Shown piece by piece: positions 1 through 37,668 of a stretch of DNA of 37,668 nucleotides (its first letter is position 1; each line of letters opens with the position of its first letter). The position numbers were made by a program, and so were the translations under genes. This DNA comes from an uncultured Clostridia bacterium (GTDB taxonomy: Bacteria; Bacillota; Clostridia; Christensenellales; Borkfalkiaceae): positions 1 through 37,668 of the forward strand of contig CALVWV010000025.1 of NCBI GenBank assembly GCA_944368065.1. Reading direction: 5' to 3'. The notes below the pieces were generated by a model. The model saw only the letters and a list, made by a program, of their open reading frames with translations. It was not told the DNA's origin and ran no database searches.

Positions 1-110
1 AAACTAATGATGGCGAATATAAGGATATTGCACATCCGCTTAATACCGAGACCCGAGACAAGATAAAAGAGGCAGTCCTTACGGCTTACTTTGACGCACT
101 CAACAAATGA
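1..110 (+). CDS. spoVG: SpoVG C-terminal end (partial, cut by window start)
   Basis: Only the last 35 codons are present, read from base 3 to the TGA at 108-110. The translation contains [20 protein letters not shown], which matches the conserved C-terminal helix region of SpoVG (typically DIAHPINSxTRxKIQEAV). In Firmicutes SpoVG is a small nucleic-acid-binding regulator of septation, sporulation and surface functions. The gene ends 44 bp before a strong rho-independent terminator, so it is the last gene of its transcript. Identification rests on this short conserved block. The N-terminus lies outside the window. Confidence 0.85.
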
Positions 111-154
111 GCTTTCTTTGGTTTGAACAGACGAATACTTGATTTGTAGGGGAG

Positions 155-184
155 AAAGACGACCGAATTACGGTCGTCTTTTTC
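155..184 (+). terminator. Intrinsic terminator of spoVG
   Basis: An 11-bp stem (AAAGACGACCG at 155-165 with CGGTCGTCTTT at 171-181) closes a 5-nt AATTA loop and runs into a T tract. It lies 44 bp after the spoVG stop codon. Confidence 0.9.
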
Positions 185-636
185 ATTTTCCACGCATAGC
201 TTCTCCCTTCCCCGCGTTTAATTTGCAGAACAGTTTCCGTATTTTGCAAAAACTTATTAAGCTTTTTAAATTATCTGTCTTTAAGCCATGCCAACAGGAC
301 GAATGCATTGTCTAACATCAAAACAGGCAATCACCGCAACTGACTTTCCGACCCCGATCATGAAAAAGCAGGTCTGACATAAGCCCAAATTTCAAAGATA
401 AAAAAATGGCGGCAACAATGCCGCCATTTTCCAGCTTGAATTTTTTGCTAATATTTATACATTTATGCGCATAAGGTCAAAACGCATTCCGCAGTCTGCG
501 CACAACGCGCGAAACCACAGCGACAAAAGCCGTGCACGCGAAAAACGGCGCGCAAAATTGCTTTTTCTGCCGCGGCGAATGCGCCGCGCGAAAAACACGC
601 TGAAACTTTGAGCCTAATGATACTGAAAAAGAAACG
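185..636. other. Intergenic region between spoVG and ftsZ
   Basis: No convincing gene was found. The region lies between the convergent ends of spoVG (plus) and ftsZ (minus). It holds a bidirectional terminator at 401-430 and a GC-rich hairpin (CGCGGCG / CGCCGCG at 571-588) with no T tract on either strand. Open frames here are only the antisense shadow of ftsZ. Confidence 0.6.
401..430 (-). terminator. Terminator of the ftsA-ftsZ transcript
   Basis: A hairpin with the arms AAAATGGCGGCA and TGCCGCCATTTT (403-430) is preceded on the plus strand by an A run, which is a U tract on the minus transcript. It lies about 205 bp past the ftsZ stop. Its T-rich plus flank would also make it work as a backup terminator for spoVG. 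Confidence 0.75.
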
Positions 637-2007
637 TTACTCGCCCCTTCTGCCGAGATTTTTAAGAAGCTGAGCAAATCTGGGTACATTCTTTTCGGCA
701 GGACGTTCAATAGTCTGCTGAGGCTGAGCCTGCTGGGGCTGCTGAGGCTGAACATACTGAGCCTGAGGCTGGGCATACTGCTGCTGAGGCTGCGCGTACT
801 GAGCCTGAGGCTGAGCATACTGCTGGGAGTACTGAGGCTGAACATTGGGCTGAGCCGCCTGCTGTACGGGCTGGATGTGCTGAGCAGACTGAAGGTTGGG
901 CTGAACGCTCTGCCTTGAAGGCTGAACATTCTGCTGAGCCTGCTGGGTATAGTAAGGTTCGGTAACCGAAAGGCGCGAACCGCCGTATGCAGGCTGGGAA
1001 TAATTGGTGCGATAGGTGCGCTGAGCATCGTCTTCGCGCTTGGTGCCGTCGAAGCCGGGGAAACCGGTAGCTATAACGGTAATTTCGACTTCGTCCTGAA
1101 CGTTCGGGTCTATTCTTGCGCCGAAAATTATATTCGCTGAAGCGTCGACAACGCTCTTTACAAGTTCTGCCGCATCGTTTACTTCGTCAAACGTAAGGTC
1201 TTCGCCGCCGACAACGTTAAGTATTACGCCGCGCGCGCCCTCTATTGTCGTTTCAAGCAGAGGGCAGTTTACGGCAACCCTGACCGCCTCTATTATTCTG
1301 TTTTCGCCCTTGGCAACACCGACGCCGAGATGCGCCACGCCCTTGTCCTTAAGAATGGTCTTTACATCGGCAAAGTCGAGGTTTATGAGCGCGGGGTTAA
1401 CTATAAGTTCGGCAATGCCCTTTATGCCCTGCTTTAAAATCTCGTCCGCGACGCGGAGAGCTTCCTTCATGGGCGTATTCTTGGCAACCACCGTACGGAT
1501 TTTGTCGTTGGGAATAACGATAAGCGTATCGACGTATTTTTTGAGATTTTCAAGTCCCTTTACGGTGTTTTCCATGCGCTTTTTGCCTTCGAAAGCAAAA
1601 GGTTCGGTTACAACCGCAACGGTTAAAATCTTCATGTCGCGCGCAATTTTGGCAATTACGGGAGCTGCGCCCGTGCCTGTGCCGCCGCCCATGCCCGCGG
1701 TAATGAAAAGAAGGTCGGTATCCCTCACCGCTTCGGTAAGTTCATCCTTGCTTTCTTCAGCGGCCATGCGGCCTACATCGGGTTCAGCGCCCGCGCCGAG
1801 GCCTTTGGTGAGCGCGCCGCCTATCTGTATTTTATTTTCGCAGGGGGAAAGCGCAAGTATCTGACTGTCGGTATTTACTACATAATAGTCCGCGCACATG
1901 ATGCCCGCTTCAAGCATTCTGTTTACGGCATTGTTACCCGCGCCGCCTACGCCTATTACCTTTATTTTGGCGCGACCCGCTATATTGCTGACGTTATCGT
2001 TAAACAT
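637..2007 (-). CDS. ftsZ: Cell division protein FtsZ
   Basis: This is the tubulin-like GTPase that polymerises into the cytoplasmic Z ring and recruits the divisome. I chose the ATG at 2007 (456 aa). A GGAGG (2014-2018) sits 6 nt upstream, whereas the in-frame TTG two codons earlier directly abuts it. Visible motifs are the N-terminal GGAGNNAVNRM loop (residues 21-31), the tubulin signature GGGTGTG (108-114) and the T7 synergy loop NLDFADV (209-215) that completes the GTPase site of the neighbouring subunit. Residues about 322-436 are a low-complexity linker with repeated QYAQPQ-like units. The conserved tail VPRFAQLLKNLGRR (441-454) would bind FtsA. The gene lies 61 bp downstream of ftsA in the same transcript. 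Confidence 0.98.
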   Translation of the reverse strand: MFNDNVSNIAGRAKIKVIGVGGAGNNAVNRMLEAGIMCADYYVVNTDSQILALSPCENKIQIGGALTKGLGAGAEPDVGRMAAEESKDELTEAVRDTDLLFITAGMGGGTGTGAAPVIAKIARDMKILTVAVVTEPFAFEGKKRMENTVKGLENLKKYVDTLIVIPNDKIRTVVAKNTPMKEALRVADEILKQGIKGIAELIVNPALINLDFADVKTILKDKGVAHLGVGVAKGENRIIEAVRVAVNCPLLETTIEGARGVILNVVGGEDLTFDEVNDAAELVKSVVDASANIIFGARIDPNVQDEVEITVIATGFPGFDGTKREDDAQRTYRTNYSQPAYGGSRLSVTEPYYTQQAQQNVQPSRQSVQPNLQSAQHIQPVQQAAQPNVQPQYSQQYAQPQAQYAQPQQQYAQPQAQYVQPQQPQQAQPQQTIERPAEKNVPRFAQLLKNLGRRGE

Positions 2008-2068
2008 TTTCAACCTCCGTTGTACGATTGATGGTCATTATTATATGTGCGGCGGATTGCCGCCCGTT

Positions 2069-3214
2069 TTAAAAAAATCTGAAAAACGATTTGCTCTCCC
2101 TGTCTTTAAGCGCCATATCGATAAGGCTGAAAAGAGAGCTGAACTGCGGCTTGTCGTAGTACGGTATCTGAGGAGATATCACCGAAACCGTGCGGACCAG
2201 TCTGCCGCTTATATGGTCAGTCGCGCCCCTTACTGTAAGCGCGCTTTCACCTGTAACCAAAAGAGTTTTGTAATCGAGGTTGCGCTCGGTAAAATTCTGC
2301 CTGCACTCCTCTATAGTTTCGCATATGCCGTCAAGCGCTTCGCGCAGTTTTTCCTTTACTTCCGAAGCCGCATACCTGTACAGCCTGCCGCCGAAAGTGT
2401 GCTCCAGCATGGTTGCCGCACCCTCTTTGGAGTTGAGATTTACCTTGGAAAGCAAGGCAAGCGCAACTTCGTACGGCATGTCCATCACCTCGGTAAGGTA
2501 AAGGGCAAGATGCCCCGCGCCGAGCGAGAAACTTTCGCTGTAAGCTACGCCGTTGCCACAGATAACGCTGTACGTGGAAGATATAAAGCCGAAATCGAAT
2601 AAAACGGCGTATTCGTCCCTCTTTTCAGGCGGAACGAGATACATAGCCTCTGCGTGAACGGCAGGAATAAAGTTTATTCCCGTAATTCCGCCGAATTTTG
2701 AAAGACTGTTTTCAACGCAGTCGCAGAAAGACGTACTGCAAAGATAGTGGCAAAGTCTGCCGCGCAGACTGTCCGTAAGCATTCCGACGGGGCTTACCAC
2801 TCTGCGCATATCCGAAAGAACATAGTAAAGACATCCCGAACGGATAAGTCGCCAGCCCTTCCTCACCTGAGGAAGCGAAGCTTCTTCAAGCGCTTTTACG
2901 TCCGAACGGCTCACCTTCTTAAGCGAAGGAAAGCTTATAACGTTGTCTGTGCTGACTACCCTTATGAATTCACCGGGCACGCCTACGTAAACATTTTTTA
3001 CCTTGTCTCCGCACGCGGCAAGCGTACGCTTCACGACAGAAGACAACGCCTCGTCAAAGCCGTTGACGTCGAGGAACTGACCTTCGGCAAAACCATCGTA
3101 CGAAGAGGTAAAACTGCTCTTTATGATGAATGTGTTGTTGACTCCCCTCTCCGCCACGACGGCGGTTATTTCTGAAGAGCGGACGTCTATTACAGCCACG
3201 CTTTTGTTAAGCAT
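2069..3214 (-). CDS. ftsA: Divergent FtsA, actin-like Z-ring membrane anchor
   Basis: Position directly upstream of ftsZ, length (381 aa) and overall actin/SHS2-like order identify this as FtsA, which tethers FtsZ to the membrane. The start is the ATG at 3214, with GGAG 5 nt upstream. The GTG two codons earlier abuts the ribosome site and is rejected. The protein is strongly divergent. The phosphate-1 motif reads VIDVRSSEITAVV, the phosphate-2 motif DFGFISSTYS (207-216) lacks the usual GGGTT, and the adenosine motif reads TGESAL instead of TGGGA. The C-terminus ends in an aromatic and basic stretch (KDRESKSFFRFF), compatible with the usual amphipathic targeting helix. ATP binding may be weak or lost. 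That is inference from the motifs only. Confidence 0.85.
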   Translation of the reverse strand: MLNKSVAVIDVRSSEITAVVAERGVNNTFIIKSSFTSSYDGFAEGQFLDVNGFDEALSSVVKRTLAACGDKVKNVYVGVPGEFIRVVSTDNVISFPSLKKVSRSDVKALEEASLPQVRKGWRLIRSGCLYYVLSDMRRVVSPVGMLTDSLRGRLCHYLCSTSFCDCVENSLSKFGGITGINFIPAVHAEAMYLVPPEKRDEYAVLFDFGFISSTYSVICGNGVAYSESFSLGAGHLALYLTEVMDMPYEVALALLSKVNLNSKEGAATMLEHTFGGRLYRYAASEVKEKLREALDGICETIEECRQNFTERNLDYKTLLVTGESALTVRGATDHISGRLVRTVSVISPQIPYYDKPQFSSLFSLIDMALKDRESKSFFRFF

Positions 3215-3285
3215 AATCACTCCGTGAAAAACTGTACTTTCGGGCAGTGCAAAACAAGCACGTAAATTTATACCACTATGTATTG

Positions 3286-3314
3286 ATTATATAATAGTGT
3301 CGCGCAAAAGTCAA
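3286..3314 (-). promoter_or_regulatory. Sigma-A promoter of ftsA-ftsZ
   Basis: On the minus strand, TTGACT (3309-3314) and TATAAT (3286-3291) are separated by exactly 17 nt, about 72 bp upstream of the ftsA ATG. The ftsQ terminator lies just upstream, so ftsAZ form their own transcription unit. Confidence 0.85.
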
Positions 3315-3404
3315 GAAAATACATAAAAAAAGTACGCGCATATGCCGCAGTCGGCGCACTGAGCGCGGCGCAATCAAAACTGCTGATTAAAGGCGATGCA
3401 ATGC

Positions 3405-3442
3405 GCAAAAAATGCGCGCCGTTTTATCGGCGCGCATTTTTT
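3405..3442 (-). terminator. Bidirectional terminator after ftsQ
   Basis: A near-perfect hairpin (AAAATGCGCGCCG / CGGCGCGCATTTT, loop TTTTAT) has A runs before it and T runs after it, so it has a U tract on either strand. It lies 14 bp past the ftsQ stop and ends the mraZ-to-ftsQ transcript. Confidence 0.85.
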
Positions 3443-3455
3443 CTGTTTACTTTTT

Positions 3456-4235
3456 TCACGCGACCACGCTTCCGTCGGGAAGGACGACGCGCAGCGCGCC
3501 CGATTCAGTAGATATGCAGTACATCGTACCGCCGAGCTTGAGATAGTCTGCCATGTTTTCAAATGCCGAGACCAGCGCTTCGGCTTTTGCCTCGGCGTTA
3601 TTTTTATAATCCCTTATTTCCATGGTAAGTCCGCAGCGGAGCCTGATGAACAGAGAATCTTCCTCCACGGTGCCGCGCTGAATGCCTATGCTTTCGGCAA
3701 AGGCGCGCACGGAAAGAAATTTTTCTCCGAACATATCGGCGAGCGAGGATACGAGCGGATAGTCTTCTTCGGGTACGGTTACAAGCACATTCGGCGAACC
3801 GTCGAGATTGTTCGAGTTGGTCGCTTTTACCGCCATGGGCTTACAGTCTTTATCGAGCACAGTAAAAGTTTTTCCGTCTTCCGAAGGCACGGAAAACACT
3901 TCAAGCCGTTCGCGCACGGTAACGTTTATCGTGCAGGGATAGATGACTTCCCACGAAACGTACTCAGCATAACCGCTGGAATTTACGGCGGAAGAAATAT
4001 CCGCCTCCTTGACACCCGCAATCGCCTTGCCTTCGAAGGACGAAAGCGAAGATTGAATCTTCTCCACGGCAGCTGAAAATTCTTTTGAACTTCCTCCGTT
4101 CTGTGCGGACGATTGGTATCCCGCGCTGAATACGTTTATGTTGCGCACGGCAAATATTACGCTTAAGCCTATCGCCACGGCGGCTATAAAGACCGCGGCG
4201 AGCACCAGCACTATGGCTTTTCTTATGTACTTCAT
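3456..4235 (-). CDS. ftsQ: Cell division protein FtsQ/DivIB
   Basis: This is a single-pass membrane protein of the divisome core that works with FtsL and the septal synthase. The start is the ATG at 4235 (259 aa) with GGAG 5 nt upstream. A longer open frame continues upstream into murA but has no ribosome site. Residues about 5-28 form a transmembrane helix (IVLVLAAVFIAAVAIGLSVIF). They are followed by a divergent POTRA domain that begins VRNINVF and ends at the typical TINVTVRERLEVF strand, then the beta domain. Sequence conservation is low, as is usual for FtsQ/DivIB. The call rests on topology, the POTRA-type end and position between murA and ftsA. It is the last gene of the mraZ-led cluster. 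Confidence 0.85.
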   Translation of the reverse strand: MKYIRKAIVLVLAAVFIAAVAIGLSVIFAVRNINVFSAGYQSSAQNGGSSKEFSAAVEKIQSSLSSFEGKAIAGVKEADISSAVNSSGYAEYVSWEVIYPCTINVTVRERLEVFSVPSEDGKTFTVLDKDCKPMAVKATNSNNLDGSPNVLVTVPEEDYPLVSSLADMFGEKFLSVRAFAESIGIQRGTVEEDSLFIRLRCGLTMEIRDYKNNAEAKAEALVSAFENMADYLKLGGTMYCISTESGALRVVLPDGSVVA

Positions 4236-4276
4236 ATGAACTCCGTATGCCGCGGCAAAATTCCGTCGGCGGTAAA

Positions 4277-5533
4277 TTATACGGCTACCCTTACGATATC
4301 CGCGCCGAGCGAGCGCAGTTTGTATTCGAACAAGCCGTAACCCCTGTCTGTATGTGAAATATCCAGAACTTCGCTTCTGCCCTCGGCGGCGAGCGCCGCA
4401 AGAACGAGCGCCGCGCCTCCGCGAAGATCGCAGGCCACCACGGTGGCGCCGTTGAACTTTTCGCGTCCCCGCACGAACGCATTCCTGTCTATGACGGTTA
4501 TGTCTGCGCCCATTTTGCGAAGCTCGGGAACGTATTTGAATCGCGTTTCGAACAGGTTTTCCGTTACTATCGACTGTCCGCGGCAGATACAGCAAAGCGC
4601 CGTCATCTGAGCCTGGAGGTCGGTGGGAAATCCCGGGTAGGGCTGCGTTTCTATCGATTTGACGGAAACGAGCGCGCCCTTTCTTTTTAAAATTATTTTA
4701 TCATTTTTTGAGTATATTTTGCAACCGTTTTCCCTAAGTTTATGCAAAAGCGAGCTTATATTTTCCCCGCTTGCCCCGACCGCGGCAATTTCGCCTCCGC
4801 ACATGGCTGCGGCTATAAGAAAAGTGCCAGCTTCTATTCTGTCCGCCATAGGCTGGAAAGTTACTCCGCGGATTTTTTTCACTCCCTCGACGACTATCGT
4901 GCCGCTGCCCGCGCCGCGCACTTTGCAGCCTGCGGCGTTTAAAAATTTCTGCAAATCTTCTATTTCAGGTTCTCTTGCGGCGTTTTTTATAATCGTTTCG
5001 CCCTCCGCCCTTACGGCGGCGAGCATTATGTTTTCCGTCGCGCCGACGCTGGGACAGTCGAGCATGATTTCATTGCCTGCAAGTTTTTCGCATTCGCATT
5101 CTATGTAGCCATTGTTTTCCTTTATTCTTACCCCGAGCCGTTTAAGGCCGTTCAGATGAAGATCAACGGGGCGGAGTCCTATATCGCACCCGCCCGGATA
5201 AGCAATTTTCGCTTTTCCGAAACGCGCCGTAAGAGGACCTAAAAGAAACACCGAAGAGCGCAGCTCGTGCGCAAGCGCGCGCGGTATTTCAGAGCAGTCG
5301 GCAGACGAACTGTCAATTATTATATCTTCCCCCTCATATACCGATTTGCAGCCAAGGCAATTTAGAATTTTTACCATGTTCTTTACGTCGGTAATGTGCG
5401 GCACGTTTAAAATTCTCACCTTCTCTTCGGTGAGCACGGCCGCGGCGAGTATGGGCAGAACGGAATTTTTAGCCGTCTGTATTTTTACGCCGCCATACAG
5501 TTTATTCCCTCCGTTGATAATATATTTTTCCAT
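4277..5533 (-). CDS. murA: UDP-N-acetylglucosamine 1-carboxyvinyltransferase MurA
   Basis: MurA transfers enolpyruvate from PEP to UDP-GlcNAc, the first committed step of peptidoglycan synthesis, in the cytoplasm. The 418-aa length is standard. The PEP-attacking cysteine is present (Cys116 in PGGCDIGLRPVDLHL), so fosfomycin sensitivity would be expected from this residue. The substrate lysine is in AKNSVLPIL (Lys22). The start ATG at 5533 has GGAG 5 nt upstream. ftsQ starts 41 bp downstream. A pair of GC hairpins precedes murA, so a partial transcription break between ftsW and murA is possible. Confidence 0.97.
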   Translation of the reverse strand: MEKYIINGGNKLYGGVKIQTAKNSVLPILAAAVLTEEKVRILNVPHITDVKNMVKILNCLGCKSVYEGEDIIIDSSSADCSEIPRALAHELRSSVFLLGPLTARFGKAKIAYPGGCDIGLRPVDLHLNGLKRLGVRIKENNGYIECECEKLAGNEIMLDCPSVGATENIMLAAVRAEGETIIKNAAREPEIEDLQKFLNAAGCKVRGAGSGTIVVEGVKKIRGVTFQPMADRIEAGTFLIAAAMCGGEIAAVGASGENISSLLHKLRENGCKIYSKNDKIILKRKGALVSVKSIETQPYPGFPTDLQAQMTALCCICRGQSIVTENLFETRFKYVPELRKMGADITVIDRNAFVRGREKFNGATVVACDLRGGAALVLAALAAEGRSEVLDISHTDRGYGLFEYKLRSLGADIVRVAV

Positions 5534-5556
5534 ATTGTCTCCGAGTATGTAAAATT

Positions 5557-5577
5557 AAAAAGCGCGCACGCGCTTTC
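5557..5577 (-). terminator. Possible weak terminator or attenuator ahead of murA
   Basis: On the minus strand a 7-bp stem (AAAGCGC / GCGCTTT, 4-nt loop) is followed by TTAATTTTA. It lies between ftsW and the murA ribosome site. A second, 9-bp GC hairpin without a T tract precedes it at 5605-5629. It could be an attenuator or a processing structure. Confidence 0.4.
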
Positions 5578-5643
5578 AACGGGGCGCCGCAAACAGCGTC
5601 CGCCGCCGCGCGCCGTTTCAGCGCGCGGCTTTATGATATTTTA

Positions 5644-6822
5644 TTATACGGCGCGGGAATTTTTATTGTTAACCGAAGACTTTCTGCGCGCAGTCCCGGC
5701 ATAAGGAGAAGGCGGACACGAGCGCGATATGTTGAACAGCACCCCCATCGACGCCATTGTTATGATAAGCGAAGTGTTTCCGCTTGAAATCAAAGGCAGC
5801 GGTAGCCCCGTCGGCGGAATTGTTCCGCTTACGACGAGCGCGTTTACCACCACCTGTATGCCGTAAACGAGGGTGAAGCCTGCGGCAAGAAGATAGCCGA
5901 ACCTTTCGTTGCACCTCCGAGCTATTTTAAGTCCGCGCCATACAATGAAAGCGCAGGCGGCAAAAAACAGCATAAGCCCGACAAACCCGAGTTCCTCGCC
6001 CATAACCGAGAGAATGAAGTCGCTTTCGGCAAACGGAAGAAACCTGTATTTCTGCGTGGAGTTGAAAAGCCCGACACCAAACATTCCGCCGTTTCCCAAA
6101 GCGTAAAGCGACTGTATGAGCTGGTACCCTTCGCCGAGCGGAGACGACCACGGGTCGAGGAATGCCGAAAGGCGCTTTAATCTGTAAGGTTCGGCGATTA
6201 TAAGCGCGGGAACGGCGAGCGCGCACGGTATTAAAATGAAGGCGAAAGTTTTTAAGTTTGTGCCGCTTAGGAAGATGAGCGCCAGCATAAGAATGCCTAT
6301 GCACATGGTGATGGACATGTTTGGCTCGAGTATCACGAGAACGCACAGAAGGGCGCCCGCCCCCAATACGGGCAGAACGCCCTTCACCGTCTTTACTTTA
6401 TGCGGATTTTTTGCAAAATACGCCGCGGCAAAAAGCGCGTAGGCATACTTTGCAATTTCCGACGGCTGTATGGTGAACGAGCCGAACCCTATCCAGCGAG
6501 TTGCGCCGTAATTTGTGACGCCTATGCCGGGGACGAACACAAGCGCCAGCAAAGCGGCGGAAACTATAAGCGCGGCGTATCTGAATTTTTCAAGCTTCCT
6601 GTACGGAAAAATGCAGAAAAACGCCATAACTGCTCCGCCTGCCACGGCGCCTAAAATCTGCTTTTTCACAAAGTAAAGGCTGTCGCCGTACTGCACTTCC
6701 CCCACGTAACTGCTCGCAGAATAAATCATCACGCAGCCGAAAACAACCATGGCGCATACGCATACAAGAAGCGGAATATCCCCCTTTCCGCGCGCGACCG
6801 CGCGCACGTTTATTGTTTTCAT
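5644..6822 (-). CDS. ftsW: SEDS peptidoglycan polymerase FtsW
   Basis: This multi-pass membrane glycosyltransferase of the SEDS family polymerises lipid II at the septum with its partner PBP. Its 392 aa contain the family blocks GATRWIGFGSFTIQPSE, SPLGEGYQLIQSLYALGNGG, FLPFAESDFILSVMGEELG (carrying the catalytic Asp) and TGLPLPLISSGNTS. Roughly ten hydrophobic segments are visible. The ATG overlaps the murD stop (ATGA, bases 6819-6822), giving translational coupling, and only a weak GGACGG lies upstream. RodA or SpoVE are alternatives by sequence. Position between murD and murA in the division cluster favours FtsW. Confidence 0.93.
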   Translation of the reverse strand: MKTINVRAVARGKGDIPLLVCVCAMVVFGCVMIYSASSYVGEVQYGDSLYFVKKQILGAVAGGAVMAFFCIFPYRKLEKFRYAALIVSAALLALVFVPGIGVTNYGATRWIGFGSFTIQPSEIAKYAYALFAAAYFAKNPHKVKTVKGVLPVLGAGALLCVLVILEPNMSITMCIGILMLALIFLSGTNLKTFAFILIPCALAVPALIIAEPYRLKRLSAFLDPWSSPLGEGYQLIQSLYALGNGGMFGVGLFNSTQKYRFLPFAESDFILSVMGEELGFVGLMLFFAACAFIVWRGLKIARRCNERFGYLLAAGFTLVYGIQVVVNALVVSGTIPPTGLPLPLISSGNTSLIITMASMGVLFNISRSCPPSPYAGTARRKSSVNNKNSRAV

Positions 6823-8171
6823 CGCGCAGAGAAACCGTCCTTTACTATGCGGGCAAAAGCGTCGCCCCGCTCTTCATAACCCGAAAACTGGTCGAAACTC
6901 GAACTTGCGGGACTTAAAAGAACGTTCTGCCCGGACTTTGCAACGCGGTCGGCAATGGTCACCGCCATATCGAAATCGGTACAGAGCGAAAAATTTGCGA
7001 ACCCCGCCTCCTGCGCGGCGGAAAGAAGGTGCATTCTGTTTTCTCCGTATAAAACGGCGTGCACGACGTAACTTTCCTTAAGCTTTTTGAAAAGCGGATA
7101 ATATTCGTACCCCTTATCCTTGCCGCCGAGAAGTATCACCGTTTCGCGGCGCATGCTCTCCACGGCTTTTATCGTCGCGTCTGTATTTGTGCCCTTACTG
7201 TCGTCTATGTAAGTTTTGCCGTCACGCTCGCAGACCACCTCTATTCTGTGGCGCACTCCCCTGAACGCGCATACAGCTTTAGACGCAGCGGCAAGGTCAA
7301 GCCCAAGCGCTTTAGCCGAAGCTATTGCCGCAAGCGCATTATATACGTTGTGCGTTCCCTGCGTATGCATGTCGGTTACCGAAAACAGCCTTTCGCCTTC
7401 GCAGTAAACGGCGCCGTTTTCGCACCACACCCCGTCGGAACGCGGTTCCATGGAAAAGAAAATTACTCTGCTCCTCACCTTTTCGGCAAAGCCGCGCACC
7501 GTCGCGTCGTCATAATTGAGCACGGCGTATTCGCTGCCGCGAAGGTTGCGCAGTATCTTGCTCTTTAAAAATATGTAATTTTCCATGTTGTAGTGCCTGT
7601 TGAGGTGGTCTTCGGTAATGTTGGTTATCACCGCCACGTGCGGGCGCAGGCTGGACAGCGTTTCAAGCTGGAAGGAGGATATCTCTATCACGGCAAAGTC
7701 GTCGAAGCCGAGATTTTCGACTTCGCCCACGAGCGGGTTTCCTATGTTACCGCACAGAGTCGAATTTTTACCGCACGCGGTAAGAATTTCGTTTATCATC
7801 GATACGGTGGTGGTTTTGCCGTTTGTACCCGTGACGGCGACGGCGGTAGCGCGCAGATAGAGCGCGCCCAGCTCCTCTTCGCCTATGATGCACTTGCCCT
7901 GACGGCGGAAAGCTACGGGCAGGGAATTATCTATGGGTATCCCCGGACTGAGCACAAGCACGTCGCACATATTTTCCGCGCGCTCCAGCCCGTCCGCCTC
8001 GACGTTGTGCGCGCCGAGCTCTTCGAGCGAAGATATAACCGCAGAGATTTTATCGCTCGTGACGTCGTCGTAAACATACACTTCGGCGCCGCGCCTTAAA
8101 AGAAAGCGCGCAGAGCTTTCGCCCGATTTTGACATGCCTGCTACCAAAAACTTCTGATTTTTAAAATACAA
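6819..8171 (-). CDS. murD: UDP-N-acetylmuramoyl-L-alanine:D-glutamate ligase MurD
   Basis: MurD adds D-glutamate to UDP-MurNAc-L-Ala using ATP. The central ATP-binding motif is present in VAVTGTNGKTTTVSM, as are the Mur ligase blocks NITEDHLNRH and DDSKGTNTDATIKA. I place the start at the TTG at 8171 (450 aa). GAGG lies 6 nt upstream and the product begins MYFKNQKFLVAG, matching the usual MurD N-terminus. A GTG at 8183 would overlap the mraY stop as GTGA but has no ribosome site, and a TTG at 8198 adds residues not seen in the family. The gene is coupled to ftsW by a 4-bp overlap. Confidence 0.95.
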   Translation of the reverse strand: MYFKNQKFLVAGMSKSGESSARFLLRRGAEVYVYDDVTSDKISAVISSLEELGAHNVEADGLERAENMCDVLVLSPGIPIDNSLPVAFRRQGKCIIGEEELGALYLRATAVAVTGTNGKTTTVSMINEILTACGKNSTLCGNIGNPLVGEVENLGFDDFAVIEISSFQLETLSSLRPHVAVITNITEDHLNRHYNMENYIFLKSKILRNLRGSEYAVLNYDDATVRGFAEKVRSRVIFFSMEPRSDGVWCENGAVYCEGERLFSVTDMHTQGTHNVYNALAAIASAKALGLDLAAASKAVCAFRGVRHRIEVVCERDGKTYIDDSKGTNTDATIKAVESMRRETVILLGGKDKGYEYYPLFKKLKESYVVHAVLYGENRMHLLSAAQEAGFANFSLCTDFDMAVTIADRVAKSGQNVLLSPASSSFDQFSGYEERGDAFARIVKDGFSAR

Positions 8172-8179
8172 TACAAGCC

Positions 8180-9121
8180 TCACGCAAAAGCCAGACAAAT
8201 GAGCCCCGCAACCGCGGTGACGGCAAAGTACGCATAAGAAATTTTACTTTCCGCATAGCCCTTCATCTGGAAATGATGGTGAACGGGCGCCATTAAAAAG
8301 ATGCGGCGCCTTGTCCGTTTATAGTATATTACCTGAGCTATTACGGATATTCCCGAAACTACGAACATTATGCCGATTACGGGAATATAAAAGGCGTTGC
8401 CCGAAAAAACAGAAACGCAGCTTATGAACGCGCCGAGCGCAAGCGAGCCCGTATCGCCCATAAAAACAGAAGCCCTGTTTGTGTTGAATATCAGAAATGC
8501 GCCGACCGCCCCGCACATTATAAACGACGGCAGCGAAAGCACGCTGCCCGAAATGGTTAAAAGCGCGCCCATTGCAGCAAGGTATGCAAGCGAAGTTCCG
8601 CCCGCAAGTCCGTCCAGCCCGTCTGTTAAATTTACGCAGTTGACCGTGGCGAGAAATATGAAAACTGCAAGCGGAATGACTCCCCAGCTAAGATCTACGG
8701 CAAGCTTTGCAAACGGCACGTTTACTTTTGTTATGCCGCTTAAATAGCAGTAAACCGCGGCGATGACGGCAATCGCGCACTGAAAAATTATTTTCTGATA
8801 TGGTCTTAGTCCGAGGTTTTCCTTGCGGTAAATCTTTAAAAAGTCGTCGGTGAAACCCACGAGGCAGAAGCCCGCAGTTATAACCAGCGTTAAGTTTACC
8901 GTAGCGTTGGTTACGCCGCAGAAGCAGACGCTTACAACCGCCGCCGCACACACAAAAGCCAGCCCGCCCATTGTGGGCGTGCCGCTTTTGCCTTTATGTT
9001 CCTTGACATAGCCTAAAATGTACTGCCCCGCCTTCAGTCTTTTTAAAAGGGGCGTCAGAATAAGGCAGAGTGCAAGGGAAAAGAAGAATGCCGCCAGCGC
9101 GGCGGCGCTTGCCGTTTTCAT
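8180..9121 (-). CDS. mraY: Phospho-MurNAc-pentapeptide transferase MraY
   Basis: MraY transfers phospho-MurNAc-pentapeptide to undecaprenyl phosphate to make lipid I, in the membrane. The 313-aa protein has about ten hydrophobic helices and all diagnostic cytoplasmic motifs: GFTDDFLK, NLTDGLDGLAGG, FMGDTGSLALG (catalytic Asp residues) and MAPVHHHFQMKG (the HHH motif). It starts 8 bp after the murE stop and ends 8 bp before the chosen murD start. Confidence 0.97.
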   Translation of the reverse strand: MKTASAAALAAFFFSLALCLILTPLLKRLKAGQYILGYVKEHKGKSGTPTMGGLAFVCAAAVVSVCFCGVTNATVNLTLVITAGFCLVGFTDDFLKIYRKENLGLRPYQKIIFQCAIAVIAAVYCYLSGITKVNVPFAKLAVDLSWGVIPLAVFIFLATVNCVNLTDGLDGLAGGTSLAYLAAMGALLTISGSVLSLPSFIMCGAVGAFLIFNTNRASVFMGDTGSLALGAFISCVSVFSGNAFYIPVIGIMFVVSGISVIAQVIYYKRTRRRIFLMAPVHHHFQMKGYAESKISYAYFAVTAVAGLICLAFA

Positions 9122-9129
9122 AGTTTATT

Positions 9130-10563
9130 TCAGCTTATAATGTTTTTTATGACTGTATTGTCATTGTAGCTGTGTTTTATACCCGTTATCTCCTGATAAG
9201 TTTCGCCGCCCTTGCCCGCAACGAGAAGCATGTCGCCCTCTCTTAAAAGGCCTATGGCGTACTGCGTCGCCGTTTCCCTGTCAGTTACGGTAACGTAAGA
9301 TTTACCCGAAGGTCGCACACCCTCTTCTATCTGTAAAATTATATCGTACGGGTCTTCGTACCGCGGATTATCCGAAGTGATTATTATAAAGTCCGCATAC
9401 TTTGCAGCAACCGCGCCCATCAAAGGTCTTTTTGTTCTGTCCCTGTTTCCGCCACAGCCGAAAAGACAGTAAAGCTTGCCGGAGCAGAGTTTTTTCAGCG
9501 ACTGCAACGACTTTTCAAGTCCGTCGGGAGTATGCGCGAAATCGACGAAAATATCCGCGCCGTTATAAGACCCGACGCGCTCAAGCCTTCCCGGCACGCT
9601 TTTAAGCAAAGATAGCCCTTCGGCTATTTTTTCCGTGCTTATTCCCAGCATCTTTGCGCACGCTGCCGCCGCCATTGCGTTGTACACGTTATGCACGGCG
9701 GGAAGATTGAGCTTTATTTCGTAAAGCTCGTCGAAAAGGTTGAGAACGAACGTCGTTCCCGAAATGCTCTCCTCCACGTCTATGGCAAACACGTCTGCGG
9801 GATTTTTCAGTCCGTACGTCACGGAGGAAGGCGCGGTCCGCATAATTTCAATTCCCGTTTTATCGTCAGAATTGATTACCGAAAAACGGCACCTGCCGTC
9901 CTCGAACAGTTTTTTCTTGCAGTCCGCATACTGCTTCATGTCGCGGAAAAAATCGAGATGGTCCTGCGTGCAGTTTGTAAATATGCCAGCGGCAAATCTT
10001 ATTCCTGCCGTCTTGTCGAAATAAAGCGCGTGCGCGGAAACTTCCATGAACACATACTCCACGCCGCAGTCAGCCATTTCCCTTAAGACTGAGTGCAGAT
10101 AAACGGGGTCGGGCGTGGTGAGTTCGGGAGATATGAATCTTCCCGCAAACGATATGCCGAGCGTGCCTATCACCCCGGCCGACCTGCCCGCCGCAGAAAA
10201 AATCGATGCGAGCATGTAAGTCGTGGTGGTCTTGCCGTTTGTGCCCGTAACCGCCACTATTTTAAGATTTTTATCTGCGCAGCCGTAAAAAATGCGCGCA
10301 GCCACGGCAACCGCCGCCCTGCCGTCCTTTACAACAATCTGCGGAAGAGAGCAGCCGAGCCTGCGCTCGCATACAAGCGCGGCCGCGCCCGCCTTCTCTG
10401 CCGCCGCCGCGCAGCTGTGGGAATCGAATTTAGTGCCCTTGTAGCAAAAAAACAAATCGCCTTTTTTTATTTTTGAACTGTCGGTGCACAGCCCCGTAAT
10501 TTCAGCTTCCGTATCCCCCTCTGCAGTTCCGCCGAGCGCCTGCACAAGCATGCTTAATTTCAT
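9130..10563 (-). CDS. murE: MurE ligase, meso-diaminopimelate type
   Basis: MurE adds the third residue of the stem peptide. The ATP loop GTNGKTTT is at 107-114. The specificity motif DNPR (398-401, in TSDNPRYEDP) is the meso-diaminopimelate version, so the cell wall should contain DAP rather than lysine. The 477-aa length is standard. The start ATG at 10563 has GGAG 6 nt upstream. One oddity: the usual GKGHE motif near the C-terminus reads GKGGE (450-454), so the conserved His is replaced by Gly. The gene lies 28 bp downstream of the PBP gene. Confidence 0.95.
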   Translation of the reverse strand: MKLSMLVQALGGTAEGDTEAEITGLCTDSSKIKKGDLFFCYKGTKFDSHSCAAAAEKAGAAALVCERRLGCSLPQIVVKDGRAAVAVAARIFYGCADKNLKIVAVTGTNGKTTTTYMLASIFSAAGRSAGVIGTLGISFAGRFISPELTTPDPVYLHSVLREMADCGVEYVFMEVSAHALYFDKTAGIRFAAGIFTNCTQDHLDFFRDMKQYADCKKKLFEDGRCRFSVINSDDKTGIEIMRTAPSSVTYGLKNPADVFAIDVEESISGTTFVLNLFDELYEIKLNLPAVHNVYNAMAAAACAKMLGISTEKIAEGLSLLKSVPGRLERVGSYNGADIFVDFAHTPDGLEKSLQSLKKLCSGKLYCLFGCGGNRDRTKRPLMGAVAAKYADFIIITSDNPRYEDPYDIILQIEEGVRPSGKSYVTVTDRETATQYAIGLLREGDMLLVAGKGGETYQEITGIKHSYNDNTVIKNIIS

Positions 10564-10591
10564 TGATGTCTCCTTAAAGATTAACGCCCCG

Positions 10592-12283
10592 TCAACAGAA
10601 AGGGCTGATATTTTTTATGGCTATTATGTCTTCAAAAATTTCTTTGGCTACAGGCGCCGCCACGGCGCTGCCGTAGTAAGTGCCCTGAGGTTCGTCTACC
10701 GTTATAAGCGCAAGATAGCGCGGTTCGTCGGAAGGGAAAAAGCCTACGAAAGAGGAAACATACTTGCCCGAAGCAATTCTGCCGTCCTCGTATTTCTGCG
10801 CCGTACCCGTTTTGCCGCCCACTTTGTATCCTTCTATGTACGCATTTTTGCCGCTGCCTTCGGTAACCACTCCTTCGAGCATCTTTGCAAGAAGTTCTGA
10901 AGCTTCCTCGCTAATCACCTTGTTTTTGAGTACGGAAGCAAACTGCTGTTTCGTGCCGTCGGCAGACACAATCCCGCCTGCTATGCGGGGGACGTAATAA
11001 TTTCCGCCGTTGACCGCCGCAGCGACGGCGCACGCAAGCTGAAGCTGGGTGACTGCAACCGTCTGGCCGAAACCTATGCGCGCAAGGTCGCAATTTCTTA
11101 CGAGCGACTGCGGCAGAAGCATTCCCACAGCCTCGCCAGAAAAGTCTATGCCCGTAACGTTGCCGAAACCGAACGCAGAAAGATAGTCGTAAAAGGTATC
11201 CGTGCCGAGCGCCAGAGCTATATCCGTAAAGCACGGGTTGCAGCTGTTGTTCAGCGCCTGGGCAAGGGTCTGGTTGGAATGCTTGCCGTTTTTATGGTCC
11301 GACCAGCATTTTATCGTAGTGCCGTCCACCGAGCGGGTGCGGCTGGAATTGAATACATATTCGGGCGAAAAGGCGGCGGTGTTGCCCCTTAAATATTCTT
11401 CGAGGTCGGCGGCTGCCGTTATAACCTTGAAAGTCGAGCCAGGTTCGTATATGTCCACCACCGCCTTATTGCGCGAGAGCGAATTGAGCGTTTGCATATC
11501 GTCGCGCGGGACGTCGTTCAGATTGTACGACGGGTAGTTTACCATCGCCAGAACTTCAAAATTCTGCGGGTCGAGCACTACGCACGAAACGGATTTTGCT
11601 CCGCTCGAAACATAAACGTTTCTCATCGCCTGCTCCGCGGCAAGCTGGATTTCAGCGTCTATCGTCAGAAACAAAGACGCCCCGTCCTCAGCGGGACTAT
11701 ATACCACGGCGGCGTTTTCGCGCTCTACGCCGACTATGTCGGTGGCGTATAAAATTTCGCCGTTTTTGCCGGAAAGCAGCTCATTGTAATATTTTTCAAG
11801 CCCCGAAATACCCGAGCCGTCCGTAGAAGTGAAGCCGAGCACCTGACAGAGCGCGTCGCCGTAAGTATAGACGCGCGTATTGTCGCGCGAGTAATATACC
11901 CCCGAAAAATCGTAAGATATAAGCTGCTGTATCTCATTTTCAGAAGCGTGTTTGGCAACCGTCACTTCGGAAACTCCGCTCTTTGAAATATCCGAGTAAA
12001 CCTCACTCTTGTCGAGCCCGAAAATGCCAGAAAGAACGGTCGCCAAGTACTCCTTGTCTTCGACCGCCGCGGGACGGACGAATACGCTGTATGTATTTTT
12101 GTTGCCCGCAAGCACTGCGCCGTTCCTGTCGTAAATCGCCCCGCGCGAAGCAATTACAGGTATTTCCCTGTTCCACTGGTCCGCCGCGCGCAGGGTAAGC
12201 TGCCCGCCGGAAACTACCTGCAGCCAGAAAAATCTGCCGGCAATTATGCAAAAAATAAAGGCTATTGCCAGAATTACCGACAA
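10592..12283 (-). CDS. ftsI: Septal transpeptidase, FtsI/SpoVD-type class B PBP
   Basis: This class B penicillin-binding protein cross-links septal peptidoglycan. It has an N-terminal membrane helix (about 3-24), a dimerisation/pedestal region starting at IASRGAIYDRNG, and a transpeptidase domain with Ser283 in PGSTFK, the second motif SCN (347-349) and KTGT (491-494). It has no C-terminal PASTA domain. The start is uncertain. The only NTG is the TTG at 12283, just 3 nt after GAGG, and it drops the basic cytoplasmic segment. The same frame runs upstream to about 12364 and encodes a family-like leader ending in LQKRLL, preceded by GGAG at 12356-12359, but it holds no ATG, GTG or TTG. Alternatives are a rare ATC start at 12346 or a sequence error. 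An FtsI or SpoVD role cannot be separated by sequence alone. Confidence 0.92.
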   Translation of the reverse strand: MSVILAIAFIFCIIAGRFFWLQVVSGGQLTLRAADQWNREIPVIASRGAIYDRNGAVLAGNKNTYSVFVRPAAVEDKEYLATVLSGIFGLDKSEVYSDISKSGVSEVTVAKHASENEIQQLISYDFSGVYYSRDNTRVYTYGDALCQVLGFTSTDGSGISGLEKYYNELLSGKNGEILYATDIVGVERENAAVVYSPAEDGASLFLTIDAEIQLAAEQAMRNVYVSSGAKSVSCVVLDPQNFEVLAMVNYPSYNLNDVPRDDMQTLNSLSRNKAVVDIYEPGSTFKVITAAADLEEYLRGNTAAFSPEYVFNSSRTRSVDGTTIKCWSDHKNGKHSNQTLAQALNNSCNPCFTDIALALGTDTFYDYLSAFGFGNVTGIDFSGEAVGMLLPQSLVRNCDLARIGFGQTVAVTQLQLACAVAAAVNGGNYYVPRIAGGIVSADGTKQQFASVLKNKVISEEASELLAKMLEGVVTEGSGKNAYIEGYKVGGKTGTAQKYEDGRIASGKYVSSFVGFFPSDEPRYLALITVDEPQGTYYGSAVAAPVAKEIFEDIIAIKNISPFC

Positions 12284-12377
12284 TAACCTCTTTTGTAAAA
12301 CAGTTACGGAAAATCCGTATTTTTCAGTTTTGATTTTATTTCTGATAGCCTTTTTCTCCGCTATTAATTATTCGCAG

Positions 12378-13289
12378 TCAATTCAGCCAGCCCTGCTCAA
12401 GCGCCACATTGTAAACGTTTTCATACGATGTTACGCTTTCAACGTCCGCATATGCGCTTTCGTAAGCCGCGCGGGCGGTATCTGCCATGCCCTCAAGCTG
12501 GGTTATATCCGAATTGAGGTTGGATATGATGGCCGAGTTTACTATTATGAGAACGAATACCGCGAGAATGAGTCCCACTATTACGCCTATTATTATCTTG
12601 TCGCGCTTTGTGAGGTTGATTTTGCTTGCGCTCTCATCTCGCTCTGCGGGACGGGCAATTTCGCCCTCCTGCATCGTGCGCGTTCTGCCAGCTATGGCGG
12701 TGCCGTCTGCACTTATCGTCTGATACTGAATGGTCGTAGGCGTAGGACGGAGGTCGTCGCTCTCTTCCTCTGCGGGCTGAACTGCAGGGGCAGCCTGAGC
12801 CGCCGCCATGCTTCTCGCCGCGGCGTATGCCTGGGCGGGCGTGGGCGCATAAGCCTGCGCGGGGCGGTTTACGGGGCTGTCTGCCCTGAAAATATCGGCG
12901 TTTGCGCGCGCATTTTTAACCACGTATACAGGCTGAGCCGCAGACTGCACATTCTGGCTGTACTGAGGCGCAGACTGTGCGGGCTGGACATACTCCTGCT
13001 GAACGGGAGCGCGGCGCGCGATTATTCCGTTAGCTTCGTAAAGCTGAGCGGGCGCGGCAGGCTGAGCGGTAACTTCGGCTACGGGTTCAGCCGCCTTTAC
13101 CACCTGCGCACCGTCGGTATCTATACTTGCAACGACGTCTTTGATTTTATATTCGGGATTGAGAAGGCGCGCAAGATTATCCTTCATGCGTGCGTTGTGA
13201 AGCTCGTCGGCGTTCATGCCGGCGCGGCTGTCTCTTTCATTTATCTGCTGTGAAAATTTCCTTTCGATTACCGGGGTTGCGACTGCCAT
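12378..13289 (-). CDS. FtsL-like divisome protein with long disordered cytoplasmic region
   Basis: The place between rsmH and the PBP gene is that of ftsL. The topology also fits: one transmembrane helix (about 232-255, GVIVGLILAVFVLIIV) followed by a short extracytoplasmic coiled-coil-like segment (SNLNSDITQLEGMADTARAA) to the C-terminus. The protein is 303 aa, against roughly 100-130 for typical FtsL. The extra length is a cytoplasmic N-terminus of about 230 residues rich in Ala, Pro and Gln, with QYSQ- and QPAQS-like words that resemble the FtsZ linker. The start ATG at 13289 has GGAG 6 nt upstream. FtsL is the likely role by position and topology. No direct sequence signature proves it. 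Confidence 0.7.
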   Translation of the reverse strand: MAVATPVIERKFSQQINERDSRAGMNADELHNARMKDNLARLLNPEYKIKDVVASIDTDGAQVVKAAEPVAEVTAQPAAPAQLYEANGIIARRAPVQQEYVQPAQSAPQYSQNVQSAAQPVYVVKNARANADIFRADSPVNRPAQAYAPTPAQAYAAARSMAAAQAAPAVQPAEEESDDLRPTPTTIQYQTISADGTAIAGRTRTMQEGEIARPAERDESASKINLTKRDKIIIGVIVGLILAVFVLIIVNSAIISNLNSDITQLEGMADTARAAYESAYADVESVTSYENVYNVALEQGWLN

Positions 13290-13320
13290 AATCCACTCCT
13301 TAACACTGGCCGTTAAACCG

Positions 13321-14262
13321 CTAAATAATTTTTTGTGCTACCCTGAGTTTTGCCGAACGCGAACGCGAATTTATTACCATCTCTTTCGGTCCAGCCACTA
13401 CAGGTTTTTTCGTAAGTACCTCTATTTCTTTTTTCTTTCCGCATACGCAGACGGGCAGCTCTTTCGGGCAGATGCAGTCCGTTTCAAGGTAGCGGAACGC
13501 GTTTTTTACTATTCTGTCTTCCAGCGAATGAAATGTGAGTATGGCTATCCTTCCGCCTTTTTTAAGCCTTCGGGTAAGACCTAAAACAGCTTCGTACAGC
13601 CCTGAAAGCTCGCCGTTCACTTCTATGCGGACTGCCTGAAAACTTTTACGGGCGGCAGGTCCGTTCTGCTGGAATTTCTTCGGAATGCTTTCTTCTATTA
13701 TCTTCACGAACTCGCCGCACGTTTTGATGCGGGAGCGCTCCCTCGCTTTAACCACGTTTGCGGCTATCTGCGAGGCAAATTTTTCTTCGCCGTACTCTTT
13801 TAAGATTTCGGCGAGTTTTTTCTGCGGATATTCGTTTATAACTTCTTCCGCCGTGAGCGGCGCCGTCATATCCATTCGCATGTCGAGCGGCGCGTCTGCG
13901 CACATGTATGAAAATCCGCGTTCGGGTTCGTCTATCTGGTGACTGGATATGCCGAAGTCGAGCATTACGCCGTCCAGAAAGTCAACACCTTCTTCTGCAA
14001 GCACCTCTTCAAAATTTTTGAAGTTGGATTTGTGTATCGAAAAACGGCCTTCAAACGGGGAAAGTTTCTGCGTTGCCGCCGCTATCGCCTCATCGTCGAG
14101 GTCGGTGGCTATCAGCCTTCCTTCGGGAGACGAGCGCCTGAGTATTTCGTATGAATGACCGCCGCCGCCTAAAGTGCCGTCGAAGTAAATTCCGCCGCTT
14201 GTCGGCTGAAGTCCTTGCATGCACTCTTCAAGCATTACGGGAAAGTGTGAAAACGAACTCAT
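13321..14262 (-). CDS. rsmH: 16S rRNA (cytosine-1402-N4)-methyltransferase RsmH
   Basis: RsmH (MraW) methylates N4 of C1402 in 16S rRNA using S-adenosylmethionine. The start ATG at 14262 gives 313 aa beginning MSSFSHFPVMLEE, the family N-terminus. An upstream open frame of 39 codons only shadows mraZ. Motifs include the SAM loop DGTLGGGGHS, DFGISSHQID, ERGFSY, the block NGPAARKSFQAVRIEVN and ILTFHSLEDRIVK. The ATG lies one base after the mraZ stop, so the two genes are translationally coupled. Confidence 0.97.
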   Translation of the reverse strand: MSSFSHFPVMLEECMQGLQPTSGGIYFDGTLGGGGHSYEILRRSSPEGRLIATDLDDEAIAAATQKLSPFEGRFSIHKSNFKNFEEVLAEEGVDFLDGVMLDFGISSHQIDEPERGFSYMCADAPLDMRMDMTAPLTAEEVINEYPQKKLAEILKEYGEEKFASQIAANVVKARERSRIKTCGEFVKIIEESIPKKFQQNGPAARKSFQAVRIEVNGELSGLYEAVLGLTRRLKKGGRIAILTFHSLEDRIVKNAFRYLETDCICPKELPVCVCGKKKEIEVLTKKPVVAGPKEMVINSRSRSAKLRVAQKII

Positions 14263-14263
14263 C

Positions 14264-14692
14264 TTAAATACCGAGCGAATCAAAATATTCGTTGTAGTTC
14301 GAATCGTCGTCGGCAAAGTACTCGTCGTAAACTTCCTTGGCCCAGATTTCCGCTCTGTTTCCGACTCCGCAGAAAACAATGTCTTTTTTGATGCGGGCGA
14401 ACTCCCTTAAGTTTGCGGGGAGCACCACCCTGCCCTGACTGTCTTCTTCGGCGAGGACGAACGATTTTGTGAATGCCCTTATGCCGCGGCGCTTTTCTGC
14501 GTCCGACATTTTTACTTCCTCTATCTTGGCAAACTGTTCTTTTGCAATCTCCTCGGGGAACACGAAAAGACAGCCGTCGGTACCCTTGGCGAAATAGTAG
14601 TTATCGCCAAGCTCCTTTTTGAGTTTGGAAGGCACCCTTATTCTGTTTTTAGCGTCGAGCTGGTGATTGTATTCACCCGTGAGAAAAAACAT
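14264..14692 (-). CDS. mraZ: Transcriptional regulator MraZ
   Basis: MraZ is a SpoVT/AbrB-fold DNA-binding protein encoded first in the division cluster, and it represses its own promoter in other bacteria. The 142-aa product carries both family repeats (residues about 5-50, GEYNHQLDAKNRIRVPSKLK, and 80-125, EDSQGRVVLPANLREFA), each with the conserved DxxGR/DAKNR-type core. The start is the ATG at 14692, with AAGG upstream. Two GTGGT repeats in the promoter are candidate binding sites for the product. Confidence 0.96.
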   Translation of the reverse strand: MFFLTGEYNHQLDAKNRIRVPSKLKKELGDNYYFAKGTDGCLFVFPEEIAKEQFAKIEEVKMSDAEKRRGIRAFTKSFVLAEEDSQGRVVLPANLREFARIKKDIVFCGVGNRAEIWAKEVYDEYFADDDSNYNEYFDSLGI

Positions 14693-14722
14693 TTATATTA
14701 CCTTAAATAAAACTGTAATCTA

Positions 14723-14755
14723 ATGATATCATTAAAATTGACCACTGTCAACCAC
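14723..14755 (-). promoter_or_regulatory. mraZ promoter with paired GTGGT operator repeats
   Basis: On the minus strand TTGACA (14746-14751) and TATCAT (14723-14728) are 17 nt apart, upstream of mraZ. Two GTGGT words (14751-14755 and 14741-14745) are spaced with a 10-bp period and flank the -35 hexamer. MraZ in other bacteria binds short GTGG/TGGG-type repeats with about one helical turn of spacing, so this is a good autoregulatory operator candidate. Confidence 0.75.
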
Positions 14756-14801
14756 CTTATATATTTTTTTTAGTAATTTTTAAAATTTTCATTTATTAAC
14801 A

Positions 14802-14810
14802 TTATCCACA
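14802..14810 (+). promoter_or_regulatory. Perfect DnaA-box match
   Basis: TTATCCACA is an exact match to the consensus DnaA box. It lies between murI and the mraZ promoter in AT-rich DNA. Only one copy was seen, so this is not an origin. Chance occurrence is possible. Confidence 0.4.
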
Positions 14811-14818
14811 AAAGCCCG

Positions 14819-14842
14819 AAAATATGAAAATTCTCATATTTT
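14819..14842 (-). terminator. Weak AT-rich hairpin at the end of murI
   Basis: A 9-bp AT-rich stem (AAAATATGA / TCATATTTT, loop of 6) overlaps the murI stop codon. The following minus-strand bases are only moderately T-rich, so termination would be weak. Confidence 0.3.
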
Positions 14843-15596
14843 AATGTTTGAATTTTTCAAATACCGCGCGATTTTTTACGAAATTACCGCAAAAAAAGGA
14901 TATTTTGGCGGTTTGCGAAGAAAAGTGGTCAGTTATCCCTAAAACTGATTGCAAGTGGTCAGCCGTCCCTGCTATTCCATCAAAAATTTTACAGTTATAC
15001 AATTTTTTAATATATTTTTCAATGAAAATATAATGTGTACAACCTAAAACAACTGAGTTGAAATTTCCTTTCGGAAGGCTGAAGGCAATTTTTTCAAGGT
15101 CGGGAGAAAAAATATTTTGCTCAATTTTATTGGCAAGATTGCGGCAAGGATAAATTGTGGCGCGCGCGCCGTATTTTGAAATAAGAGCGGAAAATGCAGC
15201 GCTTCTGCACGTTGCTTCAGTAGCCAGAACGAGGAAATTTCCGCCGTATTCGCAGGCCTGTTTTACCGCCGGTTCAACCCCGAGAACGGGAAAAGAATAT
15301 TTTGCTCTGAGCGACCTGACGCAGTTTGCCGTCACCGTGTTGCAGGCGACCACAGCGGCATCGGGATGCACGGCTGCAATTTTTTCAAACACGGAAAACA
15401 CAAGCTCATAGATGCGCTCCTCTTCAAGGTTGCCGTACGGCACGTTATAATTATCGGCAAAATACATATAATCGGCCTGAGGAACGCGGCGGGCGCATTC
15501 TATTAAAAGATTGACCCCGCCTATGCCGCTGTCAAACAGGCAGACCAGCGGGCGGCGCGCATTTATGTCTTTTTTTTCGCCGTTAAAGATTTCCAT
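14841..15596 (-). CDS. murI: Glutamate racemase MurI
   Basis: MurI converts L-glutamate to D-glutamate, the substrate of MurD encoded nearby. With the ATG at 15596 the protein has 251 aa. An upstream extension of the frame crosses the rpsT promoter and is not plausible. Signature motifs are FDSGIGGV (Asp22, Ser23), VACNTVTAN with the first catalytic Cys85, and VLGCTHY with the second catalytic Cys186 and His188. No clear ribosome site precedes the ATG. The gene is divergent from rpsT and lies just upstream of the division cluster in the same direction. Confidence 0.94.
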   Translation of the reverse strand: MEIFNGEKKDINARRPLVCLFDSGIGGVNLLIECARRVPQADYMYFADNYNVPYGNLEEERIYELVFSVFEKIAAVHPDAAVVACNTVTANCVRSLRAKYSFPVLGVEPAVKQACEYGGNFLVLATEATCRSAAFSALISKYGARATIYPCRNLANKIEQNIFSPDLEKIAFSLPKGNFNSVVLGCTHYIFIEKYIKKLYNCKIFDGIAGTADHLQSVLGITDHFSSQTAKISFFCGNFVKNRAVFEKFKH

Positions 15597-15659
15597 ACAG
15601 TTAATTATATTTGCCGTCAAAAAATATATGAAAAAATTACGAAAGCGGTTAAAAATTAG

Positions 15660-15688
15660 TTTACAACATCTGTTTTTTATGATAGAAT
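15660..15688 (+). promoter_or_regulatory. Sigma-A promoter of rpsT
   Basis: TTTACA (15660-15665) and TAGAAT (15683-15688) are separated by 17 nt, about 41 bp upstream of the rpsT start. Confidence 0.8.
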
Positions 15689-15729
15689 TACTCAAGAATT
15701 TCAATGATACGCTTAAAGGAGAGATTGAA

Positions 15730-15993
15730 GTGCCTAACATAAAGTCAGCGAAGAAACGCGTTCTTGTAACCGAAAAGAAAACAATAAGGAACAGAGTAGT
15801 AAAGACTCAGGTTAAAAATGCAATAAAGAAGTTCCTTGCAGTAGTAACTACCGGCGATAAGGAAGCCGCAACAGCTATGTTCCCCTCCACCTGCTCGGTT
15901 ATAGACGGCGCAGTTTCGAAGGGCGTTCTTAAAAAGAACACCGCCGCAAACAAGAAGAGCGGACTTGCCAAGAAACTCAACGAAATGGAATAA
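15730..15993 (+). CDS. rpsT: 30S ribosomal protein S20
   Basis: S20 binds 16S rRNA in the small subunit. The start is the GTG at 15730, with AAAGGAG 8 nt upstream. The product (87 aa) begins MPNIKSAKKRVLVTEKK, the S20 N-terminus, and ends with the usual lysine-rich helices (KKNTAANKKSGLAKKL). The longer open frame upstream runs through the promoter and antisense to murI and is not real. The gene is monocistronic, with its own promoter and terminator. Confidence 0.97.
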   Translation: MPNIKSAKKRVLVTEKKTIRNRVVKTQVKNAIKKFLAVVTTGDKEAATAMFPSTCSVIDGAVSKGVLKKNTAANKKSGLAKKLNEME

Positions 15994-16014
15994 TCGCATA
16001 ATTTTATAATTTAT

Positions 16015-16042
16015 GCCGAACGCTTTGCGTTCGGCTTTTTTT
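16015..16042 (+). terminator. rpsT terminator
   Basis: A 9-bp stem (GCCGAACGC / GCGTTCGGC) with a TTT loop is followed by seven T bases, 21 bp past the rpsT stop. Confidence 0.92.
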
Positions 16043-16050
16043 CGTTAGAC

Positions 16051-16093
16051 AAAAAGCCGTGGCTCGCCTGTACTTGCGAGCCGCGGCTTTTTT
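16051..16093. terminator. Second, bidirectional terminator hairpin
   Basis: A long stem (AAAAAGCCGTGGCTCGC at 16051-16067 pairs with GCGAGCCGCGGCTTTTT, one G-T pair, loop CTGTACTT) ends in a T run. It sits 8 bp after the rpsT terminator. The A run on the other side lets it act on the minus strand as well. Confidence 0.8.
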
Positions 16094-16530
16094 ATCGGTC
16101 TGCAGTTTTTTCAAATAGTTTCAACCACCATTATCAGTCTGCATCAATGTTACGACTGCAGCCAATCCCATTCGGACTCAGATATTCAAACAAATTCAGA
16201 ACACATTTTATAACGCCGAACCTGGCGGCGCCCGCACATAGCCTCCACCGTTTTCAAGGGCGCATTGCGCCGTAATTATGCGCCAGACAGTCAATTTTAT
16301 TTTTTATTGAATGCGCGCACGCGCTGCATGCGCGTGCGCGCGGCCGAATTCGAGGCAAGCACGCGACCCGTATGCGATCGACATTAATTTCATTGCGCCT
16401 CCAAGGCAATAATCGCACCATTTCATAAAATTTAAGCAACTAATTCATGCCCGTACAGAAGTGCAAAACTTTCACAAAATTTTCATATTTTTGACAATAA
16501 ATTACACATAATCAAATTAATTGCAAACAG
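16094..16530. other. Gene-free region upstream of the pot operon
   Basis: No supported gene was found. The stretch includes a perfect GC hairpin at 16313-16341 (12-bp arms GCGCGCACGCGC / GCGCGTGCGCGC, loop TGCAT) with no T tract. Short minus-strand frames of 29 and 17 codons start behind GGAGG-like sites, but their composition gives no support. Confidence 0.5.
16313..16341. repeat. Perfect 12-bp GC inverted repeat
   Basis: The arms are 100 percent complementary, built of alternating purine-pyrimidine GCGC words around a TGCAT loop. No T tract follows on either strand, so it is not a standard terminator. Confidence 0.6.
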
Positions 16531-16559
16531 TTGACATCTGTAAAATATGCCACTATAAT
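16531..16559 (+). promoter_or_regulatory. Consensus sigma-A promoter of the regulator-pot operon
   Basis: A perfect TTGACA (16531-16536), a 17-nt spacer and a perfect TATAAT (16554-16559) lie about 120 bp upstream of the regulator gene. Such a strong promoter ahead of a transporter operon fits control by a repressor. Confidence 0.9.
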
Positions 16560-16564
16560 CTTAC

Positions 16565-16643
16565 ACGGTTATTATTACTAAACTTTTTGTTTAAAATTGC
16601 TAACCGTTTAATAATCTTAAACGCAGGGTTTAACACTGCGTTT
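16565..16643 (+). promoter_or_regulatory. Structured 5' leader of the pot operon
   Basis: The leader holds a nested inverted repeat: ACGGTTA (16565-16571) with TAACCGT (16601-16607), enclosing TAAAC / GTTTA around TTTTT (16579-16593). A second hairpin, AAACGCAG / CTGCGTTT (16619-16643), is followed by ACTATTTTT. These could be operator sites just downstream of the promoter or an attenuator. Function is inferred only. Confidence 0.5.
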
Positions 16644-16684
16644 ACTATTTTTAAACGTTCTGTTTACAAGTCAAGGTGATTTTT

Positions 16685-17218
16685 ATGGAAATCGGCAGCA
16701 AAATAAAGCTTTTAAGGCAACAGCTGAACCTTTCGCAGGCAGAGCTTGCCGACAGGTGCGAACTTACCAAAGGATACATTTCGCAGCTGGAAAACGACAT
16801 AACCTCCCCGTCCATAGCCACCCTTTGCGACATTCTTGCGGCGCTGGGAACAGATCTTGCGGAATTCTTTAAAAAGGAAGACGACGAGCGCGTCGTCTTC
16901 GGCGCGGACGACTTTATCGAAAAGCGCGACGACGGCATGACGCTTAAATGGATTATACCCAATGCGCAGAAAAATATTATGGAGCCTATAATTTTAGAGC
17001 TCCTGCCGGGCGCGTCTTCCGCGGAGGACTTCCCCCACGACGGCGAAGAATTCGGGTACGTTCTGGAAGGAAAAGTGCGAATAACGCTCGGAAAAAAGGC
17101 GTACGTGTGCAAGCGCGGCGAAACTTTTTATTACCGCGCAAACACCACCCACACCGTGAGCAACGCAGGCAAGACAATTGCCAAAATACTGTGGGTTTCT
17201 TCACCCCCCAACTTCTGA
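16685..17218 (+). CDS. XRE-family regulator with cupin sensor domain (polyamine-type)
   Basis: The start ATG at 16685 has AAGGTGA just upstream and gives 177 aa. An in-frame GTG nine bases earlier overlaps the ribosome site. Residues about 4-58 are a helix-turn-helix of the HTH_3/XRE type (IKLLRQQLNLSQAELADRC and LTKGYISQLENDITSPSI). Residues about 105-172 form a cupin_2 barrel (HDGEEFGYVLEGKVRITLGK, FYYRANTTHTVSN). This architecture is that of PuuR-like regulators, and genes of this type commonly precede potABCD in Firmicutes. It lies 52 bp upstream of potA in the same direction and probably controls the operon in response to polyamines. The ligand is inferred from context. Confidence 0.88.
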   Translation: MEIGSKIKLLRQQLNLSQAELADRCELTKGYISQLENDITSPSIATLCDILAALGTDLAEFFKKEDDERVVFGADDFIEKRDDGMTLKWIIPNAQKNIMEPIILELLPGASSAEDFPHDGEEFGYVLEGKVRITLGKKAYVCKRGETFYYRANTTHTVSNAGKTIAKILWVSSPPNF

Positions 17219-17270
17219 TAAATCGGGTTTCTACCCATAACTTCCGATAAACTTTCAAGGAGAGAATAAA

Positions 17271-18782
17271 ATGAGCGAAACCAACACCATTATCGAGCTC
17301 AAAGACGTATGCAAGTCGTTCGATGACACAATAGCCGTCGAAAACTTCAACCTCGCCATACAGAAAGGCGAATTTGTAACCTTCCTCGGCCCGTCGGGTT
17401 GCGGCAAGACAACTACTTTAAGGATGATTGCCGGATTTGATTTGCCCACCTCGGGACAGATTCTTTTGAACGGCGAGGACATAAGCAACCTGCCGCCCAA
17501 CAAGCGCCCCGTAAACACGGTGTTCCAGCGCTACGCGCTTTTCCCCCACCTCAACGTTTACGAAAACATTGCTTTCGGTCTCAGGCTTAAAAAGGTCGCC
17601 ACCACAGTTACAAACCGCAAGGGCGAAAAAGTAACAAAGATGCTTCACCTTTCCCGCCGCGAAATAGACGAAAAAGTAAGGCGCGTGCTTGACATAGTTG
17701 ACCTCGAAGGCTTTGAAAAACGTTCGGTTTCCACACTCTCCGGCGGACAGCAGCAGAGGGTTGCGATAGCCCGCGCAATCGTCAACGAGCCCGAAATTCT
17801 CCTTCTGGACGAGCCCCTTGGAGCACTCGACCTTAAAATGCGCAAGGAAATGCAGATAGAGCTCAAAGAAATGCACAGGCGACTCGGCATAACCTTTATA
17901 TACGTTACGCACGACCAGGAAGAAGCGCTTACCATGAGCGATAAAATCGTCGTTATAAACGACGGCGAAATTCAGCAGGTAGGCACGCCCACCGACATAT
18001 ACAACGAGCCCGTAAACACATTCGTTGCGGACTTCATCGGCGAAAGCAACATCTTCAACGGAATGATGGTCGGCAAACTCAAGGTTAAATTCTGCGGAGC
18101 ATCATTCGACTGCCTCGACGATTATGAACTCAACCAGTACGTCGACGTAGTTGTGCGCCCCGAAGATATCCATATCTGCAAGCCCGGCGAAGGTCAGCTC
18201 AAAGGCAAGGTGGTATCCACTGTGTTCAAGGGCGTACATTATGAAATAACCGTCGAAGTAGGCAGGTTCGAAATTGTAATCCAGAGCACCGCCTACGCCG
18301 CCCCCGGTTCGCTTATCGGCATGCAGATTGAGCCCGACGGCATCCACATAATGGAAAAGGTTTACACCGAAAACAAGTACGACGGCGTCATAACCAAGAA
18401 CAACACCGTAAAATTCGGCGACGGCGAATTCGAATGCGACGTCACACAGCTTTACAAGGGGTCTCACCTCGACGAAGAAGGCTACCTGATTACCGCCGAA
18501 GGCGAAAAGCTTGACCTTACGGGCACCGAAGTTACCGTAGAGATAGGCTTCCGCGACATCACCATGAGCGACGTGAAAGGCGCGGGCGGCGCAGAAGGCA
18601 GCATAATTTCCATGATTTACAAGGGCGACCACTACCGCTACATCGTAAGGACGGAAGAAAACGAAGAAGATTACGTGCTCGCCTGCCCCGACCTCTGGAA
18701 CACGGGCGACAAGGTAAGCCTTGTAATCCCCGCGGACAAAATAAAGCTTACTTTAAAGCCTGCTACGGGGGATAAAAAATGA
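17271..18782 (+). CDS. potA: Spermidine/putrescine ABC transporter ATPase PotA (extended)
   Basis: This is the ATP-binding subunit of a polyamine importer. Motifs are Walker [11 protein letters not shown] (40-49), Q-loop [11 protein letters not shown] (Gln86), signature LSGGQQQR (156-163), Walker [12 protein letters not shown] (177-187) and His214 of the H-loop. An insertion of about 20 residues (around 109-128) lies between the Q-loop and signature. The protein has 503 aa, well over the usual 350-380. After a TOBE-type domain (about 280-365) there is an additional region of roughly 130 residues resembling a second TOBE-like unit ([25 protein letters not shown]). The ATG follows AGGAG. Its stop overlaps the potB start (ATGA). 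Confidence 0.94.
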
Positions 18783-19585
18783 CGAAAGCGCTTAAACTGC
18801 GGTTCAACCGCAAACAGCTGTGCATACCTTACGCGGCGTTTCTGATACTCTTCGTAATATGCCCGCTGCTCGTTATAATTTACTTTGCATTCACAAACGG
18901 CACAGGTCAGTTCACGTTCGACAACCTCGTCAACTTCTTCACGAACACCAACACTCTCGGCACGCTTTTGAACAGCATTGCCATAGCCGTGGTCACAACG
19001 ATTATCTGCCTTGTGATAGCTTACCCCGTCGCCTACATCCTCGCACGCAGCAAGTTCAAGAAAAAGTACGTGCTTCTGATGCTCTTCGTGCTGCCCATGT
19101 GGATAAACTTCACGCTGAGAATTACGGCGCTCAAAGAAATACTTACCGCAATAGAGACAAATATCGCTGTCTACCCCTTCTTAAATACCATAATCGGCAT
19201 GACTTACGACTTTTTGCCTTTTATGATACTGCCTCTCTACACGTCGCTGAGCAAACTCGATAAAAGTCTTACGGAAGCGGCCGAAGACCTCGGCGCGAAC
19301 GGTTTTACCGTATTCATGCGCGTAGTGCTTCCCCTCTCCGTACCCGGCATTATTTCCGGCGTGACTATGGTTCTTCTGCCCTCCATGACAAACTACGTCG
19401 TACTCGACATGCTCTACAACAGCACGTATATAATGGGCAGTCTCATAGGCAGCTACTTTGCGCACTTCGACTGGAATAACGGCTCGATGATTTCGCTTAT
19501 TCTGCTTATAATAATATTTATAATCACGCTTGCAACCAACAGATTCAACGACAGCGGCGAAACCGCGGGGAGGAATTTGCTGTGA
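18779..19585 (+). CDS. potB: Spermidine/putrescine ABC transporter permease PotB
   Basis: The 268-aa inner-membrane permease has about six transmembrane helices and the cytoplasmic EAA loop that contacts the ATPase ([26 protein letters not shown]). The start overlaps the potA stop by 4 bp and the end overlaps the potC start by 4 bp, so translation is coupled. Order within the operon (A-B-C-D) and similarity of the EAA region identify it as the first permease. Confidence 0.95.
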
Positions 19586-20394
19586 AAATCACAAAAAAAG
19601 TTTTAAGCGTCGTATGGCTCGTGCTCATACTCGCTTTCATTTACATTCCCATACTGCTCCTCGCCGTTTACAGCTTTACTGACGCCACCATGGTAGGCGG
19701 CGCGGTAAGCGGGTTTTCTTTCCAGAACTATATAACGCTCTTCGAAAACGAAGAACTGCGCAGCATGATAGGCGGAACTGTAGCCCTCGCGCTCGGCTCG
19801 GCGCTCATTGCCTCCATACTCGGCACGCTCGGCGCGATAGGCACTTTCTATTCCAAAAGAACGGCAAAGCACCTCATAAACTACGCCAACCAGATACCCG
19901 TCGTAAACGCCGACGTCGTTACAGGTTTTTCGCTCTGCGTTCTTCTCATAGTTCTTCTGGGCATAAGCAAAGATACTTTCGTGCCCCTCGTATTAGGTCA
20001 CGTGGTGCTCTGCGCTCCATTTGTATATCTTTCCGTAATGCCCAGGCTCAAACAGATGGACAACAACCTTTACGAAGCCGCTCTCGACCTCGGCGCGACG
20101 CCCGCACAGGCGCTTTTCAAGGTAGTTATCCCTCAGCTTCTGCCCGGCATACTTTCAGGCTTCATGCTGGCTGTCACGCTCTCGCTTGACGATTACTTCA
20201 TAACGACTTACACAAAGCCTTCCACCTTCGACACGATAAGCACTTACGTTTATAACGCAACGAAGGGCAGCCAGACGGACATAAAAACTGCGCTCTGGGC
20301 ACTTTCCACGTTAATATTCCTTATAGTTGTAATTATAGTAGTGCTTATGAACGTCGTTTCAGGCAAAAAGAAAACCACGGAGGAGCGCATATGA
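19582..20394 (+). CDS. potC: Spermidine/putrescine ABC transporter permease PotC
   Basis: This is the second permease, 270 aa, with about six transmembrane helices and the EAA motif EAALDLGATPAQALFKVVIPQLLPGILSG-type block, followed by the LSLDDYFITTY segment typical of PotC. The start is a GTG at 19582 that overlaps the potB stop (GTGA), with GGGGAGG about 9 nt upstream. Its stop overlaps the potD ATG. Confidence 0.95.
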   Translation: MKITKKVLSVVWLVLILAFIYIPILLLAVYSFTDATMVGGAVSGFSFQNYITLFENEELRSMIGGTVALALGSALIASILGTLGAIGTFYSKRTAKHLINYANQIPVVNADVVTGFSLCVLLIVLLGISKDTFVPLVLGHVVLCAPFVYLSVMPRLKQMDNNLYEAALDLGATPAQALFKVVIPQLLPGILSGFMLAVTLSLDDYFITTYTKPSTFDTISTYVYNATKGSQTDIKTALWALSTLIFLIVVIIVVLMNVVSGKKKTTEERI

Positions 20395-22007
20395 GAAAAA
20401 TGAGAATAGCCGCCGTTGCGGCGGCGTGCCTCTTCGCCGTGCCCGTGTTTGCCGCCGCAGGCTGCACCAAAACAGACGAAACCGTCGTACTGCGCGTCGC
20501 CAACTGGGAAGAATACATCGACCTCGGCGGCTGGGGCGAAGACGAGCTCATAGAGCTTGCCGACGGAACGGAAATTTTCGGCGAAAACAGCGTGGTTGAC
20601 GACTTTACGGAATGGTTCAACTCACAGAATTACGGCTTTGACGTGAGAGTAGAATACTCCACCTTCGGCACAAACGAAGACCTTTACAACCAGCTCAATT
20701 TAGGCGACGTTTACGACCTTGTATGCCCTTCCGACTACATGATAATGAAACTGCTCGCCGAAGATAAAATACAGCCTTTTTCTGCCGATTTCATGGATAC
20801 GGAAAACCCCGATAATTATTATATAAACGGCGTTTCGGAATACATCGACGGCACGGACGAAAGCATATTCGGCCAGTACGGCTGGAGCGGCATAGCCGCC
20901 TGCTACATGTGGGGCACGACGGGACTTGTATACAATCCCGAGATAATAGGAAGCGAAGCCGACGTCGCTGCGTGGGACATACTCACAAACAGCGATTACG
21001 AAAAGAGCGTAACGGTAAAAGACAACGTGCGCGACGCATATTTCGCCGCCCTCTCCATTCTTTTCAAGGATGAGCTCGACGAAATAAATGCGGACGAAAA
21101 CATGACCGAAGAAGAAAAGAGCGCCGCAAGAAGCGAACTTCTGAACTCCACCGACAAAGAGACGATTGCCGCAGCAGAAGATATTCTTAAGGACATCAAA
21201 CAGAACGTTTACTCCTTTGAAACGGACAGCGGCAAATCGGATATGGTTACGGGAAAGGTAATTGCTAACTTCCAGTGGTCGGGCGACGCGGTTTACATCA
21301 TGGACCAGGCCGACGAGGAGGACACCGAACTCTGGTATTCAGTTCCCGACGAAAGCACTAACCTTTGGTTTGACGGCTGGGTAATGCTTAAAGACGGCAT
21401 AGACGGAAACAAAAACAGGCAGATTGCATCGGAAGCGTTTGTCAACTTCCTCTCCCGCCCCGATATAGCCGTGCGCAACATGTATTACATCGGATACACC
21501 TCCTCCATAGCCGCCGACGAAGTTTACAATTACTTTGACTGGTGCTACGGCGTTGTCACCGACCCCGAAAGCGAAGATTATTACGAGTTTGACAACGTGT
21601 ACGTGTATGACGTAAGTTACTTCTTCGGCGAAGACAGCTATATCTACATCGACATGGATACCGTTGAAGTTGAAGGCGCTGCCCTTACCCATGATTATGA
21701 CGACGATGATTACGTGGCGGGTTACCCCGTTTACAGCGGCGGAACGATAAGCCGCGGACGTCAGGCGTTTACGCAGTACCCCACCGCCGACATAATAGAC
21801 CGCAGCGTTGTAATGCTCGATTTCGGCGACGACCTCGCGGCTATCAATCAGATGTGGATAAACGTGCGCTGCCTCGATATAGTCGATATAAGCGTAACGA
21901 CGGTTGTAATCGTAGCAGTCATAATTGTTGCCATTGCCGCGGCAATTGTTCTGTACCGCTTCAGATACAGAATCTTCTACGACAGACCCCGCCGCAAGGC
22001 AATGTAA
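20391..22007 (+). CDS. potD: Polyamine-binding lipoprotein PotD with extra C-terminal membrane helix
   Basis: This is the extracellular substrate-binding component. A signal peptide ends in a lipobox-like AAAGC (Cys25), so it should be lipid-anchored. Regions typical of PotD include LRVANWEEYI, VRVEYSTFGTNEDLYNQL, DLVCPSDYMIMKLL, WGTTGLVYNP and NLWFDGWVMLKDG. At 538 aa it is about 180 longer than usual PotD. There is an acidic, Tyr-rich insertion (roughly 395-465, including DYDDDDYVAGYPVY). After the expected end comes a hydrophobic helix (about 502-522) and a basic tail (YRFRYRIFYDRPRRKAM) that would sit in the cytoplasm. Double anchoring is unusual. The gene is coupled to potC by a 4-bp overlap. 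Confidence 0.93.
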   Translation: MRKMRIAAVAAACLFAVPVFAAAGCTKTDETVVLRVANWEEYIDLGGWGEDELIELADGTEIFGENSVVDDFTEWFNSQNYGFDVRVEYSTFGTNEDLYNQLNLGDVYDLVCPSDYMIMKLLAEDKIQPFSADFMDTENPDNYYINGVSEYIDGTDESIFGQYGWSGIAACYMWGTTGLVYNPEIIGSEADVAAWDILTNSDYEKSVTVKDNVRDAYFAALSILFKDELDEINADENMTEEEKSAARSELLNSTDKETIAAAEDILKDIKQNVYSFETDSGKSDMVTGKVIANFQWSGDAVYIMDQADEEDTELWYSVPDESTNLWFDGWVMLKDGIDGNKNRQIASEAFVNFLSRPDIAVRNMYYIGYTSSIAADEVYNYFDWCYGVVTDPESEDYYEFDNVYVYDVSYFFGEDSYIYIDMDTVEVEGAALTHDYDDDDYVAGYPVYSGGTISRGRQAFTQYPTADIIDRSVVMLDFGDDLAAINQMWINVRCLDIVDISVTTVVIVAVIIVAIAAAIVLYRFRYRIFYDRPRRKAM

Positions 22008-22023
22008 CTTAAAACACAAATTA

Positions 22024-22055
22024 AAACCCCTGTGTAAATCGCAGGGGCTTTTTAT
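22024..22055 (+). terminator. Terminator of the pot operon
   Basis: The stem CCCCTG (22027-22032) pairs with CAGGGG (22042-22047) and is followed by CTTTTTATT, 20 bp after the potD stop. Confidence 0.85.
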
Positions 22056-22123
22056 TCGCGCATCTGATGACCGGCTCAAGCGCCGTTTATCTGTTAAGAA
22101 CTGAAAAATTCAGCAAATTTTAT

Positions 22124-22618
22124 TTAACGGAATTCGTAAATAACTTCGCCTGCCCCGTAATTATTTTCTGCCGGAACTTCAGCGTAATATACCCAATAAA
22201 TAATATCAGCTGTTACGGCATCGCCGTCATGTATAGTATTCCTTGAAATGACGGGGCAGAGCTTATTGTCTTTTACAAGAATTCTTTCAAACTTTAGTCC
22301 ATCGCTTGAGCAGCTTGTGGTAAGGAAAACAAGTAGGGCATTTTTATCGAAATAACCTTTAGTATAGCCGAACTCTATGCCGAACGCCTCATAATCGGCA
22401 TAATCTGTAAACAATTCCAGTCTGCTCCCTTCAAGGTATTTCTTTTCCGCTTCTTCAAGAGCAGAATAATCGTTCCCGACGTCAAAAAAATCATAAATGA
22501 CGGCAGTTTTCGGCTCAAGTCCCGAGGCTGTATAATCGGCATACGGATCTGCGCACGCGCACAAAAGCAATGTAAAAGCCGCCAGAACTGAAAAAACAGA
22601 CGCAAAAACTTTTTTCAC
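22124..22618 (-). CDS. Small lipoprotein of unknown function
   Basis: The 164-aa product starts with a basic and hydrophobic signal peptide (MKKVFASVFSVLAAFTLLL) ending in a lipobox LCAC (lipid cysteine about residue 22), so it should be a secreted lipoprotein. The mature part is acidic and Tyr-rich, with no motif I recognise. The segment ALLVFLTTSCSSDGLKFERI looks like a beta-rich core. The ATG at 22618 is preceded by GGGGGTG. It is convergent with the pot operon and appears monocistronic. No function is proposed. Confidence 0.75.
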   Translation of the reverse strand: MKKVFASVFSVLAAFTLLLCACADPYADYTASGLEPKTAVIYDFFDVGNDYSALEEAEKKYLEGSRLELFTDYADYEAFGIEFGYTKGYFDKNALLVFLTTSCSSDGLKFERILVKDNKLCPVISRNTIHDGDAVTADIIYWVYYAEVPAENNYGAGEVIYEFR

Positions 22619-22758
22619 ATAGCACCCCCTTATAACAACTGCCGCGCCTTATTGCAGCCATTTACAGCACTGCCGCGCATTTCAGTATAGTAAACTATTT
22701 TATCAAAGATTTTATAAATCAATTATATCACAGCGCAAAAATATAAGCAATATATATA

Positions 22759-22835
22759 CCGCATCGTGCGACTCATAAAATAATAAGCCGTCACATCAGT
22801 GACGGCTTATTTTTTGGTACTCCCGGCGGGAATCG
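22759..22835. repeat. Copy 1 of a 77-bp repeat carrying a tRNA-Arg 3' end
   Basis: This copy matches 22943-23019 at an offset of 184 bp, except in the hairpin loop region. It contains a 32-bp leader, a perfect terminator hairpin (22782-22811, loop ATCA), T run, TGG and the last 18 bases of the tRNA-Arg gene (22818-22835). It then diverges, so this tRNA copy is only a fragment holding the T arm and acceptor strand. Confidence 0.85.
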
Positions 22836-22942
22836 CGCCTTGTGCGGCGCGCACGGTTGACAGCCCAATCAACGGGCTGTCAAGTCGTCGGTCGTTTCCT
22901 CCGACCTGCGCTCGCTTTCGCTCGCTTGCCTCCCCTCGATTC

Positions 22943-23019
22943 CCGCATCGTGCGACTCATAAAATAATAAGCCGCCACTGATGTGACGGCTTATTTTTTG
23001 GTACTCCCGGCGGGAATCG
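22943..23019. repeat. Copy 2 of the 77-bp repeat, overlapping the intact tRNA-Arg
   Basis: This is identical to copy 1 except in the hairpin, where the loop reads TGAT instead of ATCA and one arm base differs. It covers the tRNA terminator and the 3' 21 bases (with CCA) of the functional tRNA gene. Confidence 0.85.
22966..22998 (-). terminator. Terminator of the tRNA-Arg gene
   Basis: On the minus strand the stem AATAAGCCGTCAC pairs with GTGGCGGCTTATT (one G-T pair, loop ATCA) and is followed by ATTTTAT. It begins 4 nt after the CCA end of the tRNA. Confidence 0.8.
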
Positions 23020-23073
23020 AACCCACAACGGCCCCTTAGGAGGGGGCTGTTATATCCATTTAACTACGGAAGC
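22999..23073 (-). tRNA. tRNA-Arg (anticodon CCT)
   Basis: The minus strand folds as a 75-nt tRNA with encoded CCA. The parts are acceptor GCTTCCG / CGGGAGT (a G-T pair at 1-72), D arm GTTA / TAAC, anticodon stem GCCCC / GGGGC with loop CTCCTAA (anticodon CCT, reading AGG), variable loop CGTT and T arm GTGGG-TTCGATT-CCCGC. The discriminator is A. Its 3' end is duplicated 184 bp away. Confidence 0.93.
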
Positions 23074-23385
23074 ATTTTTATTTTATTCCGACTGACAACA
23101 CGCATAAACGTACCGTACCGCTCGGCAACGCAAATATAATACAATATATTGAGAAAAAAATCAAACGATTTTCGGCGCTTTATTCAAAACCGCATTATTT
23201 AATTATTTTTTGCTTTTCTATAATTCACAGCGGAGCGCCTTCACCCGCCGCACTCCGCAATTGCATTGACAGCCGCACTTATGACGCAACAAATAAAATC
23301 TCCGCAATTTGAAAATATTGCCATAAAAATAAGCTGAAAAACAGCAATTATGCGTGAAATAGTACTTCAATTACGGCTAAATTTA
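23074..23385. other. Intergenic region between tRNA-Arg and the GNAT gene
   Basis: Apart from the possible tRNA promoter, I see no gene, repeat or strong hairpin here. No clear terminator follows the acetyltransferase gene on the minus strand. Confidence 0.5.
23136..23164 (-). promoter_or_regulatory. Possible promoter of tRNA-Arg
   Basis: TTGATT (23159-23164) and TATTAT (23136-23141) are 17 nt apart on the minus strand, about 60 bp upstream of the tRNA. The match is moderate and the region is AT-rich. Confidence 0.45.
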
Positions 23386-23961
23386 TCAGCCAACGGGCTT
23401 TACCTTTGAATAAGGCAACGGGCGGACAGGGTTTGCATTATGGCGACCTGTCATTTTTTCCATCCAGACCATATCGTACCATCTGCCGAACTTGCTGCCG
23501 CACTTCACAAACCTGCCCACAATTTTAAAACCGAGCCGTTTATGAAAGTTTACGCTGTCTTTCGTGAGATATTCGTCTTCGCGCGCGGGATAAGCTATGC
23601 AGGCATACATGTTCTTTATGCCTTGCAACTTAAGCGCCTCTTCAAGCGCCGCGTAAAGCCGCGCGCCTATCCCCTTGCGCCCGTAACCCTTGGCAACGTA
23701 CACCGTCGTTTCCACAGCCCAGTCGTATGCCGACCTGTTTTTGAATACTCCGGCATAGCAATAACCTGCAACCTCTCCGCCGCATTCGGCAACGAAATAG
23801 GGATAAAACGACATTATGCCGCGCATTCTTTGCGCAAATTCTTCTGTATCGGGAGCGTCGTCCTCAAAAGTGACTGCGGTATTATTTACGTAATAAGCAT
23901 AGATTGCGCAAAGCTTTTCCGCGTCCGAAAGCTGAGCGCGCCTTATAATTATCTCTTCCAA
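23386..23961 (-). CDS. GNAT-family N-acetyltransferase (PAT/MnaT-like)
   Basis: The 191-aa protein has the GNAT fold. Its N-terminus IIIRRAQLSDAEKLCAIY, the strand VAGYCYAG and the acetyl-CoA loop VYVAKGYGRKGIGARLY (motif A) are clear, and a SVNFHKRLGFKIVG segment follows. The pattern (YYVNNTAVTFE, AYDWAVETTVYV, NFHKRLGF, WYDMVWMEK) is that of the phosphinothricin/L-amino acid acetyltransferase subgroup. The actual substrate cannot be read from the sequence. The start is a TTG at 23961 with GAGG 5 nt upstream. Downstream of the LtaS-like gene, it is separated by a strong GC hairpin. Confidence 0.87.
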   Translation of the reverse strand: MEEIIIRRAQLSDAEKLCAIYAYYVNNTAVTFEDDAPDTEEFAQRMRGIMSFYPYFVAECGGEVAGYCYAGVFKNRSAYDWAVETTVYVAKGYGRKGIGARLYAALEEALKLQGIKNMYACIAYPAREDEYLTKDSVNFHKRLGFKIVGRFVKCGSKFGRWYDMVWMEKMTGRHNANPVRPLPYSKVKPVG

Positions 23962-23999
23962 ATCATCCTCGCTCGCGGCTTACGCTGCCGTACATTTTA

Positions 24000-24029
24000 T
24001 GCCGCCGCGCTCTGCTGAGCGCGGCGGCA
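24000..24029. terminator. GC-rich hairpin between the LtaS-like and GNAT genes
   Basis: A perfect 12-bp stem (TGCCGCCGCGCT / AGCGCGGCGGCA, loop CTGCTG) sits right after the LtaS-like stop. On the minus strand it is followed only by TAAAAT, so it is a weak terminator at best there. The plus-strand side is more T-rich. Confidence 0.5.
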
Positions 24030-24033
24030 ATTT

Positions 24034-26274
24034 TTAAACTTTTTCTATATACTTTATCTGGCTTCCGCCGAAGAAATCGCGGTCAGCAAAATAATCGAGC
24101 TTCAAAACAGCGTCGAGCATTTCCTGCTTGTCGTAATAGTCAGCCGCGGAATACAGGAAATCAAGCACATAATCGCCGAACCCGCCCGCACTGTACGTTT
24201 CGTCAAACGGATAGCACTCCCACGAATCGCCGTTTTCAACGTAGACGTCTATCGTTGAGAAATATATATCGTCTATGAATATGCCTGACTCGTGGCTTAT
24301 AAACACTCCTTCAAGCTTTGAAAACATGCTTACGCCGTGATAAAGTCCCGTATTGTAGCTGTATCCGCACAAATCGAGCAACGTGGGCAGAATATCGTAA
24401 GTGTTGCAGAACTTTGTTATTTTGCTGGGCTTAAGAGCGCTGCCCTTATCCTTTACCGCGGTATAATCTATCGCGGAATACTCTTCGAGCGCAAGCGGCT
24501 CAACCTTAAGGTCCATGCTTCCGCCATACCAGATAAAGCAGGGAACGGAATAAAGGTCGGTATTATAAAACTCCGAATCGTCTATGCCCTTCATTGCATA
24601 ATTCATCTGGTCGTAATAAGCGGAATGGTCGGCATAGAACATAAATACCGTGTCGGCAAGCTCGCCGGAGCTCTCGAGGTCCTTCACCAGCATGTTTATG
24701 CCGAGGTCAAGGTCCATCAGACCAGCCTGATATCGCTTGTAGCGCAGGAACATTTCCGTATACAGCTCGTTTTCTTCAAGGCTCTCTTCGTCTATGCCAT
24801 GAGTGCCGCTCACATACGTCGAAGGAAATCTGTCTATCAGTTCGTAATACTCTTCAAGCTCTTTGACCTGACATCTTTCGGAAAACTCCTCCTTCTCATC
24901 CTCAGTCATTTCGCCCGAAGAAACTTCGCCGCGGGCTGAAGGCGTTTCGGTGAAAGGATAGTTTCCGTAATCTATAAGGTCGTTATAAGAACCGTGCGTC
25001 GTCAGCGTCATCATCTGAGTGAAGAACGGCCCGTCTTCAGAATGGGTAAACTCGTCCGAATAGTATCTGAACACGTTTGAATCTTTGTCAAGGTCGTAAA
25101 AACCGTTCTTTTCCGAATTACCGGGAAGAAGGTCGAGGTCTTCAAGGAAATATGTATTGTCGTAGCCGTACAAGCCGCCGAACACTTCGCTGCGCTTGTA
25201 GTAACTTCCGTCATTTATATGGAAATAATTGCTGGTATAGCCGCTGTTGCCGAGCACGTTGGCAAGCGTGTACGGCATTGAGTTATCCAGGATGTTAGAC
25301 GGCTCTAGCGAGGTAATCGAAGTATAGCTGCCCATTACAGAGAGCGCTTCGGAACAGTTGGTCTTATCTCTTGCATGGAAATCCGTCATGGCTATGCCGC
25401 CTTCCGCCATCGCGTACAGGGTAGGCGTGTATTCCTTGTTGATTGCATACCATTCGCCCGACTCTATTACTATGAGAACTATATTTTTACCGTCAAGCGC
25501 GCCAGTATAGATGTTGTCCCCGTACACGCTTCGGCTCATGCGGCTCTGCGAAAAGTAAGCGTCAAGGTCTTCTTCGGTTATTTCGTCCACGTATGTATCA
25601 CTTGATATGGAATTGCCGATGTTGACGACAAAGTAGCCGTACGTACCGAACTCGGAAAAAGCTTTCGCAGTAAACTTCTGGTCGGTGTAAAGTTCGCTCT
25701 CGTCGTAAAAAATGCTCAGCCTGTCCTCTTCTTCCTGGTCAGCAAGAGCGGAAAAGCTGTCTATGGTGAATGCATAGAGTATGCCGGCGCAGCATTCCGC
25801 AAGCAGAAACGCTACCAAAAGCAGAATTATTACGTTGCGGGTGTACAGCCCCTTGGGCACGGTGTATCTGCGGGCAAATACAATGAGACCTGCAAGAGAA
25901 GCGCCGAAAAGAAGTATCATTCCGACAATAAGCCACCAGTTGACAAAGCTTGCGTCCATTACGCCCGTCACCTCGTTGAGAAGGTTGAGCATGCTGAAGC
26001 TGAAAACCATGCCGCTCATTGAGTACAAAGCTTCGTTGGTGATTGAAAGAATTATCTGGAAAACAAGGAATGCCGAAAGTACTGAAAGTTGCGCCGCCTC
26101 ATGCGGCAATACAAAAATAATCAGCGCTATTACGAGAATTACCGCCAGATCCAGCCCGAAATACTGCGGCAGAACGCCCAGTCCCATGACCAGAAAGGTT
26201 ATAATTTCCATCAGCACGGCGAGAATTACGTAGCTGGCCGCGAACACCGTTTTTTTGATAAGTAGCCTTTTCAT
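24034..26274 (-). CDS. LtaS-like membrane sulfatase/phosphoglycerol transferase
   Basis: The 746-aa product (ATG at 26274, AAGG just upstream) has about five N-terminal transmembrane helices (to residue about 170) and an extracellular alkaline-phosphatase/sulfatase-fold domain. LtaS-type active-site pieces are NIVLIVIESGEWY (metal Glu), HARDKTNCSEALS (catalytic Thr near residue 305), TLTTHGSYND and FMFYADHSAYYD (metal Asp-His). Enzymes of this family transfer glycerol phosphate from phosphatidylglycerol to lipoteichoic acid or to glycans. The exact acceptor is unknown. An in-frame GTG 14 codons upstream is less likely. The central region (about 430-515) carries an acidic insertion. The gene lies 116 bp downstream of mscL. 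Confidence 0.88.
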   Translation of the reverse strand: MKRLLIKKTVFAASYVILAVLMEIITFLVMGLGVLPQYFGLDLAVILVIALIIFVLPHEAAQLSVLSAFLVFQIILSITNEALYSMSGMVFSFSMLNLLNEVTGVMDASFVNWWLIVGMILLFGASLAGLIVFARRYTVPKGLYTRNVIILLLVAFLLAECCAGILYAFTIDSFSALADQEEEDRLSIFYDESELYTDQKFTAKAFSEFGTYGYFVVNIGNSISSDTYVDEITEEDLDAYFSQSRMSRSVYGDNIYTGALDGKNIVLIVIESGEWYAINKEYTPTLYAMAEGGIAMTDFHARDKTNCSEALSVMGSYTSITSLEPSNILDNSMPYTLANVLGNSGYTSNYFHINDGSYYKRSEVFGGLYGYDNTYFLEDLDLLPGNSEKNGFYDLDKDSNVFRYYSDEFTHSEDGPFFTQMMTLTTHGSYNDLIDYGNYPFTETPSARGEVSSGEMTEDEKEEFSERCQVKELEEYYELIDRFPSTYVSGTHGIDEESLEENELYTEMFLRYKRYQAGLMDLDLGINMLVKDLESSGELADTVFMFYADHSAYYDQMNYAMKGIDDSEFYNTDLYSVPCFIWYGGSMDLKVEPLALEEYSAIDYTAVKDKGSALKPSKITKFCNTYDILPTLLDLCGYSYNTGLYHGVSMFSKLEGVFISHESGIFIDDIYFSTIDVYVENGDSWECYPFDETYSAGGFGDYVLDFLYSAADYYDKQEMLDAVLKLDYFADRDFFGGSQIKYIEKV

Positions 26275-26390
26275 TATCCTTAAGTTTCTCCCGCGCGCGG
26301 ACAAAATCTTCCGCACGCTTTAAATTTGACGAGAGGGGCGAACATACTGCCCGCCCCGAAGTCAATGCAAAATCTTAAATTATTTATTTT

Positions 26391-27011
26391 TCAGTCCTTT
26401 TTCTGCCCGTCGGATTCGCCGTTTTCTGAAGAATTGCCGCCTTTTTCTGATTTTGCAGCATTTTCAGCGAGCAGGTTTCTTATCTCCGTCAGAAGTTCTT
26501 CAACGGTAGGTTTGGGAGGCGTAGCGGGCGCGGGAGCCTGTTCAGCTTTAAGCTGCTCTTCCGCCATTGCTTTGGCCTCTTTTTCGGCAATGCCGCTCTT
26601 TACAAGCTTTCTTGCGCGCCTTCTTATTTCCTTTTCGCGCTTTGCCTGCGCGTTGAGCTTGTTGCCCGCGTCGCGCACGGTGTTAATGATTTTTACAATA
26701 GCAAAAATCACTATGGCGATAAGAATAAAATCGAGTATCGCCTGAATGAAGTTGCCCCAGTTTATGACCAAAGAGTTGGTCATATCCAGAGAACCGTCTT
26801 CAAGATACACCGCTTTCAAAACGGTGCAGAGCGAAGATAAATCGCCTTCGCCCACGGCGCTGTTTATAAGCGGCATTATGATGTCGTTCGTGAGGCTTGT
26901 TACTATAGCAGTGAATGCAGCGCCGATTACGACAGCTACCGCAAGGTCCAGAACATTTCCCCTTGAGATGAATTTTTTAAACTCACCCCAAAGTTTTTTA
27001 AACGTTTTCAT
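26391..27011 (-). CDS. mscL: Large-conductance mechanosensitive channel MscL (long tail)
   Basis: MscL is a pentameric membrane channel that opens under osmotic downshock. The N-terminus FKKFISRGNVLDLAVAVVIGAAFTAIV is the characteristic S1/TM1 signature. TM2 is around residues 87-108 (FIQAILDFILIAIVIFAIVK). At 206 aa it is longer than the usual 120-150. The tail carries a basic helix (REKEIRRRARKLVKSG), an A/P-rich linker and a second short helix (TVEELLTEIRNLLAE), then a disordered end. The ATG follows GAAGGAG. It starts only 17 bp after the flavodiiron gene and is probably cotranscribed with it. Confidence 0.95.
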   Translation of the reverse strand: MKTFKKLWGEFKKFISRGNVLDLAVAVVIGAAFTAIVTSLTNDIIMPLINSAVGEGDLSSLCTVLKAVYLEDGSLDMTNSLVINWGNFIQAILDFILIAIVIFAIVKIINTVRDAGNKLNAQAKREKEIRRRARKLVKSGIAEKEAKAMAEEQLKAEQAPAPATPPKPTVEELLTEIRNLLAENAAKSEKGGNSSENGESDGQKKD

Positions 27012-27028
27012 TGCACTCCTTCAGGCTC

Positions 27029-28180
27029 TTATTTTAAAATTTCGTTTACGAGCGCTTCCATCTCGGGAACGTTTTCTTCAGAGAATGCCGCGCGGATTTT
27101 TACAGTCTGCGTGAGTATATTAAGGTCCTTGCAACCGGCAAGGCGTTCCCTCATAAGCTTGCCGGAGATGGGCGCCCAGGTGCCGTTTTCGATTATTCCT
27201 ATAGTCCTCGAACGGAAGTTGCGCTCCGTAAGGCAGTCCAGAAATTCCCTCATTGCGGGGAAAATTTCAGCGTTGTATGTCACGGAAGCAAGAACGAGCC
27301 TGCTGCACATAAACGCTTCGGCAACGCACTTAGAGCGGTCTGCGCGCGCAAGATCTTCGACTATTACCTCCTTGCCCGCCTTTTTAAGCATGTCCGCAAC
27401 GGTGAGAGCCACCGCCTTGGTGTGGCCGTATATGGACGCATACGCAACCATGACCGCATCCTTTTCGGGGCGGTAAGATGACCATGTATCGTACAAGCTT
27501 ATGTAATGGTCAAGGTCTTTATCGAGCACGGGACCGTGCAGAGGGCAAATCCTTTTTACATTGAGCGCAGAAAGCTTTTTCAGAAGCGTCTGAACCTGCA
27601 CGCCGTACTTACCCACAATGCCTATATAGTAACGCCTTGCCTCGTCATCCCAGGGCTGATCTGCATCGAGCGCGCCGAACTTGCCGAATGCGTCTGCTGA
27701 GAATACCGTTCCCGACGTTTCGTCGTAAGAAACCATTACCTCGGGCCAGTGCACGAGGGGCGCCATCACAAACCTTAAAGAGTGCTTGCCGAGGGGAATT
27801 ACAGAGCCTTCTTCCACCTTTAAGGCGTTATTTACATCGAAGCCGAAGTATTCCTTTATCATGGCGAACGTTTTGGAGTTGCCCACAACCTGAACGTTGG
27901 GATAAACCCTTAAAAAGTTCTGTATATTCGCGGAATGGTCGGGCTCCATGTGGTGAATGACAAGATAATCGGGGTGTCTGTCGCCGAGAACGGCGCGCAC
28001 GTTTTTAAGCCATTCGGGACCGAAAGACGCGTCGGCCGTATCGAGCACGGCAATCTTTTCGTCTTTGATAACGTAAGAGTTGTAAGAAACGCCATCGGGC
28101 ACAGAGTACAGTCCTTCAAAAAGGTCGATTGAATGGTCGTTTACGCCTACATAAAAAATGTCGTCTTCTACTTTAAACAT
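27029..28180 (-). CDS. fprA: Flavodiiron protein FprA (oxygen/NO reductase)
   Basis: A-type flavodiiron proteins reduce oxygen to water (or NO to N2O) in anaerobes, taking electrons from rubredoxin or a similar donor. The 383-aa protein has an N-terminal metallo-beta-lactamase-like domain with all diiron ligands: His77, Glu79, Asp81 and His82 in HHMEPDHS, His144, Asp163 and His215. A flavodoxin domain from about residue 248 binds FMN (VAYASIYGHTKAVA). It has its own consensus promoter and leads a probable transcript with mscL. Its presence argues for an anaerobe that meets oxygen. Confidence 0.95.
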   Translation of the reverse strand: MFKVEDDIFYVGVNDHSIDLFEGLYSVPDGVSYNSYVIKDEKIAVLDTADASFGPEWLKNVRAVLGDRHPDYLVIHHMEPDHSANIQNFLRVYPNVQVVGNSKTFAMIKEYFGFDVNNALKVEEGSVIPLGKHSLRFVMAPLVHWPEVMVSYDETSGTVFSADAFGKFGALDADQPWDDEARRYYIGIVGKYGVQVQTLLKKLSALNVKRICPLHGPVLDKDLDHYISLYDTWSSYRPEKDAVMVAYASIYGHTKAVALTVADMLKKAGKEVIVEDLARADRSKCVAEAFMCSRLVLASVTYNAEIFPAMREFLDCLTERNFRSRTIGIIENGTWAPISGKLMRERLAGCKDLNILTQTVKIRAAFSEENVPEMEALVNEILK

Positions 28181-28226
28181 ACCTTTGAAATTATGCTCTT
28201 TCCTTTAAAATTTTATTTACAGACAT

Positions 28227-28255
28227 ATTATATAGTTTGTGCCGCCCGTTGTCAA
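28227..28255 (-). promoter_or_regulatory. Consensus sigma-A promoter of fprA
   Basis: On the minus strand TTGACA (28250-28255), a 17-nt spacer and TATAAT (28227-28232) lie 47 bp upstream of the fprA ATG. Confidence 0.9.
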
Positions 28256-28264
28256 TTTTTTTGC

Positions 28265-28312
28265 TGAAAAAGATAACGGAGGGTAATTTTGTCAGTCTTA
28301 CCCTCCGCTGTT
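28265..28312 (-). terminator. Terminator of proB-proA
   Basis: A 10-bp stem (CGGAGGGTAA at 28277-28286 with TTACCCTCCG at 28298-28307, loop of 11) is followed on the minus strand by TTATCTTTTTC. It lies about 100 bp after the proA stop and just upstream of the fprA promoter. Confidence 0.85.
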
Positions 28313-28405
28313 ATTTATTGTTTTGCATTTTTTGCCGCATAAAATTTTGCCGCCTCGCAGAACTTCACAGCGAGCGCTGTACGTTTGCTTTGTCTGCAGG
28401 CCTTT

Positions 28406-29665
28406 TTACCTTATCTGACCTTCGCCGCGGACTACATATTTGTAAGAGTTCAGCTCGCTTAGTCCCATAGGTCCTCTCGCGTGCAGCTTCTGAGTGGATA
28501 TCCCCATCTCGCAGCCGAGCCCGAATTCTCCGCCGTCGGTAAACCTCGTCGAAGCGTTGACGTAAACGGCGGCGCTGTCTACGGCGTTCACAAAATAGTC
28601 CGCCGCAGATTTGTCTTCGGTAACTATGCAGTCGGAATGACCGGTAGAATGAACGGATATATGCTCCGCCGCCTCCTGAACGGAAGACACGACTTTTACC
28701 GCCATTACGTAATCGAGAAATTCGGTATCGAAATCCTTTTCCCCCGCGGGAACGCAGTTCTGCTTTCCGCCGAGCACGGCATAAGCCTTTTCGTCGAGCT
28801 TCAGAAGCACGGGATTAACCTTTCTGTCTGCAACCAATCGCTCCCACAAAAGGGGCAGAAATTTTTCGGCAACGTCTTCATGCACAAGGCAGACTTCCAT
28901 TGCGTTGCATACCGAAGGTCTGCTGCATTTTGCATTTTCTATTATATTGAGCGCCATTTTCAAGTCGGCTGATTTATCGACGTAAACGTGGCAGATACCC
29001 GTGCCCGTCTGAATGCAGGGCACTTTTGCGTTCTGCACGCAGGCGTTTATGAGCCCCGCCCCGCCGCGAGGAATAAGAAGGTCAACAAGACCCGTCGCAG
29101 TCATTATGTCCGCCGAGCTCTGGCGGGTGGTGTCCTCCACAAGGTTTATAAGTTCGGGAGCGAGACCCTGCTCTTCAAGCGCGGCGCGCATTGCATCCAC
29201 TATCGCTCCGGCGGAGTTGTACGCTTCCTTGCCTATTCTGAGCACGCAGACATTGCCGCTTTTTAAACAGAGTGCCGCGGCATCCGAAGTGACGTTGGGT
29301 CGGCTTTCGTAAATTATCGCCACGACGCCGAGCGGCACGCTGACCTTTGTGACCTTTATGCCGCTGGGGCGGTTTACCGTACCGAGCACCCTGCCGACGG
29401 GGTCGGGAAGGGCGGCAACTTCGCGCATGCCGTCCGCCATACCCTTTATTCTGTCTGACGTAAGGCGCAGTCTGTCAATCATGACTTCGGATATCTTGCC
29501 CTTTGCCGCCGCAACATCCTTTTCGTTTGCGGAAATAATTTTGTCCGCAGCCGCTTCAATTCCGTCCGCCATTGCAAAGAGCGCGTTATTTTTCTGCTCC
29601 GACGTAAGAAGCGCCGCGAAAGTTTTATATTTATTAGCGTTTATCAGTATTTCCCTTGTAGTCAT
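28406..29665 (-). CDS. proA: Gamma-glutamyl phosphate reductase ProA
   Basis: ProA reduces gamma-glutamyl phosphate to glutamate semialdehyde with NADPH, the second step of proline synthesis. Its 419 aa show the aldehyde-dehydrogenase-like fold with the catalytic Cys253 in SRPSVCNAMEVCLVHE. Other family blocks are PLGVVAIIYESRPNV, LIPRGGAGLI, QTGTGICHVYVD, NASTRFTDGGEFGLGCEMGIST and LHARGPMGL. The ATG overlaps the proB stop by 4 bp (ATGA), with GGCGG directly before it. Confidence 0.97.
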   Translation of the reverse strand: MTTREILINANKYKTFAALLTSEQKNNALFAMADGIEAAADKIISANEKDVAAAKGKISEVMIDRLRLTSDRIKGMADGMREVAALPDPVGRVLGTVNRPSGIKVTKVSVPLGVVAIIYESRPNVTSDAAALCLKSGNVCVLRIGKEAYNSAGAIVDAMRAALEEQGLAPELINLVEDTTRQSSADIMTATGLVDLLIPRGGAGLINACVQNAKVPCIQTGTGICHVYVDKSADLKMALNIIENAKCSRPSVCNAMEVCLVHEDVAEKFLPLLWERLVADRKVNPVLLKLDEKAYAVLGGKQNCVPAGEKDFDTEFLDYVMAVKVVSSVQEAAEHISVHSTGHSDCIVTEDKSAADYFVNAVDSAAVYVNASTRFTDGGEFGLGCEMGISTQKLHARGPMGLSELNSYKYVVRGEGQIR

Positions 29666-30432
29666 TCCGCCTTACCTATAAAGCGCGTACCCGCGCCCTT
29701 ACCTTCTGTTATTTCATAAAGCACGGCAGGATTTTCGCCCTTGGCTATGACCATATCGAGCCCGTTGTCCATGCAAAGCTTTGCCGCCTGAAGTTTGGTG
29801 CACATTCCGCCCGTGCCCAAAGACGTTCCAGAACCGCCCGCCGCGGCGTAAAGCTCGGGCGTGAGCTCGGTTACGACGGGAACAAGTTTTGCCCCCTTAT
29901 CCTTTCTCGGGTCGCCTGTATAAAGCCCCTCTATGTCCGTCAAAAGCACAAGAAGATCCGCCCCGATGCTCACCGCCACTATCGCCGCGAGCGTATCGTT
30001 GTCGCCTACGGAAATTTCCTTCGTCGCTATGGTATCGTTCTCGTTGATTACAGGCACGGCGCCCAGTCCGAGCAGCCTTTCAAGTGTATTTTCGAAGTGG
30101 CCGCGGCGCTCTTTGTTTTCCACGTCGTCTGCGGTAAGAAGTATCTGCGCCACCGTCTGGTTGTATTCGCCGAAAAACTTATCGTACGTGTACATTAGTT
30201 CGCACTGTCCGACTGCCGCCGCCGCCTGCTTCGTGGGTATGTCCGCGGGACGACAGGGAAGCGAAAGCTTGCTTACGCCCATGGCTATCGCGCCCGACGA
30301 TACAAGTATAACCTCGTTTCCGGCATTTTTGAGGTCGGAAAGCACCCTGCACAGTCCGTCTATAAATCTTAAATTGATTTTGCCCGTCGCGTGCGAAAGC
30401 GTGGACGAGCCTACTTTTACTACAAGTCTCAT
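29662..30432 (-). CDS. proB: Glutamate 5-kinase ProB (no PUA domain)
   Basis: ProB phosphorylates glutamate, the first and usually proline-inhibited step of proline synthesis. I chose the ATG at 30432 (256 aa, beginning MRLVVKVGSSTLS). The GTG four codons earlier overlaps the AAGGGTGA ribosome site. Amino-acid-kinase motifs are VVKVGSS, ILVSSGAIAMG, PVINENDTI, GDNDTLAAIVA and LLTDIEGLYTGDPR. The protein lacks the C-terminal PUA domain found in longer homologues. The start lies about 24 bp from the -10 box. No proC is in the window. Confidence 0.95.
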   Translation of the reverse strand: MRLVVKVGSSTLSHATGKINLRFIDGLCRVLSDLKNAGNEVILVSSGAIAMGVSKLSLPCRPADIPTKQAAAAVGQCELMYTYDKFFGEYNQTVAQILLTADDVENKERRGHFENTLERLLGLGAVPVINENDTIATKEISVGDNDTLAAIVAVSIGADLLVLLTDIEGLYTGDPRKDKGAKLVPVVTELTPELYAAAGGSGTSLGTGGMCTKLQAAKLCMDNGLDMVIAKGENPAVLYEITEGKGAGTRFIGKAE

Positions 30433-30455
30433 GATATTATTCACCCTTGCAGATT

Positions 30456-30484
30456 ATTGTATAATATTACCGCGGTTTAGTCAA
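30456..30484 (-). promoter_or_regulatory. Promoter of proB-proA
   Basis: TTGACT (30479-30484) and TACAAT (30456-30461) are 17 nt apart on the minus strand, giving a very short leader before proB. Confidence 0.75.
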
Positions 30485-30525
30485 TTAAATTAACAAAGTG
30501 CCTGTGCGGGAATATGGCAGAGTAT

Positions 30526-30563
30526 AAAAAAGCGGCAGAGCCGTATGAAAACAGTTCCGCCGC
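30526..30563 (-). terminator. gdhA terminator
   Basis: On the minus strand GCGGCGGA pairs with TCTGCCGC (one G-T pair) around a large loop and is followed by six T bases, about 20 bp after the gdhA stop. Confidence 0.7.
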
Positions 30564-30584
30564 AATCTTTTAAGCTTTATTCAA

Positions 30585-31934
<1,350 letters not shown>

Positions 31935-31970
31935 CTAGCGCCGTGCGGCGCACTTTATTTTGATAAAGTA

Positions 31971-31999
31971 ATTATAACATACGCTTAACGTTTTGCCAA
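31971..31999 (-). promoter_or_regulatory. Promoter of gdhA
   Basis: TTGGCA (31994-31999) and TATAAT (31971-31976) are 17 nt apart on the minus strand, about 51 bp upstream of the gdhA ATG. The leader contains a small GCGCC / GGCGC hairpin and a GGAG ribosome site. Confidence 0.8.
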
Positions 32000-32360
32000 A
32001 TTTAAAACCCCGATTTTTAATAACGATTTTTTATAATCCGTATAAGTTTTACTAATAATTTATGATTTTGAGCAAATTTTAGCCGTTTTTGGCAAAAATT
32101 AAGCCATTTTGATTGGCGGCTTTTGATTATATAATACATAAGTTGTACTTATTGCACAAAAAGTCTCTTTGAAATTTTTACCGAAATACGCGGGTTAACG
32201 TGCTTTACGCAGGCATATGCGCTGATAAAGCGGAATTACTTTTTTGCATTTGCAATTCAGGCTTGCGTTTACTGCTTTGCGGGAACCCTCGGCAGTGCGG
32301 CGGCAATGTGTGCCTTGCTCGAACCGCGGCGCTCTTTCCTACCCTCTCTCTGCGCCGCAC
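32000..32360. other. Gene-free region upstream of gdhA
   Basis: No gene is supported. It holds a 15-bp palindrome (ATAAGT-TGT-ACTTAT, 32138-32152) next to a TATAAT on the plus strand (32130-32135) whose best -35 is at a poor 15-nt spacing. This might be an operator. Cys-rich open frames on both strands near 32200-32400 overlap each other and the small RNA unit and look spurious. Confidence 0.5.
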
Positions 32361-32439
32361 AAAAAAAGGCACCGCAATGGTGCCTGTGTGTGGCTTTAGA
32401 GGATAAAAATGCTACCCTGCCATTTGCCCCACAAACTAT
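32361..32439 (-). ncRNA. Putative small RNA of about 80 nt
   Basis: A consensus-like promoter (32446-32474) is followed within 90 bp by a clean intrinsic terminator (AGGCACC / GGTGCCT, loop of 5, then seven T bases), with no open frame of note between. Transcription should start near 32439. The transcript can form an inner hairpin AGGGTA / TATCCT (loop GCATTTT) inside a near-perfect outer stem GTTTGTGG / CCACACAC, ahead of the terminator hairpin. I do not recognise a known family. It is independent of the recombinase genes, which have their own hairpin at 32501-32529. It could belong to the chromosome or to the mobile element. Confidence 0.6.
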
Positions 32440-32445
32440 GCGTAT

Positions 32446-32474
32446 ATTATAGCAAGGTTTGTAAATGCCGTCAA
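32446..32474 (-). promoter_or_regulatory. Promoter of the putative small RNA
   Basis: TTGACG (32469-32474), a 17-nt spacer and TATAAT (32446-32451) on the minus strand. Confidence 0.75.
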
Positions 32475-32500
32475 TGATTTGCTTGCCTGAGCACATAAAG

Positions 32501-32529
32501 AAAGCGAGCCGATTTTTTCGACCCGCTTT
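32501..32529 (-). terminator. Terminator after the recombinase genes
   Basis: A 12-bp stem with two G-T pairs on the minus strand (AAAGCGGGTCGA / TCGGCTCGCTTT, loop of 5 A) lies 4 bp past the last recombinase stop. The following T content is modest (CTTTAT). Confidence 0.6.
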
Positions 32530-32532
32530 TAA

Positions 32533-34160
32533 CTACTCTACCACCTCGGTTACGCTCAATCCCCCTTTTAAGTAAATAACGATAGACTTGTCTTTCATCA
32601 CCCTTATAAGACCCACAAGACGCCTGATCATAATGTCATCGTATTGACTGAAACAGAGTTCCGTATTCGTCAGCGTTTCTCTGATTTCATCTATTTCGGC
32701 TTTAAGGCTTGGATTGGCAGCAATCTTTTCTCTTTTTGCTTCGAGCTGTTCTTGTAATATTGCAATCTTGTCGTTCAGTTGTCGGATCACATCAATGTAC
32801 TTACTTTTATCCCCCTCCGTGCTGTTCAGGTGCTGCACATTGTCATCGACCTGCTGCCTCAGATACCTTATTTGATTTTCTATTGTGTCGGATTCCAAAA
32901 CATCGTCCTCTCCCGTCATGACGCACGAGAGATTAGAGATAATCATTTCCAAGACATCCTCTTTGTTTTCAAGCAGTCGCGTTAATCCTCGGCAAATTGC
33001 AACGTGCAATTTGGTTTCGTCCAAAGCCGGGGCTGTGTGCAGAATTTCTTTCCGTGCTCTACCCTGCTCAAACATCGCCAGACTTTTCTGCTTACGCCAT
33101 TTTTCACCCAAGTCACTCTCTTATACGGGCTGCCGCATTCGCCGCAGACAAGCAGTTCTGAAAGTGAAAATTTTCCGCTGTACTTTCCGAGAGAGGTAAT
33201 GCCTTTATCCGATGTCTGACGCTTACCTCTGCGACGAGCCATTTCGCGTTGCACTTTTTTGAACATTTCCGAACTGACGATGGGAACATGATTGTTGGCA
33301 ATAAAGTATTTAGCCATCTCGCCGCGGTTCTTTTTCACCTTTTTCGTTATACAGTTTTCGGTAAAGGTTTTTTGCAAAAGCATATCGCCGCAATACCGCT
33401 CATTCGTTAATATATTGGAGATGACGTTAAATCCCCATTGAGACTTTCCTTTCTTGGTCGGTATATTGTTCTGCTCCAAATACTCCTTGATCTGTTTGAC
33501 GCTGTAACCGCTCAAATACAAGTTATAAATTTTTAAGACGATTTCAGCTTCTTCTGGAACGATTTCAGGCTCTCCGTCTTCCCCTTTCCTATAACCTAAT
33601 ATATTATATCGAAAGGCGAACGTCCCGGCTCGCATACGTTGTTGCAATCCCCACCGCACATTCGCGCTTATATTTTCGCTTTCAGCCTGTGCCATGACAC
33701 TGTACAAACCGACAAACATTTCGCTGTCGGCAGTCAAAGAATTCAGGTTTTGCTCCTCGAAAAACACACCGATTCCGAGAGCTTTCAATTTGCGGACATA
33801 GCGCAGGCTATCTACGGTGTTACGCGCAAAACGCGAAAACGATTTTGTCAGGATAAGGTCAATTTTTCCTTTCTCGCAATCGCGTATCATTTTTATGAAC
33901 TGTTCACGTTTTTTGGCAAGTGTTCCCGTAATGCCTTCGTCTGCGTATATCTTCACAAACCGCCATTTCGGATTTTTCATGATGGCTTCCGTGTAATGGG
34001 CAACCTGCGCGTTGTAACTTTCGATTTGATCTTCACTGTCCGTCGAAACGCGGCAATAAGCCGCAACACGCAAAACACCATTCTCTGCATTCCTTTTCTG
34101 TAAGAGCGGATTGGCGTCTATTTTTGTAACTATTCTCTTCGACTGCGCTTGCTCATACAT
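32533..34160 (-). pseudogene. Large serine recombinase 1, frameshifted
   Basis: The first frame (34160 to the TGA at 32982) encodes a resolvase domain with catalytic Ser39 in YCRVSTDSEDQ, the YADEGITGT and SFSRFARN motifs, a recombinase domain (IPTKKGKSQWGFNVISNILTN) and three Cys of a zinc ribbon (LLVCGECGSPY, WRCLSRVEHGKKFC). At base 33039-33041 the reading frame breaks. The expected continuation HTAPALDETKLHVAI is in the neighbouring frame, which runs on to 32533 and contains the coiled coil and C-terminus. One missing C explains the shift. The ATG at 34160 has GGAGG 7 nt upstream. Its start overlaps the end of recombinase 2 by 31 bp. Intact length would be about 542 aa. A sequencing error is possible. 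Confidence 0.88.
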
Positions 34161-35019
34161 AATTTAGCCTCCGCGACATCCACTTCCGCGTCATTCATAA
34201 ACCGCACGGTTATTCCGCCGGATTTGTTTATAAGAATTGCGTCAACCACTTCGCTTATAAATTCAAACGTCATAAGCTCATCCTTGCACGTACTTTCAAA
34301 CGCTTTTACAACGCGCTCCGTATAAATCGGGAATCTGTTTTCCTTACAATGTTTGAATTTTATAGCGGCACATTCAAAAATCACGCTTTTTGTCGCAGCG
34401 AAACTTGGCTGCGGCGCATCCATCATTCTTCCGATCTCATTTGTGTATCGTATAATCTCAGGCGTTCTTTCAAAAGCGGCGGACTCCTGCTTATCAAGCA
34501 GCAATCCCCTATTTTGATACACACAGTTTAATATTTGTTCTATCTGCTTGAACATCCTTTTATCCGTAACCCCTTTCTCGCAGATACAGCCGCCAATACA
34601 ATCCCAATGCCCATACACATGATCTTGCCGCAGCCGACGATAATGTTCACCGCATTGTCCGCAGATAACGTGCTGTTTCAAAAACTCGGTCAGCGGAGAA
34701 CACGGTTCGACTGAAAATCCCTTTTGCTTTCCTATATTTTGAGCGCGGGAAAATAAATTATCATCCACTATGGAAGGATACCCGTTTGAACCTATGTACC
34801 GCTCATCGACGAGGATGCGTTTAATTCGGTTTTTGCTCCATACTTTTCCCCCTCGAAAATCGGCACTTCCTCCGAAGTCAACATATCGGCAATTGTTTTC
34901 AATCCCTTTCCTATTATATAATTATGGAATATCCGTTGAACGATCTTCCTTTCCGTTTCGTCAGGCTCTACTTTGCCGTTATTTACTTTGTATCCATATG
35001 GTATCATTCTCAGTTTCAT
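34130..35019 (-). pseudogene. Serine recombinase 2, lacking resolvase domain, frameshifted
   Basis: The frame starts at the ATG at 35019, behind GGTGATA, and reads MKLRMIPYGYKVNNGKVEPD, the usual start of the PF07508-type recombinase domain. There is no upstream catalytic-serine domain. After EGEKY (near base 34842) the frame breaks by one missing base. The continuation WSKNRIKRILVDERYIGSNG, SIVDDNLFSRAQ, zinc ribbon CGQCGEHYRR and the C-terminus run in another frame to 34130. Combined length would be about 296 aa. Resolvase-less partners occur in tandem recombinase cassettes of Firmicutes, so the missing N-terminus may be original while the frameshift is damage. Confidence 0.8.
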
Positions 35020-35101
35020 ATTATCACCGTCTTTTTATCGAAAACTCCAACTCACACTTTAACCGAAACGTCAACGTGCCGTCCTGTTCAATGTAAACGG
35101 T

Positions 35102-36034
35102 TTAGATTATGGAATCGAACAGACTTTCATCCATCGAAACAAGATAGCCCGATGAAGAGATTATCTTTCTGAGTTCCCTCATACGTTCAATACACTTTTC
35201 GTCATCATCTTCGCTTATCAACTTACTACGGCGTGTGCGCAGCTCATATATCTTTTGATTGAGCACATCTGTTTGCTGTACAAAAAGCGTATGGTCTATA
35301 ACGCCCTGCATAAACAGCTCTCCGTAAGTGGCATTCTTTTGAGAAAGCGACATCAATTCTTCGTCGATTTCCAAAATTGCATTGTTTCCGCTGTTTATCT
35401 TTGTTTTCAACGTCTGCAATCGGGTGATCGTTTCTACGATCAAAGTTCTTTCGTTCTGCTTTAAGATATTAAACAGTCTGACAAACGCTTCACGAATTTC
35501 GGTATCGGAAAGTTGCGGTGCGTGGCAAACTCTGATGTCCTTTCCCTTGCGGGAACACGTCCAACGTAATTCTCCTGCTTTATATCTGCGTTTGTACTTC
35601 CACCCGCATTGACGGCAACATATTTTCCCGGATAAAAATTCCCTATGTTTGTTCGGCGGCTTATAGTAATTCGAGCGTGATTTCATCAAAGCACGCACAG
35701 ACTCAAACTCCTCTTTGGATATTATTGCTTCATGAGTATTCTCACAATAATATTTGGGAAGTTCACCCTTGTTTCTTTGCTGCCGTAACGGTAAAATGTT
35801 CGGCACAAAACTTTTCTGCCATAAGCTGTCGCCGATATATCGTTCGTTCCGAAGAATATAATTTATCCCGTTTTCCGACCAGTTCAACCCCGGCGCGCGT
35901 TCGGACTGCAAGTATTTTAAGATGACCGTAATGCCCCTGCCCGACAAATATAAACGATAAATATCACGCACGATTTCCGCTTCGTTCGGTTCAATCACAA
36001 GCACGTTATCGACAGCACGGATATGGCGTACCAC
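35102..36034 (-). pseudogene. Large serine recombinase 3, catalytic N-terminus missing
   Basis: From about base 36020 the frame reads AVDNVLVIEPNEAEIVRDIY, the middle of a recombinase domain, then WSENGINYILRNERYIGDSLWQK, zinc ribbon ICCRQCGWKYKRRY, TCSRKG, VCHAPQLSD, a coiled coil and the C-terminus at 35102 (about 310 aa). The resolvase domain with the active serine and the first part of the recombinase domain are absent. The first codon available is a GTG inside another gene's 3' end, with no ribosome site. The upstream sequence is the end of a DUF3849-type gene in a different frame. This is a chimeric junction from deletion or from insertion of another element. Confidence 0.85.
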
Positions 36035-37668
36035 GACGTGTCGTCCGCGCGTTCCCTGCGCTCGTAGTCTTTGTTTGACGTGCCGCCGATAATCTCGACA
36101 AACTCTTGTGCCAGGAAGACGACCTCGTCTCCGTCGCGGTTTTTGACGGTCACTTCGCCGTCCGCAGGGAATACGAGTTCGTAACAGAGTTCGCGCCCGT
36201 CGCTCTCCATATCCACGAGCTGCCGGCTTTCCTTGACGCGGCTGTTGTAAATGTTATAGGTATAGCCCTCGTATTCGCCGTTTGGCATACGCATAAAGCT
36301 GTGCCTGTCGTATCTGCGGATGAGCGCGTCGCGCGACACCTTTGCCGTCAGCCACTTGCTTTCCGCCTGCGGCTTATACTTTTCGTCAATGAACGCCTGC
36401 GCCGATTCCTGCGAAACGAAATCATATCTGCCCTGCGCCCATGTTCCGTCTTTTACGTCGTAGCCGACGGCAACGACGTAATCTTTCTGCCTTTTGACGA
36501 TGGCGATGTCATGCCCGTACTTGTCGCGCTCGATATGCACGACGGGCAGTCCCCTCGCCGTTTCCGTCCTGTACCGTTCTTCCTGCATTTCTTTCTGCTC
36601 CTTTTTTGTTTCTTTTTCCATCGCGTGGATACGGACAATAAACCCGTCCAATACCGCAGGATGGGACGCCACTTCAAATTGATATCGATGTTCCATATCT
36701 TCCCTGACCGCAACGGTTTTTGCCCAAGCCTTTGTTTCGGGCGAAAACCTTCCGTCCCAATCATGGCTATGCACGGTGCTTGCCAACACATACGCGACGC
36801 GCTCCATGCCGAACTTTTCCACAAGTTCTCTTTCAAACCCCTTGTTCAGCCGATACCCGTCGAAGTTCTTATTTATCGCCTGCTCTATCTCGTGTCTGCA
36901 TTCGATATTCGCTTGCAGCGAGCGTCTGCATAATTCCTCCTCGCCGTTCGCCCGCGCATATTCAAACGAATTGCCGTACAGCGGCACGTCCTCCGTCATT
37001 GCTCTTTGCATCTTCCACCTATCGTCGATATAATTTTTAGTCAGTTCGGAAAGTTCGCTCCAATCCTCCGTATTGATTTGGTCGCTCGTATCCATATAAT
37101 AGGCATACACCCGCTCGGTAAGCGCGCTCCCGTCCTTGACAAGCTCGGCAAAATCCTCGCCGTCCAAATAATAATCGTCCACGTCTTCGATAAATTCGGC
37201 GTAGGCAGCGAAAAAGCGTTCTTTATACCCGGCACGTTCCGTATTCGGATCTGCCTGCAACTCTTTGAGCGCCGCCCTTGCGTTTTCCGCTACCCGTTCG
37301 AGCGTATCGGCATTGCGCCTGACTTTTTCTGCCGCCATGCGCATTTCCCGCTTTGCCGTCCCCGACGTGCCGTACACAGATTTGTCGGGTATATCTCTGC
37401 CCGTTTTCAGAAACGTGATCTTATACTCTTCCAACCGAACCTCAGGCAACGTACATTTCGGCGCGGCTATGACATACCCTTCCGCCGGATTGCCGATGTC
37501 CGAGAGCGTATCTTGCGAAAGACTGTCGGGGATAAAGTAGGACGCCGTGCCGTCTGCACCTTTGCCGAAGTATCTCGGCTCGTTTGCTTTGCGCAACACT
37601 TCGGGATAAAACTTTTCCGCATACTGCTCGATAACTTCCTGCCGCTCCCTGTATGTATGCAACGCGAG
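35995..37668 (-). CDS. DUF3849-type large mobile-element protein (partial)
   Basis: The frame is open to the window edge, so the N-terminus is missing. The visible part is about 555 aa, soluble, charged and helical. Around residues 226-330 it contains the DUF3849 pattern VPLYGNSFEYARANGEEE, ANIECRHEIEQAI, FGMERVAYVLASTVHSHDWDGRFS. Later comes a beta-rich region (VVHIERDKYGHDIAIVKRQ, GYDVKDGTWAQGRYDF). Proteins with this domain are common on integrative conjugative elements of gut Firmicutes and are often large multidomain accessory or antirestriction-like proteins. The biochemical role is not known to me. The last dozen residues read through into the truncated recombinase 3 in another frame, so the native C-terminus is probably lost. 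Confidence 0.75.
   Translation of the reverse strand, partial: LALHTYRERQEVIEQYAEKFYPEVLRKANEPRYFGKGADGTASYFIPDSLSQDTLSDIGNPAEGYVIAAPKCTLPEVRLEEYKITFLKTGRDIPDKSVYGTSGTAKREMRMAAEKVRRNADTLERVAENARAALKELQADPNTERAGYKERFFAAYAEFIEDVDDYYLDGEDFAELVKDGSALTERVYAYYMDTSDQINTEDWSELSELTKNYIDDRWKMQRAMTEDVPLYGNSFEYARANGEEELCRRSLQANIECRHEIEQAINKNFDGYRLNKGFERELVEKFGMERVAYVLASTVHSHDWDGRFSPETKAWAKTVAVREDMEHRYQFEVASHPAVLDGFIVRIHAMEKETKKEQKEMQEERYRTETARGLPVVHIERDKYGHDIAIVKRQKDYVVAVGYDVKDGTWAQGRYDFVSQESAQAFIDEKYKPQAESKWLTAKVSRDALIRRYDRHSFMRMPNGEYEGYTYNIYNSRVKESRQLVDMESDGRELCYELVFPADGEVTVKNRDGDEVVFLAQEFVEIIGGTSNKDYERRERADDTSWYAISVLSITCL

What the first reader, a model, noticed from the sequence alone, without database searches (positions are those of the whole stretch)
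32361..32474. Unannotated small RNA gene between gdhA and the mobile element
A TTGACG-17-TATAAT promoter and a clean intrinsic terminator enclose only about 80 nt with no meaningful open frame. The transcript can form a nested hairpin plus the terminator stem. Neither gdhA (own promoter about 470 bp further on) nor the recombinases (own hairpin upstream) need this unit. Promoter, terminator and pairing are seen directly. That it is a functional RNA is inference.
Basis: partly seen in the sequence, partly recalled or inferred. Interest (0 to 1): 0.7.

Follow-up and report, generated by a model that had tools for sequence, protein, structure and literature searches.

The report
Promoter end of a mobile cassette
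The supposed small-RNA gene is most likely two unrelated pieces side by side, the promoter-bearing tip of a small mobile DNA element and a stop signal already present in the host, so it is probably not a conserved bacterial small RNA but points to a family of jumping cassettes, some of which seem to carry anti-virus or toxin-antitoxin genes.

Summary
In detail: on the minus strand a TTGACG-17-TATAAT promoter with extended -10 (32474-32446) and an intrinsic terminator (32385-32367) enclose about 80 nt. It is probably not a host small-RNA gene. Promoter and first ~49 nt (32499-32391) recur in eight further copies, 81-95% identical to the window, and homology between copies stops at one base (...AAAGCCA), except in a decayed copy (6-10 nt short). 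Immediately beyond it each copy has different DNA. Left of the block the copies carry different cargo: recombinase remnant, AAA/DUF4143 ATPase, or DUF2442-HTH with a DUF4160-like gene. So this is the right end of a mobile element; the terminator belongs to the target site and here resembles a tRNA-Ser terminator of congeners. The last 26 bp are shared with many other insertions: 34 of 37 such ends are followed by an intrinsic terminator (203 of 1500 random positions). Three insertions clearly sit between a tRNA's CCA and its terminator; some others carry PtuA-like or candidate defence genes. The hairpin shows no covariation, Rfam has no match at its cut-off, and three relatives of the neighbouring recombinase lack the block. 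Most likely an outward promoter makes a short RNA ending in the host terminator; its role and the mobilising enzyme are unknown.

The parts
32391..32499 (-). Right-end block of a mobile element: promoter plus first ~49 nt of the predicted RNA, ending ...CCTCTAAAGCCA
   Evidence: Eight further copies with different cargo and flanks, 80.8-94.5% identical to the window over 104-110 columns
32446..32474 (-). Outward sigma-70-type promoter TTGACG-17-TATAAT with extended -10
   Evidence: for chance. In A1 TGC before the -10 is kept in 9 of 9 copies, TTGACG in 7 of 9 (TAGATG in G544, TCAACG in G479), TATAAT in 7 of 9 (TATAAA in L108, TATTAT in G524)
32391..32416 (-). 26-bp terminal sequence (REP26, my name) shared with other insertions
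32367..32385 (-). Intrinsic terminator of the host target site (T-run continues to 32361)
   Evidence: other copies have other sequence here. Window 32342-32409 matches the region at the 3' end of tRNA-Ser in G056 at 76%, E 1.3e-6; that match reaches 19 nt into the element end
32342..32371 (+). Probable relic of a tRNA-Ser 3' end (CCCTCTCTCTGCGCC...) reading towards the terminator
   Evidence: 93% match to the tRNA-Ser 3' end and following sequence of G002; ARAGORN finds no tRNA here
32361..32439 (-). Predicted ~80-nt RNA, element 5' part joined to host 3' part (expression not tested)
   Evidence: Inferred from promoter and terminator; fold
32501..32529 (-). Hairpin after the recombinase gene; the recombinase segment abuts the block near 32499
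   Evidence: 97.6% identity to G131:C40 over 996 nt ending at AAAGCCA
32533..34160 (-). Large serine recombinase, frame interrupted (392-aa and 192-aa overlapping frames)
   Evidence: the homologous stretch in G131 is one continuous frame that lacks the N-terminal part

Best explanation
The unit is a chimera. The promoter and the first ~49 nt are the right end of a small mobile element, which ends in GGTAGCATTTTTATCCTCTAAAGCCA at 32391. The terminator belongs to the host site, just upstream of which the element end lies. Shown: the block recurs next to different cargo and different flanks with a fixed right boundary; the same 26-bp end occurs on many other insertions; these ends nearly always sit just before an intrinsic terminator. 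Inferred: the outward promoter makes a ~80-nt RNA that the host terminator stops, so it does little to the neighbours while integrated. In a circular or tandem form the same promoter would read into the left end, where the terminator-like hairpins seen at several left ends would stop it. Not known: which recombinase moves the element, and whether the RNA has a job.
For: Nine copies align over the block (A1). Of the 28 pairs among the eight undecayed copies, 27 have a match ending 0 to +4 nt from the same base and one (G524 with G574) breaks off at -53/-57; matches of the decayed G030 copy end 6-10 nt short. Window and G131:C40 are 97.6% identical over 996 nt up to AAAGCCA and unlike just beyond it. 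Cargo differs: AAA_14/DUF4143 ATPase (G574; homologous at 93-95% in G544 and G479), DUF2442-HTH with a DUF4160-like gene (L108; homologous in G594/L134 and G524), recombinase remnant (window, G131) (Pfam was run on one member of each kind, DUF4160 is my recognition). The G574 and G030 copies lie on opposite sides of an acetyltransferase-like gene, in opposite orientation to it, and G479's lies beside the 3' end of a gdhA-like gene (gene names my recognition). Of 37 distinct right ends, 34 are followed by a terminator in the 75 nt scanned, 27 of them starting within 20 nt, against 203 of 1500 random positions and 2 of 24 chance-like pattern matches. Insertions between tRNA CCA and terminator: G200 tRNA-Ser, G699 tRNA-Leu, G231 tRNA-Arg.
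Against: No mobilising enzyme was found, and no empty site was compared for any copy; the window's contig ends inside the neighbouring mobile element. Left ends are not uniform, so the full element is not delimited for the promoter-bearing type. The window and G131 copies share the gdhA neighbourhood, with homology resuming 321 and 1788 nt beyond the end, and may be one old inherited insertion with a later change of flank rather than two. Two of nine copies have lost the -35, so the promoter may not be under strong selection. G030:C8 keeps only ~55 nt of the block without the 26-bp end. A tyrosine recombinase found near two right ends (L108, L262) shows no association: 5 of 13 genomes with the 26-bp end have it, 132 of all 396.
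Confidence: 0.8

Rival explanations
1. The element's right end encodes a functional RNA of the element, for example one that guides or assists recombination in the manner of bridge or omega RNAs, with the promoter kept for that purpose.
For: The promoter is retained in most copies and reads into the element's end. In some units whose cargo reads towards the end, the end lies directly behind the stop codon, so it could be transcribed without its own promoter (L142, L143; also close behind the ABC gene of L219).
Against: No covariation (0 of 10 pairs). Many units with the same 26-bp end lack this block, and in several a terminator-like hairpin (seen by eye) lies between the cargo and the end (L153, L218, L220). 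No partner enzyme was found.
Confidence: 0.12
2. A genuine small-RNA gene of the host.
For: Strong promoter, clean terminator, stable fold; the hairpin pairs 84.4% of cells against 41-54% when slid by 1-3 columns, as is expected of a fold derived from one of the rows.
Against: The 3' half and terminator are not conserved; flanks and cargo differ between copies; 0 of 10 pairs covary and pairing equals that of shuffles, 84.4% vs 85.0%; no Rfam match at gathering score; 21 of 93 genomes of the genus have any match at E<=0.05, and only the window's genome, G131 and G030 have long ones.
Confidence: 0.05
3. The promoter block is the natural end of the serine-recombinase element that occupies the right of the window.
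For: It abuts the recombinase gene directly in the window and in G131:C40. A serine recombinase also precedes a 26-bp end in G251, with a repeat in between.
Against: Recombinase relatives at 70-74% identity (G131:C8, G026, G018) have other sequence after the gene, and neither block nor end was found in the 18,000, 8,858 and 10,820 bases examined there. The block occurs with unrelated cargo elsewhere.
Confidence: 0.1
4. A leader or second promoter for gdhA with an attenuator.
For: Same strand as gdhA.
Against: gdhA has its own promoter-like site at 31999-31971, in a stretch also matched in congeners without a long match to the block, such as G002 and G015; in other copies the block lies beside other genes.
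Confidence: 0.02

Closest known systems
Non-autonomous transposable elements and MITEs
   Same: Short, no transposase seen inside the ones examined, conserved end with differing interiors, dispersed
   Different: No inverted repeat or target duplication was established; ends lie just before terminators; full genes are carried
Integron gene cassettes (attC)
   Same: One- or two-gene units, some with defence or toxin-antitoxin genes, with a conserved recombination-site-like end, in G379 two in tandem in one orientation
   Different: The shared end is 26 bp and does not show the attC core GTTRRRY (recalled); no integron integrase was searched for; insertions lie after tRNA CCA or before terminators rather than at an attI
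IS110 bridge RNA and TnpB omega RNA (recalled)
   Same: A noncoding RNA produced at an element end, if the RNA here exists
   Different: Their enzymes were not searched for as such; none is among the 17 proteins from the window and neighbouring loci scanned with Pfam; no conserved RNA structure
Integrative elements at tRNA 3' ends
   Same: Several ends sit directly at a tRNA CCA
   Different: Different tRNAs (Ser, Leu, Arg, Tyr) share only CCA at the junction by eye, so the long identity segment usual for tyrosine-integrase sites (recalled) is not apparent

Membership tests
Conserved small-RNA gene | Promoter and terminator bracket the transcript | tested here: met
Conserved small-RNA gene | Whole transcript, terminator included, conserved in relatives | tested here: not met
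   Homology stops 5 nt before the terminator stem
Conserved small-RNA gene | Compensatory changes in stems | tested here: not met
   0 of 10 pairs with both sides changed, 9 copies; few differences, so the test has limited power
Conserved small-RNA gene | Member of a described RNA family | tested here: not met
   No match at gathering score; weak ones only (best E 0.31, 19.7 bits against a cut-off of 50)
Mobile element end | Same boundary in copies with unrelated flanks | tested here: met
   27 of 28 pairs of undecayed copies end within 0 to +4; decayed G030 copy 6-10 nt short
Mobile element end | Terminal inverted repeats | tested here: inconclusive
   An inverted, related sequence follows the CCA of tRNAs in G030, G109 and G131:C8, but no complete element with both ends was recovered
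Mobile element end | Target duplication or empty site | not tested
   No occupied/empty pair was compared
Integron cassette | attC consensus and integron integrase | tested here: inconclusive
   Core motif not seen by eye; integron integrase not searched. One tyrosine recombinase tested showed no association
Serine-recombinase element | Block at the end of related recombinase elements | tested here: not met
   Absent in the stretches examined of G131:C8, G026:C61 and G018:C61

The most novel reading that the evidence does not exclude
Some uncultured Clostridia carry a system of small defence and toxin-antitoxin cassettes, moved in trans by an unknown recombinase that recognises the junction between a gene's 3' end (typically tRNA CCA) and its intrinsic terminator. 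Each cassette brings a terminator at its left end and a 26-bp CCA-ending site at its right end, so it can be inserted without cutting a gene off from a terminator and can be stacked; one lineage adds an outward promoter that makes a short RNA across the recombination site.
Probability: 0.3. Interest if true: 0.75.

Novelty: new variant of a known kind. Interest (0 to 1): 0.45.

Why it matters
It warns that a good promoter plus a good terminator can be an accident of insertion rather than an RNA gene. More widely, it points to a class of small mobile cassettes with a strong preference for the space before terminators, some carrying PtuA-like and candidate defence genes, for which I found no moving enzyme. 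If confirmed, the conserved 26-bp end would be a handle for finding cargo genes in uncultured bacteria.

Tried and rejected
Rfam on the window, the locus and 13 related loci: only tRNAs at gathering score. Searches of plasmids and phages with the locus or one relative: no match. Viral contig patterns gave 0, 2 and 2 contigs; no block was seen around the four matches. Coding potential: a frame through the block looked suggestive (some third-position changes), but stops and 1-nt indels in several copies (by eye) argue against a peptide. RNA-level function for all 26-bp ends: set aside as a general rule because in several elements a terminator-like hairpin lies between cargo and end. Serine recombinase as owner of the end: disfavoured. 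Tyrosine recombinase near L108 and L262 as the mover: no association. Papers: six searches, which listed 12 papers in all; I saw listings only, read none, and saw no title that described such an element.

My first structure string for the pair count was misplaced by columns (1 of 11 pairs with a double change); the corrected one is. RNAalifold on the whole block, promoter included, preferred another fold, with 1 of 25 pairs covarying. I did not count pairs for a second alternative fold, whose string was of wrong length.

The class of 37 right ends was set by a rule on the end sequence. It admits by hand three irregular ends (L220, L186, L219), includes one likely chance match inside a phage frame (L206) and two orthologous loci (L020, L021). 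The G574 and G030 copies did not fit the pattern and are not in it. Rows left out of A1: G030:C8 (55 nt only), G689 (no promoter) and the duplicate L210. Of the 70 stretches I printed 12. A loose test of all 70 fitted 6: L067, L077, L089, L108, L134 and L093, the last (Limnohabitans) probably chance and not inspected.

Full report
The finding. The promoter is 11 of 12 with an extended -10. Promoters of that quality are rare by chance (3 in the window, mean 0.01 in 100 simulations; promoter plus nearby terminator 1 against 0 of 100), although at loose thresholds such sites are not in excess. The RNA folds well. No Rfam family matches here at gathering score.

Relatives break it in two. In 101 genomes (own and relatives) the 141-base query matched 8 at E<=0.001, but different parts matched different places. 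The promoter half matched G030 (an uncultured Clostridia bacterium, CALVLX01). The terminator half matched sequence at the 3' end of tRNA-Ser in G002 and G056. A narrower query in 93 genomes of the genus found long matches in G131 and G030 besides the window's own. A 17-base pattern scan of genome contigs gave 70 stretches, of which L067, L077, L089, L108 and L134 carry the block or part of it. A sample of 301 genomes of the family had 14 with matches at E<=1e-4; besides the window's genome and G131, those in G594, G574, G544, G479 and G524 cover most of the block. G594 and G574 appear to be the genomes of L134 and L089.

A fixed end. Placed on a common coordinate, 27 of 28 pairs of undecayed copies have matches that end 0 to +4 nt from the same base...AAAGCCA; one pair (G524 with G574) breaks off at -53/-57, and the decayed G030 copy ends 6-10 nt short. 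Left of the block three kinds of sequence occur: an AAA_14/DUF4143 ATPase gene (G574, with homologous sequence in G544 and G479), a DUF2442-HTH gene with a DUF4160-like partner (L108, homologous in G594 and G524), and a recombinase remnant (window and G131, 97.6% over 996 nt). In L089 the ATPase gene reads away from the block and seems to have its own TTGACA-17-TATAAT promoter (by eye, and the sequence). Immediately right of the block each copy has its own DNA. Two copies sit on opposite sides of an acetyltransferase-like gene in opposite orientation (G574, G030). This is what insertion produces. The window and G131 copies share the gdhA-proA-proB neighbourhood, with homology resuming further right (gene names my recognition apart from gdhA of the window), and may be one inherited insertion with a later change of flank.

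A wider family of ends. The last 26 bases are found without the promoter on many other insertions: 13 of 396 genomes of the order at up to 1 mismatch. Of 68 distinct pattern matches collected, 37 are right ends, 7 are the inverted type, and 24 are chance-like. A terminator follows 34 of the 37, 27 of them starting within 20 nt, against 203 of 1500 random positions and 2 of the 24. Clear insertions lie between tRNA CCA and terminator: G200 tRNA-Ser, G699 tRNA-Leu, and G231 tRNA-Arg with one 481-aa gene. G379 holds two ends in tandem, 2.5 kb apart.

Cargo. Of 8 cargo proteins scanned against PADLOC, the G218 pair matched PtuA1/PDC-M01A (1.2e-162, 4.3e-183) and PDC-M01B (3.5e-71), the G574 ATPase PDC-S01 (4.5e-148), the G471 protein PDC-S31 (1e-45) and more weakly mad2; one had only weak generic matches and three had none. 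PDC models are, as I recall, candidate systems, so defence is suggested, not shown.

Not evidently an RNA family. In the alignment of nine copies conservation runs through the promoter spacer as well as the hexamers; TTGACG is lost in G544 and G479. Of 10 pairs of the predicted hairpin none shows a change on both sides, and 84.4% of cells pair against 85.0% in shuffles; slid versions pair 41-54%, as expected of a fold taken from one row. The neighbouring recombinase does not seem to own the block: three relatives at 70-74% identity have other sequence after the gene, and neither block nor end in the stretches examined. Against this, a serine recombinase also stands before a 26-bp end in G251.

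Conclusion. The unit is most likely the outward promoter of an element's right end, abutting a host terminator. Whether the ~80-nt RNA is made and used is open. The broader cassette family is the more interesting result, and its mover is unknown; one tyrosine recombinase tested is not associated (5 of 13 carriers, 132 of 396 overall).

Noticed in passing
window 32533-34160 (-): The serine recombinase frame is interrupted (392-aa and 192-aa overlapping frames); in G131:C40 the corresponding stretch is continuous but the N-terminal part is missing.
   Followed up: partly
L207 (G131:C8), L185 (G109), L067 (G030): A sequence nearly the reverse of the 26-bp end directly follows the CCA of tRNA-Ser, tRNA-Leu and tRNA-Tyr; a terminator-like hairpin follows it. 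It may be the left end of the same kind of element.
   Followed up: partly
L026, L027, L139, L140, L149: A ~125-bp repeat (AACCGAGGATAAGGGCGC...CTCGGTTTGG) with short inverted ends recurs after tRNA-like sequences or between 26-bp ends.
   Followed up: no
L226 (G479): A copy of the block lies beside the 3' end of a gdhA-like gene, while in the window it lies upstream of gdhA: possibly coincidence, possibly a hot spot.
   Followed up: no
window 32281-32365: Sequence next to the tRNA-Ser relic recurs at 74-82% identity in several congeners (G132, G029, G015, G039, G113), as another dispersed repeat.
   Followed up: no
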